From the NCBI RefSeq assembly GCF_016772315.1, contig NZ_CP053482.1:3901501-3965500 (forward strand): a DNA stretch of 64,000 bases, in the 5' to 3' direction. Within the stretch, counting starts at the first letter, position 1; every line of letters starts with the position of its first letter. The notes beneath the pieces were generated by a model. That model was not told the origin of the DNA and did not search any database. It saw only the letters and a program-made list of their open reading frames with translations. Of the stretch, positions 1-64,000 are shown piece after piece. This stretch comes from Thiothrix subterranea (GTDB lineage: Bacteria > Pseudomonadota > Gammaproteobacteria > Thiotrichales > Thiotrichaceae). The translations under genes and the position numbers were made by a program.

Positions 1-2609
1 ATCATATTCTTGACGATGGCAGGCGAAGTGAACGTCGGATTATCATCAAGCTGAATTTGCATCTTGTACTTGCCGCTGTGCTGCCAAGTATTGGTTGGCG
101 CTAACGTTGACATTGCCACACCGTACAGGATGTGTTCGCTGGTCAAGGAGGCTTGCGTGGTAAAGCTGTATTGGAAATATTTGTTGCTACTGATGGCTTG
201 TGCCAGGGTTGAGGGTACAGTGGCGGCTTCTGTATACAACTCCCAATCTGTCTCGCCAGTGGTCAGATTGGAACTCACTTCGTTAGCAGCCGATGCTATC
301 AAGCCGGTGTTTAAAATCGCAGGGACAGGATGACCGCCCAGCACTTGGCTGGATGGCGTATACGGGTTGTGATTCCAAGTAATGCTGGAATTGACACCAG
401 TGGTAGTTGGCGGTGGCGGCGAACAGGCCAACACAGGTGCGGGCTGATCAAATCCAAAATTCTGGTTAGCCGTTATGCTGTTTGCTGCCACGGTAACGCT
501 GGCTAATGGGTTGGTCGTGCCAATACTGGAACCGGATGGCAGGTCGGCATCGGTGGTATCCACTTCAACCTGATAAGTACCTACTGCCAGCCCCGGAACC
601 GTATAAGTACCGCTGGCATTCGTGGTTGCTGTTTTCAGCAGCGTGGTTTTAGCGCTGTTATATACCCTAACGGTGATATTGGGTAGCTTGGTTTCTGAAG
701 CATCCAAGGCATTGTTGGTATTGCTGTCAGTGTAAACTGTGCCGCTGATAGTCCCGTAAGACTGACAAACTTGTGTGTAGGACACGCCATTCACCCACAT
801 GGCTGACCCGCTGTAAACCAGCCGGATATAGCGAGCGCCGCCAGCAGGGATGGTGTATGCCTTGTAAGCCAGAACGCTGTTGGAAGTGGATGCACTGCTC
901 AACGTTGAGACTGCGGAATAACTGGAATTATTCAAAGAAGTGCTGACAGCCGCACGGGACGAAGCGTTAGTACGTGCCATGGACAATGAAACGCTGCTAA
1001 CGCCGGGAATCGTCGTTCCCAAGTCGAGTATCAAGGTTCCGCCAGCGCCATTCAATTTGGCTGAATTGGATGTGGTAGCACCAGTGCCGCTGCTTGCTAG
1101 TGCGCCGGTTGCTGTTGTGGTGTTGTTCACAGAGCCAGTGCTGGTGGCGGTGACAGCATTTCCTGATTGAGTCGCGACATACGTACCGGCTGGGCAAACG
1201 CCAGTTGCCGGGGCATCAAACCCAAAATTCTGGTTGGCGGTTGTGCTGTTTGCTGCCACGGTAACGCTTGCTAAGGGGTTGCTTGTGCCAATGGTTGCGC
1301 CTACTGGCAGGTCGGCATCGGTGGTATCTGCGCTAATTTTATAAGTAAGGGCGGGGTCTAAGTCGCCGAAACTGTAAGAACCATCGGCTGCGGTGTTAGT
1401 GGTGTCAATAGTGACACCCGTCGCGTTATTCAGCAAAGAAACGGTAATGGAACCAATGCCGGATTCGGTGGCGGAATCAAAAGCATTGTTAGTGTTGCTA
1501 TCGGTGTAAACCGTGCCGCTGATGGTGCCGGTCGTCGATGGATTCGCAAAAGCTTTGTAACTGGCGGTACAGGTGGTCGGTGCATCCAGTTCTGTCGGGC
1601 GGGTAAATATTATACGCACAGTATTGGTCGGTGCGGTATTTTGAAAGTCAAAAAACTGTGAACCCGTCTGTGTTTCATCGTAAAAATTAATTTTGTCACT
1701 AGTGCTATTACCCGTGAAAGCTCCCTGATTAGTGGTTGAGCCAGAGAAGATCATGGCTCCACTACCCGTAACGTTAGCATTATTGATGAAATCGTAACCC
1801 GCAACCTTGGCATTCGGACCATTACGGAATACCCCCGAACCATTATGCTGCCACTTGTTGTTGGGTTTGGTGATCAGGATCGTTCCGTTATTAGTCACGT
1901 TCGGGTTGTTGCTGTTAAACCCGTTATAAGATACAAGTGTGCAATTATTGATAATGGTCGCACTGGAATTCATGTTGATGAAGTTTTTGGCATATGCCCG
2001 CCCATTATTAGTGAACGTACCATCTGGATTGAAATTGCCATCCACCTCTATGCGGTAATTGTTGGTCAGGGTAGTGCCAGTCGTGGTATTGAGATCCCCT
2101 GTTGCGTTGACGATGCCATCGTTAGTGAAAGTGGAATTACTGCCCAATTGAAAGGTCGGGGCACTCATGGTCGCATTGGCTCGATTGTAGAACGTGGTTG
2201 CGCCGTTAGTATTTGGGTTGCCGGTGAAAGTGAATGTGCCGGAGTTGTCAATGACTGTACCAGCGTTGAATGCAGCTCCCGCCAAGGTAGTAGTGCCGTA
2301 ATTAGTCAGCGTACCAGCAGGGTTATTAAGGCTGCCTGCGAATGTCGCCCCCGTTTCCACACAAATGCTCGCACCGCTGCCGAACTCCACCGTGCCGGTA
2401 TACGTACCGCTGGCGATTTTGAGTGATTGCCCCGACGTTAGGGTGTAATTGTTGCTACCGCCCGTGTTGGTTTGCGTGTAAGTCGCGGTGCAGTTAGCAG
2501 CAAATGCTTGCCCTGTCAGCACCGTCAGTAACAATAACGCAAACAAAATTTGTAAGGAAAAACCAAGCGATCCATTGGCATAGCGACGTTTAGGCATTGA
2601 AATGTTCAT
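1..2609 (-). CDS. secreted adhesin-like protein with SdrD/Cna-B-type repeats (3' end outside window)
   Basis: The minus frame is open from an ATG at 2609 to the window edge, with no stop that I could find reading codon by codon. A GGAAC ribosome-binding site precedes the ATG. The protein starts with a signal peptide: basic residues, a long hydrophobic stretch, and a likely cut after Ala-Phe-Ala near residue 37. About 300 residues follow that are rich in Asn, Thr and Gly (repeated TNNG/TNYG patterns), as in beta-helical surface proteins. Two SdrD-B/Cna-B-like domains come next, each starting near GTVYTDSNTNNA and ending near NQNFGFD. A low-complexity Ser/Thr/Ala region lies between them, and a Pro-Thr linker and another beta-rich domain follow. 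Such domains act as stalks in extracellular proteins, so a role in adhesion or sheath formation is inferred. Any anchor or secretion signal at the C-terminus is outside the window. Confidence 0.75.
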   Translation of the reverse strand, partial: MNISMPKRRYANGSLGFSLQILFALLLLTVLTGQAFAANCTATYTQTNTGGSNNYTLTSGQSLKIASGTYTGTVEFGSGASICVETGATFAGSLNNPAGTLTNYGTTTLAGAAFNAGTVIDNSGTFTFTGNPNTNGATTFYNRANATMSAPTFQLGSNSTFTNDGIVNATGDLNTTTGTTLTNNYRIEVDGNFNPDGTFTNNGRAYAKNFINMNSSATIINNCTLVSYNGFNSNNPNVTNNGTILITKPNNKWQHNGSGVFRNGPNAKVAGYDFINNANVTGSGAMIFSGSTTNQGAFTGNSTSDKINFYDETQTGSQFFDFQNTAPTNTVRIIFTRPTELDAPTTCTASYKAFANPSTTGTISGTVYTDSNTNNAFDSATESGIGSITVSLLNNATGVTIDTTNTAADGSYSFGDLDPALTYKISADTTDADLPVGATIGTSNPLASVTVAANSTTANQNFGFDAPATGVCPAGTYVATQSGNAVTATSTGSVNNTTTATGALASSGTGATTSNSAKLNGAGGTLILDLGTTIPGVSSVSLSMARTNASSRAAVSTSLNNSSYSAVSTLSSASTSNSVLAYKAYTIPAGGARYIRLVYSGSAMWVNGVSYTQVCQSYGTISGTVYTDSNTNNALDASETKLPNITVRVYNSAKTTLLKTATTNASGTYTVPGLAVGTYQVEVDTTDADLPSGSSIGTTNPLASVTVAANSITANQNFGFDQPAPVLACSPPPPTTTGVNSSITWNHNPYTPSSQVLGGHPVPAILNTGLIASAANEVSSNLTTGETDWELYTEAATVPSTLAQAISSNKYFQYSFTTQASLTSEHILYGVAMSTLAPTNTWQHSGKYKMQIQLDDNPTFTSPAIVKNM
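440..1303. repeat. two diverged direct copies of the SdrD-B-like module end
   Basis: About 100 bases at 440-545 and 1200-1303 are near-identical. Both contain the block encoding a TTDADLP-G-IGT-NPLASVTVAAN stretch. They mark an internal duplication of the stalk domain within the adhesin gene. Confidence 0.7.
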
Positions 2610-2825
2610 TATTCTAGTTCCGTTATCATTATGATTTTTCGGCTTTAATTGGTTTTTCTAACATAATTTTTATTATTACTTATATTTATTGTAACACCAT
2701 CATAGTTTTAATCAATAATGATGGTGGCATTTGATGCATCTTTAGGTCTTCCGCGTTTGTTGCATCCCCACTTGCACCGAAGCCAGCATCCCGCTAGATT
2801 GCACAGCAACTCAAAAAGGTATTGA

Positions 2826-3774
<949 letters not shown>

Positions 3775-3778
<4 letters not shown>

Positions 3779-4257
3779 TGCGCATTGGGCACGGTTACGA
3801 TGTACACGCCTTCACGACAGGCGATCATCTGGTGCTGGGTGGCGTCAAGATTCCGCACACGCACGCTTTTAAAGCGCATTCGGATGGGGATGTGTTGTTG
3901 CACGCGATTTGTGATGCCTTATTGGGGGCGCTGGCGTTGGGTGATATTGGGCAGCATTTCCCCGATACCGCCGCCGAATACGCTAACATTGATAGCCGAA
4001 TTTTGTTGCGTCACGTCGTCGGATTGGTGCGCAGTCAAGGCTATGCTGTCATCAATCTTGATAGCACGATTATTGCGCAATCGCCCAAAATGGCGCCGCA
4101 TATTTTGACCATGCGCGAACACCTTGCGGCTGATTTGGGCTGTGCGCTGAATCAAGTCAATGTGAAAGCAACGACCACTGAAAAATTAGGTTTTACCGGG
4201 CGTAAGGAAGGCATCGCTGCCCATGCCGTGGTGTTATTAGGAGCAAACCATGATTGA
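3775..4257 (+). CDS. ispF: 2-C-methyl-D-erythritol 2,4-cyclodiphosphate synthase
   Basis: IspF cyclises CDP-methylerythritol 2-phosphate to MEcPP in the non-mevalonate isoprenoid pathway. The 160 residues match the family length. The metal ligands Asp9 and His11 in GHGYDVH and His43 in SDGDVLLH are present, as are the [21 protein letters not shown]-terminal signature residues. The start overlaps the preceding stop by four bases. A second ATG directly follows, so the true start may be one codon later. IspD, often adjacent, is not next to it here. Confidence 0.95.
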
Positions 4258-4543
4258 AAAATTAAACGATGAAGCGCTGGCAGTTATTTTGGAAGGTTTG
4301 CCGGGTTGGGTATTGCGTGACAGCAAGTTACACCGCGTACTGACTTTTGCCGATTTTGTCGAAGCGTTTGGTTTTATGTCGCAAGTGGCGCTAGTCGCGG
4401 AGCGCATGAACCATCACCCGGAATGGTGCAATGTGTACAAAACTTTAGCTATCAGCCTGACCACGCACGATGCTGGCGGCATTACCCACCGCGATATTGA
4501 ACTGGCACAAACCATCAATCGCTTGGCGGGCTATCCGGTGTAA
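4250..4543 (+). CDS. phhB: pterin-4a-carbinolamine dehydratase
   Basis: This 97-residue protein dehydrates 4a-hydroxytetrahydrobiopterin-type carbinolamines, recycling the pterin cofactor of aromatic amino acid hydroxylases. The signature ERMNHHPEW with its two active-site histidines is intact, followed by a typical [10 protein letters not shown] strand. It overlaps ispF by 8 bases. Its 3' end overlaps the convergent HEAT-repeat gene by 29 bases. No phenylalanine hydroxylase gene lies nearby. Confidence 0.9.
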
Positions 4544-4958
4544 GGGTTGCCAATGCATCAGCGGCAACGTCGCGCACCTCGGCTGCCTGATCGTGCAAAC
4601 ACGCTTGTAAAAATGGCATTGCACGGGCATCGCCACTTAATCCCAAGTAATGACAAGCATCCGAACGAATCGTGACATCGGGGTGTTGGCTTAATTCCCC
4701 CAGTGTCGCTACAGCGCTTTTAAGCAATGCTGACCCCGCAAAGTCTTCCATGACCACACCAATGCCGATGCGGGTGCTCAATGCCGTGCTAGGGTTCCCC
4801 AGCAATGCCAATACGACTTGCAGCGTGGCGGGTTCGCGTTGGATGCGGGCAGTCACTTCTGCGGCGCGTCCGGTAGCGAGTTGCGCATTAAATTGCAGTT
4901 CGATTTCATGCTCTTCGAGCATCCAACGGGGAAAGGTGCGCCAGTGATTGTTTGCCAT
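4515..4958 (-). CDS. HEAT-repeat protein
   Basis: This is a 147-residue protein starting at the ATG at 4958 ([10 protein letters not shown]). An in-frame extension upstream to 5045 would run through the end of gluQ and is rejected. Helical pairs with D-(A/V)-R-x-x-A-x-x-L spacing in the C-terminal half are HEAT-like, suggesting a protein-binding scaffold. It lies 2 bases downstream of gluQ and is probably co-transcribed with dksA-gluQ. The partner is unknown. Confidence 0.6.
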
Positions 4959-4960
4959 GA

Positions 4961-5761
4961 TTATGCCTGTGAAGGTTTGAGGTGATGCATATCCCAATGT
5001 GCGATTGCCCAACCCCAACACGCGCTGAGGCTGGAAAACTCGCAAGCATCGGGGCAGGGTTGTTGGAGAAACCGGAGTGCGGCTACCAATGTTTGCAAGC
5101 GTTCGCTGGTGTTGAGTGCGGGCGCAAGGTTTTGTTTACTCAGTTTTTGCCCGAATTCATTTAACACTAACGGCACATGCGCGTAATTCGGTTGCGGCAA
5201 ACCCAGCAATTGTTGCAGCCAAATTTGTCGGGGGGTGTTATCCAGCAAATCCGCCCCACGTACCACTTGATTCACTCCCTGAAAAGCATCATCGACCACC
5301 ACCGCTAATTGGTAAGCAAATAAGCCATCAGCGCGTAGCAACACAAAATCGCCCACATCGCGGCTCAGGCGCTGGCAATAGTTGCCTTGAATGTTGTCAG
5401 TGAAGCAAATGGGATCATCCGGCGTGCGCACGCGGATAGCGGGCAAGGTCGGTAAGCCTTTGCGCGAACGGGTACAAGAGTAAGTGTGCATTTGCAAGGC
5501 GGCAAGTGCGGCTTGGTAGGCATCTTGGCGTTGGCTTTGGTAGAGAATCTCACCATCCCATTCAAAACCGTAAGCGTCCAAGGTTTGAATAATATTAGCT
5601 GTTGCGCCCGGCTGTTCACGCGGTTTGTCGAGATCTTCGATGCGTAATAACCAACGGCCTTGTGGTTGCCGCGCCGCCAGATAACTGGCGGTAGCAGCAA
5701 CCAAAGAGCCAAAATGCAATGGCCCCGTGGGGGAGGGGGCAAATCTGCCAATGGTTAGCAA
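4961..5761 (-). CDS. gluQ: glutamyl-Q tRNA(Asp) synthetase
   Basis: This truncated paralogue of glutamyl-tRNA synthetase attaches glutamate to queuosine in tRNA(Asp). The class I motifs are LHFGS (residues 16-20, the HIGH equivalent) and KLSKQ (206-210, the KMSKS equivalent). The only possible start in frame is a TTG at 5761, because a TAA lies two codons upstream. At 266 residues it is shorter than the roughly 300 of E. coli. The usual zinc-binding CxCSR...YPGTCR segment is reduced to SCTRSRK with a single cysteine (Cys96), so zinc binding is probably lost. It sits directly after dksA, a widespread gammaproteobacterial arrangement. Confidence 0.9.
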   Translation of the reverse strand: MLTIGRFAPSPTGPLHFGSLVAATASYLAARQPQGRWLLRIEDLDKPREQPGATANIIQTLDAYGFEWDGEILYQSQRQDAYQAALAALQMHTYSCTRSRKGLPTLPAIRVRTPDDPICFTDNIQGNYCQRLSRDVGDFVLLRADGLFAYQLAVVVDDAFQGVNQVVRGADLLDNTPRQIWLQQLLGLPQPNYAHVPLVLNEFGQKLSKQNLAPALNTSERLQTLVAALRFLQQPCPDACEFSSLSACWGWAIAHWDMHHLKPSQA

Positions 5762-5773
5762 GACTTAGCGTCC

Positions 5774-6229
5774 TCAGACCGCCATTTGCTTTTCCTTGAT
5801 TTCTTGCGTGGTTTTGCAGTCGATGCAAAGTTCAGCCGTGGGGCGAACCTCCAGACGCTGCAAGCCAATTTCGACTCCGCAAGCATCGCAGTAGCCGTAA
5901 TCATCGTCATCGACCCGCGCAATGGTTTTCTCGATTTTGCGGATCAGTTTGCGTTCACGGTCACGGGCGCGAAGTTCCAGCGCGAATTCTTCTTCCTGAG
6001 TAGCGCGGTCAGCCGGGTCAGAAAAGTTAGTCGCGTCTTCTTTCATGTGATCGACGGTGCGATCCACTTCTTCCATCAGGGATTTTTTCCAAACGACCAA
6101 AATATGACGAAAATGCGCTAATTGCTTTTCGTTCATGTATTCTTCGCCGGGTTCGGGGGTGTAGGGTTCGATGCCGTCAACAGGTAGTGCGGCTTTTCTG
6201 CTCAGGTAGGTTACAGTATCAGTTGCCAT
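5774..6229 (-). CDS. dksA: RNA polymerase-binding transcription factor DksA
   Basis: DksA enters the RNA polymerase secondary channel and acts with ppGpp to adjust rRNA and amino acid promoter activity. The protein has 151 residues from the ATG at 6229. This start is chosen because GGAG lies seven bases upstream, inside a longer TTG-started frame. The coiled-coil tip DPADRA holds Asp71, Asp74 and Ala76, and the zinc finger holds Cys114, Cys117, Cys135 and Cys138. gluQ follows closely. Confidence 0.96.
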   Translation of the reverse strand: MATDTVTYLSRKAALPVDGIEPYTPEPGEEYMNEKQLAHFRHILVVWKKSLMEEVDRTVDHMKEDATNFSDPADRATQEEEFALELRARDRERKLIRKIEKTIARVDDDDYGYCDACGVEIGLQRLEVRPTAELCIDCKTTQEIKEKQMAV

Positions 6230-6411
6230 TGTTATCTCCAACAGTGAGTGGCGATGGTCAGTTCTTTTGTTATGGAAACGTTTTTCGTTCTAACACTGGC
6301 CAGCAATTTATGCGGGGCGGATTATAGCTGAATTGTTCAGAATAAACAGAACTTTCGTATTCCATTCGGATATTTATTAAAAAATTTATGTTAGTTCCCC
6401 TGTTTCTTTAT

Positions 6412-7134
6412 TCACATGAAACGAAATTGAAAACGCACGGCGACCTCACCCGGATCGGTAATATTAAGCAATAACTCATCCGGCGTGCCAATTGGCATTA
6501 ATTGCCCGGTGAAATTGGGTATGTATTCTTCAGGTGGAAAGCGCCGCAACGCCATGACTTTATTGTTTTTATCCAAAAAGCTGATTTCAATCAACGGGTA
6601 AGGCTGGGGAAATGTCGCATCATTTTGAATGGATGCGCTAATTGTCAGCACCTTCGGGGTATTGGGGTGTGAATAAATATTACGGCTTAACAGGTTGATT
6701 TTACCTATATCGCGTGGTTGAGTGAGATTGCACCCGATGAGGTCACACACTTGCCGAGTAAGCGTTGCGGTCAGGGATTGTTGTGCTAACCAGTGACGGC
6801 TGCTGTAAAGCACTTGCAAGAGCAACAATAAAGCCAATATGCCGAGGATTGCTTGCAGCCAAAATCTTGAGATTCCACGAGGCCATGACCATTGGGGGCG
6901 TGGGCGCGAAACAGCCTGGTTGGGGTGGAGCGGGGGTGGAATGTCGGCAAAATCAGCGGCAGCGGCGGTGCCTAATTTGGCAAACCGGCGCTCTTCGGGC
7001 AGTGTTTGGCTTAAGCTTTTCATCGCGTCGAAAATGTTGTCACATTCACCACAGCGCAACAACCCTTGGGCTGCTGTTAATTCTTTCATGGTAACGCGAA
7101 AAATCGCGTTGCAGTGGTTACACTGTGTATACAT
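6412..7134 (-). CDS. zinc-ribbon/DUF3426 membrane protein
   Basis: The 240-residue protein starts with an MJ0042-type zinc ribbon (Cys5, Cys8, Cys28, Cys31). A proline-rich linker, one membrane helix (about residues 91-110) and a DUF3426 beta domain follow. It is therefore a single-pass membrane protein with a cytoplasmic zinc finger. The gene commonly lies near prmA, as it does here, 110 bases downstream of it. Its function is unknown. The 182 bases to dksA are AT-rich and hold the dksA promoter region. Confidence 0.75.
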   Translation of the reverse strand: MYTQCNHCNAIFRVTMKELTAAQGLLRCGECDNIFDAMKSLSQTLPEERRFAKLGTAAAADFADIPPPLHPNQAVSRPRPQWSWPRGISRFWLQAILGILALLLLLQVLYSSRHWLAQQSLTATLTRQVCDLIGCNLTQPRDIGKINLLSRNIYSHPNTPKVLTISASIQNDATFPQPYPLIEISFLDKNNKVMALRRFPPEEYIPNFTGQLMPIGTPDELLLNITDPGEVAVRFQFRFM

Positions 7135-7244
7135 GACTCCGCGCCATTTGATTAATCGCTTTATTCTAGTTGTTGTTTGGCAAAAATGTTTGGTTTAGGC
7201 GAGAGAAAATATCACCAGTGGCGCAGTTGCACAAAAAATACAGA

Positions 7245-8126
7245 TTAGCGGCGCACACCCGTGACTCGCAGCCAATCTTCTTTTTGCACCAGCGAAAATT
7301 CATCTAATGACGCTTGGTAAGCTTGCGTAATCGCAGCGGCTTGTTCTGCCAAAATACCCGACAGTACTAATTTTCCACCGGGGCGCAATGCCGCCAATAA
7401 CGCAGGGGCGAGTTCCACTAAGGGACCCGCCAAAATGTTAGCCATGACCACATCCCACGTTTGCTTGGGCAACTGTTCGGGGTAACAGGTATGCAACAGC
7501 GCAGGGTCAATGTTGTTGCGCTCGGCATTGTCTTGGGTGGCAAGCAGTGCTTGCGGGTCAATGTCCGTGCCTACTGCGTGTTTCGCGCCGAGTTTGAGCG
7601 CGGCAATGGCAAGCACGCCAGAGCCGCAGCCGTAATCCAGCACGTCTTGCCCTGTCATATCTTGCCCATCCAACCACTCAAGGCATAGCGCGGTGGTGGG
7701 GTGCGTGCCTGTGCCAAACGCCAAACCGGGATCAAGCAACAGTTTTACGCTGTCATCGTCAGGGATTTCAAACCAACTGGGGTAAATCCACAAACGTTTA
7801 CCGAAGCACATGGGTTGGAAACTATCCATCCAAGCGCGTTCCCACGGCTGGTCTTCGACAATTTCATACAGCACGGATTCGATTTGCCAGTCGGCTTTGC
7901 GCGTTTCCAGCAGTAACTGCAAGGCGTTGAGGTCGGTGTCTTCCTCATACAATGCCGTGACCACCAGATTATTCCACAGGCGCATTTCACCGGGGCGTGG
8001 TTCGAGGATGGGGTCATCTTCCGCATCCTGCCACGTAATGGAAACCGCTCCCACGGCTTCCATCGACTCCACGACCACTTCCTGATGTTTGGAGGTGGTA
8101 TGACAAACCAATTGCTGCCAGCTCAT
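7245..8126 (-). CDS. prmA: ribosomal protein L11 methyltransferase
   Basis: PrmA trimethylates lysines and the N-terminus of ribosomal protein L11 using S-adenosylmethionine. The length of 293 residues matches E. coli PrmA. The substrate-binding N-terminal domain is followed by DPGLAFGTGTHPTT, the SAM motif DYGCGSGVLAIAALKLGA and NILAGPL. The ATG overlaps the accC stop by one base (TAATG), so it is translationally coupled to accC. Confidence 0.96.
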   Translation of the reverse strand: MSWQQLVCHTTSKHQEVVVESMEAVGAVSITWQDAEDDPILEPRPGEMRLWNNLVVTALYEEDTDLNALQLLLETRKADWQIESVLYEIVEDQPWERAWMDSFQPMCFGKRLWIYPSWFEIPDDDSVKLLLDPGLAFGTGTHPTTALCLEWLDGQDMTGQDVLDYGCGSGVLAIAALKLGAKHAVGTDIDPQALLATQDNAERNNIDPALLHTCYPEQLPKQTWDVVMANILAGPLVELAPALLAALRPGGKLVLSGILAEQAAAITQAYQASLDEFSLVQKEDWLRVTGVRR

Positions 8127-9472
8127 TATTTATGCATTCCCAACATTTTTTCGAGGTAGTGAATATCAGCACCACCCGCGCGGAACGCGGGGTCTTCCAT
8201 AATGCGGGTTTGCAGCGGGATATTGGTTTTAATGCCTTCGATGACCATTTCGCTGAGTGCGCCGTGCATCCGATTGATCGCGGTTTCGCGGTCTTGCCCG
8301 TGGACAATCAGCTTTCCGATCATGGAATCGTAGTAGGGTGGCACGCTGTAATCGGCGTAAATGTGCGAATCCACGCGCACACCCAAGCCACCCGGCACAT
8401 GGTAACGGGTAATCTTACCCGGTGACGGTGCAAACGTTTGCGGGTCTTCAGCATTGATACGGCACTCAATCGCGTGACCGTTGACTTTGATGTCTTCCTG
8501 ACGCAACGCCAGCACTTCACCGGAGGCAATCAGCAATTGCTGTTTGACCAAATCCACGCCGGTAATCAATTCGGTGACAGGATGCTCGACCTGTAAACGG
8601 GTATTCATTTCGATGAAATAGAATTCGCCGTCTTCGTACAAAAATTCAAACGTACCCGCGCCACGGTAGCCGATTTTGCGGCAGGCTTCGGCAACACGGT
8701 TGCCAATGCGGGCGCGTTGCTCTTCGGTAATGAACGGGGCAGGGGCTTCTTCGACCACTTTTTGGTTGCGGCGTTGCATCGAGCAATCGCGTTCGCACAA
8801 GTGAATCGCATTGCCGTGGGAATCTGCCAATACTTGCAGTTCGATGTGACGCGGGCGTTGCAGGAATTTTTCCATGAACACCACGTCGTTGCCAAACGCG
8901 GCTTTGGCTTCGGCACGGGTCAAGCTCACCGCTGCCACCAGTTCGTCCGCAGAATGCACCACGCGCATCCCGCGACCACCGCCACCGCCCGTGGCTTTGA
9001 CGATTAACGGGTAGCCAATGCGCGTGCCCATTTTGAGGATTTCTTCGGGGTCTTCGGGCGTGCCACCTTCTGAACCGGGAACGCACGGAACGCCTGCCGC
9101 AATCATCGCGTCTTTTGCTGAAATCTTGTCACCCATCAGGCGAATGGTTTCCGCACGCGGCCCGATGAAAATGAATCCGCTGGATTCAACGCGCTCGGCA
9201 AAATCGGCGTTTTCAGACAAAAAGCCGTAGCCGGGGTGAATCGCATCCGCACCCGTGACTTCCGCCGCACTGATCAGGGCAGGGATATTTAAATAGCTAT
9301 CAATGGAGCGCGGCGGGCCGATACACACGGACTCGTCCGCCAAGCGCACGTGCTTCAGGTCGCGATCAGCCGTGGAATGCACCGCTACCGTTTTAATGCC
9401 GAGTTCACGGCAGCCACGCAAAATGCGCAGGGCAATTTCGCCCCGGTTTGCGATCAGTACTTTTTTCAACAT
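8126..9472 (-). CDS. accC: acetyl-CoA carboxylase, biotin carboxylase subunit
   Basis: AccC carboxylates biotin on AccB with ATP and bicarbonate, the first half-reaction of malonyl-CoA synthesis. The 448 residues match the family. The start [19 protein letters not shown], the ATP-grasp glycine loop GGGGGRGM, the catalytic [14 protein letters not shown] and the CRINAEDP segment are all present. It lies 35 bases after accB and one base before prmA in the conserved aroQ-accB-accC-prmA operon. Confidence 0.97.
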
Positions 9473-9507
9473 GTTGTCACCTCGAAGGTGTTAGCCAAGC
9501 GCAACGA

Positions 9508-9972
9508 TTATTCAACGATGAACAGCGGCTGCCCGAATTCGACAGGTTGTTCATTCTCAACCAGAATGGCTTTGATGACACCGGATGCGTCAGATTGAAT
9601 CTGGTTAAGCATTTTCATGGCTTCGATAATGCACAAGGTGTCACCGACTTTCACGCTTTGCCCGACTTCGGCAAAGGCTTTCGCGGTCGGTGAAGAGGCG
9701 CGGTAGAACGTGCCGACCATCGGTGATTCGACAACATGACCGGAGGGTGCAGCCGGAGCAACCGGTTCAGCCGCCGCAACGGGGGCGGACATCATCGCTT
9801 GTGGGTGCTGCTGTTGCGGTGCGTAGTATTGCTGTGGCGCAGAGGCGAGTGTCATGCCGGAGTTCACGCGGCTGATGCGTACCGAGTCTTCGCCTTCTTT
9901 GATTTCGATTTCGGCGACATCGCTGCCTTCCAGCAAGCTGATTAATTTTTGTATTTTACGAACGTCCATCAT
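9508..9972 (-). CDS. accB: acetyl-CoA carboxylase biotin carboxyl carrier protein
   Basis: This is a 154-residue biotin carrier. An N-terminal helical region leads to an Ala/Pro/Gln-rich hinge (about residues 42-78). The biotinyl domain then carries the EAMKM motif, with the modified Lys120. The start overlaps the aroQ coding end by 17 bases. Two consecutive ATG codons occur (9972 and 9969), and either may be used. It works with AccC downstream. Confidence 0.96.
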
Positions 9973-10429
9973 GGGTTAATGCTCTGTCGTGTTTGTTAAG
10001 TTTCTGTATAGCGGCATACAGTGCGAGTTCATAGCCCATTGTACCGAGTCCCAAGATCACGCCTTCGGCTATATCCGATAGATACGAGTGATGACGGAAA
10101 GGTTCTCGCCGGTGTACATTGGACAAGTGTATTTCGATAAACGGTATCGCGACCCCCAGTAAAGCATCCCGCAGCGCAATGCTGGTATGCGTGTAAGCAC
10201 CGGGATTGATGAGGATGAAATCGACTTGTTCCGTCATGGCTTGGTGAATGCGATCCACCAAAGCACCCTCGGAATTGTTCTGATAGCAATGCAGCGTTTG
10301 TTGTTGCTGGTCTGCTAATGCTATCAGACGCGCTTCAATATCAGCCAATGTCATGTTGCCGTAATGCCCCGGCTCGCGCTTGCCTAGCAAGTTCAGATTG
10401 GGACCATTGAGCAGAAGAATGCTTGCCAT
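9956..10429 (-). CDS. aroQ: 3-dehydroquinate dehydratase, type II
   Basis: AroQ converts 3-dehydroquinate to 3-dehydroshikimate in the shikimate pathway. The 157 residues start at the ATG at 10429 ([16 protein letters not shown]). A 12-residue upstream extension lacks family similarity. The active-site tyrosine in PGHYG and the [10 protein letters not shown] and [15 protein letters not shown] blocks are present. It is the first gene of the acc operon; 121 bases separate it from the upstream HerA-like gene. Confidence 0.95.
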
Positions 10430-10550
10430 TGAAATCTGCCTTTGCTCTCGAAACCGTAAAAACATAAGATTCTACACCGAACGGCGGCGATATGCAGCAA
10501 TTGGGCGCGAAAATGCTGGATTTATCACGCCCAAGTGTTAAGGGTATTGC

Positions 10551-12071
10551 CTAGCGTCCTTTGAACAACGAACCGAGTAAGCCGCGCACGATTTGTGTGC
10601 CAATGCGTCGCCCAGCGCTGGAGGTTGCCGCTTTCACGGCGTTTTTCATGAATGTTTCGCCGATGCTGCCCAATAAGCTGTCGGATTCGGGTTCACGGTC
10701 GGCAACGCGCCGTGCACCACTGTTAGCACTGCGTTCGGCTTTTTGTGCAGCGGCTGCGGCTTCCTGTTCAGCCGCGTCCGTCGCAGCCGTTACGGCACGT
10801 TTTTGCAAGAGTTCGTAAGCCGATTCACGATCCACCAGATTGTCGTAACGCCCCGCAAACGGGCTGGTGCGCAAAATCTCGCTGCGTTCTTCTTCCGTGA
10901 GCGGGCCAATCCGTGATTGCGGCGGGCGGATAAGGGTGTGTTGCACGACGGTGGGAATGCCCTTGTCATCCAAGACCGAGACCAATGCTTCGCCAACGCC
11001 CATTTGCATAATGGTTTCGGCGGTGTCGAGATTCGGGTTTTGGCGGAAGGTTTCAGCAGCCGTGCGTACCGCTTTTTGGTCACGCGGCGTGAATGCCCGC
11101 AGCGCGTGTTGCACGCGATTGCCGAGTTGTCCCAGCACCGATTCGGGTACGTCCAGTGGCGTTTGGGTAATGAAGTAAATCCCCACACCTTTGGAGCGGA
11201 TCAGCTTGACGACTTGCTCAACCTTTTGCACCAGTGACTTGGATGCGCCATTGAACAGCAAATGCGCTTCGTCAAAGAAGAACACGAGGCGCGGTTTTTC
11301 CATATCGCCGACTTCGGGCAGATTTTCAAACAGCTCAGACAGCAACCACAGCAGGAAAGTCGCGTACAAGCGTGGCGTATTGATCAGGCGATCCGCCGCG
11401 AGGATATTGATATTGCCGTAACCGTTTGCGCCAGTACGCATGAAATCCCACAAATCCAAGGCTGGTTCGCCGAAGAATTGGTCTGCACCTTGCTGTTCCA
11501 ACACCAGCAATTGGCGTTGAATCGCGCCGATGGAAGCGGAGCTGACATTGCCGTAAGTATTGCTGAGGGTTTTGCTGTTTTCGCCGAGGTATTGCAGCAT
11601 GGCGCGTAAATCTTTCAGATCCAGCAGCAACATGCCTTGTTCGTCCGCCACTTTGAAAGCGATGTTTAACACGCCCTCTTGGGTGTCATTCAATTCGAGG
11701 AGCTGTGCCAGCAGCAAAGGCCCCATGTCGGAAATGGTGGCGCGTACCGGATGCCCGCGTTCACCCGATAAATCCCAAATGACAGTGGGGCAGCCTTCAA
11801 AGCGGAAATCGTCAATGCCGATTTTAGCGACGCGCTCGTCCACTTTGGGGTGCGGGTTGCCGGGTTTGCTAATGCCGGTGAGGTCGCCTTTGATGTCCGC
11901 TAGGAACACCGGCACACCAATGCGGGATAATCCTTCCGCCAAGACTTGCAGGGAAATGGTTTTCCCCGTGCCGGTAGCGCCCGCAATCAGACCGTGACGA
12001 TTGGCAAAGCGTGGGTTCAGGAAAACTTTCTCTTCGCCCTTGCCGATGAGGATTCCGCTCGGTTGTGACAT
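10551..12071 (-). CDS. HerA/DUF853-type ATPase (YjgR-like)
   Basis: This 506-residue P-loop ATPase of the HerA-FtsK superfamily is close in length to E. coli YjgR. Walker A is GATGTGKT (residues 31-38), Walker B is LVFFFDEAHLLF near the middle, and an arginine-rich RVQHALRAFTPRDQKAVR segment follows. The C-terminus is Ala-rich and ends in a Gly/Arg-rich tail. HerA-type proteins pump or move DNA, but the cellular role of the YjgR group is not established. It has its own 65-base upstream gap. Confidence 0.85.
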   Translation of the reverse strand: MSQPSGILIGKGEEKVFLNPRFANRHGLIAGATGTGKTISLQVLAEGLSRIGVPVFLADIKGDLTGISKPGNPHPKVDERVAKIGIDDFRFEGCPTVIWDLSGERGHPVRATISDMGPLLLAQLLELNDTQEGVLNIAFKVADEQGMLLLDLKDLRAMLQYLGENSKTLSNTYGNVSSASIGAIQRQLLVLEQQGADQFFGEPALDLWDFMRTGANGYGNINILAADRLINTPRLYATFLLWLLSELFENLPEVGDMEKPRLVFFFDEAHLLFNGASKSLVQKVEQVVKLIRSKGVGIYFITQTPLDVPESVLGQLGNRVQHALRAFTPRDQKAVRTAAETFRQNPNLDTAETIMQMGVGEALVSVLDDKGIPTVVQHTLIRPPQSRIGPLTEEERSEILRTSPFAGRYDNLVDRESAYELLQKRAVTAATDAAEQEAAAAAQKAERSANSGARRVADREPESDSLLGSIGETFMKNAVKAATSSAGRRIGTQIVRGLLGSLFKGR

Positions 12072-12136
12072 GATGACTCCTTCATTTCTACTATTTTTAG
12101 ATTGCGCTGAGTTTAACAGGAAAGCGCCGCAAGTCT

Positions 12137-13057
12137 CTATTGAAGCTGTAGTTTTCGCAAGGTCTCAAGGGTAATTGCGCCGCTGGCAAGGCTGTGCGCT
12201 TCTTGGTATTGCGTCAGTGCGGTGCGTGTTTTCGGGCCTAATATACCGTCGGGTGTGCCTTGGTAATAGCCTTGTTGTTGCAGGCGCTGTTGCAATTGTT
12301 CGATGGTCGCGGGGCTGACGGAGGCTTCACACAAAGCTGGCATGGCTATCACCAATTCTGAGCGCACCGTTTGTTCCACGGGTATGGCTTGGGTTTTGGC
12401 AAGTTGTTGCGTGGTGACGACTTTAGCGGGCTGTTCGACTTTGGCTAGTTTAACGCTGGTGTAAACCGCCGGGATTTCGCGGCGGACGGCTTTGGCAGGT
12501 TCGAGCAACACTTTGCGGGTAATCGTTTCAGTACGCGCCGGGATGACGCGCTTGACGGTACGCGCCGGGCTGTCGATGACTTCACGGGTGACGGTGGTGT
12601 ATTCTGCCGGTACAGTTAATAAGCAGTTTTCTGCTGAGTTATTGTCGGCTGTCTGTATTGCTGGGCAGTTGGGATTCCAACGCTGGGTCGCTGCCTTGAC
12701 TTTAATGCGCTTGGTGTCGGTGCGGTAAGTGGCGGGCAGTGTTTCGAGTTCTATCCGTTCGCGTTCGACTTCGACGGTTTCGGTCACTTCGCCGAATTTG
12801 GCGGGAATGATGTCGTACTCAACGTATGCATCCGCTATTTTTACCTTGCGCTCGCCGTAACCCATCTGAACCGGGGTAGTGCTGTAGCGCGTGCTGGATT
12901 CGTAAACAGTGACCGCTTCTGTACTGGGGCGGAACAATGCAGGCGCTAATACTTGCGACGCACAAATTGCGTCTTGAGCGGCGGGTTCAGCGCTAATAGG
13001 CGCACTAATGAACACGGTAGCGGTTAATAGCGATACGGAAAAATGGATGATTTTCAT
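12137..13057 (-). CDS. secreted peptidoglycan-binding-domain protein with Pro-Ala-x-Tyr repeats
   Basis: This is a 306-residue protein with a signal peptide (cut near ISA-EP). The middle holds about five imperfect repeats of roughly 24 residues built on P-A-x-(Y/T)-x-(T/S) with alternating Val, Lys and Glu, which read as short beta strands. A PG_binding_1 domain fills about residues 245-305 (QQRLQQQGYYQG-PDG-LGPKT). It probably sits in the periplasm on the cell wall. Neighbours give no further clue. Confidence 0.7.
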   Translation of the reverse strand: MKIIHFSVSLLTATVFISAPISAEPAAQDAICASQVLAPALFRPSTEAVTVYESSTRYSTTPVQMGYGERKVKIADAYVEYDIIPAKFGEVTETVEVERERIELETLPATYRTDTKRIKVKAATQRWNPNCPAIQTADNNSAENCLLTVPAEYTTVTREVIDSPARTVKRVIPARTETITRKVLLEPAKAVRREIPAVYTSVKLAKVEQPAKVVTTQQLAKTQAIPVEQTVRSELVIAMPALCEASVSPATIEQLQQRLQQQGYYQGTPDGILGPKTRTALTQYQEAHSLASGAITLETLRKLQLQ

Positions 13058-13173
13058 GGTTTATTTCAAGGTAATCAGCAACGGGAATGAATTCAGGGGT
13101 GGATTCTAAACAAAAACCGCGCAAAAAGCCTGATATGCTAGTATTTTCTTTTTTGTGTCACTTAATAACGCCT

Positions 13174-14202
13174 ATGCAAGTCCGTGCTGAACAGATTGAA
13201 GACCACCTTCGCCATACCCTCGCCTCGGTTTACCTGATCAGTGGGGATGAGCCATTGCAGGTGATGGAAACCGCTGATGCGATTCGCAAAGCGGCAGCGG
13301 CAAAGGGTTTCAGCGAACGTGATGTGATGACTGTCGATACGCAATTCGACTGGGGGACGTTGTATGACGCGGCGGGGGCGTTGTCGCTGTTTTCTGATAA
13401 AAAATTGCTCGATATGCGTTTGCCAACCTGTAAAGCCGGGCAGTCGGGTACGAAAGCCTTGCAGCATTACCTTGAGCATTTGCCCACGGATAAAATTTTA
13501 CTGCTCCAGACCGGGCGTTTGGATAAAGCGTGTAAAAGTGCCGCATGGGTGAAAAAAGTCGAGCAACTGGGGGTTTTGGTACAAGTCTGGGATTTATCCC
13601 CCGCTCAAACCTTGGCGTGGATAGCGCGGCGCATGAAACAAGCGGGTTTGCAGCCGGATAATGAGGCGGTGCGCTACCTCACCGAGCGGGTCGAGGGGAA
13701 CTTGCTGGCAGCCGTGCAAGAAATTGGCAAATTGTTCTTGCTGTACGGCAGTCGTCCGATGACGGCAGCGAATATTATGGCAGTGGTGGAAGATAATTCG
13801 CGTTTCACCGTCTTTGATCTGGCGGAAGCGATCTTGGTGCAAGATGCCCGCCGGATTCGCCACATTATGCTGGTCTTGCAAGAGGAAGAAACCGCCACCC
13901 CGCTATTGGTGTGGGCGTTGGCAGATTTGCTGCGCCAGCTTTATGCGGGGTGTGAAAATGTGCGCAACAATGTGTCCAATCAAGCCTTGCTGATGCGAAT
14001 GCCTAAAACACGTCAAGGGCTATTTCAAACCGCATTGCGGCGGTTGTTGAATGCGGATTGGCAGCGGTTGTTTGCGATGGCAGCACGGTTGGATCAGCAC
14101 AGCAAGGGTGTGGGGCAAGACGTTTCGCGCCACCCCCAACGCTTGTGGGATGAGCTATTGGATTTGGCGCTGTTGCTGGGTGGGCGCGAATTACCCGTTT
14201 GA
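13174..14202 (+). CDS. holA: DNA polymerase III delta subunit
   Basis: HolA opens the beta sliding clamp as part of the clamp loader. I place the start at the ATG at 13174 (MQVRAEQIEDHL), giving 342 residues against 343 in E. coli. The frame is open back to 13087, but that leader looks like intergenic sequence. The N-terminal VYLISGDEPL and the RVEGNLLAAVQEI-KL block are typical delta features. In most relatives lptE lies directly upstream of holA; here the neighbour upstream is an unrelated divergent gene, so lptE must be elsewhere or unrecognised. Confidence 0.92.
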   Translation: MQVRAEQIEDHLRHTLASVYLISGDEPLQVMETADAIRKAAAAKGFSERDVMTVDTQFDWGTLYDAAGALSLFSDKKLLDMRLPTCKAGQSGTKALQHYLEHLPTDKILLLQTGRLDKACKSAAWVKKVEQLGVLVQVWDLSPAQTLAWIARRMKQAGLQPDNEAVRYLTERVEGNLLAAVQEIGKLFLLYGSRPMTAANIMAVVEDNSRFTVFDLAEAILVQDARRIRHIMLVLQEEETATPLLVWALADLLRQLYAGCENVRNNVSNQALLMRMPKTRQGLFQTALRRLLNADWQRLFAMAARLDQHSKGVGQDVSRHPQRLWDELLDLALLLGGRELPV

Positions 14203-14209
14203 GTGGCGC

Positions 14210-14620
14210 TTATTCCACGATAATGCCGTGACTGGCGTACCAACTGCGGTCAATTTCCCATTGCACGCTTTTAATGCCCGGTTGCGCTTTGGCAATATCT
14301 GCCGCTTGTTCTTGCACTTGCGCGAGTTCTTTTTGCGCGGCAATCATGGACGGGCTGTCAGGGTTGCTGGTATCCAGATTCGGTTTGGCAATCTGTAAAA
14401 ATTGCAGCACGGATACTTGAGGTGAACGCGGACTGGTCAGCGTGGCAACGTCGCCTTCGATTTTGATGGTGCGAAACGTGTAGGGGTAAGCTTGCAACCT
14501 GGCATCGGCTTGCAACGCCGCATTCAGATTGTTGAGCGCTGGATTTTGCTTGAAAAACCACAGCAACGCCAAGCCGCCGCACAGCGCGATGACAATCAAC
14601 AGTTGTTGCTTATTGGACAT
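14210..14620 (-). CDS. small membrane-anchored protein of unknown function
   Basis: This is a 136-residue protein. One N-terminal membrane helix (about residues 6-23) is followed by a mixed alpha/beta domain of about 110 residues that would face the periplasm. A short helical segment rich in Ala, Gln and Glu (about 90-112) may form a coiled coil. I do not recognise the family. It converges on holA with 7 bases between the stops. Confidence 0.5.
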   Translation of the reverse strand: MSNKQQLLIVIALCGGLALLWFFKQNPALNNLNAALQADARLQAYPYTFRTIKIEGDVATLTSPRSPQVSVLQFLQIAKPNLDTSNPDSPSMIAAQKELAQVQEQAADIAKAQPGIKSVQWEIDRSWYASHGIIVE

Positions 14621-14682
14621 GGTATAAACCTCTTGACAAAAAACTTGATTTTTTGCTAGTCACGTATTAGTATTTGGTTATA

Positions 14683-14697
14683 TTCTAATTATTAGAA
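14683..14697. promoter_or_regulatory. 15-bp perfect inverted repeat, operator-like
   Basis: TTCTAA and its reverse complement TTAGAA are separated by TTA. The half-site ATTCTAA also occurs in the imperfect palindrome upstream of the ArsR-type gene at 42020-42026, so it may be a target of that regulator. Confidence 0.4.
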
Positions 14698-14815
14698 AAT
14701 GAGAATATTATTATGAACCAAGACGAATTCAATAGCGACTAATCGGTCATCTTGCCAGAACGATATAAGCAGCACTTTACATTCATCAGGTGATGGTTAT
14801 ATCCTCCTAGCGGTT

Positions 14816-14841
14816 GGGCATCCTTCGGGATGCCCTTTTTT
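14816..14841 (+). terminator. intrinsic terminator
   Basis: GGGCATCC and GGATGCCC close on a TTCG tetraloop and are followed by six T on the plus strand. The T-run overlaps the minus-strand pdxA stop codon. Confidence 0.85.
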
Positions 14842-15835
14842 ATGCGCGATTTCTGCCTAATTGCACTGCCAAATCAATGGCTTCACGCAAACTGCCAGTT
14901 TCTGCTTTGCCTGTTCCCGCCAAATCCAACGCCGTACCATGATCCACCGAAGTACGAATAATTGGCAAGCCCAAGGTAATGTTAATCGCTTTGCCAAATC
15001 CGGCGTACTTGAGCACGGGTAAACCTTGATCGTGATACATGGCTAATACCGCATCCGCGCCTTGCAAATGCCGAGGGGTGAACAAGGTATCCGCCGGTAA
15101 TGGCCCGGTCAGGCGCATTCCTTGTTGGCATAAGCGTTGAATAACCGGCGTGATCACTTCAATCTCTTCCATCCCCAAATGCCCGCCTTCACCCGCGTGT
15201 GGGTTTAAGCCGCACACCAAAATATGCGGATCAGCAATGCCAAACTGGGTTTGCAAGTCGTGATGCAAGATGGTCAGCACTTCTGCCAGCAAGGGCTGGG
15301 TAATCAAACCACTGACTTTATTCAAGGGAACGTGCGTCGTCGCGAGCGCTACCCGCAACGTTCCCGCCGTCAGCATCATCACTGGCAAGGATGCCCCGGT
15401 CAGTTCCGCCAGAAATTCGGTGTGTCCGGTAAATGGAATGCCTGCATCGTTAATCACGCCCTTGTGTAACGGTGCTGTCACCATGGCCGCAAACTCACCG
15501 CTCAGGCAACCGGATGCCGCACGGCGCAAGGTTTGCAACACGTAGTCAGCATTCGCGGGATTCAGCACACCCGCTGTGACCGGCGCAGCACATGCTAGGG
15601 GTAAGATGAAACATTCCCCCGCTTCACATGGGCGCTGTTCCTCAGCCGCCGTGTAAGGGCGCAAGTGCACGTTAATGCCCAATTGTGCCGCACGGTCGCG
15701 CAATACTGTCGGATCAGCAATGACCACCAAATCCGCTGCCCATTGCTGTTGTTGCAATAGTGTCAGAATAATGTCAGGGCCAATACCGGCAGGTTCGCCC
15801 GCCGTAATAGCAATGCGTCGTTTGTTGTTTGCCAT
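14840..15835 (-). CDS. pdxA: 4-hydroxythreonine-4-phosphate dehydrogenase
   Basis: PdxA oxidises 4-phosphohydroxythreonine in pyridoxal 5'-phosphate synthesis. The 331 residues match the family (E. coli 329). The N-terminal [13 protein letters not shown], the metal histidines in [24 protein letters not shown] and [12 protein letters not shown], and the C-terminal [12 protein letters not shown] are all present. It lies 9 bases after surA in the lptD-surA-pdxA operon. Confidence 0.96.
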
Positions 15836-15844
15836 TGTGTTTGC

Positions 15845-16450
15845 CTATTGCAGCGTCAAACCGTTAGGCTCGACCGGAATGCGGTATTCCACGTAAGCAT
15901 CATTGCGCAATTCTTGTAACCATGCCTGAAACTGTTCCTCGGCTTGCGCATCAGCGGTTTCGGGGGAGGCGGCTTGCACACGCTGTTGTATTTCCCGTTT
16001 GCGTAATGCATCCGCCATCAATTTGCGGCGGGTTTGTTCGCGGAAGTCGGCATAATCAATGCCTTCCTGCTGTAAAGCTTGCTGAAACGCGGGCAGGCTC
16101 AGTTGATTACGTTGCGCAATCGTTGCCAGCGTTTTATTCAGGGTGACATCATCAATCTGAATACCGGCAGCATCGGCTTGTTGGATTTGCAGCTTTTCCA
16201 GAATCAAATTGTCGACGGCTTGTTTGAGCAGAGCGGGGGCGGCAAGGCTTGCGGCGGCAGGGTTGGCAGAGCGCAGTATTTGTGCGCGTTGCTGCGCCTC
16301 GCTCAGCATAATCACATCCGTGTTGACCACGGCGGCAATTTGATCCAACGGGGTTGCTGTATTATCAGCCTGTACCGACGGAATGCTGATTAGCGCAGCT
16401 AAGATAGCTGCACCGAGTAACGGGTGAAAGTTTACTTTATTCATATCCAT
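15845..16450 (-). CDS. surA: SurA-like periplasmic chaperone lacking both PPIase domains
   Basis: Position in the lptD-surA-pdxA operon and the N-terminal sequence (LDQIAAVVNTDVIMLSE after a signal peptide) identify SurA, which escorts outer-membrane proteins such as LptD through the periplasm. The SurA_N helical domain covers about residues 35-150, and a short helical C-terminal segment follows. SurA is normally about 430 residues with two parvulin domains between these parts; here the protein is only about 200 residues and both parvulin domains are absent. The frame is intact with no sign of a recent deletion scar. I use the ATG at 16450; 16444 is equally possible. Either start overlaps the end of lptD. 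Confidence 0.8.
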   Translation of the reverse strand: MDMNKVNFHPLLGAAILAALISIPSVQADNTATPLDQIAAVVNTDVIMLSEAQQRAQILRSANPAAASLAAPALLKQAVDNLILEKLQIQQADAAGIQIDDVTLNKTLATIAQRNQLSLPAFQQALQQEGIDYADFREQTRRKLMADALRKREIQQRVQAASPETADAQAEEQFQAWLQELRNDAYVEYRIPVEPNGLTLQ

Positions 16451-18620
16451 ACACACGGTCTTGTAGCAGGTCACGGGTTCCGCTACCAAAGTTACCCAGC
16501 CCTTTTAGCTCCAGCTCGACAAATACGGCGTTATCACGGGTGGTATTGTCGGGAAGTAAATAATCGCGGCTGGCGACACGGGTTTTCCAGCAGCAACTTT
16601 CGTATTCTGCACCGATAACGGTTTCTAGGTCACGGTCATTTTGTAAGTCACGTTCCCAAGCACCGATGGCTTTCCATTGTGGGTTGACCGGGACGGCAAA
16701 TGAGAGACTCGCTGACTCAAAATTGTCTTTGCGTTGTGCATAACCGACGTTGAGAATGCGTTTTTTATCATCTTTATAATTTACCCGTATTTCCCCCGCG
16801 TTGATTGAATTTTCTTTGCTGTCCCAATACGCGGTGGTGTTAAGGCGAGTACGCGGGTTAATTTCCCCGGCGGCTTCTAAAATCAGTTCAGAACGGTCGC
16901 CTTGCAAAGGAGCTTCATCCGGCAGGGTGACTTTGCGTTCATCAAAATGGTACATCTGCCCAATACTGGCACGGAACAGTTCGCGCCCATCATCGGGTGA
17001 CTGAATGCGGGTGGAAATTGACGCCGTGAGCCGATTGGCATCACCAATACGGTCTTTGCCGGTGAAGCGATTTTCCGCAAACAGTTGGTTGTAATTTAAA
17101 CTGCGGGCAGAAGAGTCAAACACCGGTATGTCACTTTGCTCACGGAAGGGGGTGTAAGTGTAAAACAGCCGAGGCTCTAAAGTTTGCACGTAACGCCCTT
17201 CACGGATATTGCGTTCCAAGAATAAGCCCGAATCCAAACTGGCACTAGGCACAGAGCGGCTGATGCTGGTGTTATCGGGATCATCAAGCTGGTATTCGGT
17301 GTGACGCAGGGTCAGTGAGGGTTTGACGTAGGCGGCTTCGGTTGAAAATTGTTTGCTGGCACGTGTCATGAAGTCTAGGCGCGAACCGTTGGTTTCGGTA
17401 TTGCTGCCGGTAAAGTTGGTGTATTCGGCTTCCGCATCCACATCGAAGCCATTGCCTTTTTTGAGCGGGTGATAACCCCATAATAATTGCGGAAGTTTGG
17501 CATGAGGTGCGATCCCGCCGTCCAGTACCTGAAAATTTTGCAATAAACCGGAAAACGACCAATCGCTGCCAGCCGTGCGGTATTCGAGCCGCCGTTCCAG
17601 ATTGACAACGCTGGTGGCTTCGAGTGAATTGCCTAAGTCGACAAAGTACTGATCATCTGACACGCCTTCTGCTTTCAGTTGCACACTCGCATTCGTGCCT
17701 AAGCGGGTGCTGTTGCGCAGATCAAAGTAGTAGCGGCTGCCGTTGTCGCTGGCTTGGTCATCAGGCAATAACACGTAATTGGCAGAACCTTGATTTTTTT
17801 CGGTCAAATAGCGAAATTCTGTGCCTAATTGCAAGCCGCGTTTGCTAATCAGGGAGGGTGTCAGGGTTAAGTCGTAGTTAGGGGCAAGATTCCAATAGTA
17901 AGGCGCACTCAGTTGTAACCCAGAGCGCTCATTGCTGCTCATGGTCGGCCACAAGAAACCGGATTTGCGAGTATCCGTGAGTGGAAACGTAAAATACGGT
18001 AAGTACAGTACCGGAATATCGCGTATTTTCAGGGTGGCGTTGCTGGCTGTGCCGCGTTCTTTGGCATGATCCAAGGTAAGGGTAGTCGCGTTCAAGCTCC
18101 AATCGGGGTCATCAATTGGGCAGGTGGTGTAAGTGGAGGATTCCAGTCGCGTTAAGTCGGGGGACTCTTGCACGACGCGCTTGCTCAAGCCTTGTCCATC
18201 CGCTTGTGGCAAATGGTATTCCGCGTCTAACATTTCACCGGTGTTTTGAAGCAAGTTATAGCGTAATTCACGGCTACGCATTTGCATATTATCGCTGGTA
18301 AAACTGACATTGCCTGAGCCGGTTACAATTCCTGCGGGTTGCTCATAGCTGGCTTGGTCTGCTTCCAAACGATTGTTTTCTTGAGAGATATGAACACTGC
18401 CGCCCATGGTTGAAATGCCTTGACCACGAAATAAAGCCGTATCAGCTTCAATGTAGACGGCTTGGGGGGGCAGGTTATCGGGGCGTTGAACCCCGTTTGT
18501 CTCGTTAGTGACGGGTACGGGACACGCCATCCACCCCGTTTGCGCTAACGCCACGCTGGGGCTGCACGCCAATGCTAACAGGGTGCTAAACAAGAAATGC
18601 TGGTGTAATCTGGTTCTCAT
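16437..18620 (-). CDS. lptD: LPS-assembly protein LptD
   Basis: LptD is the outer-membrane barrel that, with LptE, inserts lipopolysaccharide into the outer leaflet. After a signal peptide (SPSVALA) it has an OstA/LptA-like beta-jellyroll (about residues 45-170) and a large beta-barrel. The four disulfide cysteines can be recognised: one just after the signal peptide (MACPVP), one in TTCPID near the jellyroll end, and the adjacent pair in ESCCWK near the C-terminus. The start at 18620 is chosen because GGA lies five bases upstream; 18629 is an alternative. The frame runs further upstream to 18692, but that leader precedes the signal peptide. No lptE is present in the window. Confidence 0.93.
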   Translation of the reverse strand: MRTRLHQHFLFSTLLALACSPSVALAQTGWMACPVPVTNETNGVQRPDNLPPQAVYIEADTALFRGQGISTMGGSVHISQENNRLEADQASYEQPAGIVTGSGNVSFTSDNMQMRSRELRYNLLQNTGEMLDAEYHLPQADGQGLSKRVVQESPDLTRLESSTYTTCPIDDPDWSLNATTLTLDHAKERGTASNATLKIRDIPVLYLPYFTFPLTDTRKSGFLWPTMSSNERSGLQLSAPYYWNLAPNYDLTLTPSLISKRGLQLGTEFRYLTEKNQGSANYVLLPDDQASDNGSRYYFDLRNSTRLGTNASVQLKAEGVSDDQYFVDLGNSLEATSVVNLERRLEYRTAGSDWSFSGLLQNFQVLDGGIAPHAKLPQLLWGYHPLKKGNGFDVDAEAEYTNFTGSNTETNGSRLDFMTRASKQFSTEAAYVKPSLTLRHTEYQLDDPDNTSISRSVPSASLDSGLFLERNIREGRYVQTLEPRLFYTYTPFREQSDIPVFDSSARSLNYNQLFAENRFTGKDRIGDANRLTASISTRIQSPDDGRELFRASIGQMYHFDERKVTLPDEAPLQGDRSELILEAAGEINPRTRLNTTAYWDSKENSINAGEIRVNYKDDKKRILNVGYAQRKDNFESASLSFAVPVNPQWKAIGAWERDLQNDRDLETVIGAEYESCCWKTRVASRDYLLPDNTTRDNAVFVELELKGLGNFGSGTRDLLQDRVYGYE

Positions 18621-18945
18621 GTTTTCCATGCAGCATTTAAAGCGCCCTAACATCGCACACTCTGCGCAGAGACTCAATGAGAAATATCTCACACAGTGAT
18701 GCTTTTTAATTGAAACCGTAACAAAAAAAAGTGTAACCTACCCATACTTGCGACAAATCAATTTATAAATGCGGTAGCATATTGCGCCGTGTATGGTATT
18801 ACGATTTCATTTTGACAGATAAAATTATTTATTTTTGAATAAATTTCAAATATCATCTTGAAATGTAGAATATTTATTCAGATAATGATGGTTCTAGGGT
18901 CAAAACCAAGAAATCACTTCAATGCGTTCTTGTGAGGGAAAAAAA
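18621..18945. other. AT-rich divergent intergenic region
   Basis: This 325-base gap separates divergent lptD and the AT-hook gene and must hold both promoters. It is strongly AT-rich around 18700-18880, with runs of A and T. I see no coding frame, repeat or convincing RNA structure in it. Confidence 0.6.
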
Positions 18946-19410
18946 GTGAGAACTGCGGATTATATGGACGGAATGCCCGGCATGACGACTTTACAAAGCA
19001 ACAGCCATGACAACGAGACAGGTCATACATCCATGCAGACAGATGATGCGATGAATAAACGTGGCAGAGGACGCCCCAAAGGTGCGACTTCCAGTACCCT
19101 TGCTGATGTGAGAACACAGGCAGCGGATGAGAAGCGCAAAATTCGGGAAGAACTGACACATAAAATCAATCAGTTACGCAATCAACTTGAAGAGCTTGAT
19201 GCTAACTACAAAGAAGAAGTGCGTGAGCTTCGTGACGCTTTACGCGCCAGTGAGCAACGGGAAGCCTTTTTCAGAGCAGCGCTAGAAGATCGCTTGCAAG
19301 TAGTGGCGGAGCATATTCATAAGAGCCTAACTGACTGGGCAAATGCTGAATTGGAAGAGGGGCAAATCACCCAACGCAAACGTGGGCGACCGCGTAAAAC
19401 GTTCAAATAA
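18946..19410 (+). CDS. coiled-coil protein flanked by two AT-hook-like motifs
   Basis: I start at the GTG at 18946 because GAGGG lies seven bases upstream; an ATG at 18922 in the same frame has no ribosome-binding site. The 154-residue product has an AT-hook-like core, RGRGRPKG, about a quarter of the way in. A highly charged coiled coil of about 80 residues follows (heptad-like Leu, Glu, Lys and Arg), and a second hook, KRGRPRK, sits at the extreme C-terminus. Such hooks bind the minor groove of AT-rich DNA, so a dimeric nucleoid or regulatory protein that bridges DNA is a reasonable inference. The gene lies next to a very AT-rich intergenic region. I know no named family with this layout. 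Confidence 0.65.
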   Translation: MRTADYMDGMPGMTTLQSNSHDNETGHTSMQTDDAMNKRGRGRPKGATSSTLADVRTQAADEKRKIREELTHKINQLRNQLEELDANYKEEVRELRDALRASEQREAFFRAALEDRLQVVAEHIHKSLTDWANAELEEGQITQRKRGRPRKTFK

Positions 19411-19449
19411 ATTCAGCATAAAACCCGCGATACAAGATGCAGCCGGGTA

Positions 19450-20952
<1,503 letters not shown>

Positions 20953-20956
<4 letters not shown>

Positions 20957-21375
20957 TTGTCGTACCACTTGTGGTAAGTGCGGCGTTTGCCGTTCGGTGG
21001 GCGATAACTGCCCGCTGAACGCTGGGTAATCACGCCTTCGATGCGATTCATGCCGCTGATCTCAATCGCTTCGTAGTCCTCATTCAGAGCCACGAGGATG
21101 TATTTGCCTTCGACAATGCGCAATTGGCGAAAAATGTATTCGTCTTTGTCGTCAATCGCGAACACATATGCGCCATCCCGCACGATACCGGTCGGGTCGA
21201 TCACGATCACACAACCTTTGGCGAATTCCGGTTCCATACTGTCGTCGATGACTTGCATGGCATAGGGTTCGTTTTCGGAACAATTGCCTTCGGAACTCAT
21301 GTTGTGTTTGAAATCTTGCCCGGTGGCGGTCAAGTTTTGCTTGAAGGTTTCAACGCTGATGCGGGTTTCGGACAT
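20953..21375 (-). CDS. LexA/S24-like domain protein without a DNA-binding head
   Basis: This 140-residue protein resembles the C-terminal LexA/UmuD/Nudix-repressor peptidase fold. Ser46 in DDSMEPEF fits the catalytic serine position. The lysine expected in the VKRL-type strand is an arginine (Arg83 in YIFRQLRI), so self-cleavage is doubtful. There is no helix-turn-helix domain in front; the first 35 residues are polar. It lies four bases after cysG and overlaps yffB. The role is unknown; a non-cleaving sensor or binding domain is a guess. Confidence 0.65.
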
Positions 21376-21378
21376 GGC

Positions 21379-22818
21379 TTATACCTCTACAGGGGCAACA
21401 GGGTGATCGAGGCTGAATTCGCTGGCAATGACGTGGCGTTGCGGTTCGTACCAATGCAATTTGCTATGCAAATTAACCACTTCGCCAACGATGGTGAGGG
21501 TGGGGGCGCGAACCCCGCTGTCTTTCACCAATTGCGGCAAGGTGGCAATCGTGCCGATGTGGACGCGCTGGTTGCGGGTTGTACCTTGCTCGACCAATGC
21601 CGCAGGCGTATCGCCGGAACGCCCGAAGGCTTGCAATTGCTGGCTGATCACTTCAATGCCAGTTAAACCCATGTAGAACACCACGGTTTGATTCGGTTGT
21701 GACAATTGCGCCCAATTCAGGTCGATGCTGCCGTCTTTCAAATGCCCGGTGGCAAAGGTGCAAGATTGCGCGTAATCGCGGTGCGTCAATGGAATGCCTG
21801 CGTAAGACGAACAGCCAGAAGCGGCGGTAATGCCGGGGACGACTTGGAACGGCACGCAGTTTTCCGCCAGCGTTTCGATTTCTTCGCCGCCACGCCCGAA
21901 GATGAACGGGTCGCCGCCTTTCAGACGCAACACGCGCTTGCCTTGCTTGGCGAGTTTCACCAGTAAGTCGTTGATTTGATCTTGCGGTACGGCGTGGCTG
22001 GCTTTTTCTTTGCCGACATAAATGCGTTCGGCGCGTTGGTTTGCCATGTCCAGAATCGACTTGGACACGAGGCGGTCGTACACCATCACATCGGCTTGCT
22101 GCATCAGGCGCAAGGCTTTGAAGGTCAGCAAATCGGGGTCGCCGGGACCTGCGCCGACCAAATAGACTTCGCCCATCGTTTGCCCATCGGGGTAGCTTGC
22201 CAGCATTTCATCCAGCAAACGGCGGGCATCTTCGACGTGACCCGCGTAAACCAATTCAGCAAACGGGCCTTTCAAGGCTTTTTCCCAGAAGGTTTTGCGT
22301 TGCGCTTCGGGCAGGTGTTTTTTCACGATGTCGCGGTATTCTTCGGTGATACCCGCCAGTTCGCCGCATTGCGGGGGAATCATGGTTTCCAGCTTCATCC
22401 GCAATTGCCGCGCTAACACGGGGGACGCGCCGCCGGTGGAAATGGCAATGGTGACGGGCGAGCGGTCAACGACAGAGGGGATAATGAAACTGCCCACGCT
22501 GGCATCATCGACCACGTTCACCGGCATATTTCGCGCATCGGCAAGGCTGGCAATGTGCGCATTGACGCTGGGATTATTAGTCGCAGCAATGACGAGGAAT
22601 TGCCCATCAATGTCGCCATCCGCGAACGGACGCGCATGGTGCTGGACACGTTGCCCGCTAATGATAATGCCCATTTCCGTGGTGATGTCGGGGGCAATTA
22701 ACGTCACGACAGCTCCGGCTTTGAGCAGGCTATCCACTTTACGTTCGGCTACTTTGCCACCGCCAACAACGAGGCATTGACGGTTATGCAGGTCGAGAAA
22801 GACGGGAAAACGATCCAT
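21379..22818 (-). CDS. cysG: siroheme synthase
   Basis: This 479-residue trifunctional enzyme makes siroheme from uroporphyrinogen III. The N-terminal half (CysG-B) has the NAD site VVGGGKVAERK and carries the precorrin-2 oxidase and ferrochelatase activities. The C-terminal half (about 215-465) is the SAM methyltransferase, with YLVGAGPGDPDLLT and KGGDPFIFGRGGEE. Siroheme serves both sulfite reductase and reverse DsrAB. Lying in one tight run with dsrS favours the sulfur-oxidation role here. Confidence 0.95.
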   Translation of the reverse strand: MDRFPVFLDLHNRQCLVVGGGKVAERKVDSLLKAGAVVTLIAPDITTEMGIIISGQRVQHHARPFADGDIDGQFLVIAATNNPSVNAHIASLADARNMPVNVVDDASVGSFIIPSVVDRSPVTIAISTGGASPVLARQLRMKLETMIPPQCGELAGITEEYRDIVKKHLPEAQRKTFWEKALKGPFAELVYAGHVEDARRLLDEMLASYPDGQTMGEVYLVGAGPGDPDLLTFKALRLMQQADVMVYDRLVSKSILDMANQRAERIYVGKEKASHAVPQDQINDLLVKLAKQGKRVLRLKGGDPFIFGRGGEEIETLAENCVPFQVVPGITAASGCSSYAGIPLTHRDYAQSCTFATGHLKDGSIDLNWAQLSQPNQTVVFYMGLTGIEVISQQLQAFGRSGDTPAALVEQGTTRNQRVHIGTIATLPQLVKDSGVRAPTLTIVGEVVNLHSKLHWYEPQRHVIASEFSLDHPVAPVEV

Positions 22819-22837
22819 TTATCACCTAAAAACTGGG

Positions 22838-23290
22838 TTATTTGCCACGTTTGGGGCGGCTTTCGTAGTGGACGACACCTTTGACGAGTTCGCCATACGG
22901 GAAATCGGCAATGTTAGCGTATTTTGACAGCGCGATGTTGACCAATGCGTAGATGTCTTGCGTGGTTTTTGCCGCTATTTGCTCAGGAAACAAGTGCTGT
23001 TGCAGGGCTAAGGTGCCACCTGCTTGCACTTTTAGTTCCTTATTGTGTGGCAATGGGCCATCAATCAGGGTTTCACGCAGCGCAAAGCGGGATTTTTCAC
23101 GCAAGGTGTCTAAAAAAACCGTGCAATTGGCGAGGCTGGCTTCCGATTTGCAGCCAACGGCTTCGCGGGTTGCCAGCAGGAAACGTTCGTGACGGCTGCA
23201 ATCGCAACGGCGATTATTTAACGCTTTCTCGAATACGCAGCGGTTGGCGTTAACTTCGCGGTAAACACTGCGGTATTGGTCTTCATCCAT
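22838..23290 (-). CDS. cysteine-rich protein of unknown function in the cysG-dsrS cluster
   Basis: This is a 150-residue cytoplasmic protein with no signal peptide or membrane helix. Five cysteines fall in the first 56 residues (18, 29, 31, 47, 56), giving CX10CXCX15CX8C, which could hold a zinc ion or an iron-sulfur cluster. The C-terminal half is mostly helical and lacks cysteine. It lies between cysG (20 bases) and the 78-residue gene (8 bases), all on the same strand with dsrS, so a link to siroheme or Dsr maturation is inferred. I do not recognise a named family. Confidence 0.55.
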   Translation of the reverse strand: MDEDQYRSVYREVNANRCVFEKALNNRRCDCSRHERFLLATREAVGCKSEASLANCTVFLDTLREKSRFALRETLIDGPLPHNKELKVQAGGTLALQQHLFPEQIAAKTTQDIYALVNIALSKYANIADFPYGELVKGVVHYESRPKRGK

Positions 23291-23297
23291 GCGCGGT

Positions 23298-23534
23298 TTA
23301 CTTTTCCCATTCCATCAGGATGGGTTTTTCGCGAGTTTCGTGCAGGTTTTCTTCGGCTTCCAATTGGCTGGCAGCGAAGACGATTTTGACGATGGCTTTG
23401 TCGCCGGGTTCTTGCTTGGCTCGCAAGTCACGCGCCAGTTCACGCGCGTCTTTGTAAACTTCACAGGCTTGCTGCATGTCCAGATTTTTGATCATCGGGT
23501 TGGGTTGGGTGATTTTGAACACGTAGTAGGGCAT
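23298..23534 (-). CDS. small conserved-looking protein in the cysG-dsrS cluster
   Basis: This is a 78-residue soluble protein, mixed beta-alpha, starting MPYYVFKI and ending in a charged EKPILMEWEK tail. It has a single cysteine in QQACEVYKDA. The spacing of 9 bases to dsrS and 8 to the cysteine-rich gene makes co-transcription very likely. Function is unknown; I infer only an association with the sulfur-oxidation genes. Confidence 0.55.
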   Translation of the reverse strand: MPYYVFKITQPNPMIKNLDMQQACEVYKDARELARDLRAKQEPGDKAIVKIVFAASQLEAEENLHETREKPILMEWEK

Positions 23535-23542
23535 GGGTGTAC

Positions 23543-24664
23543 CTATTTGAGTAAAAGGGTGGTTTGCGCCAGCAAGGGTTTGATCAAGGGTTCGAGGCGT
23601 TTGCGCATCACTGAACCGACCGAATCGTTGCCGCCAAAATACGGAATGAGGGAATCTTCCCCCATTTGCGCGAGTATTAACATAGCCTTAAATAGGGGCA
23701 ATGTGTCGGGATTCAAGGTGTCACGCACGGCTTTTGCATCGGCTGGGCAATCATCATCCGTGTGGCAAAATTGTTCGGCGCGTTGCAGGGCGGTATTCAG
23801 GTCGCGTACTCCACGAGATTCCGGTAAAGGTAGCGGGAAACGTTTGTCGATGGCGATGAATAAGGAGATGACGACTTCTTGATCGACGGGTTTTTCGAGT
23901 GCTAGTTGCAGGGCGCGTAACCAATTTTGCCCTGCGCTATCAAGCGTTTGGCTGAAGGCTTGGGCGTAGGGGTTGTTTGCGTCGAGTTGCGTTGCCAGTT
24001 GTGCGATGAGGTCAGCGTGGTGACGATGCGGCTTGGCGGGCAAGGGAATGTACGTGGGGTCAGCGTGCAGGAAACCGATGTAGAATGGGTTTTTGCGTTT
24101 GGCGCGTTCCCACAGTTTGCTGCGTTCGGCGGGGGAAATGAGTTCACCTTGCAGGCAGAGGCGCACGGTGTCTACTACGTCGAGTTGGATTTCCTCGAAG
24201 GGCAGGAATTCGAGCAGGTAGGCGGTGAGTTCTTTGCCAAGTTCGCCCGCGACAACTTCGGGGTTTTCTAACAGGCAACGGGCGTTGGTGGCACTGGGGC
24301 TTGCCCACCAAGCGCGTTTCGCGATGTCGTGGCTTAAACCGGGGGTGTAGACCACGGCGGCGACGGCTTCGGGTTCGCCAAGGAGCAGCATTTGGTCGAG
24401 GTTATTGCGGGCGTGACCCATGCGCGTCCAGCGTTTCAGGAAAATCGGGTAGCCGCCGGGTGAGCCGGTGACTTTCATGGAGAGCAATTCGCGTACCCAG
24501 CGCAGGTATTGCTCGTCCCGCGCCGTGGGGTTGAGGCGCACTTTCGCTTCGCCCCGCTCGGTGAGGGCGTGGACGGTCATGGTGGACTCGTTGATGCGCA
24601 CGGCTTGCAGCGGTTGGGCAAGCAGGACGTTGAGCCGCAGGTTGTCTTCGTTGGAAAGCTGCAA
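23543..24664 (-). CDS. dsrS: sulfur oxidation accessory protein DsrS
   Basis: The 373-residue sequence starts QLSNEDNLRLNVLLAQ-LQAVRINES and contains LGEPEAVAAVVYTPGL and AKRAWWA, which I recognise as DsrS, the last gene of the dsr operon in Allochromatium-type sulfur bacteria. It is a soluble protein without known catalytic motifs, and its biochemical role is unclear. The start is a TTG at 24664, because a TAA lies five codons upstream and no ATG follows for about 60 codons. The assignment rests on remembered family resemblance, not a search. Here it is separated from dsrN and dsrR by about 19 kb. Confidence 0.7.
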   Translation of the reverse strand: MQLSNEDNLRLNVLLAQPLQAVRINESTMTVHALTERGEAKVRLNPTARDEQYLRWVRELLSMKVTGSPGGYPIFLKRWTRMGHARNNLDQMLLLGEPEAVAAVVYTPGLSHDIAKRAWWASPSATNARCLLENPEVVAGELGKELTAYLLEFLPFEEIQLDVVDTVRLCLQGELISPAERSKLWERAKRKNPFYIGFLHADPTYIPLPAKPHRHHADLIAQLATQLDANNPYAQAFSQTLDSAGQNWLRALQLALEKPVDQEVVISLFIAIDKRFPLPLPESRGVRDLNTALQRAEQFCHTDDDCPADAKAVRDTLNPDTLPLFKAMLILAQMGEDSLIPYFGGNDSVGSVMRKRLEPLIKPLLAQTTLLLK

Positions 24665-24672
24665 GGGGTGTA

Positions 24673-24706
24673 CCGATTATCCTAGGAAATATGTCAAGAT
24701 TATCGG
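24673..24706 (-). promoter_or_regulatory. repeat element upstream of dsrS
   Basis: Read on the minus strand, two GATAATC copies flank TTGACATATTTCCTAG, and the outer nine bases also form an inverted repeat with one mismatch. It sits 9-42 bases upstream of the dsrS TTG start, so it may be a promoter with a regulator site. I could not place a good -10 box at standard spacing. Confidence 0.35.
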
Positions 24707-24744
24707 GGTAGGGCGGCGCGATGCCAATAACCCTGTTGTGGTAG

Positions 24745-25929
<1,185 letters not shown>

Positions 25930-26637
25930 TTACCGCACTTGGCAGCACCCTGACACGACTCTCTGGTTATTCAACACCGCTGTAACGCTATACGGATAAT
26001 TGGTATCCGACATGCCGTCGCTGCAACTGCTGACTTTTTGCATGAACGCTTGAGTATTATTTGTACCAGCGACTCCGGCAATTACTGCGATGGTGGCGTT
26101 ATTTGCCGATGTTTGGCGAAACGTGACGGGTACGCTGTAGCGAGGGCCATCCATCATATTCACGTTTAAATTGGCATCGGTGACTTCAATGCTCCAAAAA
26201 GGTTCAGTGCCGCTGCACACCAAGCTATTGCTGGCAGCCTTGGCAGGCGGTGGCGTGACATTAGACGGAACTTTGATCGGTGGTACAACAACCGCAGGTG
26301 GTGCAGCAGGTGCTGGCGTTGGCGTGGGTGGTGCGTTTGCTGCTTGGTCTTCCGGCAATAAGTAACGTTTGCTGACCCAGCCGCCGACACCGTTCCAGTA
26401 AATTTTTGCCCAGACGGTGCTACCGACTTTTTTCTCTTCACCCGTGGTCACAATGCCCTGACCATTGTGTGGGATTCTACCGACAACGCTGCTACCCGTG
26501 CCTGCATTGGCTCGCATGTTTAAGAATTCGCCTGTTGTCACGCCAGTGATCACATATACATCGCTGGCAGCCTGCACGCTGGAAACGCTCAGTGCCAACG
26601 CTAAAGCGAGTGCTGAAAAAAATGAAGCTGTTTTCAT
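25930..26637 (-). CDS. secreted SH3-domain protein with C-terminal COG3650-like domain
   Basis: The 235-residue protein has a signal peptide (cut near VQA-AS). A bacterial SH3 domain follows (about residues 28-95: EFLNMRANAGTGSSVVGR, GWVSKRYL), then a Pro/Ala-rich linker (about 97-135), then a domain starting LVCSGTEPFWSIEV, a pattern seen in COG3650-type envelope proteins. Four or five cysteines in that last domain may pair. The periplasm is the likely site, perhaps on peptidoglycan through the SH3 domain. Confidence 0.75.
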   Translation of the reverse strand: MKTASFFSALALALALSVSSVQAASDVYVITGVTTGEFLNMRANAGTGSSVVGRIPHNGQGIVTTGEEKKVGSTVWAKIYWNGVGGWVSKRYLLPEDQAANAPPTPTPAPAAPPAVVVPPIKVPSNVTPPPAKAASNSLVCSGTEPFWSIEVTDANLNVNMMDGPRYSVPVTFRQTSANNATIAVIAGVAGTNNTQAFMQKVSSCSDGMSDTNYPYSVTAVLNNQRVVSGCCQVR

Positions 26638-26790
26638 GGTGTATTCCTACGATTTCTATTCATTAAAGCGCCCCTCGCGGGCATTACACCCACAATTTTA
26701 GCGCGTTTTTTGTGAAAAGTTGTCTGTATTCCGTAGAGCGCGGATAATAGCGCGTTTCCCCACGCTTTCACGACGGATAGAACGGACACA

Positions 26791-28158
26791 ATGGCAGGCA
26801 AAATTTTTATCGAAACCCACGGATGTCAAATGAACGAGTACGACTCAGCCAAGATGCTGGACGTGCTGCATCATGCGCAGGGTATGGAACTCACCGACAA
26901 TCCGGCGGAAGCGGATGTTTTACTGATGAATACCTGTTCGATCCGAGAAAAAGCGCAGGAAAAAGTATTCTCGCAATTGGGGCGCTGGAAAAAACTCAAA
27001 GACAAAAATCCCAATATTGTGATTGGTGTTGGCGGTTGTGTGGCAAGTCAGGAAGGCGAAGCCTTGCGGCAACGTGCGCCGGTGGTGGATGTGGTATTTG
27101 GCCCGCAAACCTTGCACCGCTTGCCGGACATGATTCGCCAAGTACGCACCGAACACCATGCGGTGGTGGATATTTCTTTCCCCGAAATCGAAAAGTTCGA
27201 CAATTTGCCCGAACCGCGTGCCGAAGGCCCTACGGCGTTCGTGTCGGTGATGGAGGGTTGTAGCAAATATTGCACCTTCTGTGTGGTGCCTTACACCCGT
27301 GGCGAAGAAATTTCCCGCCCCTTTGATGACGTGATTACCGAAGTCGCGCAACTCGCGGCGCAAGGTGTGCGCGAAGTCAATTTGCTGGGGCAAAATGTCA
27401 ATGCGTATCGTGGCAAAATGCACGACGGTTCGATTGCTGACCTTGCCATGCTGATCACCTTGGTGGCAGCGGTTGATGGCATTGATCGGATTCGTTACAC
27501 CACTTCACACCCCAACGAATTCAACGACAGTTTGATTGAGGTGTACGCGGATGTGCCGGAATTGGTCAGCCATTTGCACTTGCCCGTGCAAAGCGGTTCT
27601 GACCGGATTCTGATGGCGATGAAGCGCAATCACATGGCGATTGAATACAAAGCCAAAATCCGCAAATTACGCAAAATTCGCCCCGATTTGAGCTTGTCAT
27701 CCGACTTTATTATCGGTTTCCCCGGTGAAACCGAGCAGGATTTTGCCGATACCATGAAGCTGATTGAAGAGATGAACTTCGACCTGAGTTTCAGCTTTAT
27801 TTACAGCCAACGCCCCGGCACACCTGCCGCGAGCTTGCCGGATGATGTGCCGCAATCGGTAAAAAAAGACCGTTTACAGCATTTGCAAACCCGCATTCTG
27901 GCGCAAGCCAACGCCATTAGCGAAGCAATGGTGGGGACGGTGCAACGGGTGTTGGTGGAACGTCCTTCTCGCAAACATGAGCAAATGGCAGGGCGCACTG
28001 AGAATAATCGCGTGGTGAATTTTGATGGGGCGGCGAATTTGATTGGTCGGTTCGTGGATGTCCGCATCACCGAAGCGCAACCGAATTCTTTGCGCGGTAA
28101 AATTGTCGCGGTGGAAAGTATGGTTGGGCGGATGGTGATGGAGCGTATTCACCCGTAG
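26791..28158 (+). CDS. miaB: tRNA-2-methylthio-N6-dimethylallyladenosine synthase
   Basis: MiaB is a radical-SAM enzyme that adds the methylthio group to i6A-37 in tRNAs. The UPF0004 domain holds three cluster cysteines in [21 protein letters not shown] and [11 protein letters not shown]. The radical-SAM CxxxCxxC follows in [16 protein letters not shown], and a C-terminal TRAM domain closes the protein. The 455 residues match the family. It is divergent from the SH3-protein gene with a 153-base gap that must carry both promoters. Confidence 0.96.
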
Positions 28159-28227
28159 CAAGTTCATGGCGTAAAACTTGCATCGTCACCCCGGCAGTAA
28201 AATTGAATAACTGACGGAGCTAAGGGT

Positions 28228-29707
28228 ATGAGTCAAGTCATTATTCCGGTAGCCGCGTTCGATCTGGTCATCTTTGGTGGAACAGGTGATTTGGCGTTAC
28301 GCAAGTTATTACCGGCATTATTTCGACGGGATGCAGCGGGGCAAATTCCCGCCCCAGCCCGCATTATTGGGCTGGCATTGAACCAGCAAACCACCGCAGA
28401 GTATCGCGATCAGGTAGCCGATGCCCTGCAAAGCCATCTGGATGCCAACGAATTACAAGCTGGAATGTTGGAGCGTTTTCTAGCGCGTCTCGAATACCGT
28501 GTGACCAATGTTGGGGATATTGCCAGCTTCCAAGCCCTTGCCACTTTGCTGGACGAACACCCAGAGCGGGTGCGCGTTTATTATCTGGCCGTCGCTCCGG
28601 CACTGTTCGACCCGATTTCTCACGGTTTAGCGGCGGCAGGCTTGGCGGGCAATAATGCGCGGCTAGTGGTGGAAAAACCGTTAGGGCATGATTATGCGAG
28701 TGCCGCCCGCCTGAATGCGCAGATTGGCGAAGTGTTTGACGAACACGCCATCTACCGCATTGACCATTACCTCGGTAAGGAAACGGTGCAGAACTTGATG
28801 GCACTGCGCTTTGCCAATGCCCTGTTTGAGCCGATTTGGAATGCACAGTGCATTGATCATGTGCAAATTACCGCCGCCGAATCCTTGGGTGTGGGTACAC
28901 GCGGTGGCTATTATGACAATGCAGGGGCTATCCGCGACATGGTGCAAAACCATTTGTTGCAGTTGCTGTGCTTGATTGCCATCGAACCCCCTTACCGCTT
29001 TGAAGCGGACGCCGTGCGCGATGAAAAACTCAAAGTATTGCGTTCCCTACGCCCCATTAGCGGGCATAAAGTGCGCGACTACACCGTGCGCGGGCAATAT
29101 TCGGGAACATCAACCACCCCGTCTTACACCGATGAAGTGGGCAATCCGGCAAGTTTGACCGAATCGTATGTTGCCTTGAAAGTCGAAATTGACAGTTGGC
29201 GCTGGTCTGGCGTGCCGTTCTATTTGCGTACCGGCAAACGTTTGAAAGCCCAAGCCGCTGAAATTGCGGTGGTGTTTAAAAAACCTTCTCACGTCATGTT
29301 TGGCGAATTGCATACCCCGATTCTCCCCAATGTATTGAGTATGCGTTTGCAGCCGGATGAGGGTTTGCGTTTGCACATTATGACCAAAGAGCCGGGGCCT
29401 GGGGGATTTCGTTTGCACGATATTCCGTTGGATATGGCGTTTGCAGAACGTCAGGATGCAGGCTGGCGGATGCCGGATGCCGGATGCTTACGAACGCTTG
29501 GTGATGGATGTGGTGCGCGGTCATCAAACCCTGTTCATGCGCGGCGATGAAGTGGAGGCGGCATGGCAATGGATTGATCCGATTATCGAAGCCTAGCAAT
29601 TATCGGGCACCAAGCCGGATGGCTACGAACCGGGCAGTTCCGGGCCGATTTCGGCGATTGAAATGATGGCACGGGACGGACGCCGCTGGCGGGAGATCGA
29701 AGCATGA
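28228..29707 (+). pseudogene. zwf: glucose-6-phosphate dehydrogenase gene, disrupted by frameshift and nonsense codon
   Basis: The first 415 or so codons encode a normal G6P dehydrogenase: VIFGGTGDLALRKL for NADP, EKPLGHD, and the catalytic YRIDHYLGKE. At 29468-29487 the 7-mer GGATGCC occurs in nearly three tandem copies. Removing one copy restores the family reading [16 protein letters not shown]. As it stands, translation shifts frame and stops at 29550. Beyond this, the restored frame still meets a TAG at 29594-29596, where relatives have a tryptophan codon after IIEA. It would then run intact to a TGA at 29705-29707, overlapping the edd start. Two independent lesions argue for a decayed gene, although the tandem repeat alone could be a reversible slippage site. 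Confidence 0.88.
29468..29487 (+). repeat. 7-bp tandem repeat causing the zwf frameshift
   Basis: GGATGCC twice plus GGATGC of a third unit. Loss of one unit restores the zwf frame, so one unit appears to have been gained by slippage. Confidence 0.85.
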
Positions 29708-31539
29708 GCATGAATAACCTTCACCCTCAATTAGTGGCAGTGACGCAGCGTATCGAAGCCCGCAGTGCGCCCACCCGCCGTGCATACTTGCAACAGATTG
29801 CCGCTGCCGACCCGGTGACGCCGCGCAGCAAGCTGAGTTGCGGCAATTTGGCGCACGCCGTTGCAGCCGTTCCTAACGCCGACAAGCTGAAGTTGGTGGA
29901 ATGGACGGCAGGCAACCTCGGTATTGTGACCGCTTACAACGACATGCTTTCCGCACACCAGCCGTTTGTGTATTACCCCGATGTGATCAAAGCGGCAGCG
30001 CGTGAAGTCGGCGGCACAGCGCAAGTGGCGGGTGGCGTTCCGGCGATGTGTGACGGTGTGACCCAAGGGCAGGCGGGCATGGAACTGTCGCTGTTTTCCC
30101 GCGATGTGATTGCGATGAGCGCAGGGATTGCCTTGTCGCACAATGTGTTCGATGCAGCGGTTTTCCTTGGCGTATGCGATAAAATTGTGCCGGGCTTGGT
30201 GATTGCGGCGGCGAGTTTTGGGCATTTACCGTGCATTTTCTTACCCGCAGGGCCGATGGTGTCCGGTTTGGCGAATGACGCGAAAAGCAAGGTGCGTCAG
30301 CAATACGCCGAGGGCAAAATCGGGCGTGACGAATTGTTGCAATGCGAAATGCAGTCTTACCACGGCGTTGGCACTTGCACCTTTTACGGCACGGCGAATA
30401 GCAACCAAATGCTGATGGAATTCATGGGCTTGCAATTGCCGGGAAGCAGTTTTGTGAATCCGGGTACGCCATTGCGCGAAGCCTTAACCGTGGCGGGGGC
30501 GCAGCGTGCGTTGGCGATGACAGCGCAAGGGCAGGATTACACCCCAGCAGCACACATTCTCAGCGTACAAGCCTTTGTCAATGGGATTGTGGGGCTGAAT
30601 GCGACAGGTGGATCGACCAATTTATTGCTGCATCTGGTGGCAATGGCGCGGGCGGCGGGCATTGTGATTTGCCCAGAAGATTTTGCGGACTTATCCGCGA
30701 TTACGCCGCTGATGGCGCGGGTGTACCCCAACGGCGTGGCGGACGTGAACCATTTTCACGCGGCAGGCGGTTTGCAATTCGTGATTGGCGAGTTGTTGGC
30801 AGCCGGTTTATTGCATGAAGAGGTGGCAACGGTAGCCGGTAAGGGGCTGCACCATTATACCCAAGAGGCATATCTCGCCGCCGATGGTACGGTTGCATGG
30901 CGTGACGGCGCGAGCATTAGCCATGATGACACGGTATTACGCCCGGTCGCCCAAGCCTTTCAGCTTTCTGGGGGCGTGGTGCGCTTAGTGGGTAATTTAG
31001 GCGATGCCGTGATCAAAGTATCCGCCGTTAAACCGGAAAAATACCTGATTGAAGCGCCTGCCAAGGTTTTCCATGATCAGGCAGCGGTCAAAGCCGCGTT
31101 TGAAGCGGGTGAACTGGAAGGTGATTTTGTGTGCGTGGTGCGTTTCCAAGGGCCTAAAGCCAATGGAATGCCTGAATTGCACGGTTTAACCCCAATTCTG
31201 GGGCTGTTGCAAGACCGTGGGCAAAGCGTGGCATTGGTCACGGATGGCAGAATGTCGGGGGCGAGTGGCAAAGTGCCTGCCGCGATTCATGTCAGCCCCG
31301 AAGCGATGGATGGCGGTGCGCTTGCCAAAGTCCGCGATGGCGATGTGATTCGTTTGGATGCGCATCACGGGCATCTGGAGGTATTGGCGCAGGATTTTAC
31401 CGAGCGCGAAGCGGCAACTGCCGATTTGAGTATGAATGCAACCGGCTGTGGACGGGATTTATTCGACGTATTCCGTACTCACGTCAGTGCAGCCGCAAGC
31501 GGGGCAAGCGCCCTGTTTTCCGATACAGCGAGGGTGTAA
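29704..31539 (+). CDS. edd: 6-phosphogluconate dehydratase
   Basis: Edd dehydrates 6-phosphogluconate to KDPG in the Entner-Doudoroff pathway and carries a labile [4Fe-4S] cluster. The 611 residues match the family. [31 protein letters not shown] and [17 protein letters not shown] are typical, with cluster cysteines in the first two. The frame is intact. Its ATG overlaps the broken zwf stop in an ATGA; eda follows after 2 bases. Without Zwf, its substrate would have to come from gluconate or another route. Confidence 0.95.
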
Positions 31540-31541
31540 GC

Positions 31542-32180
31542 ATGTCAGTTAGAAGTATTTGTCAGCAAGTGCCGGTGATTCCGGTATTAGTGGTGAAAGA
31601 CCTTGCCATCGCCGAGTCACTCGCCTTGGCGTTAGTCGGCGGTGGTTTGCATGTCTTGGAAGTAACCTTGCGCACGCCGGTCGCCTTGGAAGTCATCCGC
31701 CGCATGAGCGCCGTCCCCGGTAGCATTGTCGGTGCAGGCACGGTGTTAACCACCGCCGATGTGAAAGCGGTGAAGGCAGCAGGAGCGGCGTTTGCCGTTT
31801 CCCCCGGTGCTACCGAACGTTTGTTGGCGGCGGCTGAGGATGCAGGCTTGCCGTTGCTGCCCGGTGTGGCCACGGTATCCGAAGTGATGCGGCTGGTGGA
31901 GCGTGGTTTCGATACCTTGAAGTTTTTCCCAGCGGAAGCCGCCGGTGGGGTGAAGATGTTGAAATCCATCCACGGCCCCCTGCCGGACGTGCGTTTTTGC
32001 CCAACAGGGGGAATCAGCGAGCAAACCTTCGGCGACTATTTGGCACTGCCGAATGTGTTGTGTGTGGGCGGCTCTTGGCTAACCCCGGAGGCAATGCTGA
32101 GTGCGCACGACTGGCAGGGCATTGCAGCACTGGCACGTAAAACCGTGGGTCTCTACAATCCGCCCGCGAATTCCGCATAG
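31542..32180 (+). CDS. eda: KDPG/KHG aldolase
   Basis: Eda cleaves 2-keto-3-deoxy-6-phosphogluconate to pyruvate and glyceraldehyde 3-phosphate. The 212-residue protein keeps the Glu in LEVTLRTP, the LPGVATVSEVM block and the Schiff-base lysine in LKFFPAEAAGG. It forms a tight operon with edd. Its 3' end overlaps the convergent gene by 28 bases. Confidence 0.95.
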   Translation: MSVRSICQQVPVIPVLVVKDLAIAESLALALVGGGLHVLEVTLRTPVALEVIRRMSAVPGSIVGAGTVLTTADVKAVKAAGAAFAVSPGATERLLAAAEDAGLPLLPGVATVSEVMRLVERGFDTLKFFPAEAAGGVKMLKSIHGPLPDVRFCPTGGISEQTFGDYLALPNVLCVGGSWLTPEAMLSAHDWQGIAALARKTVGLYNPPANSA

Positions 32181-32830
32181 CCTTGCATAAATGCCAGTTT
32201 TTCCTGCGGAATACTGACATTCACGCCTGCGCCCTGCAATTGTTCGAGCAGTGCTGCACCTTGGCTTAAAATCGCCAGTAACTGCACTTCATCAAACATT
32301 TGCAGGGCTAATTGCAGCTCGTCCTTATCCGCAGACAGCAGGGTGGGAACGAGTTCGTCAGGGTGAATTGGGGAGGCAGGGTGCAATAGATCTGCCACTA
32401 ACGGTGCATCCAGCAACGCAAAATGGGCTTCGCGTGCCATTTCTTCCTGATCAAGCTCCAAGTGGGCTTGAGCATCATTGCCAGCACCACGGCGCACGCT
32501 TGTCATCATAAAGCCCAGCAATTTGCGAATAGCGCCTTTCATGGCAGTGGTATCGCTGCCAATGCTGGAGGCACTTTCATACGCCCGATCCAGCCGGTCT
32601 TTGAGCTGCAAAATCACCTCACTCTCAACATTGCCAGTGAGCGAAGTCGTTTCTTCCAGCAAGGCGCGGAATTCGGTGTTGAAGGTTTGCAGGGCTTCGT
32701 GGTCAAGGCGTTGCGCGTCGATGAGATTGTCATCGTCTAATGTGGGAGCATTGGGGAACAGCGGGTTGCTGGCTTTACGGAGTAAATGACGCTCGTGTGA
32801 ACCGGGCTGTTCACTGGGTTTGATGATCAT
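32153..32830 (-). CDS. hypothetical helical protein
   Basis: This is a 225-residue soluble protein starting at the ATG at 32830 (MIIKPSEQ). It is acidic and almost entirely helical, with no cysteine in the chosen frame, no signal peptide and no membrane segment. The N-terminal 40 residues look disordered. I do not recognise the family. It is transcribed alone and converges on eda. Confidence 0.5.
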   Translation of the reverse strand: MIIKPSEQPGSHERHLLRKASNPLFPNAPTLDDDNLIDAQRLDHEALQTFNTEFRALLEETTSLTGNVESEVILQLKDRLDRAYESASSIGSDTTAMKGAIRKLLGFMMTSVRRGAGNDAQAHLELDQEEMAREAHFALLDAPLVADLLHPASPIHPDELVPTLLSADKDELQLALQMFDEVQLLAILSQGAALLEQLQGAGVNVSIPQEKLAFMQGYAEFAGGL

Positions 32831-32921
32831 GATGCAAACTATCCATTCTAAAAATGGTAGTGAATATCGCACACTGACTGGCTACCGGCAAATGACGGTA
32901 GCCAGCGCAGTAGAAATCCTC

Positions 32922-33110
32922 TTACCTTTTGTTGGTATTCATGCCAATCAGTTTGTAGGCTGGGCAAAAGTTCAGATAGCCAGTGGCCAGTAGCGCAATC
33001 CCAAGCAGAATCAACAGGAAGCCGCCCTTAAACACCAAGCCCCAAATTAGCAGGACAGCGCCTGCCCCGAAGCGGATATTTCTATCCATGCTGCCAACGT
33101 TCTTTTCCAT
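32922..33110 (-). CDS. DUF2892 small membrane protein
   Basis: This is a 62-residue protein with two membrane helices and the family features N-V-G--DR--R and TG-L-FCPAYKLIG. A GAGGTG ribosome-binding site precedes the start. Relatives are often fused to or encoded beside rhodaneses; here it stands alone. The function is unknown. Confidence 0.75.
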   Translation of the reverse strand: MEKNVGSMDRNIRFGAGAVLLIWGLVFKGGFLLILLGIALLATGYLNFCPAYKLIGMNTNKR

Positions 33111-33198
33111 AAGACACCTCTTTCAGTAGTGAACACAAAAGACCAAATCCATGTTAGCATTCGTACATATCTATCTTAGCAAGAATTAAGCGGATTTC

Positions 33199-34221
33199 AT
33201 GGAATTGCAAAAATTTATACGTAAAATCACTGAAAACGGCTCATTTTCCACCGAAGAAATGACGGCTGCGATGCGTACCATCATGACAGGTCAGGCGACT
33301 CCCGCGCAAATCGGTGGGTTTCTGATTGGCTTGAGGATGCGCGGTGAAACGGTCACGGAAATCAGTGCCGCTGCTAGTGTCATGCGCGAATTATCGACCC
33401 GCGTTGAGGTGTCGCCGGAACATTTGGTGGATACCTGCGGTACGGGCGGGGATTCGTCTGGCACGTTTAATATTTCTACTGCCAGTGCGTTTGTTGCGGC
33501 GGCGGCGGGAGCGCGAGTCGCCAAACACGGCAATCGTTCTATTTCCAGCAAATCCGGCAGCGCGGATGTGTTGGAAGCGGCGGGCGTGAATTTGAACATT
33601 ACGCCTGAACAGGTGGCTGAGTGCATCAATACCTTGGGTGTGGGTTTCTTGTTTGCGCAAAAGCATCACAGTGCAATGGGGCACGCGAGTGCGCCACGCC
33701 GTGAGTTGGGTGTACGCACGATTTTCAACCTGCTGGGGCCGATGTCGAATCCAGCAAATGCGCCCAACCAAGTCCTAGGCGTATTCGATCAACATTGGGT
33801 ACGCCCAATGGCTGAAGTGTTGAAAACCTTGGGAAGTCATCACGTGATGGTGGTTCATGCTGCCGATGGGCTGGATGAAATCAGTACCGCCGCCCTGACA
33901 TTTGTGGCAGAACTGAAAGACGGTGTGATCACCGAATACACCATCCAGCCCGAAGATGTGGGTGTGCAGCAGTCCAGCCTCGACAGTGTGCGGGTGGAAA
34001 CGGCGCAAGAGAGTTTGCAACTGATTCAGCGCGTGTTTGCCGGTGAGCAAGGCACAGCGCGTGACATTGTGTGCTTGAATGCGGGTGCGGCAATTTACGT
34101 TGCAGGTCTGGCGGATAGCCATGCTGCTGGTGTTGCGAAAGCCCAGCAAGTGCTGGATTCTGGTGCAGCCGCTGTGCGTTTGCAGCAATTGATTGACTTA
34201 ACCAAAAGTTTTGATGCCTGA
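33199..34221 (+). CDS. trpD: anthranilate phosphoribosyltransferase
   Basis: TrpD joins anthranilate to PRPP in tryptophan synthesis. The 340 residues include the PRPP loop [15 protein letters not shown] and [18 protein letters not shown]. Stop and trpC start overlap by one base (TGATG). The amidotransferase gene trpG, often just upstream, is not here. Confidence 0.96.
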
Positions 34222-35015
34222 TGAGTACCCCTGATATTTTGCAAAAAATCCTGCGTACTAAGCAGGAAGAAATCGCGGCACGTTCTGCCGTGCGTAGCTT
34301 GGCACAATTGCAGGCAGAGGCAGCGAGTGCTTCGCCCGTGCGCGGTTTCGAGCAAGCCATGCGCAAGCGTTTGGCAGCGGGTGAATCGGCGGTGATTGCG
34401 GAAATCAAAAAAGCCTCACCCAGCAAAGGTTTGATTCGTGCGGATTTCGATCCGCCTGCGATTGCGGCGAGTTACGAACGTGGCGGTGCAGCGTGTTTGT
34501 CGGTGCTGACCGATGCACAATATTTCCAAGGTAGCGAAAGCTACTTGCAAGCCGCGCGTGCCGCCTGCCAATTGCCCGTTATTCGTAAAGATTTCATCGT
34601 TGATCGGTATCAGGTTTACGAAGCACGGGCGATTGGTGCAGATTGCATCCTGCTGATCGTGGCGGCATTGGCTGATGCACAGATGATGGATCTGTACGCG
34701 CTGGCAACGGAACTGGGCATGGATGCACTGATTGAAGTGCATGACAAGGATGAACTTGGGCGTGCCTTGCGTCTCAATGCGCCACTGATCGGCATCAATA
34801 ACCGCAACCTGCGGACGTTTGAAACGTCTCTGCAAACGACCCTTGATCTGCTTCCTGATGTGCCAGAGGATGTTCTGCTTATCACAGAAAGCAGCATCCA
34901 TACCCCCGCCGATGTGCAACTGATGCGTGACCACGGCGTGAACGCCTTTCTGGTGGGCGAAGCCTTCATGCGGGCGGAAGACCCCGGCTCCGAACTCAAA
35001 AAACTGTTTTTCTAG
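34221..35015 (+). CDS. trpC: indole-3-glycerol phosphate synthase
   Basis: TrpC closes the indole ring of CdRP. The 264 residues form a single-function TIM barrel without a fused TrpF. The catalytic lysine sits in [11 protein letters not shown], and [22 protein letters not shown] and [11 protein letters not shown] are present. It is coupled to trpD. Confidence 0.96.
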
Positions 35016-35035
35016 CAAGCGAGTAAACACAACTT

Positions 35036-35821
35036 ATGCTGGTACACCCTCAATTTGACCCCGTTGCGTTATCGCTGGGCCCGTTGCAAGTGCATTGGTA
35101 CGGGCTAATGTACGTGATCGGTTTCCTCGGCTTTTTATTCATTGGCAAAATGCGTGCGAAAGAACCCCGTAGCGTCATGACCGAAGACCGTGTGGATGAC
35201 ATGATGTTCTGGGGCGCTCTCGGCGTGGTTGCCGGTGGGCGCATTGGTTACATGCTGTTTTATAACCTGAAAGGTTTTTTGTCTGACCCGATTTCGTTGT
35301 TCCAGATTTGGGACGGTGGCATGAGTTTCCACGGCGGTTTGCTGGGGGTGATTCTGGCGATGTTCTTGTTGGCGCGGCGTTGGAAACTGACGTTCTTTCA
35401 AGTCAGTGATTTTGTTGCGCCACTTGTTCCCATCGGTTTGGGCGCGGGGCGTATCGGCAATTTCATCAACGGCGAATTGTGGGGCAGGTCAACGGATGTG
35501 CCGTGGGGCATGGTGTTCCCGCAAGTGGATAATATCGTGCGGCATCCGTCACAGCTTTATCAAGCATTCCTCGAAGGTTTGGTGCTATTCCTCGTGCTGA
35601 ATTGGTTTCGGAAGCGTTCGCCGCCGGTGGGAGCAATTTCTGGCTTATTTCTTGTCGGCTACGGCATGGCGCGGATTATTGTGGAATTTGTGCGTGAACC
35701 GGATGCGCAACTCGGCTACGTGGCATGGGGTTGGGTTACACAGGGGCAGGTGTTGAGTGTGCCGATGATTCTGCTCGGCGTGTTGTTTATGTGGTTTGCG
35801 TATAAAAAGGCGAAGGCATGA
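35036..35821 (+). CDS. lgt: prolipoprotein diacylglyceryl transferase
   Basis: Lgt transfers diacylglycerol to lipobox cysteines in the inner membrane, the first step of lipoprotein maturation. The protein has 261 residues and seven membrane helices. The conserved HGG in MSFHGGLLG and the signature [14 protein letters not shown] are present. It overlaps thyA in an ATGA, the usual lgt-thyA pairing. At least two lipoprotein candidates in this window would be its substrates. Confidence 0.96.
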
Positions 35822-36612
35822 AGCAATACCTCGATTTAATGCGCCATGTCCGTGATCGCGGTGTCGTCAAAGCCGACCGCACGGGTACGGGTACGGTGTC
35901 GGTATTCGGTTATCAGATGCGCTTTGATTTGAGTACTGGGTTTCCGGTTGTTACTACCAAAAAATTGCATTTGCGCTCGATTATTCACGAGTTGCTGTGG
36001 TTTCTGAAAGGCGACACCAATATCCGTTACTTGAAAGAAAACGGCGTGAGTATTTGGGATGAATGGGCAGATGAAAACGGTGAGTTGGGGCCGGTTTACG
36101 GCTACCAGTGGCGCAATTGGCCAACTCCTGATGGGCGGCATATTGACCAGATTGCGCAAATTATCCAGCAATTAAAAACCAACCCTGATTCGCGCCGGAT
36201 TATTGTCAGCGCTTGGAATGTGGCGAATGTGGACAATATGGCATTGCCGCCGTGCCACGCTTTTTTCCAGTTTTACGTGGCGGAAGGTAAGCTGTCCTGT
36301 CAGTTGTACCAGCGCAGTGCGGATATTTTCCTTGGTGTGCCGTTTAATATTGCCTCTTACGCCTTGCTGACCATGATGGTGGCGCAAGTGACAGGGTTGC
36401 AACCCGGTGAATTCATTCACACGTTAGGGGATGCACATTTGTATTCTAATCATTTGGAGCAGGTGGAATTGCAACTGAGCCGTGAACCGTATGCGTTGCC
36501 GCAGATGAAATTGAACCCGGCAGTGACCGATCTGTTCGCATTTACTTATGATGACTTTGAATTGGTTGATTACGCACACCATCCGCTGATTAAAGCACCA
36601 ATCGCGGTTTGA
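35818..36612 (+). CDS. thyA: thymidylate synthase
   Basis: ThyA methylates dUMP to dTMP with methylene-tetrahydrofolate. At 264 residues it is the same length as E. coli ThyA. The active-site cysteine is in [14 protein letters not shown], and [17 protein letters not shown] and [12 protein letters not shown] follow. It is coupled to lgt. folA is not adjacent. Confidence 0.97.
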
Positions 36613-36727
36613 CTAGCGCCGCCCACTCACGCAAACTATTGGCATAATAATAGTGTGGATACGCTCAAGTTCCACACCCAGCCCACCGTTAATGGCAACC
36701 CGTTCCACTCTTATCGAAGGTAGTTCC

Positions 36728-39700
36728 ATGACCCGCTCAATCAAGAAACTTCTGGTCGCCAACCGTGGCGAAATTGCAATCCGTATCCTGCGTGCAGCAG
36801 CCGAACTCAAGCTGTGTACGGTGTCGATTTACACCTACGAAGACCGTTTTTCACCGCACCGCTACAAGGCGGACGAAGCCTACCAGATTGGCAAAGACGA
36901 CGAGCCGCTCAAGCCCTACCTTGATATTGAAGCCATTATTGAAACCGCCAAACGTCACCATGTGGACGCGATTCACCCAGGTTACGGCTTCTTGTCTGAA
37001 AACGTGCGATTTGCTCAGCGTTGTCGCGAAGAGGGTATTATTTTCGTGGGGCCGACCCCTGAAGCGATGCAGCGTTTAGGCGACAAAGTTGCCGCGAAAG
37101 AAAACGCCATTACCGCTGGTTTGCCGGTGATCGAAGACAGCCGCGAACCGCTGAATACGGTGGACATCGCGCGTCGCGAAGCCGACCGCATAGGCTACCC
37201 GCTGATGTTGAAAGCCGCGTCGGGCGGTGGTGGACGCGGGATGCGCGTGTTGCGTGACCCGTCGCAGTTGGAAGGCGCGTACAACGATGCGCGTAACGAA
37301 GCCCTGAAAGCCTTTGGCGATGCTACCGTTTTCCTCGAAAAGTACATCGACTCGCCTAAGCACATCGAAATCCAGATTTTGGGCGATACCCACGGTAATC
37401 TCGTGCATTTGTACGAACGCGATTGTTCCGTGCAACGCCGCTTCCAGAAAGTGGTCGAAGTTGCGCCCAGTACCAGTCTGAAAGATGAAACCCGCGAAAA
37501 CTTGTATAAATACGCGCTGGCAATTACCCGCCATGTGGATTATTCCTGCGCGGGTACGGTTGAATTCTTGGTCGACAAAGACGAACGTATTTACTTCATC
37601 GAAGTGAACCCGCGTGTGCAGGTGGAACACACCATCACCGAAGAAATCACTGGCATCGACATTGTGCGCAGCCAGATTTTGATTGCAGGCGGTGCACGGT
37701 TGGATGACCCCGAAATCGGTATTCCCAACCAAGAATCGGTCGACTGCAACGGTTACGCCGTGCAGTGCCGGATCACCACAGAAGACCCTGAAAACGGCTT
37801 CAAACCCGACTACGGCACAATTATCGCGTACCGCAGCAGTGGCGGTTTCGGCGTGCGGCTGGATGCAGGCGCGGCTTATCCCGGTGCAAAAGTATCGCCG
37901 TTCTTCGACTCTATGCTGGTGAAAGTGACGACGTGGGGGCGCACGCTGGAAGGTGCAGCCAATCGTAACTTACGTGCCTTGCAGGAATTCCGTATCCGTG
38001 GGGTGAAAACCAATATCGGTTTCCTCGAAAACGTGTTGCAACACGAGGTATTTACCACGGGCAAGTGCGCGGTGACGTTCATCGACAACCACCCCGAACT
38101 GTTCCACACCGCGTTGCGCTTTGACCGTGGCACCAAAACGCTGAAATTCATCGGCAATGTCACCGTCAACGGCAACCCAGATGTGAAATACGTCGACCCC
38201 AACAAGCATTTCCGCAAGCCGATTATTCCCGATTTCGACAAGTTGGGAGCATACCCGAAGGGCAGCAAAAACTTGCTGGACGAAATGGGTGCAGAAAAAT
38301 TCTGCCAATGGGTGAAAGACCAGCCGAACATTTTCTACACCGATACCACCTTACGTGACGCGCACCAGTCTTTGCTGGCAACCCGTGTGCGTACCGACGA
38401 CATGATGAAAATCGCCGAAGGTTTGGCGAAAAATCATCCGCAATTATTCTCGTTGGAACTGTGGGGCGGCGCGACGTTTGACGTGGCGATGCGTTTCTTG
38501 CACGAATGCCCGTGGGATCGTCTCAAGCTGTTGCGTGAAGCGATTCCTAACATCCTGTTCCAGATGCTGTTCCGTGGCTCGAATGCAGTGGGTTATACCG
38601 CCTACCCCGACAATGTGGTGGAAGCCTTCATCGAAAAGTCGTGGGAAAACGGTATCGACGTATTCCGTATCTTCGACTCCTTGAACTGGATTGAAGGGAT
38701 GCGCAAATCCATTCAGTGCGTGCGCGAACGTACTGGCGGGATTGCGGAAGGCACGATTTGCTATACCGGCGATGTGCTGAACAAAGACCCATCGAACAAG
38801 TTCAACCTGCAATATTACCTGGATTTGGCGAAGCAGTTGGAAGACGCGGGTGCGCACATGCTGGCGGTCAAGGATATGGCAGGTGTGTTGAAGCCGTATG
38901 CGGCGACGACGTTGATTACCGCGTTGAAAGAATCGGTGAGTATTCCGATTCATTTGCACACGCATGATACCGCGTCGATTCAATCCGCGACTTTGCTGAA
39001 AGCGATTGAAGCGGGTGTGGATATTGTGGATGGCTGTATGAGTTCCATGTCGGGTCTGACTTCGCAGGTCAATTTGAACTCGTTGATTGCTGCGATGGAA
39101 GGTCAGCCGCGTGAACAGCCGTACAATCTCAAGTCGTTGAATGCTTACGCGAATTACTGGGAAGATGTACGCGAAATGTACTACCCGTTTGAGTCTGGTT
39201 TGAAAGCAGGCACGGCGGAAGTGTACAACCACGAAATTCCAGGTGGTCAATATTCCAACCTGCGTCCGCAAGCAATTGCGCTGGGCTTGGAACACAAGTT
39301 TGAGGAAGTGAAGGAAAATTACGCAGTCGTCAACCGCATGTTCGGCGACATCGTGAAAGTTACCCCATCGTCCAAAGTCGTTGGTGACATGGCGATTTAC
39401 ATGACCTCCAACGGCTTGACCGAGCAGGATGTGATGGAACGTGGGCGCACCTTGGCGTTCCCTGATTCCGTGATCGACTTGTTCAAAGGCGGATTGGGGC
39501 AAGTGCCCGGCGGTTTCCCGAAAGACTTGAGCGACATTATCCTCAAAGGCGAGAAGCCGTACACGGGTCGCCCGAATGATCACTTGAAGCCGGTGGATTT
39601 GGATGCGGCATTTGAGGCATTCAAGCAAGAGTTTGACCCTGAGCAAACTTTCCTCGATTTCCTGTCATTCACCATGTATCCGGCGGTCTTCCGCGAGTTC

Positions 39701-40171
39701 TATAAGCATCAGCAAGAATACGGCGAAATTAGCCATTTGCCGACTTCGCTGTTCTTCTACGGTCTCAAGCTGAACGAGGAAGTGCTGGTTGATCTGGGGC
39801 GCGGTAAGGTACTGATTATTCGCTTGCTGTACCGTTCGCCGACGGATGAGAACGGTATGTGTGGCGTGACGTTTGACTTCAATGGGCAAATTCGTGCGAT
39901 GCAAATCCGCGATTTGTCCGTGAAGCCGACCCGTGCGACTAACCGCAAAGCGGTTGATCCGAATGAAGTCGGTACATCGTTGCAGGGCAAGCTCTCCGCC
40001 ATTATGGTTAAAGCGGGCGATGAGGTAGAGCAGAATGCGCCGCTGTTTGTGATTGAGGCGATGAAAATGGAAACCACGATTACTGCGCCAGAGGCGGGTA
40101 AGGTGAAAAAAGTTCACTTGCAGGCTGGGGAGCTGGTCGAGCAGGGTGATTTGGTCGTCGAATTCGAGTAA
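36728..40171 (+). CDS. pyc: pyruvate carboxylase
   Basis: This single-chain pyruvate carboxylase has 1147 residues and makes oxaloacetate from pyruvate, ATP and bicarbonate. The start at 36728 follows a GAAGG ribosome-binding site; a frame open back to 36653 encodes no family sequence. In order, it has a biotin carboxylase domain (about 1-455, with GGGGRGM and EVNPRVQVEHT), a carboxyltransferase TIM barrel (about 535-830, starting TDTTLRDAHQSLLATR), an allosteric/tetramer region, and a biotinyl domain ending the protein with EAMKMETTI. In an autotroph it would refill the TCA cycle. Confidence 0.95.
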   Translation: MTRSIKKLLVANRGEIAIRILRAAAELKLCTVSIYTYEDRFSPHRYKADEAYQIGKDDEPLKPYLDIEAIIETAKRHHVDAIHPGYGFLSENVRFAQRCREEGIIFVGPTPEAMQRLGDKVAAKENAITAGLPVIEDSREPLNTVDIARREADRIGYPLMLKAASGGGGRGMRVLRDPSQLEGAYNDARNEALKAFGDATVFLEKYIDSPKHIEIQILGDTHGNLVHLYERDCSVQRRFQKVVEVAPSTSLKDETRENLYKYALAITRHVDYSCAGTVEFLVDKDERIYFIEVNPRVQVEHTITEEITGIDIVRSQILIAGGARLDDPEIGIPNQESVDCNGYAVQCRITTEDPENGFKPDYGTIIAYRSSGGFGVRLDAGAAYPGAKVSPFFDSMLVKVTTWGRTLEGAANRNLRALQEFRIRGVKTNIGFLENVLQHEVFTTGKCAVTFIDNHPELFHTALRFDRGTKTLKFIGNVTVNGNPDVKYVDPNKHFRKPIIPDFDKLGAYPKGSKNLLDEMGAEKFCQWVKDQPNIFYTDTTLRDAHQSLLATRVRTDDMMKIAEGLAKNHPQLFSLELWGGATFDVAMRFLHECPWDRLKLLREAIPNILFQMLFRGSNAVGYTAYPDNVVEAFIEKSWENGIDVFRIFDSLNWIEGMRKSIQCVRERTGGIAEGTICYTGDVLNKDPSNKFNLQYYLDLAKQLEDAGAHMLAVKDMAGVLKPYAATTLITALKESVSIPIHLHTHDTASIQSATLLKAIEAGVDIVDGCMSSMSGLTSQVNLNSLIAAMEGQPREQPYNLKSLNAYANYWEDVREMYYPFESGLKAGTAEVYNHEIPGGQYSNLRPQAIALGLEHKFEEVKENYAVVNRMFGDIVKVTPSSKVVGDMAIYMTSNGLTEQDVMERGRTLAFPDSVIDLFKGGLGQVPGGFPKDLSDIILKGEKPYTGRPNDHLKPVDLDAAFEAFKQEFDPEQTFLDFLSFTMYPAVFREFYKHQQEYGEISHLPTSLFFYGLKLNEEVLVDLGRGKVLIIRLLYRSPTDENGMCGVTFDFNGQIRAMQIRDLSVKPTRATNRKAVDPNEVGTSLQGKLSAIMVKAGDEVEQNAPLFVIEAMKMETTITAPEAGKVKKVHLQAGELVEQGDLVVEFE

Positions 40172-40184
40172 CACTTGAACCAAG

Positions 40185-40203
40185 GGGGGATGTTTCATCC
40201 CCC
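40185..40203. terminator. hairpin between pyc and oppC
   Basis: GGGGGATG and CATCCCCC close on TTT. It lies between the convergent pyc and oppC ends and overlaps the oppC stop. The T-tract is short on both strands, so termination may be weak. Confidence 0.55.
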
Positions 40204-41034
40204 TTTCGGATCCAACGCATCCCGCAAGCCATCGCCCAAAAAATTAAGGCAGAACAACGTCACCGCCAAAAATCCGGCGGGAAATAATAACATCCACGGT
40301 GCAGTTTCCATTTGTGCTGCCCCTTCTGCAATCAACACGCCCCAACTGGTGAGCGGCTCTTGCACCCCTAAGCCTAAAAAGCTCAGAAATGATTCAAACA
40401 AGATCACTTGTGGCACGGTCAAAGTGGCATACACAATCACTGATCCCAAGGTATTGGGGACGATATGACGGCGAATAATCCCAAAATGACTCACGCCGCT
40501 GACCCGTGCAGCTTCCACAAAAGCGCGACCTTTCAAGGATAGCGCTTGCCCACGGACAATCCGCGCCATTGTCAGCCATTCCACCGCGCCAATTGCCACG
40601 AAGATCAGGAAAATGCTGCGTCCGAAATACACCATCAGCAAAATCACAAAAAACATAAAGGGCAGGGCATACAACACATCCACCAAGCGCATCATCAGCG
40701 CATCGGTGCGCCCACCCAAATACCCCGCCGTTGCCCCATACAAAACGCCGATAAGCAAACTGACCGAGGTTGCCGCCAAGCCCACCATTAGTGAAATCTG
40801 CCCGCCGATCAGGGTACGCACGAATAAATCCCGTCCATTCGCATCCGTTCCAAACCAGAAACCTTGCACGGCATCGGGCGGAATTCCCATGGCATCCCAA
40901 TAAATTTCATCGTAAGGGTGCGGGCTAAACAACGGCCCTAACACACACAAGACGGCAATCAGCAGCAAGACGATGGCGCTGCCGACCGCCATTTTGTTAC
41001 GCAACAAGCGATGCCATGCTTTGTGTTTAATCAT
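40195..41034 (-). CDS. oppC: ABC transporter permease, OppC type
   Basis: This is a 279-residue inner-membrane permease of the peptide/nickel family. A cytoplasmic N-terminus leads to helix 1 and a FWFGTDANGRDLFVRTLIGGQ loop typical of OppC/DppC. Five further helices follow, with the ATPase-docking EAARVSGVSHFGIIRRHIVPN loop. It overlaps oppB by eight bases. No substrate-binding protein or ATPase gene is adjacent. Confidence 0.85.
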   Translation of the reverse strand: MIKHKAWHRLLRNKMAVGSAIVLLLIAVLCVLGPLFSPHPYDEIYWDAMGIPPDAVQGFWFGTDANGRDLFVRTLIGGQISLMVGLAATSVSLLIGVLYGATAGYLGGRTDALMMRLVDVLYALPFMFFVILLMVYFGRSIFLIFVAIGAVEWLTMARIVRGQALSLKGRAFVEAARVSGVSHFGIIRRHIVPNTLGSVIVYATLTVPQVILFESFLSFLGLGVQEPLTSWGVLIAEGAAQMETAPWMLLFPAGFLAVTLFCLNFLGDGLRDALDPKGG

Positions 41035-41947
41035 AACGTACCCTCGGATCCATCCAGCCGTAGATCACATCCACCAGCAAATTCATCATAATAATCAACG
41101 CGCCGTAAAAGATAACCACGCCCATGACCAAGGTGTAATCCCGATTCAATGCCCCTTGCACAAAATGCCGCCCGATGCCCGGAATTCCGAAAATCTGCTC
41201 AATCACCACCGACCCGGTAATAATCGCCGCTGTCGCAGGCCCCAGCCAAGACAGCACCGGCAACAATGCCCCTTTCAACACATGCCGCCACACAATCAGG
41301 CGCATCGGTAAACCTTTCGCAACAGCGGTACGAATATGCGGGCTAGACAGCGTTTCCAGCACACTGGCACGCATTAACCGCGCTGCATACGCTATTTGTG
41401 GCAATGCCAGCGCAATTACCGGCAACACGGCTGATTTCCAGCCTTGATCCCAACCGGCTACCGGCAGCCAATGCAAAAATACCCCAAACACCAACGCCAA
41501 TAACGGTGCCATGACAAAATTGGGTATCGTAATACCCGTCATGGAAACCGCCATTACCGCGTGATCCAGCGGGCGGTTGTGATGCAACGCCGCCAACATT
41601 CCTGCCGGAATCCCAACCAACAAGGCGAGTAGCATGGCAAACACCCCCAATTGCAAAGACACCGGAAACCCTTCCGCAATCAAGCTGCTGACACTGTGAT
41701 CCTTGTACTTAAACGACGGCCCCAAATCCCCTTGCAACACATTGAGCAAGTAATACCCGTATTGCACCGGCAAAGGCTTATCCAAGTGGTAAGCACGTTC
41801 CATATTCGCCGCAATTTCCGGCGGCATGGGGCGTTCGGTATCAAATGGCCCGCCCGGTGCTAAACGGATTAAAAAGAACGCCAACGTGATGATCACCAGC
41901 AAGGTTGGCAGCGCACCTAGCAAGCGTTTAATGACATACTGCAACAT
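41027..41947 (-). CDS. oppB: ABC transporter permease, OppB type
   Basis: This 306-residue inner-membrane permease pairs with OppC. The N-terminal helix MLQYVIKRLLGALPTLLVI, the APGGPFD loop and the ATPase-docking region (RTAVAKGLPMRLIVWRHVLK) are standard for OppB/DppB. Downstream lies only oppC and upstream a divergent regulator, so the other transporter parts must be encoded elsewhere. The substrate cannot be told from sequence. Confidence 0.85.
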   Translation of the reverse strand: MLQYVIKRLLGALPTLLVIITLAFFLIRLAPGGPFDTERPMPPEIAANMERAYHLDKPLPVQYGYYLLNVLQGDLGPSFKYKDHSVSSLIAEGFPVSLQLGVFAMLLALLVGIPAGMLAALHHNRPLDHAVMAVSMTGITIPNFVMAPLLALVFGVFLHWLPVAGWDQGWKSAVLPVIALALPQIAYAARLMRASVLETLSSPHIRTAVAKGLPMRLIVWRHVLKGALLPVLSWLGPATAAIITGSVVIEQIFGIPGIGRHFVQGALNRDYTLVMGVVIFYGALIIMMNLLVDVIYGWMDPRVRYD

Positions 41948-42012
41948 ACAACCCTTATCTTTCTGAGATTTAACCGTGACAAAACCTTCAAAAGCTCCTA
42001 CACTTCAGTTTA

Positions 42013-42026
42013 TTATAATATTCTAA
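42013..42026. promoter_or_regulatory. operator-like imperfect palindrome upstream of the ArsR-type gene
   Basis: TTATAAT and ATTCTAA form an inverted repeat with one mismatch. It lies between the divergent oppB and ArsR-type genes, so it could serve autoregulation and control of oppBC. Its right half matches the perfect palindrome at 14683-14697. Confidence 0.4.
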
Positions 42027-42081
42027 TCAACCATCAACCCCGCTAGATTTTCCATTGAGACTAACCTAGGAAGGGTTAATT

Positions 42082-42396
42082 ATGCACACATCAGAACACA
42101 GTATTATGGTTAATGGCATTCCGATACAAGAAGACGATATCGAATATGCAAGCCGTTCCCTCAAAGCCGCGTCTCACCCATTGCGCTTAAAAATCATGTG
42201 TTTACTCTCACAACATGAGATGACAGTGCAAGATATTGTGGATCATGTCGGCACGAGTCAAAGCAATGTGTCCCAACATTTAGCGATCATGCGTGACAAG
42301 GGCTTATTGTCTTCGCATCGGGTGGCTAATCGTGTCTATTACTGCCTTGCTGAATCCCGCCGTGCTTTGTTACAAGCGTGCTCTTCACTCCGTTAG
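42082..42396 (+). CDS. ArsR-family transcriptional regulator
   Basis: This is a 104-residue winged-helix repressor. The recognition helix is in VGTSQSNVSQHLAIMRDKG. Cys40 in LKIMCLL matches the position of one of the two sensing cysteines in SqrR/BigR-type persulfide sensors. Further cysteines are Cys88 and Cys100, and Cys100 near the C-terminus could be the partner. The metal-binding ELCVCDL motif of classic ArsR is absent. GGAAGGG precedes the ATG. In a sulfur oxidiser a sulfide or persulfide sensor is a plausible inference, but the targets are unknown. Confidence 0.8.
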   Translation: MHTSEHSIMVNGIPIQEDDIEYASRSLKAASHPLRLKIMCLLSQHEMTVQDIVDHVGTSQSNVSQHLAIMRDKGLLSSHRVANRVYYCLAESRRALLQACSSLR

Positions 42397-42533
42397 TCTG
42401 AAATAATCAGTGGAGCGGTTTACTGAGTCTATTCATCTTGATTATGGTTGTCTCTTAATGCATGTGCAATTCAAAATATGCGCTACAATAGTCTGCATGT
42501 GTATGATGTGAATTACATAATTAAGGAAAATAA

Positions 42534-43436
42534 GTGAACACAAGTTATCTAAGCTTAGCCAGCCTAGGCAAAAATCATTGGTGGCGTTATGTACTTGGCT
42601 TATTAGTCATTGCGATTTTTTGGCAGGTATTGGGTGCTATTCCGTTAGGAATCATGGTGGTTATGTTGCTGGGTGATGATGACCCTAACACGAATGTCGA
42701 TCTGAGCACCTTGCAGTTTGAGGGGGTCAATAGCTTGTGGCCTTATTTGGGAATTAATTTCACCCTGCTGGCGATGTTGCTGGGCGTGTTTGTGACGGTG
42801 CGTTTTTTGCACAAACGTTATTTCACCAGTTTGATAACGCCGTTAATGCGCATTGATTGGAAGCTCATGCTGAAGGGATTTTTCGTATTCTTTGCTTTGA
42901 TTGCGCTGGCAACGTTGTTGGAAGCGTTATCCCAGCCTGCGGGGTATCAAATGACGTTTGACGCAACGCAATTTTTGATGTTCTTGCCGATTGCACTGGT
43001 GATTACGCCGCTTCAGGCGGCAGCGGAAGAATTGCTATTCCGTGGTTATTTAATGCAAGGCTTGGGTTTGTGGGGACGTGGTGCTGTTATACCGGTGTTG
43101 GGGTCTTCGTTGCTGTTCATGGCGGCGCATTTGGCAAATCCAGAAGTGGGCGCGGATGCTTATTTGATTCCTTTGTTGTATTTGTTAATGGGCTTGTTTT
43201 TAGCGGTGATTACCGTCAAAAGTAACTCTTTGGAATTGGCGATTGGGGTACACGCCGCGAATAATTTGTTTACCGTGTTGATTATGAATTACGCGGATTC
43301 GGCATTGCCTGCCCCGTCGCTGTTTACCGCTAATGAAATTGATCCGGTGGCGAGTTTGATCAGCTTTGTGGTGGTTGCCGCCTTGTTCTATTGGATTATG
43401 TTTGTCTGGCAACGCCACGATAATATTAAGATTTAA
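42534..43436 (+). CDS. CPBP-family intramembrane protease
   Basis: The GTG start at 42534 follows AAGGAAAATAA. The 300-residue protein has about eight membrane helices and the CPBP/Rce1-type motifs: AAEELLFRGYL (catalytic glutamates), FMAAH and GVHAANN. Bacterial members include immunity proteins and maturases, but the substrate here is unknown. A 31-base gap separates it from dsrN, so the two could share a transcript. Confidence 0.82.
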   Translation: MNTSYLSLASLGKNHWWRYVLGLLVIAIFWQVLGAIPLGIMVVMLLGDDDPNTNVDLSTLQFEGVNSLWPYLGINFTLLAMLLGVFVTVRFLHKRYFTSLITPLMRIDWKLMLKGFFVFFALIALATLLEALSQPAGYQMTFDATQFLMFLPIALVITPLQAAAEELLFRGYLMQGLGLWGRGAVIPVLGSSLLFMAAHLANPEVGADAYLIPLLYLLMGLFLAVITVKSNSLELAIGVHAANNLFTVLIMNYADSALPAPSLFTANEIDPVASLISFVVVAALFYWIMFVWQRHDNIKI

Positions 43437-43467
43437 TAATATACCTGAGTTGCGGTAGAATGCGTCC

Positions 43468-44850
43468 ATGGCAAGAATTTTTATCTCCGCAACTCATAAA
43501 TCCTCCGGCAAAACCACACTGTCCATCGGTCTGTGTGCCGCTTTGCACGCCCAAGGTTTACGTGTCCAGCCGTTCAAAAAAGGCCCGGATTATATCGATC
43601 CGCTGTGGTTAGGGGCGGCGAGTCAGCGCCCCTGCCACAACCTTGATTTCAATACGATGACACCGGCTGAAATCATCCAAACCGTGCAGCATTATTCGCA
43701 AAATGCAGATATTGCGCTAATCGAAGCCAATAAAGGGCTGTACGACGGCATGGCATTGAATGGTTCGGATAGCAATGCGGCTGTCGCTAAATTAACCCAA
43801 TCCCCCGTTATTTTGGTGGTGGACTCACGCGGTATGACACGCGGCATTGCGCCGTTATTGCTCGGTTATCAAGCGTTTGACCGCGAAGTAAATATTGCCG
43901 GAATCATTTTCAATCGCGTGGGCGGTGCTCGCCACGCCGCTAAGTTGCGTGAATCCGTTGAGCATTACACCGACATCAAGGTGTTGGGCGCGGTACAAAA
44001 TAATCCCGAAATGGAAATCGAAGAGCGCCATTTGGGGTTGATGCCGAGCAATGAGAGCGGTGCAGCAGAACAGCAGATTGCACGGATTCGGGATCTGGTG
44101 GCAGAACAGGTGGATTTGCGAGCAGTGCTGGGGATTGCGGAGCGTGCAGTAGGGTTGGAGGGCAGGGCGATTCATGAATCGCCCCTACAATATTCTGGGT
44201 CTCTTAGCATCGGTATCTGTCAAGACCCTGCTTTCGGTTTCTACTACCCCGGCGACCTCGAAGCCCTGCAACAAGCAGGCGCAACCCTTGTTCCAGTGAA
44301 CACCCTGCAAGACACCGCTTTGCCCGCCATCGACGGTCTGTTTATTGGCGGTGGTTTTCCCGAAACGCACATGCAGCAATTGGCGGCAAATACGTCAATG
44401 CGCGATTCCATCCGCTGCGCCATCGACAACGGTTTGCCGACGTATGCAGAATGTGGCGGCTTGATGTACCTTTCCCGTAGCCTAATCTGGAACGGGCAAC
44501 AAGCACCAATGGTGGGCGTGATTCCCGGTGACGCGGTGATGCATACCAAGCCGCAGGGCAGGGGTTACGTGAAATTGCAAGAAACTGCGGATATGCCTTG
44601 GCCGGGGGGCGACACGTTGCACACGATTAATGCACACGAGTTCCACTATTCGCGGCTTGAGAATTTGACCGCAACGGGTAAATTCGCCTACCGTATGCGG
44701 CGCGGAACTGGCATTGATGGTCAACACGATGGCTGGGTTTACCGCAATTTGTTAGCTTCTTACACACACATGCGCGATACCTCCCAATTCCGGTGGGCAC
44801 AGCGTTTTGTGGAATTTATCCGTCAAACTCAAAGGAATTCTATTGCATGA
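43468..44850 (+). CDS. dsrN: DsrN-like siroheme amidase (cobyrinate a,c-diamide synthase family)
   Basis: This 460-residue protein belongs to the CbiA/CobB family of ATP-dependent glutamine amidotransferases. The N-terminal domain has the P-loop HKSSGKTTLS and KKGPDYIDP; the C-terminal GATase domain has the cysteine nucleophile in YAECGGLMYLS, plus GGGFPETH. Cobalamin-type CbiA is the first reading, but its stop overlaps dsrR in an ATGA, as in the dsrN-dsrR-dsrS order of Allochromatium, and no other cobalamin gene is near. DsrN is held to convert siroheme to the siroamide used by DsrAB. A 20-base palindrome sits in the linker at 44165-44184. Confidence 0.8.
   Translation: MARIFISATHKSSGKTTLSIGLCAALHAQGLRVQPFKKGPDYIDPLWLGAASQRPCHNLDFNTMTPAEIIQTVQHYSQNADIALIEANKGLYDGMALNGSDSNAAVAKLTQSPVILVVDSRGMTRGIAPLLLGYQAFDREVNIAGIIFNRVGGARHAAKLRESVEHYTDIKVLGAVQNNPEMEIEERHLGLMPSNESGAAEQQIARIRDLVAEQVDLRAVLGIAERAVGLEGRAIHESPLQYSGSLSIGICQDPAFGFYYPGDLEALQQAGATLVPVNTLQDTALPAIDGLFIGGGFPETHMQQLAANTSMRDSIRCAIDNGLPTYAECGGLMYLSRSLIWNGQQAPMVGVIPGDAVMHTKPQGRGYVKLQETADMPWPGGDTLHTINAHEFHYSRLENLTATGKFAYRMRRGTGIDGQHDGWVYRNLLASYTHMRDTSQFRWAQRFVEFIRQTQRNSIA
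44165..44184. repeat. perfect 20-bp palindrome inside dsrN
   Basis: GGGCGATTCA followed by its exact reverse complement, then CCTAC. It encodes about seven residues of the linker between the two dsrN domains without disturbing the frame. It resembles the common intergenic GGGCGA...TCGCCCCTAC repeats. Confidence 0.75.
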
Positions 44851-45158
44851 TCACCGTTACTGCCGCCGCCGCCACTCAAGTTCGTACCGCTTCGGTACAG
44901 GGCAATGCCATTGGTTTACCGTTACGCATTGCTATCCAAACAAAGCCGGACGGTGGGTTTCATTACCTGATGGGGTTTGACGATCAGGAAAAAGCAGGCG
45001 ACCAAAAAATCGAATCCGAAGGCGTGGTATTGGTGGTGGATGAGGCTTCTCAGCCATTAGTAACCGGCATGACGCTGGATTACGTGGAAATCGACGGCAA
45101 ACTGGAGTTTGTTTTCATCAATCCGAATGACCCTAACTACCGTCCACCACAGGCGTAA
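44847..45158 (+). CDS. dsrR: DsrR, cysteine-free IscA-like protein
   Basis: This is a 103-residue protein of the A-type (IscA/ErpA) fold. It starts MITVTAAAATQVRT and ends FVFINPNDPNYRPPQA, at the point where IscA has its CGCG cysteines. There is no cysteine anywhere, the hallmark of DsrR in Allochromatium vinosum, where it supports sulfur oxidation without binding iron-sulfur clusters. The ATG at 44847 overlaps the dsrN stop, with AAAGGA upstream; an 18-residue upstream extension lies inside dsrN. Confidence 0.85.
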   Translation: MITVTAAAATQVRTASVQGNAIGLPLRIAIQTKPDGGFHYLMGFDDQEKAGDQKIESEGVVLVVDEASQPLVTGMTLDYVEIDGKLEFVFINPNDPNYRPPQA

Positions 45159-45162
45159 TTCT

Positions 45163-46815
45163 ATGCAAGAAATGCACCATCAGGCAGCAGAAGTTGACGA
45201 TGCTGCTGCGACGGCTTCACGCGACAGTTACTGGGCTAGTCAAGAAGGCCGCCCTGTCATTGATTTGCCTTGGCAGGCGCAAATGAGTCTGATGGTGCTG
45301 TTTTTCACCTTCACGGTGATTGGCGCGGTTTATTTTTGGGTAACAAGCAGCAAAGCGGAATACCAGTGGATTGCGCCGATGATGACCGGTTTATGGTTGA
45401 TTGCGGGTGCGGGTGTCTTGTCATTGTTGTATTGGGTGTGGCGCGAATTTTCCAAATTTGGGGCAGAATTATCCCGTTGGGCGATTCGTTTGCGCAAAGG
45501 CGATTTTAGTGCGCGGATGCTGATTTCAGGCAAAAGCTGCCCATCGCGCAAAATTCGTGAGCAAATCAACGCGATTACCGAAGATTACCAAGCGCTGTCA
45601 CGGGTGCAGCAAAAACGCATGAATCGGCAAGAAAAATACCTTGCCCAGAAAAAGCGTCACCTCAGTGTGCTTTACGAGGTGGCAAGCTGTATTAACCGTG
45701 CCGACAGTTTGGAAGCGTTGCTCAATCTTTTTCTGCACACCCTAACCGACGTGGTGCACGCAGAAGCGGCAACGGTGCGTTTGCTGGATCGTGAAGGCAA
45801 TATGCGCCTCGTTTCTAGCATTGGTTTGAATCCCGCCGCTTTGAAAGCGGAAGAAACCTTGCCATTACCCAGTTGTTTGTGCGGCAAAGCGGCAACGGAT
45901 AAGCAAATCAAAATGCGCAGTGATATTTCACAGTGCAATGCGATTCTCGGCAAGCCCCTGTGTGCGGGTAAACAAAATTTGGAAATGTTGGCGATTCCGT
46001 TGCAATACCGCGATAAAATTCTGGGTGTTTACAACTTGTTTATTAGCCAAGGGCGTTACGACAAAGTAGAAGATGACGAGCTATTGCTCAGTATCGGTCA
46101 GCATTTGGGCATGGCAATTGAAAAAGCCAATAGCGATGAAGACATGCGCACCTTATCAATCATGGAAGAGCGTACCCGGATGGCGCACGAATTGCATGAT
46201 TCACTGGCGCAAACCTTGGCGAGTTTGCGCTTTAAGGTGCGCCTGCTGGATGACTCGTTCAATCGGGGGGCAGAAGCGGATATGTGGCATGAATTGGAGG
46301 TCTTGGAAAATACCATCGACGAAGCTTACGCCGAATTACGCAGCCTGATTACCGATTTCCGTGCGCCAATTGATGGTAAAGGGATTTTGCGTGCAGTTGA
46401 GCGTTTGACCGAACGTTTCCGCCAAGAAACGGGTATGGAAGTGTTTTTCTACCATAATTGGGCATTGAAAGATTTGTCGCGCGAAGTTGAGCTGGAAGTG
46501 ATCCGTATCGTGCAAGAATCATTGACCAATATTCGTAAACACAGCCAAGCATCAACCGTGCGCTTGTTGTTGCACAGTAGCGAAGAAGGCAAGTGCAGCA
46601 TTTTGGTCGAAGACGACGGTATTGGTTTGCCCGACCCGCTGCCTGAACCCAACCCGACCACGGGCGAACACATCGGTTTACGCATTATGCAAGAGCGTGC
46701 TGAGAAGATCGGTGGCGAGATACAGTTTGAAAGTGAGCCGGGTGAGGGTACACTGATACAATTAAATTTTGATGCACCGCCAACCAAGAAACTTTCTGAT
46801 TTGTTTGGGGTGTAA
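45163..46815 (+). CDS. NarX/NarQ-like sensor histidine kinase with GAF domain
   Basis: The 550-residue kinase starts at the ATG at 45163, four bases after dsrR. It has two membrane helices (about 40-60 and 73-93) with only a short loop between them, so no large periplasmic sensor domain. A HAMP-like linker is followed by a GAF domain (about 172-325) with four close cysteines, Cys238, Cys240, Cys258 and Cys267. A HisKA_3 helix has the phosphorylated His345 in AHELHDSLAQTL, and an HATPase domain has EDDGIGLP. Sensing is therefore probably cytoplasmic, perhaps through a cluster or thiols in the GAF domain. Its partner is the regulator just downstream. Confidence 0.88.
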   Translation: MQEMHHQAAEVDDAAATASRDSYWASQEGRPVIDLPWQAQMSLMVLFFTFTVIGAVYFWVTSSKAEYQWIAPMMTGLWLIAGAGVLSLLYWVWREFSKFGAELSRWAIRLRKGDFSARMLISGKSCPSRKIREQINAITEDYQALSRVQQKRMNRQEKYLAQKKRHLSVLYEVASCINRADSLEALLNLFLHTLTDVVHAEAATVRLLDREGNMRLVSSIGLNPAALKAEETLPLPSCLCGKAATDKQIKMRSDISQCNAILGKPLCAGKQNLEMLAIPLQYRDKILGVYNLFISQGRYDKVEDDELLLSIGQHLGMAIEKANSDEDMRTLSIMEERTRMAHELHDSLAQTLASLRFKVRLLDDSFNRGAEADMWHELEVLENTIDEAYAELRSLITDFRAPIDGKGILRAVERLTERFRQETGMEVFFYHNWALKDLSREVELEVIRIVQESLTNIRKHSQASTVRLLLHSSEEGKCSILVEDDGIGLPDPLPEPNPTTGEHIGLRIMQERAEKIGGEIQFESEPGEGTLIQLNFDAPPTKKLSDLFGV

Positions 46816-46854
46816 CCTGCTTTTGATAACCACAGTAATAAGCGACCTCACCAC

Positions 46855-47529
46855 ATGAATGAAAAAGTATTGTTGATTGATGACCACACCCTGTTTCGTG
46901 CCGGTTTGGAAGATTTGCTGACACGACGGGGTATCCGAGTGGTTGCGGCGGTGGGCAGTGGTGACGAAGGCTTAGCGGCTGCTATCAACCTTGAACCGGA
47001 TATTGTCTTGCTGGATATGCGGATGCCGCAAATGGATGGCCTCACGGTATTGCGCCAGTTACGCAAAAATACCCCGAATCTGCGGGTCGTCATGCTCACG
47101 ACCAGCAGCAATGAAAACGATTTAGTCGAAGCCTTGCGCAGTGGCGCACGTGGTTACTTGCTCAAAGACATTGAACCCGATGAGTTAGTGGTGGCTTTGC
47201 GCGAAATCGTCGCAGGCAAAACGGTGGTTGCGCCAGAACTTGCGGCAATATTGGCAAGAGTGGTGCAAGGTGGCGATGCACGCGCTAACGAAGGTAAGCT
47301 TGCGAACCCGTTTTCTGAATTGACCCCGCGTGAATACGAAATTCTCACCTTGTTGGCAGAAGGTCAAAGCAATAAAGTCATTGCCCGCAATTTGGGTATT
47401 TCGGATGGCACGGTAAAACTGCATGTTAAAGCCATTTTACGCAAATTAAATGTTAGCTCGCGAATTACCGCTGCGGTGATGGCAGTGGAATACGGCATCC
47501 GTGTCGAAGCGGCTAACGCAGAACATTAA
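46855..47529 (+). CDS. NarL-family response regulator
   Basis: The 224-residue protein has a receiver domain with the acidic pocket Asp9-Asp10, phosphorylated Asp54 in LLDMRMPQ and the lysine in YLLKD. A LuxR-type helix-turn-helix follows (about 150-210: LTPREYEILTLLAEGQSNKVIARNLGIS). It lies 39 bases after the kinase. Targets are unknown; the location beside dsrNR suggests control of sulfur oxidation genes. Confidence 0.92.
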   Translation: MNEKVLLIDDHTLFRAGLEDLLTRRGIRVVAAVGSGDEGLAAAINLEPDIVLLDMRMPQMDGLTVLRQLRKNTPNLRVVMLTTSSNENDLVEALRSGARGYLLKDIEPDELVVALREIVAGKTVVAPELAAILARVVQGGDARANEGKLANPFSELTPREYEILTLLAEGQSNKVIARNLGISDGTVKLHVKAILRKLNVSSRITAAVMAVEYGIRVEAANAEH

Positions 47530-47545
47530 TCCATTGACGAATACC

Positions 47546-48022
47546 ATGAATAACGCGAAAACCTTTGCGGCACTGGTTGCCGACGCTTTGTCCCACATTC
47601 AGGAATTGATGCCGTGGGATGTTGAGGCAATGCAAGCCAGCCACCCGGATTTACTGATCGTCGACGTTCGTGAAGCGGACGAATACGACGCGGCACACAT
47701 TAAAGATTCTCTGCATGTGCCGCGTGGTATTCTGGAAGCTTCTTGTGACTGGGGCTATTCCGACACCATTCCTGCGTTAGCGCTGGCACGCGACAAGCCG
47801 GTGGTGCTGGTGTGCCGTTCGGGAAACCGTACTGCGCTGGCGGCGTTGACGTTGCAATTATTGGGCTATCAGCAAGTCTATTCCATGAAAACCGGGGTAC
47901 GCGGCTGGAATGATTACGAATTGCCCTTGTTTAATCGAGCGGGTGAGCCAGTCGATGTGGATTGGGCAGAAACCGAATTAAATCCGCCGACGCGCCCGGA
48001 ACAAATGCAGGCTAAAGTTTAG
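47546..48022 (+). CDS. rhodanese-like sulfurtransferase
   Basis: This is a 158-residue single-domain rhodanese. The active-site loop is CRSGNR, with the cysteine that carries sulfane sulfur; VDVREADEYDAAHI and GVRGWNDYELPL are standard. The start is the ATG at 47546; a frame open back to 47501 lies in the regulator gene. It has no signal peptide, so it acts in the cytoplasm. Neighbourhood with dsrNR suggests a place in the sulfur-trafficking chain, which is an inference. Confidence 0.88.
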   Translation: MNNAKTFAALVADALSHIQELMPWDVEAMQASHPDLLIVDVREADEYDAAHIKDSLHVPRGILEASCDWGYSDTIPALALARDKPVVLVCRSGNRTALAALTLQLLGYQQVYSMKTGVRGWNDYELPLFNRAGEPVDVDWAETELNPPTRPEQMQAKV

Positions 48023-48162
48023 ATGTGTCTTTGAAATAGAATTTTTTGTATGAAATTTGCAACATATCAATAAAATCAACAGGATTTTTGTATCTTTACT
48101 GCTACACTTGCACTATTGTGTAAAAATAGTCCTGTTGTGGGACACAGTAAGGAGACTAGCAA

Positions 48163-48462
48163 ATGAAGATCACCAGCCCAAGAACCTTGGCGTGCATAGC
48201 GGTATTACTGGGTAGCTTGTCGCTATCGGCTTGTTCTACCTTGGCGGCGGTTAACCCGTTTAAACAGCAAACGGATGCGGAAGGCTCTGAATCTGCGCCT
48301 GCGAATGAAAGTATGCCATTGAGTACGCCTGCGACCAGCATTCGGGTGGAAACTAAACCTCCCGAACCCAAGGGGCAGCAGGAGGTGGAAGTCAATGTTG
48401 GCAACAATGTGCAATGCACCACGTTCTGTTCCCTGCCAATGCGCCAGCGACCGGTCAATTAA
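48163..48462 (+). CDS. small lipoprotein
   Basis: This is a 99-residue protein with a signal peptide and lipobox LSAC (Cys at about 24), followed by a low-complexity Ser/Pro/Glu-rich region. Two further cysteines lie near the C-terminus (CTTFC). AAGGAG precedes the start. I do not recognise the family. Its 3' end overlaps the convergent selO by four bases. Confidence 0.65.
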
Positions 48463-50018
48463 GAGCTGCACGACAGCATCGAACATCCCGCCTTGTGCCG
48501 TGCCCATTCGGGACGCTTCTCGGCAAATTTCGCACAGTGCGCTTGCTCGGCATACGGGTGACGCAACACGTCTAACAATTCTGTGATCATACTGTTATCA
48601 CCAGCCGTGGCTTGGTCAATGGCTTGTTGCGCGAGGTAATTGCGTAATACAAACCGTGGATTCACGGCATTCATGCGCTGGCGGCGTTCCACATCCGACA
48701 GATGATTACGCTGTAAACGTTGGCAATAGTGCTGCAACCACTGCTCCCATTCCGCGTGGTATTGCTGCAATAACTCATCGCGGTAAAACGCTGGGTAGAG
48801 TGCTTTCAACGTGGGGTTTGCTAGGTCGATAGTGGCAAGGTTGCGGAAGAACAGCGTCATGTCCACCTCGGCCTTATGCAGCAGCTCAAACGCGCCATTG
48901 ATCCACGGCGCATCTTCATCCGATAATTCCCGAATCCCGAATTTGGCGGCAAGCATCACACCAAAGGTTTCGCTGTAGGTGTCAGCGTACACTTGCGAAC
49001 CGGCATCCAACACACTGGCATCGGCAATCACGGGTTTCAGCGCATCTTTTAAACGCGCCAGATTCCAGTGACCGATGTAGGGTTGTTGCCCGTAGCTGTA
49101 ACGTTTGCCTTGGGCGTCGGTGGTGTTCGGTGTCCACAGCGGGTCGTAATCTTCCAGCCAGCCGTAAGGACCGTAGTCGATGGTCAGGCCCAGAATCGAC
49201 ATATTGTCCGTATTCATCACGCCATGCACGAAACCGACGCGCATCCAATGCGCAATCATCACCGCAGTACGGCGGCAGATTTCCAAGAACCATTGCCCGC
49301 GTTTTTCCTGCGTATCGCCGTGCAATTCGGGGTAATCACGGGCGATGGTGAAATCCACCAATTGTTCCAGCAAGCCGATGTCGCCGCGTGAGGCGGGCAG
49401 TTCAAAGTTGCCGAAGCGCGTGAAGGAGGGGGCGACGCGGCATACGATTGCGCCCGGTTCGACTTGCGGATTGCCGTCGTAAAACATATCGCGCATTACG
49501 CCGTCACCCGTGGCGACGAGGCTGAGGGCGCGAGTGGTGGGAATGCCGAGGTGGTGCATGGCTTCGCTGCACAGGAATTCGCGCACCGAGGAACGTAAGA
49601 CGGCACGTCCGTCCGCGCGGCGGGAATAGGGGGTGGGGCCTGCGCCTTTGAGTTGCAGTTCCCAGCGTTCGCCCGCGCTGTTAATGGTTTCGCCGAGGCT
49701 CATGGCGCGTCCGTCGCCTAATTGCCCTGCCCAGCCACCGAATTGGTGTCCACCGTAGCAAGCGGCGTAGGGCTGCATTCCTGCCATGAGTTGGTTGCCG
49801 CCGAAGATTTGCGCAAAATCGGGGTGCGCTATGTCTGCCTCGCTTAAACCGAGCAAGGCGGCAACTTCCGGCGAATGAATCAGTAAGCGCGGATTCGCCA
49901 CGGGCGTGGGGCGTACCGTTGACCAGAAGGCGTCATAGACTTGGCGCGGCATATTGATCCGGTCGGTATCGCCGGGTAGTTCGCGCACGAAACGGTTGTC
50001 GAAATTTAGGGGGCGCAT
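48459..50018 (-). CDS. selO: protein adenylyltransferase SelO (YdiU)
   Basis: SelO is a pseudokinase-fold enzyme that transfers AMP to protein hydroxyls and is linked to redox stress. The 519 residues start at the ATG at 50018 ([10 protein letters not shown]). Hallmarks are [53 protein letters not shown] and TIDYGPYG. The C-terminus ends CSMLSCSS, where relatives have CSCSS, so a cysteine is present at the position of selenocysteine in the animal protein. Confidence 0.93.
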
Positions 50019-50111
50019 GGGGAATCCTGTTGGTGGAATCCCTACAAGCAAAGCAGATGACAGGGGGCGTGTCGAGAAGCCGCAATGCGTGGGGTGGATT
50101 GCTTTCACCAT

Positions 50112-50140
50112 AAAAAAAGGAGTGCCTCGGCACTCCTTTT
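50112..50140 (-). terminator. intrinsic terminator of pstS
   Basis: Read on the minus strand, GGAGTGC and GCACTCC close on a four-base loop and are followed by seven T. It lies about 50 bases after the pstS stop. Confidence 0.85.
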
Positions 50141-50191
50141 GAATCCGTTATTGGAAATATTATCTTCGGAGGAGGATATTATTATTTCAAA

Positions 50192-51235
50192 TTACTTCAA
50201 GCCATCCGCAGTCATGGGTGTGAGTGCCGTTGCGTTTTTAGCAATTTCTGGCAATTCGTCAGCAGCAACAGGCACTAAGCCTTTGTCTGCCAAGTAACCG
50301 TCAGTACCCATTGCCGCTTCACTCACGTATTCAGCAACAAATTCTTTGATGCCTTTTACTTGATCAACGTGGCTGTTTTTCACGTAAACATACATGGAAC
50401 GTGACATAGGGTAGCTGCCGTCAATTACCGCTTCTGCTGAAGGTGCAACGCCGCCGATAGCCAAACCGCGCAGTTTGTCTTCGTTTTGCTCAAGGAAGCT
50501 GAAACCGAATGCGCCCAGAGCTTTAGGGTTTCCTTCCAGTTTTTGCACGATCAGGTTGTCGTTTTCGCCCGCTTCCACATACGCACCGTCTTCACGGATG
50601 GTTTGGCAAGCCGCTTTGTAAGCTTTTTCGTCTTTTTCTTTGAGTGCTTTCAGCGATTCAACTTGCTTACAGCCACCTTCCATGCCCAGTTCGTTGAAAG
50701 AGTCGCGTGTACCAGAAGTAGGTGGCGGCCCGATGACTTCGATTTTAACGTCCGGCAGTTCAGCGTTAACTTCTTTCCAAGTTTTGGCAGGGTTAGGGAC
50801 TAATTCGCCTTTTTCGTTAGGCACGTCTTTCGCCAAACCCATGTACAAATCTTTCAGGGTGAAGTTTTTGAATTCATCACCGCTTTTGGACTGTGCAATG
50901 CTCAGGCCATCGTAGCCCATTTTGATTTCAGTGATAGCGTCAACGCCGTTCTTTTGGCAATCTTCAAATTCGCCTTTTTTCATGCGGCGTGAAGCGTTGG
51001 TCAAGTCTGGGGTTTCAACGCCAGCGCCAGCGCAGAACAATTTCATGCCGCCACCAGTACCAGTGGATTCAACCTTTGGTGCTGGATTGCCCGTTTTCTT
51101 AGCAAATGTTTCTGCAACCGCTGTCGTGAAAGGATAAACAGTGGAAGAACCCACGATTTCGATATTGTCACGTGCTTGTGCAGCAGTAGCAGACAGTGCC
51201 AGAGCGGCAGCAATTGCCAGAGCAAGTTTCTTCAT
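50192..51235 (-). CDS. pstS: phosphate ABC transporter substrate-binding protein PstS
   Basis: PstS binds phosphate in the periplasm and delivers it to PstCAB. The 347 residues have a signal peptide (cut near AQA-RD), IEIVGSSTVYPF for phosphate contacts, ESTGTGGGMKLFC, and GPPPTSGTRDSF. The pstCAB genes do not follow; a terminator does, so pstS is transcribed alone. A Pho box and a well-spaced -10 element lie upstream. Confidence 0.93.
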   Translation of the reverse strand: MKKLALAIAAALALSATAAQARDNIEIVGSSTVYPFTTAVAETFAKKTGNPAPKVESTGTGGGMKLFCAGAGVETPDLTNASRRMKKGEFEDCQKNGVDAITEIKMGYDGLSIAQSKSGDEFKNFTLKDLYMGLAKDVPNEKGELVPNPAKTWKEVNAELPDVKIEVIGPPPTSGTRDSFNELGMEGGCKQVESLKALKEKDEKAYKAACQTIREDGAYVEAGENDNLIVQKLEGNPKALGAFGFSFLEQNEDKLRGLAIGGVAPSAEAVIDGSYPMSRSMYVYVKNSHVDQVKGIKEFVAEYVSEAAMGTDGYLADKGLVPVAADELPEIAKNATALTPMTADGLK

Positions 51236-51291
51236 TTGAAAGTCTCCAAAGTTTTAGATCAATCGTTTTCAATCAGTGTCAGTGTTGAACT

Positions 51292-51332
51292 GCTGCGAAC
51301 TATAGGCGGTGAATATGACAGCTTTGTGACAA
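51292..51332 (-). promoter_or_regulatory. Pho box and -10 of pstS
   Basis: On the minus strand TTGTCAC and CTGTCAT are separated by AAAG (51315-51332), the standard pair of 7-base Pho repeats 4 bases apart. TATAGT follows ten bases later, matching a -10 box at the spacing used by PhoB. PhoB-dependent induction at low phosphate is inferred. Confidence 0.8.
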
Positions 51333-51412
51333 ACACAAAAAAATACGGTTATGCTCTTTCGCCAAAGAATGTAACCCAATAACCTCAGGGCATCTGAAAC
51401 CAGGGAGATAAA

Positions 51413-52150
51413 ATGAAGCGATTACGCAGAATGATACGGTTGATTCGGTTGGCGCTACACGTGTGCCTTGGCGTGTGCATGACGGTGTTGTTTGCTGGGG
51501 TGTGGCAAGCCACTTTTTACCCGCGTTTGGTGCGTTGGTGGTTGAGTAAAGCGGGGCGAATCGTTGGAATTCAGCTAACCGTCGTGGGAAATCCCGCTGC
51601 TGAGGCGGTATTGATGGTGGCTAATCATATTTCATGGTTGGACATTGCGCTATTGGGCGGGGTTGCCAATCCGCGTTTTCTGTCCAAGCAAGAAGTGCGT
51701 CAATGGCCGGTGATCGGTTGGCTGGCAGCAAAATCCGGCACTTTATTTATTACGCGGGGTAAAGCGGGGGCGGCAGCACAAGCGGCTGCAACTATTTTGC
51801 AAGCGTTACAGGCGGGGGATTCGGTATTGCTGTTCCCAGAAGGTACAACGACGACGGGCAATGATGTGCGTACCTTTCATGCACGTTTGTTTGCGCCTGC
51901 GTTTGAGGCGGGGGTTGCGGTACAGCCGGTCGCGTTGCGTTATCCGGGGCAAGACGGTTTGACGCACCCGGTCGTGCCGTATGTCGATCAGCAATCGTTG
52001 TGGGATAATTTGAAAGCGTTGTTGTCAGAATCCGGGATTCAAGCAGAAATTCACTTTTTACCGTTAATGACCACGACAGGTATTGATCGTAAAGCGCTGG
52101 CGGCGGCTTGTGAGCAACAAATCCGTGCTTTTTGTGCGCTGCAACCGTAA
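51413..52150 (+). CDS. 1-acyl-glycerol-3-phosphate acyltransferase-like protein
   Basis: This 245-residue PlsC-family acyltransferase has an N-terminal membrane helix, the catalytic NHISWLD (HX4D) and the FPEGTTTTG phosphate-binding block. PlsC itself or an ornithine-lipid acyltransferase (OlsA type) are both possible. It is divergent from pstS across the Pho-box region; co-regulation with phosphate supply would favour an OlsA-like role, but this is speculative. Confidence 0.82.
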   Translation: MKRLRRMIRLIRLALHVCLGVCMTVLFAGVWQATFYPRLVRWWLSKAGRIVGIQLTVVGNPAAEAVLMVANHISWLDIALLGGVANPRFLSKQEVRQWPVIGWLAAKSGTLFITRGKAGAAAQAAATILQALQAGDSVLLFPEGTTTTGNDVRTFHARLFAPAFEAGVAVQPVALRYPGQDGLTHPVVPYVDQQSLWDNLKALLSESGIQAEIHFLPLMTTTGIDRKALAAACEQQIRAFCALQP

Positions 52151-52181
52151 GCTTTAGGCATTGTTTTAACAGGAGCAGACG

Positions 52182-52955
52182 ATGGCACGATGGGTACGTT
52201 TTTCCACCGAGGGTGAAACCCGTTTTGGAACCTTGGCACACGGCATTATTACCGAATATTGCGGTGATATGTTCGCCGAGCATTCGCTGACGGGGCGTGA
52301 ATTTGCCTTGGCAGCCGTGCAATTATTGCGCCCGTGTGAACCTTCTAAGCTGATTGGTTTGTGGAATAATTTTCAGGAACGGGCGGTGGTGGAAAATCTG
52401 CATAAGCCTGCGCACCCCTTGTATTTCCTCAAAGCCGCCAACAGTTTTGCGGGGCAGGGTGAGGTGATTCCGCGCCCGACGGGTTACGACGGCATGGTAG
52501 TGTTTGAGGGCGAATTAGGCATTGTCATCGGTAAACGTTGCCAAGACGTGACAGAGGAACAAGCGCCTGATTACATTTTTGGCTATACCTGCGTGAATGA
52601 TGTCACCGCACGGGATTTGCTCAAACAAGACCCGGTATTTGTGCATTGGACACGAGCCAAAAGTTTCGATCAATTTGGGGTGTTTGGCCCCAACGTTGCC
52701 ACCGAGCTTGATCCGGCTGAGTTGCGGGTGCGGGTTGAGTTGAACGGTGTGGAAAAGCAAAATTATCCGGTGGCGGACATGTTTTTTTCACCGGCTGACA
52801 TTGTGAGTCGAATTTCGCACGATATGACCTTGGAAGCCGGTGATATTATTGCTTGCGGTACGTCAGTGGGCGTGTGTGGAATGCAAGACGGGGATACCGT
52901 GGTGGTCAGCATCGCAGGTATTGGCGAGCTGACCAACCGTTTTGGGTGCGCGTGA
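52182..52955 (+). CDS. fumarylacetoacetate hydrolase-family protein
   Basis: This 257-residue protein has the FAH catalytic fold. The metal-binding EGELGIVIGKR and YTCVNDVTARD blocks are present, and the C-terminal GTSVGVCGMQDGDTV matches the family's GTP-GVG loop. Members hydrolyse or decarboxylate diverse beta-keto acids such as acylpyruvates or oxaloacetate, so the substrate is open. It follows the acyltransferase by 31 bases. Confidence 0.85.
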   Translation: MARWVRFSTEGETRFGTLAHGIITEYCGDMFAEHSLTGREFALAAVQLLRPCEPSKLIGLWNNFQERAVVENLHKPAHPLYFLKAANSFAGQGEVIPRPTGYDGMVVFEGELGIVIGKRCQDVTEEQAPDYIFGYTCVNDVTARDLLKQDPVFVHWTRAKSFDQFGVFGPNVATELDPAELRVRVELNGVEKQNYPVADMFFSPADIVSRISHDMTLEAGDIIACGTSVGVCGMQDGDTVVVSIAGIGELTNRFGCA

Positions 52956-52960
52956 TGTGC

Positions 52961-53494
52961 TTAACGGGGATGATTGCCTGATTTTACGCTATGGCTTAAA
53001 CGATCCGTGAGTGCGTACAACACGCCGGACAACACAAATGTCAGGTGAATGCCAACCATCCACGCCATTTCTTCAGTGGTTGGCGCATAGCTTGTACCCA
53101 AGGCCATGAAGGATTTCAGCAGGTCAATCCCTGAAATGGCGACTATAGAACCGATGAGTTTGAGTTTTAAATCGCTGAAACCGATATGCCCCATCCAGTC
53201 GGGGCGATCCGCGTGACCGTGCAGGTCTTCCATTTTGGAGACAAAAGTTTCATAGCCACTAAAAATGATAATGATCAGTAAGTTCATGATCAGGGAAATG
53301 TCCACCAGTGAGAGGACGCCAATGATAATGTCGTCTTCGCTGGCGGTTAGAGCGCCAGTGGTCAGTATCCATAAGACTTTCGCTGCTTTAACCAATAATA
53401 CGCCCAAGGCAATCACTAACGCTAAGTAGATAGGGGCAAGCAGCCAGCGGCTAGTGAACAGGAAGTGTTCAAAAAAACTTTCGATATGTTTCAT
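52961..53494 (-). CDS. UPF0114/YqhA-family membrane protein
   Basis: This 177-residue protein starts at the ATG at 53494 (MKHIESFFEHFLFTSRW), the usual family N-terminus; the 30 residues of the longer frame look non-coding. It has four membrane helices and the SGYETFVSKM segment typical of YqhA. The function is unknown. Confidence 0.82.
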   Translation of the reverse strand: MKHIESFFEHFLFTSRWLLAPIYLALVIALGVLLVKAAKVLWILTTGALTASEDDIIIGVLSLVDISLIMNLLIIIIFSGYETFVSKMEDLHGHADRPDWMGHIGFSDLKLKLIGSIVAISGIDLLKSFMALGTSYAPTTEEMAWMVGIHLTFVLSGVLYALTDRLSHSVKSGNHPR

Positions 53495-53592
53495 GGTGAT
53501 TGTTGCTTTATTGCTAGGTTGAGAATGGGCGCAATCATAAGGGGTGCAGTAAGGAGTGGCAATAAACATGGTAGCATTCCGCAAAATACGGG

Positions 53593-54537
53593 ATGATAGA
53601 CCCCCTTTGGACTGATGCGATGACGGAGCTTATGGATTTCAACCACGCCGAACTGTTGACGATTAAAGATTATATTCGTTGGGGCGCAAGCCGTTTTGCC
53701 GAGGCGGAATTGAGTTTTTCCCACGGCATGGCATCGCCCTTCGATGAGGCAGCGTATTTGGTATTGCATACCCTGCATTTGCCGGTGGATACGCCCGATC
53801 TGTATTTCGACAGCCGCCTGACCAGCCATGAACGCCAAGCGGTGGCAGACATCGTGCAACAACGGGTGGAAACGCGCAAACCGGCAGCGTACTTGACCAA
53901 TGAGGGCTGGTTTTTGGGCTTGCCGTTTTATGTGGATGAAAATGTGCTGATTCCGCGCTCACCGATTGCGGAGTACATTGAAAAGCAATTCGCGCCGTGG
54001 ATTGAGCCACCGCAAGTCCACACGATTTTGGATCTTTGCACCGGCAGTGGTTGCATTGGGATTGCTTGTGCTTATGCTTTCCCCCATGCGCGGGTGGATT
54101 TGAGCGATATTTCTCCGTGGGCGTTGGAAGTGGCGCAAATCAATATTGAACGCCACAATCTAGCGGGGCAGGTTGAAGCGCTGGAATCGGATTTGTTTGA
54201 GAATCTGCAAGGGCGTCAGTACGACATTATTGTGAGTAACCCGCCGTATGTGGATGCGGAAGACATGGCAGCCTTGACCCCGGAATTCTTGCACGAACCC
54301 GCTGAGCTGGCGTTAGCCTCCGGCGCGGATGGCTTGGAACACACGCGGCGTATTTTGCGTGATGCCGCCGATCACCTTACCCCGAATGGGATTTTGGTGG
54401 TGGAAGTGGGCAATAGTCAGTATGCGCTGCAAGCTGCTTACCCCGATGTGTTATTTCATTGGTTGGAGTTTGAACGCGGCGGTGATGGAGTATTCCTGCT
54501 CACCGCCGATCAAGTACGGGAATTAGCCGCTGTTTAA
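53593..54537 (+). CDS. prmB: ribosomal protein L3 glutamine methyltransferase
   Basis: PrmB methylates the side-chain amide of a conserved glutamine in ribosomal protein L3. The 314 residues compare with 310 in E. coli. The N-terminal IRWGASRFAEAELSFSHG helps separate it from PrmC; the SAM motif DLCTGSGCIGI and the catalytic SNPPYVDAEDM follow. Starts at 53620 or 53632 are equally likely; none has a convincing ribosome-binding site. Confidence 0.93.
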   Translation: MIDPLWTDAMTELMDFNHAELLTIKDYIRWGASRFAEAELSFSHGMASPFDEAAYLVLHTLHLPVDTPDLYFDSRLTSHERQAVADIVQQRVETRKPAAYLTNEGWFLGLPFYVDENVLIPRSPIAEYIEKQFAPWIEPPQVHTILDLCTGSGCIGIACAYAFPHARVDLSDISPWALEVAQINIERHNLAGQVEALESDLFENLQGRQYDIIVSNPPYVDAEDMAALTPEFLHEPAELALASGADGLEHTRRILRDAADHLTPNGILVVEVGNSQYALQAAYPDVLFHWLEFERGGDGVFLLTADQVRELAAV

Positions 54538-54540
54538 ACG

Positions 54541-55047
54541 CTATTGATACGAATAGTACGAGCTGTTATTGCCGCCGGTATACGGGTAAGTAGTGCTAGT
54601 GCTAGTGCTGGTGCCGGTGCTGGCAGGGGCGTTGTAGCAACTGGTTTTTTGCGCTTCTGGCAGGTTAGTGAGGGGTGTGAACCCTTGTGCTAACGCGGCA
54701 TTCATCGAGTTGCTGCTGATGGTGAAAATATTGAGTTTGCCATCCGCGCCGCCACAGAAAGCGGGGTACATGCGTCCGTCCATGCCACAACTGCTGCTGG
54801 TGACAATCGCGCCACCGGCTTGCAGTTGGCGCTGCATTTCCGCTAACGGGGTGCCGCCGCCTTCACATTGCCGTGAACCTTGGTACTTGAAGACATCAAC
54901 ATAAGTCACCGGAACAGGAGTGGCGGGCGGGTAAGTGGGCGTACCCCACGGATTAAATGGGTCGACATACACCCCGTTCGGCACACACGCACTCAACAAC
55001 ACACTGCCAGCCAGCACTACCATCCCGCCAAAACGCATCGCGCTCAT
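54541..55047 (-). CDS. lipoprotein of unknown function
   Basis: This is a 168-residue protein with signal peptide and lipobox LSAC (Cys at about 21), a Pro-rich stretch, a central domain with four cysteines (CEGGG, SSCGMDG, AFCGG, SCYN) and a Ser/Thr/Tyr-rich tail. AAGGAG lies six bases before the ATG. The QCEGGG...MQRQLQAGGAIV pattern also occurs in other small envelope proteins, but no role is known. It converges on prmB. Confidence 0.65.
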   Translation of the reverse strand: MSAMRFGGMVVLAGSVLLSACVPNGVYVDPFNPWGTPTYPPATPVPVTYVDVFKYQGSRQCEGGGTPLAEMQRQLQAGGAIVTSSSCGMDGRMYPAFCGGADGKLNIFTISSNSMNAALAQGFTPLTNLPEAQKTSCYNAPASTGTSTSTSTTYPYTGGNNSSYYSYQ

Positions 55048-55148
55048 AAAATACTCCTTACACTCATGATTATACTTGGGTTTGACTGGGCATTAGGGCT
55101 TTCAGTTCCTGAGGGCTAAAATGATCTTTCGTTCGAGAGGCATTGTTA

Positions 55149-55250
55149 CCCCTCACCCCCAGCCCCCTCTCCCTCAAGGGGCGAGGGGGAGCAAGAGGGA
55201 TTATTTTCTTAGCCCCTCGCCCCTTGAGGGAGAGGGGTTGGGGTGAGGGG
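55149..55250. repeat. large intergenic inverted repeat (REP/MITE-like)
   Basis: Two arms of about 39 bases (55149-55188 and 55213-55250), rich in CCCC and GGGG, are near-perfect reverse complements around a 24-base AT-rich loop. This CCCCTCACCC...CCCTCAAGGGGCGAGGGG type is a dispersed bacterial intergenic repeat. A fragment of it, GCCCCTCGCCCTT, occurs at 59163-59175. It lies just upstream of the SDR gene. Confidence 0.85.
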
Positions 55251-55270
55251 TTCTTCAGAGTGCAACAATT

Positions 55271-56014
55271 ATGACAACACCTTCAGTCGCTTGGTTAGTC
55301 GGCGCAAGTTCCGGCATTGGGCAAGCGCTTGCGTTTGCGTTAGCACAAGCAGGCTGGCAAGTCGCGATCAGTGCGCGGCGTAGCGAGCCGTTGCAAGCGA
55401 TGCAAACGCGCCACCCTTCATTAACACCTTACCCGTTGGATGTGACCGATGCGCACAGCTTGCACGCAGCGGCGGCGGCGATTACCCGTGAACTCGGTGA
55501 GATTGACTTGTGCGTGTTGAATGCGGGCGATTACACTCCGATGCCATTGGATGCTTTTGATCCTGCCTTATTCCGTAAGCTGTGTGAAGTGAATTATCTG
55601 GGCATGGTGAACGGGCTGGATGCGATTTTGCCATTGATGTTGGCGCGGGGGCGTGGGCAAATCTTGCTGACGGCGAGTATTGCGGGGTATCGCGGTTTGC
55701 CAAAATCCGCGCCGTACAGTGCCAGCAAAGCGGCGGTGATTAGCTTGGCGGAATCCTTGCATCTGGAATTGAAAGCGCGTGGCGTGTTGTTGCGGGTGGT
55801 TAACCCCGGTTTTGTGCGTTCGCCGTTGACTGATAAAAACGACTTCAAAATGCCGTTTTTGATGGAAGCAGAGGACGCGGCGCAAGCGATTATGCGTGAT
55901 TTGCCGCGCCAGAACTTCGAGATTGCCTTTCCGAAACGCTTTGCGTATTTGATGAAACTGTTGCGTTTGTTGCCGTATTCGTTGTATTTCAAACTGACGA
56001 AGGGGGCGGCATGA
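55271..56014 (+). CDS. short-chain dehydrogenase/reductase
   Basis: This 247-residue Rossmann-fold oxidoreductase has the cofactor loop GASSGIG, NAG at LNAGDY, and the catalytic Ser and YSASK. The residues after the second strand (SARRSEPL) favour NADPH. Its stop overlaps the next start in an ATGA. The substrate is unknown. SDR-NTF2 gene pairs of this type are seen in several proteobacteria. Confidence 0.88.
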   Translation: MTTPSVAWLVGASSGIGQALAFALAQAGWQVAISARRSEPLQAMQTRHPSLTPYPLDVTDAHSLHAAAAAITRELGEIDLCVLNAGDYTPMPLDAFDPALFRKLCEVNYLGMVNGLDAILPLMLARGRGQILLTASIAGYRGLPKSAPYSASKAAVISLAESLHLELKARGVLLRVVNPGFVRSPLTDKNDFKMPFLMEAEDAAQAIMRDLPRQNFEIAFPKRFAYLMKLLRLLPYSLYFKLTKGAA

Positions 56015-56433
56015 TGGAGCATGTGAAGCGTTATTTGCAGACCTTTACGACCTTGCAGGCAGATGGCTTGGAGCGTTTGGCAGGAATTTTTGCGGCGGAT
56101 GCGCGGTTCAAAGACCCGTTTAATGATGTGCGCGGGTTGGCGGCGATTACGCGAGTTTTTGCGCACATGTTTGCGACCACTCAGCATTCACGCTTTATGA
56201 TTGTGGATCACGCGCTGGCGGGGAATACGCTGTTTATTCGTTGGGATTACCATTTTCAGACCTTGAAAGGGGAGCGTTGGGAAATCCCCGGTACGAGCGT
56301 GGTGCGGTTTAATGATGCGGGTTTGGCGGTGGAGCATGTGGATTATTGGGATCCGGCGGAGCATATTTACAGCAAATTGCCGGTGTTGGGGTGGGTGATG
56401 CGTTGGTTGCGGGGCAAGTTGGCGGCGGGTTGA
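56011..56433 (+). CDS. NTF2/SnoaL-like protein
   Basis: This is a 140-residue cone-shaped NTF2-fold protein: a helical N-terminus, FAADARFKDPFNDVRG, then curved strands ending WDYHFQTLKGERWEIPGTSVVRFND. Members act as small enzymes or binding proteins. It is translationally coupled to the SDR gene, so a common pathway is likely but unidentified. Confidence 0.78.
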   Translation: MMEHVKRYLQTFTTLQADGLERLAGIFAADARFKDPFNDVRGLAAITRVFAHMFATTQHSRFMIVDHALAGNTLFIRWDYHFQTLKGERWEIPGTSVVRFNDAGLAVEHVDYWDPAEHIYSKLPVLGWVMRWLRGKLAAG

Positions 56434-56494
56434 ATGACGTTGGGCGGGTCAATGGGTTAATATGTTGGCTCTTTCATCACGGGCAACGCATGGC

Positions 56495-59143
56495 ATGAAT
56501 ATCGACACGCTGGAACAGAATCTACGCAAATTGGTGACAAACCCTGACCCTAACCAGTTTCTGTATGAGTTGTTACTGGTGTATGAGCAGCCGCGTGCGT
56601 CCATCACCCGTTTGCAAAAGGGCGATTACAACCTCGCCAAACGTGGCACGGATGTGTTGTGGAAGAAGAAAGTGTATTTCAGCCATGAACGCCATTTGGA
56701 TTTACACGCGCTGATTGATGCTATCCAGCAAGATACGGCGATTACGCGCCATGCGCCCCGATTCTTAATCGTGACCACTATGCAGCATCTGGTGGCGGTC
56801 GATACCAAAACGCAGGATACGCTGGATATTGAACTGGTGGATTTGCCCAAGCATTTCGATTTCTTTTTACCGTGGGCGGGGATGGAGAAACAGCAATTCC
56901 AAAGCGAAAATCCGGCGGATGTGAAAGCGGCGGAGCGCATGGGGCGGCTGTATGATTTGATCCATGTAGACAATAAGGGGTTTGATCGCCATGCCTTGAA
57001 TCTGTTTTTGTCGCGTTTGTTGTTTTGCTTTTTTGCGGAAGATACCGGCATTTTTGGCGACAACCAGTTTACCAATGCGGTGGGTTCGCATACGGCGGAC
57101 GATGGCAGCGATTTATCGAACTATTTGCAGAAATTGTTTCGGGTATTGGCGCTGCGGGAACGTGGCGATTTTCCAGCGTTTTTGCAGGCATTCCCGTATG
57201 TGAATGGCGGCTTGTTTGAGAAAGACTATCCTGTACCACAATTTAGCAGAAAATCGCGCAAGCTGATTCTGGAATGCGGGGCGTTGAATTGGAAGGCGAT
57301 TAATCCCGATATTTTCGGCTCAATGATTCAGGCGGTGGTGCATGATGAGCAGCGTAGCCATTTGGGAATGCACTATACCTCGGTGGTGAATATCATGAAG
57401 GTGATAGAGCCGCTGTTTTTGAATGAATTGGCGGAGGAATTGGGGAAGGCTGCGGGGAATGAGGGCAAGCTGGTTAAATTGCTGGATCGGCTGTATCACT
57501 TACGAATTTTTGATCCGGCGTGTGGGTCGGGGAATTTCCTGATCATTGCGTATAAGGAATTGTGCAAGCTGGAGATTGCGATTTTCCGCGAATTGCAGGC
57601 GTTGAATACCAAGTGGAAGACGGCAAAATCGGGTATCCGTTTGACGCAATTCTACGGGATCGAATTGGACGATTTCGCACACGAAACCGCCAAGCTCTCC
57701 CTGTGGTTGGCGGAACACCAAATGAACATGGCATTCCGCGAAGTGTTCGGCGATGCCAAGCCTACGCTACCGTTGCAAAGCGGCGGCAATATCGTCTGCG
57801 GCAACGCCACCCGCCTCAACTGGGAAACCGTCTGCCCCAAAGACCCCGCCCACGAAACCTACATCCTCGGCAACCCCCCCTACAAAGGTACTCGTAAACA
57901 GTCAGATCTTCAAAAAGAAGATATGTCTATTGCATTTAAAGGTTCAAGTAACTACAAAAATCTTGATTATATTGCATGTTGGTTTTTTTTAGGAGCTAAA
58001 TATATCAAGAATACCAATTATCAAATGGCATTCGTTTCTACAAACTCAATTAATCAAGGTCAACAGGTTGATATATTATGGACTCCAATTATAGCGATGA
58101 ATCTGGAGATTGGTTTTGCATATCAGTCATTTAAATGGATAAATAATGCAAAAGGGAATGCAGGTGTTACGTGCGTAATTATTGGCATTAGAAATAAAAT
58201 AAAGAAGCCAAAACGTCTTTTTAAAAATAATGCAATGGCTATCGCCAATAATATTAATGCTTATCTTGTCGATGGAAAAGATATATCTGTAAAAGCAAGA
58301 AAATTACCTGTTAAATCCATCCCAATAATGTTGGCAGGTAATTATACAGAGCACGCTCAAAATCTCATGATGAATGATGATGAGAAAGATTCATTGATAA
58401 AAAGAAATCCCGAAGCGGCTGGATTTGTAAAAAAACTCATAGGTTCGGATGAGTTAATTAAAGGATTAAGTAAATGGTGCTTATGGATAAGTAATGAAGA
58501 TAGAGCTTTCGCAGAGTCATTGCCCGATTTAAAAAAGCGAATAATTGCTGTTAAAAAAGCCAGAGAGAATAGTGCGGACAAGGAAATGGCGAAACTTATC
58601 GAGAGACCGCATCAGTTCAGAGATATAAATGAAACAAAAACGCAGAGTATTGTATTGCCTACTGTTTCATCAGAAAGAAGAGAATATTTGCCAATTATTT
58701 TTATAGATAATTCCACTGTCGTCACAAATAAAGCAATGGTTTTGTATGAAAGTGAGCCTTATATTTTTAGTTTTCTTTCATCAAGAATGCACATGGTTTG
58801 GGTGCGGACTGTTGGCGGACGAATGAGAGAAGATATTAGCTATTCATCAGTGCTTTGTTATAACACGTTTCCGTTTCCTGATATTTCGGCAAAGCAAAAA
58901 GAGAAGCTGGAAGATCACGTCTTCCGCGTCTTGGATGAGCGCGAAAAACACCCCGAAAAGACCATGGCGCAACTCTACGACCCCGACAAAATGCCCGAAG
59001 CCCTCCGCCAAGCCCACCACGACATGGACATCGCCATCGAGCAATGTTACCGCGCCAAACCCTTCACCACCGACGAAGAACGGCTGGAGTATTTGTTCAC
59101 GTTGTATGAGGCGATGATCGCCAAGGAGAAAGCGCGGGGATGA
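56495..59143 (+). CDS. MmeI-like adenine-specific DNA methyltransferase (type IIG/IIL-like)
   Basis: The protein has about 882 residues and the MmeI layout: N-terminal nuclease-like domain, helical spacer (LFCFFAEDTGIF, NGGLFEKDYPVP, INPDIFGSMIQ, HYTS), SAM motif FDPACGSGNFL (about 339), catalytic NPPY (about 460), target-recognition domain (about 465-800) and C-terminal helices. In the nuclease-like domain the Asp of GTDVLW aligns with the family, but the expected ExK reads ERH (FSHERHLDL), so cutting by this chain is doubtful. Bases 57893-58890 are much more AT-rich than both flanks. A start at 56462 is possible; neither has a clear ribosome-binding site. Confidence 0.85.
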   Translation: MNIDTLEQNLRKLVTNPDPNQFLYELLLVYEQPRASITRLQKGDYNLAKRGTDVLWKKKVYFSHERHLDLHALIDAIQQDTAITRHAPRFLIVTTMQHLVAVDTKTQDTLDIELVDLPKHFDFFLPWAGMEKQQFQSENPADVKAAERMGRLYDLIHVDNKGFDRHALNLFLSRLLFCFFAEDTGIFGDNQFTNAVGSHTADDGSDLSNYLQKLFRVLALRERGDFPAFLQAFPYVNGGLFEKDYPVPQFSRKSRKLILECGALNWKAINPDIFGSMIQAVVHDEQRSHLGMHYTSVVNIMKVIEPLFLNELAEELGKAAGNEGKLVKLLDRLYHLRIFDPACGSGNFLIIAYKELCKLEIAIFRELQALNTKWKTAKSGIRLTQFYGIELDDFAHETAKLSLWLAEHQMNMAFREVFGDAKPTLPLQSGGNIVCGNATRLNWETVCPKDPAHETYILGNPPYKGTRKQSDLQKEDMSIAFKGSSNYKNLDYIACWFFLGAKYIKNTNYQMAFVSTNSINQGQQVDILWTPIIAMNLEIGFAYQSFKWINNAKGNAGVTCVIIGIRNKIKKPKRLFKNNAMAIANNINAYLVDGKDISVKARKLPVKSIPIMLAGNYTEHAQNLMMNDDEKDSLIKRNPEAAGFVKKLIGSDELIKGLSKWCLWISNEDRAFAESLPDLKKRIIAVKKARENSADKEMAKLIERPHQFRDINETKTQSIVLPTVSSERREYLPIIFIDNSTVVTNKAMVLYESEPYIFSFLSSRMHMVWVRTVGGRMREDISYSSVLCYNTFPFPDISAKQKEKLEDHVFRVLDEREKHPEKTMAQLYDPDKMPEALRQAHHDMDIAIEQCYRAKPFTTDEERLEYLFTLYEAMIAKEKARG

Positions 59144-59194
59144 CATATAATGACGTAGAAGAGCCCCTCGCCCTTATTAGGAAATATTGATCTT

Positions 59195-59647
59195 ATGCCA
59201 CAAAGAGACGCTATCCACCAAACGGTAAGAGACGCGCTAGTAAAAGACGGTTGGGATGTAACCGATGACCCTTACGTTATATCCTACGGTGAGCGTTTCC
59301 TGTTCGTGGACTTAGGTGCATCCAGTGCACCGACCACAGGGCAATTTATTGGCGCACAGCGTCGTGATCAAAAAATCGCAGTCGAAATCAAGGATTTCCG
59401 TGGAAAATCCGCGATTAGCAACCTTGAACAAGCCATTGGGCAATACGTGTTGTATCAATTATTGCTCAAACAAGTTGACCCAAAAAGAAAGGTTTACTTG
59501 GCGATTACGCACCTTGCCTACGACGAAATATTCAGCGAACCCATCGGCGAATTAGTCGTGAATGAGTTACCGATGGATTTGATCGTGATCGACATCAACA
59601 CAGTGGAGGTAAAAAAATGGATACGCAAGACTACCGGACGGCGATAA
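59195..59647 (+). CDS. xisH: XisH-family endonuclease-fold protein
   Basis: This 150-residue protein matches XisH, first described as needed for excision of the fdxN element in heterocystous cyanobacteria. It has a PD-(D/E)XK-like core: an Asp in FVDLG, then IAVEIKDFRGKS, then LEQAIGQYVLYQLLL. xisI follows with 31 bases of overlap. No site-specific recombinase of the XisF type is nearby, so the excision role is not supported here. Confidence 0.88.
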   Translation: MPQRDAIHQTVRDALVKDGWDVTDDPYVISYGERFLFVDLGASSAPTTGQFIGAQRRDQKIAVEIKDFRGKSAISNLEQAIGQYVLYQLLLKQVDPKRKVYLAITHLAYDEIFSEPIGELVVNELPMDLIVIDINTVEVKKWIRKTTGRR

Positions 59648-59937
59648 AACATGTGATTGAAACGTATGCCAAGTTTCGCCCTTCTCACGGCAACATTCGC
59701 CTAGATGTACTGTTCGATGATACACACGACCGCTACGCCCTGATGCAAGTCGGCTGGGATCGCGGTAGACGAGTACGCGGCAACCTCATCTACATCACGT
59801 TGCAAGATGGCAAAGTTATCGTCGAATACGACGGTATCGAACACGGCATTACCGATGATTTGCTCCAATACGGTGTAGCCGAACAAGACATCGTGCTGGC
59901 ATTTATTGAGCAACCGAGCATGGCTGAAGCAGCATGA
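59617..59937 (+). CDS. xisI: XisI-family protein
   Basis: This 106-residue partner of XisH has the family blocks LDVLFDDTHDRYALMQVGWD, IYITLQDGKVIVEYDGIE and DDLLQYGV--QDIVLAF. GGAGG lies seven bases before the ATG, within the xisH end. XisH-XisI pairs are scattered through cyanobacteria and some sulfur bacteria and behave like mobile accessory pairs; their activity is unknown. The next gene starts in an ATGA overlap. Confidence 0.88.
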   Translation: MDTQDYRTAIKHVIETYAKFRPSHGNIRLDVLFDDTHDRYALMQVGWDRGRRVRGNLIYITLQDGKVIVEYDGIEHGITDDLLQYGVAEQDIVLAFIEQPSMAEAA

Positions 59938-60137
59938 AAGACGAATACGATTTTTCTAAAGGGGGGCGTGGTCAGTTTTTCCGCCCTGATGCCCGCCTGA
60001 ACATCCCTGTCTATTTAGATCAGGATGTAGAAACATGGTTTGCCGAGCGAGCCAAAGCCAAAGGTATCGACGTGCAGCAGTTGGTTAATGAATTGTTGCG
60101 CAAAGATATTTCCCTGATTCAGTCGGCGATGGGATAA
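59934..60137 (+). CDS. BrnA/CopG-like short protein
   Basis: This is a 67-residue protein. DEYDFSKGGRGQFFRPDA followed by LNIPVYLDQDV and a ribbon-helix-helix-like C-terminus resembles antitoxins of the CopG/BrnA type. A matching toxin gene is not adjacent. It is coupled to xisI by a four-base overlap, so it may belong to the XisHI unit. Confidence 0.65.
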   Translation: MKDEYDFSKGGRGQFFRPDARLNIPVYLDQDVETWFAERAKAKGIDVQQLVNELLRKDISLIQSAMG

Positions 60138-60184
60138 ACAATGATATGGCGAAAAAGACGATTGATCGTTAAAGGGCTTAGAAA

Positions 60185-62602
60185 ATGAAATGTTTAATGG
60201 TACGCCAACCCTGGGCAAGCCAAATTGCCGACGGCAGCAAAACCGTGGAAATCCGCAGTTGGCACTACACCCACCGTGGCGACTTGCTGATTGGTGCCAG
60301 CAAAAACATGGCGGGGCAACGGATGCGGGATGGCACGCTTTACCCCTCCGGTATGGCAATAGCGCACGTCAAGCTGGTGGATTGCGTTCCGTTTAATGCC
60401 AAATTGCACGGCAAAGCCGCAGGCTGTGACCGCGACACTGCGCAAGACTGCGAAGATTCCGGCGATTGGGCATGGATTCTGGCGGAAGCGCGTGCCATCG
60501 AACCTTTCGCCGTCAAAGGTCAGGTTAAGCCGTTTGAGGTCGATTATGGTGGAGACGCTGGAAGAGGAAGAGGGCGACCGCCGGTCGCCCCTACAGAATC
60601 CCCCCGTAGGGGCGACCGGCTGTCGCCCTCTTCGGTGGTTGCCCCCACCAATCTCGTCAACGTCACCTACGCTCAAACCGGCGATAGCATCGCGCTTGAC
60701 CGCATGGGAATGCGTGAAATGCAAGCCAAGGCGTTTCTGGCGCGTGACGCCCAATACCTGTTGCTGAAAGCCCCGCCTGCCTCTGGCAAATCCCGCGCCC
60801 TCATGTTTCTGGCACTGGATAAACTGTTCAATCAAGGCGTGCAGAAAGTGATTGTCGCCGTGCCGGAACGTTCCATCGGTGCCTCGTTTGCCAGCGCTCG
60901 CCTGAGCGCCCACGGGTTCTTTGCGGATTGGGAGGTGAATGACGCTTACAACCTGTGTACACCCGGTGGTGAGTCCAGCAAGGTCAAAGCTTTCGGCAAG
61001 TTTTTGGATGACACGGCGGCGACGATTTTGATTTGTACCCACGCTACCTTGCGTTTTGCCTTTGATGCGGTGGAAGAAAGCCGTTTTAACCGCGTGTTGC
61101 TGGCGATTGATGAATTTCACCATGTATCGGCGGATGCCGATAATCGCCTTGGTGAAGTGTTGCGCTCGGTGATGAGTCATACCACCGCGCATATTATCGC
61201 CATGACGGGTTCGTATTTCCGTGGGGATAGCGTGCCGGTGCTGCAAGCCGAAGATGAAGCCCGTTTCAGCAAAGTGACTTACAACTATTACGAGCAATTG
61301 AACGGTTATACCCACTTGAAAACGTTGGGGATTGGCTACCATTTTTATCAGGGGCGTTACCTGAGCGCGATTGCGCAGATTTTGGATACGGACAAGAAAA
61401 CCATTTTGCACATCCCCAATGTCAACGCGGGTGAGTCGACCAAGCAAAAACATGATGAGGTGAATTACATTCTTGATGCTATCGGTGAGGTGGAAAAGCA
61501 GGATTCCGCGACGGGGGTGTTATTCGTGCGCCGCAAAACCGATGGCAAGGTTATTAAAGTGGCGGATTTGGTGAACGATAATCCCAAAGACCGTGACAAG
61601 ATCGTCGCTTACCTGCGCACTCTCAATAGCCCCGATGATATGGATCTGATCATTGCATTGGGCATGGCGAAAGAAGGTTTCGACTGGCCTTTTTGCGAAC
61701 ACGCACTGACGGTGGGTTATCGCGGTTCGTTGACCGAAATCATTCAGATTATCGGGCGTGCTACCCGCGATAGCCCGAACAAAACCCATGCGCAATTTAC
61801 CAACCTGATTGCGCAGCCGGATGCAGCGGATGGCGAGGTGAAGCTTTCCGTCAATAATATGCTGAAAGCGATTACCGCCTCGCTGTTGATGGAACAAGTG
61901 CTTGCGCCTAATTTTAAATTCAAGACCAAGCACCCCGATGACACGCAAACCCCAGAAGTGGGGACTATCCACATTCGCGGTTTCAAAGAGCCGACCTCTA
62001 TGCGGGTAAAAGCGATTGTCGCGTCGGACTTGAACGATTTAAAGGCGAGTATTTTGCAAGACAGCACCTTGCTGAAAGTGCTACCAGGCGAGTTTATTGA
62101 CCCAGAAGTGATTAACAAGGTGCTGATTCCACGGGTTATTCGCACCAAATACCCCGATTTGAACGATGAACAGGTCGAGGAAGTGCGCCAGCACGTCGTG
62201 GCGGATTCCGCTATCAAAAACGGTGAAATCAAGGAGGTCGGCGATAAGAAGTTTGTGCGCATGGCGGGCAAATTCGTCAATATCGAAGATTTGCACATTG
62301 ATCTGATTGACCGCGTGAATCCGTTCCAGAAAGCGTTTGAAGTGTTATCCAAATCGGTAACGGCTTCCTTGCTCAAAGTGATTCAGGAAACCATTGATGC
62401 GGGGCGCATTCAGATGACCGATGAAGAGGCGGTGATTTTGTACCGTGATAGAATCGGTGCATTTATGCAGCAACACGGGCGTGAACCGCATATCAACGCT
62501 TCTGACCCGCTGGAAAAGCGCATGGCGGAAGCATTGGTGTATTTGCGCAATAAACGCCGCCAGCAACAAGCCCAACAAGCAGCACAGGCGAATCCGGCAT
62601 GA
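60185..62602 (+). CDS. ASCH domain fused to DEAD/DEAH-type helicase
   Basis: The 805-residue protein opens with an ASCH domain (about 1-122: MVRQPWASQIADGSKTVEIR). A linker (about 128-150) encoded by a palindromic repeat leads to an SF2 helicase. Walker A is APPASGKS (about 196-203), motif II AIDEFHH (about 307), and motif VI QIIGRATR (about 522). The last 240 residues are helical and end with a module AFMQQHGREP...LEKRMAEALVYLRNKR and a Gln/Ala tail. ASCH domains bind nucleic acid or modified bases. It overlaps the GIY-YIG gene by four bases, so the two surely act together. A restriction or defence role is inferred. Confidence 0.82.
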   Translation: MKCLMVRQPWASQIADGSKTVEIRSWHYTHRGDLLIGASKNMAGQRMRDGTLYPSGMAIAHVKLVDCVPFNAKLHGKAAGCDRDTAQDCEDSGDWAWILAEARAIEPFAVKGQVKPFEVDYGGDAGRGRGRPPVAPTESPRRGDRLSPSSVVAPTNLVNVTYAQTGDSIALDRMGMREMQAKAFLARDAQYLLLKAPPASGKSRALMFLALDKLFNQGVQKVIVAVPERSIGASFASARLSAHGFFADWEVNDAYNLCTPGGESSKVKAFGKFLDDTAATILICTHATLRFAFDAVEESRFNRVLLAIDEFHHVSADADNRLGEVLRSVMSHTTAHIIAMTGSYFRGDSVPVLQAEDEARFSKVTYNYYEQLNGYTHLKTLGIGYHFYQGRYLSAIAQILDTDKKTILHIPNVNAGESTKQKHDEVNYILDAIGEVEKQDSATGVLFVRRKTDGKVIKVADLVNDNPKDRDKIVAYLRTLNSPDDMDLIIALGMAKEGFDWPFCEHALTVGYRGSLTEIIQIIGRATRDSPNKTHAQFTNLIAQPDAADGEVKLSVNNMLKAITASLLMEQVLAPNFKFKTKHPDDTQTPEVGTIHIRGFKEPTSMRVKAIVASDLNDLKASILQDSTLLKVLPGEFIDPEVINKVLIPRVIRTKYPDLNDEQVEEVRQHVVADSAIKNGEIKEVGDKKFVRMAGKFVNIEDLHIDLIDRVNPFQKAFEVLSKSVTASLLKVIQETIDAGRIQMTDEEAVILYRDRIGAFMQQHGREPHINASDPLEKRMAEALVYLRNKRRQQQAQQAAQANPA
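60567..60633. repeat. palindromic repeat inserted in the helicase reading frame
   Basis: Two 28-base arms (60567-60594 and 60606-60633) are reverse complements with one mismatch around an 11-base loop. The element matches the style of intergenic GGGCGACCGG...CGCCCCTAC repeats but is translated in frame as an Arg/Gly/Pro/Ser-rich linker between the ASCH and helicase domains. Confidence 0.85.
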
Positions 62603-63843
62603 TTGACTTTGATAAGGAAATGCAAGCGATCCTGCACAATGATCCCTTGGGTTTGCTGAGTGTAACCGCCAAAGCCAGCAATAACGTTTCTACCGATGAA
62701 CGCTTGTTGGCAGCGTTTGAGGAAATCAATGCGTTTTTTGCACAACATGGGCGTGAGCCTGCCGCCAGTCGTGATATTCAAGAACGTAAACTCTATAGCC
62801 GTTTGCAAGGCTTACGTGCTGACCCCGAAAAAGCGCTTTCCTTGCAAAGCGTTGACCGTTTTGGTTTGTTGGCTGGGATTACGCTCCCTAATATGCCCAC
62901 CATTGAAACGGTCGCGGATGTTTTGGATGATCCGCTGGGTTTATTAGGGGGCGCATCCGCCGAGGAAACGGTTGCGGACAGTATTTTGCAATTGCAGCAT
63001 ATCAGCGTAATACCCCGCGCCAGCAGTGCGTATGTCGCCAAGCGTAAGCCGTGTAACCCGGCTGAGTTTGCGGCGTATGAAGCCGAGTTTAAGCAGGTAC
63101 ACCGCGAATTAGCCACAGGGAAACGCAAACTGTTGCCTTTCACGGATAAGGGCGAGCAATTGGTAGATGGCGCTTATTATGTGTTGGATGGCATTTTGCT
63201 CAAAATGGTGAACGTCCATTTCACTTCAACAGAAAAAACGGTGAATGGCAGGCGTTACCGCAAAGACGGGCGCACGTATTGCGTGTTTGAAAACGCTACG
63301 GAATCGAACATGCTCTACCGTTCCCTAGCGAAAGCGCTGTATCAAGAGGGTTATATCGTCACCGATACCGAAGCGGAAACGCACGCCCGTTTTAGAGCGG
63401 GCTTTGCCGGAGTCAGTGAAACCGGCACACAGACCGGGGTGATTTATGTGTTGCGTTCCTTGAGTAGCAATCCCGCTATTTTGGAATTGCCTTATTTGCA
63501 CAAAATTGGTTTTTCCAGTCAAGCCATTGCGCAGCGTCTGAAAAATGCAGTGCAAGAGCCAACCTATTTGCTGGCGGAAGTCGAGGTGATGGCGGAGTAC
63601 CAGACTTACGACCTGAATCCGCAAAAGCTGGAATGGCTCTTGCACACCCTGTTTGCCGAGGCTTGTTTGAATCTGGATATATTTGATGCGGCAGGGCAGC
63701 GGCATAGCCCACGCGAATGGTTTGTGGTGCCACTCAAGGTGATTGATCAAGCAGTTCGCTTATTGATGACGGAACAAATTGCGCATTACCAGTATGATAC
63801 GACCAAGCAGCGCTTGGTGTTGCGTCAATCTACAGCCCGGTGA
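62599..63843 (+). CDS. GIY-YIG nuclease-family protein
   Basis: The 414-residue protein carries a C-terminal GIY-YIG domain of the T5orf172/MUG113 type: GVIYVLRS (280-287), YLHKIGFS (299-306), Arg313 and Glu345. The N-terminal part has NAFFAQHGREP...ERKLYSRLQGLR (about 44-75), the same module found at the end of the helicase just upstream, then a helical region to about 150 and a middle domain. It overlaps the helicase stop in an ATGA. It is the likely DNA-cutting component of the locus. Confidence 0.8.
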   Translation: MIDFDKEMQAILHNDPLGLLSVTAKASNNVSTDERLLAAFEEINAFFAQHGREPAASRDIQERKLYSRLQGLRADPEKALSLQSVDRFGLLAGITLPNMPTIETVADVLDDPLGLLGGASAEETVADSILQLQHISVIPRASSAYVAKRKPCNPAEFAAYEAEFKQVHRELATGKRKLLPFTDKGEQLVDGAYYVLDGILLKMVNVHFTSTEKTVNGRRYRKDGRTYCVFENATESNMLYRSLAKALYQEGYIVTDTEAETHARFRAGFAGVSETGTQTGVIYVLRSLSSNPAILELPYLHKIGFSSQAIAQRLKNAVQEPTYLLAEVEVMAEYQTYDLNPQKLEWLLHTLFAEACLNLDIFDAAGQRHSPREWFVVPLKVIDQAVRLLMTEQIAHYQYDTTKQRLVLRQSTAR

Positions 63844-64000
63844 GTAATTGTTCCCGCAATTCCTGCGCAATCGGCTGCTTTTCGCCTAACCAAATGCCGA
63901 AATACACTTGCGCAAACGCCGCCGATTTCACCTTTGTCACCGCCTTGCCATTCAATAGCAAGTTGGTGGTTTGTGTTTTGGTATCGTAGCACATTTGGTA
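63830..64000 (-). CDS. chalcone isomerase-like protein (5' end outside window)
   Basis: The last 56 codons are present, ending at the TAG at 63832-63830. The sequence LLLNGKAVTKVKSAAFAQVYFGIWLGEK followed by a short Leu-rich tail matches the C-terminus of bacterial chalcone isomerase-like proteins, which are usually periplasmic and of unknown function. It converges on the GIY-YIG gene with 14 bases of overlap. Confidence 0.7.
   Translation of the reverse strand, partial: YQMCYDTKTQTTNLLLNGKAVTKVKSAAFAQVYFGIWLGEKQPIAQELREQLLTGL

Follow-up and report, generated by a model that had tools for sequence, protein, structure and literature searches.

Six open reading frames (ORFs), all open and all on the + strand, occupy positions 56495 to 63843 of the window, the 64,000-nucleotide stretch of the Thiothrix subterranea genome analyzed here. 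An earlier, sequence-only reading had placed six same-strand genes with small gaps or overlaps at these coordinates. The ORFs of the window bear this out, with intergenic gaps of 51, −31, −4, 47, and −4 bp in order from the methyltransferase (MTase) gene to the GIY-YIG gene. The gene content it described (MTase, ASCH-helicase, and GIY-YIG protein) was likewise recovered. Pfam models above their curated cut-offs in the six proteins were MmeI_N, MmeI_hel, MmeI_Mtase, MmeI_TRD, and MmeI_C, XisH, XisI, ASCH, DEAD, T5orf172, and MUG113. The neighboring genes, named by eye from their ORFs, are SDR and SnoaL-like upstream and chalcone-isomerase-like, DUF3833-like, MFS, and CFA-synthase-like downstream. 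As these look like housekeeping genes, the locus has the appearance of an accessory insertion. The same flanking genes adjoin at an operon-free site in the genus relatives G196 and G197. Empty-site calls are clear for these two genomes, and G198 was left out; the 6 kb retrieved from G186 and G194 did not reveal the chalcone-isomerase-like gene, and 1.2 kb of unexamined sequence separates the flanking genes in G191. Promoter- and terminator-like sites occur at chance level only and lend no support to co-transcription.

The first gene (positions 56495 to 59143, +) encodes a DnmA/YeeA-type, MmeI-like DNA MTase for which N6-adenine specificity is predicted by kinship. Its frame opens at 56462, and the start was set at the ATG at 56495, where the relatives begin with MN..E. 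MmeI (PDB 5hr4) matches the protein from residue 76 onward (E = 1.6e-180) and matches a five-sequence MTase profile at E = 1e-228; the first ~80 residues gave no alignment to MmeI by phmmer or profile. The place of the nuclease was therefore located by comparison with solo MmeI-type enzymes. A D-x9-ExK motif is present there in 8 of 8 solo enzymes versus none of the 67 YeeB-linked enzymes among the loci listed. The strict pattern also matched L025 and L074, near residue 100 and away from the nuclease place, and a loose pattern that matched 58 of the 67 was dropped as uninformative. A ninth solo enzyme (L148) was excluded, as its ORF starts past the nuclease region and none is readable upstream. 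Neither YeeB nor YeeC was found in the stretches around six of the eight solo enzymes, and no YeeB was found in the genomes of the other two. With the solo enzymes as a positive control, the earlier suggestion that the MTase has no ExK nuclease motif is confirmed. Since the motif has been lost, the cutting would be left to YeeB and YeeC acting in trans. The sequence-only reading had also proposed trans cleavage by the GIY-YIG protein and the helicase; we judge this to be right, with cleavage itself a prediction. According to PMC7261158, Morgan et al. had put forward the idea of trans cleavage in 2009.

The ASCH-helicase ORF (60185 to 62602, +; Pfam ASCH and DEAD) contains a YeeB-type SF2 helicase (60632 to 62602, +; Pfam DEAD). 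Its motifs PPASGKS, DEFHH, and GR-TRD are invariant in 81 aligned sequences, and EcoR124I HsdR is among the many SF2 matches of the YeeB model. The last gene (62599 to 63843, +; Pfam T5orf172) encodes a YeeC-type GIY-YIG putative nuclease. Its predicted nuclease residues are invariant in 76 aligned YeeC sequences, and its whole chain had no structural match at a Foldseek E of ≤0.001. Both alignment sets were picked by length from the sequences at hand and span several phyla.

The N terminus of YeeB carries an ASCH domain (60185 to 60568, +; Pfam ASCH, 31.6 bits) to which human ASC-1 ASCH chains match at an E of about 4e-6. The domain is in frame with YeeB in all five genus loci read, and the ASCH profile found it on YeeB in 0 of 85 other loci listed and 0 of 22 phylum-sample loci. 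ASCH on YeeB thus appears genus-specific among the loci sampled, as far as the profile sees, and the earlier view of ASCH as part of the multigene system could not be upheld. The linker behind it holds an in-frame copy of a dispersed palindromic repeat (60567 to 60633, no strand assigned; core GTAGGGGCGACCGG). With at most one mismatch, the core has 73 matches in the genome versus 3 for the reversed control, and the repeat or a variant was recognized by eye in four of the five genus linkers. A role of the palindrome in causing the ASCH-yeeB fusion was rejected, because the two are fused in G187 without the repeat.

The order of MTase, helicase, and nuclease genes recurs across phyla and is therefore not due to chance. 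Our main locus set includes the best 80 of at least 533 confirmed YeeB loci, so that the closest relatives are overrepresented, and an even phylum sample served as a check. In that sample, YeeB was detected in 24 of 398 genomes (the window's included). YeeC lies beside YeeB in all 22 other loci fetched (G361 was not fetched and was left out), and the MTase lies upstream in 21 of the 22, the remaining locus running off its contig. The two sets overlap in part, as L093 and L176 proved to be one and the same DNA in a comparison that used a single probe per locus. Among the loci listed, YeeB and YeeC lie no more than 300 bp apart in 84 of 86, and the MTase is upstream of YeeB in 75 and downstream in 1 (L044); in the other 10, the contig ends within 2.5 kb upstream. 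A helicase-GIY-YIG pair that occurs widely without an MTase, which the sequence-only reading had named as telling against its proposal, was thus not observed. A Bacillus locus is included (L092; YeeB, 61%), B. subtilis is among the control genomes that match MmeI_Mtase, and 263 plasmid records have a YeeB match, 153 of which cover at least 80% of YeeB.

Between the MTase and helicase genes lies a cargo slot (59144 to 60184, +), which G187 and G189, at the same site, fill with other genes. In the window, its first gene (59195 to 59647, +) encodes XisH (Pfam XisH, 158 bits; PDB 2okf, E = 2.8e-24), a PD-(D/E)XK-like protein with the residues D / EIK / Q. The second (59617 to 59937, +) overlaps it by 31 bp and encodes XisI (Pfam XisI, 101 bits; PDB 3d7q, E = 2.3e-18). 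XisH was detected in 3 of 274 genomes of a class sample, the window's included. All five XisH proteins of that sample, again including the window's, keep D / EIK / Q, and in all five loci xisH and xisI overlap; in the window, the two are adjacent and both products score above the Pfam cut-off. No restriction gene adjoins the second XisHI pair of the genome in the 9 kb read. The third gene (59934 to 60137, +) encodes a small CopG-like protein, a possible antitoxin that scores 17.5 bits with CopG_antitoxin, below the cut-off of 28; by eye, a stretch resembling the start of this gene also lies ahead of ASCH in G189. In heterocyst-forming organisms, XisH and XisI are known as excision factors. The depositors of PDB 2okf and 2nvm likewise named them fdxN-element excision controlling factors, whereas the pair in the window sits inside a restriction operon.

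The slot is a preferred site of insertion. It measures at least 250 bp in 34 of 75 listed loci, versus an insert at the helicase-nuclease junction in 1 of 85 (Fisher p = 9e-13). The denominator of 75 omits 10 contig-end loci without an MTase and L044, whose MTase is downstream, and that of 85 omits L073 (contig end). The phylum sample agrees, with slot genes in 8 of 21 loci versus 0 of 22 at the helicase-nuclease junction (p = 0.0014). A 273-bp gap in L182 without an ORF on the operon strand was not counted as cargo, and the guest ORFs of L049 and L087 and parts of those of L043, L194, and L195 are possibly spurious. The guests in most slots are AlbA_2, RhuM, Fic, Old, PIN, or further genes of toxin or defense type. 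The Pfam search covered 40 cargo proteins (27 representatives or singletons of 34 clusters, 3 cargos of the genus, and 10 proteins of the phylum sample), 13 of which had no match at an E of ≤0.01. Of the other clusters, the window's own three were scanned separately, and four short or doubtful ones (L043, L049, and L087) were left out. The PADLOC search covered 10 cargo proteins picked as promising-looking; 8 had a match, and 2 had none. Seven matches are good, comprising the phage-defense candidates PDC-S05, PDC-S06, PDC-S26, and PDC-M59A as well as Old, AbiJ, and SoFic. A survey of embedded defense genes by Payne and colleagues in 2024 is reportedly connected with the PADLOC candidates. No prior report of the DnmA-YeeBC cargo slot, XisHI cargo, or ASCH-YeeB was found in the parts of the open-licence literature available to us.

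A second zone of exchange covers target recognition in the MTase (57845 to 58894, +; Pfam MmeI_TRD at 58271 to 58885). In comparisons with G193, G187, and G189, identity in 150-bp windows falls from 88 to 100% to 43 to 76% within the zone (one end window, 88%). The GC content of the target recognition domain (TRD) zone is 0.349, with 0.501 before and 0.552 after it. This one genus thus presents, in four genomes and at one operon site, three cargos and four TRDs on near-constant bodies. Despite the TRD swap, ASCH-YeeB of the window locus is 91 to 100% identical to that of G193 per 150-bp window, and the restriction part therefore seems to have no target specificity of its own. YeeC, at 70 to 96% identity per window against G193, is more changeable than YeeB, and some of these differences could thus go along with the target or the cargo.

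The sequence-only reading knew of no named system with this gene set. The three-gene core is not new, however, as it corresponds to DnmA-YeeB-YeeC, for which "Type I-like" restriction has been put forward before (PMC9973331 and PMC7261158), and the six genes are not one system. Like the B. subtilis genes, as described in the accessible parts of these publications, and their Vibrio crassostreae homologues, the window encodes an MmeI-like MTase without ExK, followed downstream on the same strand by an SF2 helicase and then a T5orf172/GIY-YIG protein. The window differs from B. subtilis in the ASCH domain on YeeB and in XisH-XisI-CopG between dnmA and yeeB. With MmeI, a single-chain type IIL enzyme, the MTase shares the methyltransferase, spacer, TRD, and C-terminal domains; unlike MmeI, it has no N-terminal D-x9-ExK nuclease, and helicase and GIY-YIG are encoded by separate genes. 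Type I HsdRMS systems resemble the locus in their ATP-driven motor (by kinship), in TRD exchange, and in the guest-gene families inside the operon, as Type I operons with embedded PrrC, RhuM, and Fic genes are described in the accessible part of PMC3710099. In contrast to HsdRMS, the window has no HsdS (none of the six proteins matches Methylase_S at an E of ≤1), motor and nuclease are on separate proteins, and the nuclease is of the GIY-YIG type. BREX was excluded, because PglX models scored 15 to 28 bits against cut-offs of 400 to 900 and no PglZ/Brx partner is among the six genes. DISARM was also excluded, as the MTase scored 147 bits with DrmMI versus 983 with Type IIG and the other five proteins include no DrmA, DrmB, or DrmC. 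PADLOC v2.0.0 assigned the MTase to Type IIG, YeeB to PbeA (30 bits), and YeeC to PDC-S57 (19 bits); it returned nothing for XisH, XisI, or the CopG-like protein and gave no model naming YeeB, YeeC, or XisHI.

Overall, we consider the locus to be a DnmA-YeeB-YeeC restriction-modification operon with exchangeable cargo, at a probability of about 0.68. DnmA would read a short asymmetric site via its TRD and methylate an adenine of the host's own chromosome. YeeB as an ATP-driven SF2 motor and YeeC as a GIY-YIG nuclease would join it in a Type I-like complex and cut unmethylated DNA, with specificity borrowed from DnmA. We know of no biochemical cleavage by DnmA-YeeB-YeeC. The slot between dnmA and yeeB is refilled time and again with toxin-antitoxin, abortive-infection, or stand-alone defense genes. 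By analogy with PrrC inside EcoprrI, the cargo is probably a backup line of defense triggered by failure of the first, and the genus-specific ASCH domain might equip YeeB to screen for modified bases or RNA. A more specific proposal, which we regard as rather doubtful, is that XisH-XisI is a toxin-antitoxin or defense pair, with XisH a PD-(D/E)XK nuclease held by XisI, and a swappable second-line weapon in a Type I-like operon, while ASCH lets the motor sense modified bases (or RNA) in answer to phages with altered DNA.

Could the operon instead be a restriction relic, in which DnmA acts as an orphan regulatory methyltransferase and YeeB-YeeC have lost their restriction activity? In B. subtilis, deletion of dnmA, yeeB, or yeeC left killing and plaquing by three phages unchanged, dnmA had no effect on transformation, phages show no avoidance of the DnmA site, and the authors called the cluster a relic (PMC9973331 and PMC7261158). 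The genus itself contains a decayed copy (G199) with YeeB and YeeC in pieces; among copies with a long stretch of sequence upstream, it is the sole one in which no MTase was detected. In the window, however, all three genes are open, predicted catalytic residues are invariant across the 81 YeeB and 76 YeeC sequences, and the turnover of TRD and cargo points to selection for novelty. Furthermore, deletions of dnmA and yeeB in V. crassostreae increased sensitivity to some phages (a study cited in the accessible part of PMC9973331). A relic is therefore improbable here. Still less likely is a single six-gene machine in which XisH gives the MTase-helicase complex a second nuclease, with XisI, CopG, and ASCH serving as dedicated subunits. 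It would account for the tight packing and overlaps and for the kept D/EIK/Q set, and all six genes do recur in G193, whose XisH, XisI, CopG, and ASCH proteins are 100% identical to the window's. This part of the co-occurrence expected earlier stands, but the core alone recurs widely. A tblastn search across 112 other listed YeeB loci located XisH and XisI only in G193 (of the same genus), the slot is below 250 bp in 41 of 75 listed loci, and G187 and G189 hold other genes in the place of XisHI-CopG at the same chromosomal site. On the grounds of this differing cargo and the rarity of XisHI, a dedicated six-gene system was rejected.

The cargo may also consist of addiction or hitch-hiking modules that stabilize the operon and take no part in defense, a minority possibility that is compatible with the DnmA-YeeB-YeeC reading of the core. 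Several cargos are plain toxin-antitoxin pairs, namely, FitA-like RHH plus PIN and DUF433 plus DUF5615 (L019), HigB plus an HTH gene (L043), RelB-YafQ (L186), and PIN plus RHH (G189). The PADLOC matches of the cargo proteins speak against it, as does a slot far busier than the helicase-nuclease junction, a bias that alone cannot separate defense from hitch-hiking.

DnmA-YeeB-YeeC is thus a common system, yet one unnamed by PADLOC v2.0.0. The natural TRD swaps on near-identical YeeB provide a ready test of whether motor and nuclease borrow their target from the MTase, and the cargo slot invites a search for unknown anti-phage genes. The presence of XisH-XisI as cargo offers a hint to the function of this pair outside heterocyst biology.

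The sequence-only reading proposed a six-gene restriction or defense locus in which a GIY-YIG protein, driven by a helicase, would cleave in trans. Six open reading frames (ORFs) with small gaps or overlaps (51, -31, -4, 47, and -4 bp), all on the + strand, are indeed present at positions 56495 to 63843. By Pfam, they encode an MmeI-like methyltransferase (MTase; gene 1), XisH and XisI (genes 2 and 3), a weak CopG antitoxin match below the cutoff (gene 4), an ASCH domain with a DEAD helicase (gene 5), and a T5orf172/MUG113 domain, which is of the GIY-YIG type (gene 6). Judged by eye, the genes flanking the operon in this 4.08-Mb genome have an ordinary chromosomal look. Elsewhere in the window, the stretch from 40001 to 42000 shows a sharp reversal of both GC and AT skew relative to the remainder.

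The core of the locus is DnmA-YeeB-YeeC. Passages of two papers (PMC9973331, PMC7261158) describe B. subtilis dnmA (yeeA) as an MmeI homologue that lacks an endonuclease motif; after it come yeeB (SF2 helicase) and yeeC (T5orf172/GIY-YIG). The same passages credit Morgan et al. (2009) with suggesting a Type I-like system, refer to Makarova et al. (2011) on the presence of YeeB/YeeC in defense islands, and cite a study linking dnmA and yeeB deletions in Vibrio crassostreae to phage sensitivity; for B. subtilis, they report that neither phage nor plasmid restriction was found. These papers contain both the trio and the Type I-like proposal, so neither the three genes nor the notion of trans cleavage originates with the present finding: trans cleavage was right as a hypothesis but had already been published, for the published trio.

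YeeB was scanned for in one genome per species (84,980 species), and the best 80 of at least 533 confirmed relatives were kept. An even class sample contained YeeB in 6 of 185 genomes, the window's included, and contributed five loci. Among the resulting 86 loci (the best 80 of at least 533, these five, and the window's own), YeeC started within 300 bp of the YeeB end in 84. The exceptions were L073, which meets a contig end, and L075, where a 443-bp insert between YeeB and YeeC resembles, by eye, the 23S rRNA intervening-sequence-type gene of L028. A same-strand MTase was located upstream in 75/86 loci and downstream of YeeC in one (L044); in the other 10, where it was not seen, the contig ends within 2.5 kb upstream. 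In an even phylum sample, 24 of 398 genomes held YeeB, again including the window's, and 22 of the other 23 loci were fetched (one of them, L176, duplicates the DNA of L093). YeeC was present in 22/22 and the MTase in 21/22, the remaining locus being cut by a contig end. YeeB matches were also detected in 263 plasmid records, with at least 80% of the query covered in 153, and both plasmid contexts inspected contained the plain trio. Two phage records matched, both partially (24% of the query).

The suspicion that the MTase lacks its own ExK nuclease motif held up against controls. Eight solo MmeI-type enzymes, none YeeB-linked, were drawn from the class sample and the window's own genome, and all eight carried D-x9-E-x-K (as in IDLFWKGTLLVEHKS) within the N-terminal 130 residues. 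YeeB and YeeC were absent from the stretches fetched around six of these, and YeeB was absent from the genomes of the other two; a ninth, L148, was excluded (region not present in its contig). The YeeB-linked set comprised 67 enzymes no shorter than 800 residues; two matched the pattern, in both cases around residue 100 rather than where the nuclease motif lies. With the motif in 8/8 solo enzymes and at its place in 0/67 YeeB-linked ones, loss of the in-chain nuclease accompanies the presence of the helicase-nuclease pair. A second MmeI-type enzyme in the window's genome (L166:1128-3926; C1, ~1.94 Mb) retains D-x9-ExK, with no YeeB or YeeC in the 6 kb read.

Both partner proteins look active from their conserved residues. 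The YeeB motifs PPASGKS, DEFHH, MTGS-FRGD, and GR-TRD were invariant in 81 aligned sequences, as were YeeC residues Y283, K302, G304, R313, E345, and H349 in 76. Profile comparison also identified a small helical module common to the YeeB C terminus (approximately 62432 to 62560) and the YeeC N terminus (approximately 62707 to 62835), with an HH probability of 93.7 (E=1.9e-7) and 33% identity over 43 columns; nine other YeeB windows, used as a control, gave at most 0.5. This module is a possible docking element.

Additional genes are concentrated at one junction. The MTase-helicase junction measured at least 250 bp in 34/75 loci, compared with an insert at the helicase-nuclease junction in 1/85 (Fisher p=9e-13), and the phylum sample gave genes at 8/21 and 0/22, respectively (p=0.0014). 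In the window, this cargo slot spans 59144 to 60184. The 34 slots contained 62 ORFs on the operon strand with 66 or more residues, which fell into 34 clusters; one representative of each was named. Among the clusters were AlbA_2 (12 ORFs in 11 loci) and RhuM (11 ORFs in 11 loci); Fic-type genes occurred in 5 loci, and singletons were many. Pfam matches comprised SLFN_AlbA_2, Virulence_RhuM, Fic, AAA_15/Old-like, FitA-like RHH plus PIN, DUF433 plus DUF5615, 23S_rRNA_IVP, Abi_C, KAP NTPase, HigB, IrrE-HTH, BRO-N, PDDEXK_3, PDDEXK_4, PDDEXK_9, AAA_13 (PrrC-like), and RelB plus YafQ, while 13 of 40 scanned proteins had no match. By our own count, 28/34 slots carry at least one gene whose cluster or family has an established or proposed toxin, antitoxin, or defense role; the other six are the window's (L008, XisHI), L013, L040, L046, L049, and L087. 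Of ten cargo proteins picked for PADLOC, eight matched defense or defense-candidate models (PDC-S05, PDC-S06, PDC-S26, PDC-M59A, SoFic, Old, and AbiJ, with a weaker pAgo-type match for an AlbA_2 protein) and two had no model.

The slots make up 56,876 of 1,444,467 bases, and the AlbA_2 and RhuM cluster profiles found 12 and 11 slot ORFs versus 3 and 1 in the remainder of those loci. Of these four off-slot ORFs, three sit immediately upstream of YeeB, next to a contig end, and probably also belong to a slot. For Fic, one of two profiles matched 4 ORFs off-slot (one of them immediately before YeeB where the contig ends) versus 2 in slots; this Fic type thus also occurs outside the slots. Passages of PMC3710099 and PMC12707154 describe PrrC and RhuM, Fic, and HEPN proteins as guests of Type I operons; the guest-gene principle is therefore not new. 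The DnmA-YeeBC cargo slot, its place, and its extent were not found in the open-licence literature searched.

Only 3/274 class genomes hold XisH, and beyond the window XisHI occupied the slot only in G193, a congener (1/112 other YeeB loci). All five class-sample XisH sequences keep the D / EIK / Q set, and XisI overlaps XisH in 5/5 cases. A toxin-antitoxin or defense role for the pair is suggested solely by the company it keeps. The window's genome has a second, diverged XisH-XisI pair (L126:4253-4992; 40 to 43% identical); no restriction gene is evident within the 9 kb inspected there.

An N-terminal ASCH domain is in frame in all five genus YeeB genes read. A profile from four of them, of limited sensitivity for remote ASCH domains, matched 0/85 other loci and 0/22 phylum-sample loci. 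The Porphyromonas somerae YeeB has a different N-terminal extension of ~150 residues (L084:9527-9990), and YeeB may thus acquire varied front domains. As ASCH relatives are predicted modified-base readers, with one fused to HsdS in Methanohalophilus (passages of PMC7641849), it is plausible that the YeeB domain would act as a sensor of modified DNA. The ASCH-helicase linker contains an in-frame dispersed palindrome or variant in 4/5 genus copies, in the window at 60567 to 60633. Its core, GTAGGGGCGACCGG, has 73 genome matches versus 3 for the reversed control, and the arm sequences differ in the G189 and G195 variants. A repeat-dependent ASCH-YeeB fusion was ruled out by G187, which is fused without the repeat.

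Among 16 genus genomes (the window's and 15 others), six encode YeeB. The operon occupies one site, between SnoaL-like and chalcone-isomerase-like genes, in the window's genome (G000), G193, G187, and G189; in G196 and G197 these genes are adjacent, ~60 bp apart, with the operon absent. The G195 operon is on a different contig from the SnoaL-like gene. G199 has a decayed ASCH-YeeB-YeeC (L120:4080-8315), which lies in pieces 6 to 8 kb from the two site genes; its AAA-ATPase-like cargo is of the type seen in G187, and the 18 kb inspected gave no detectable MTase. Where the operon occupies the common site, the window and G193 carry XisH-XisI-CopG as cargo, G187 carries two AAA-ATPase_like/PDDEXK_9 genes (Pfam on one), and G189 carries PIN plus RHH, a pair also found in G195. 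Cargo exchange looks tight: by eye, common sequence continues until 0 to 30 bp past the MTase stop and resumes ~15 bp before the ASCH start. Before ASCH, G189 retains a stretch that by eye looks like the first part of the CopG-like gene, as would be left if one cargo replaced another.

The target-recognition domain (TRD) was exchanged as well, independently. Against G193, G187, and G189, the window's MTase shows 88 to 100% identity in 150-bp windows that lie beyond the TRD and 43 to 76% at 57845 to 58894 (one end window, 88%), where GC falls to 0.349. Those three diverge equally among themselves in this zone (50 to 76%; one end window, 85%). Despite the TRD exchange, ASCH-YeeB of the window keeps 91 to 100% identity to its G193 counterpart in each 150-bp window; YeeC is less constant (70 to 96%). 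Beyond the published trio, this analysis adds the cargo slot and the gene families in it, simultaneous exchange of TRD and cargo at a single site, the fusion of ASCH to YeeB, and the placement of XisHI as cargo. Since a YeeB-YeeC pair with its own target sequence should covary with the TRD, the constancy of YeeB favors shared specificity, in which YeeB and YeeC would take their specificity through DnmA.
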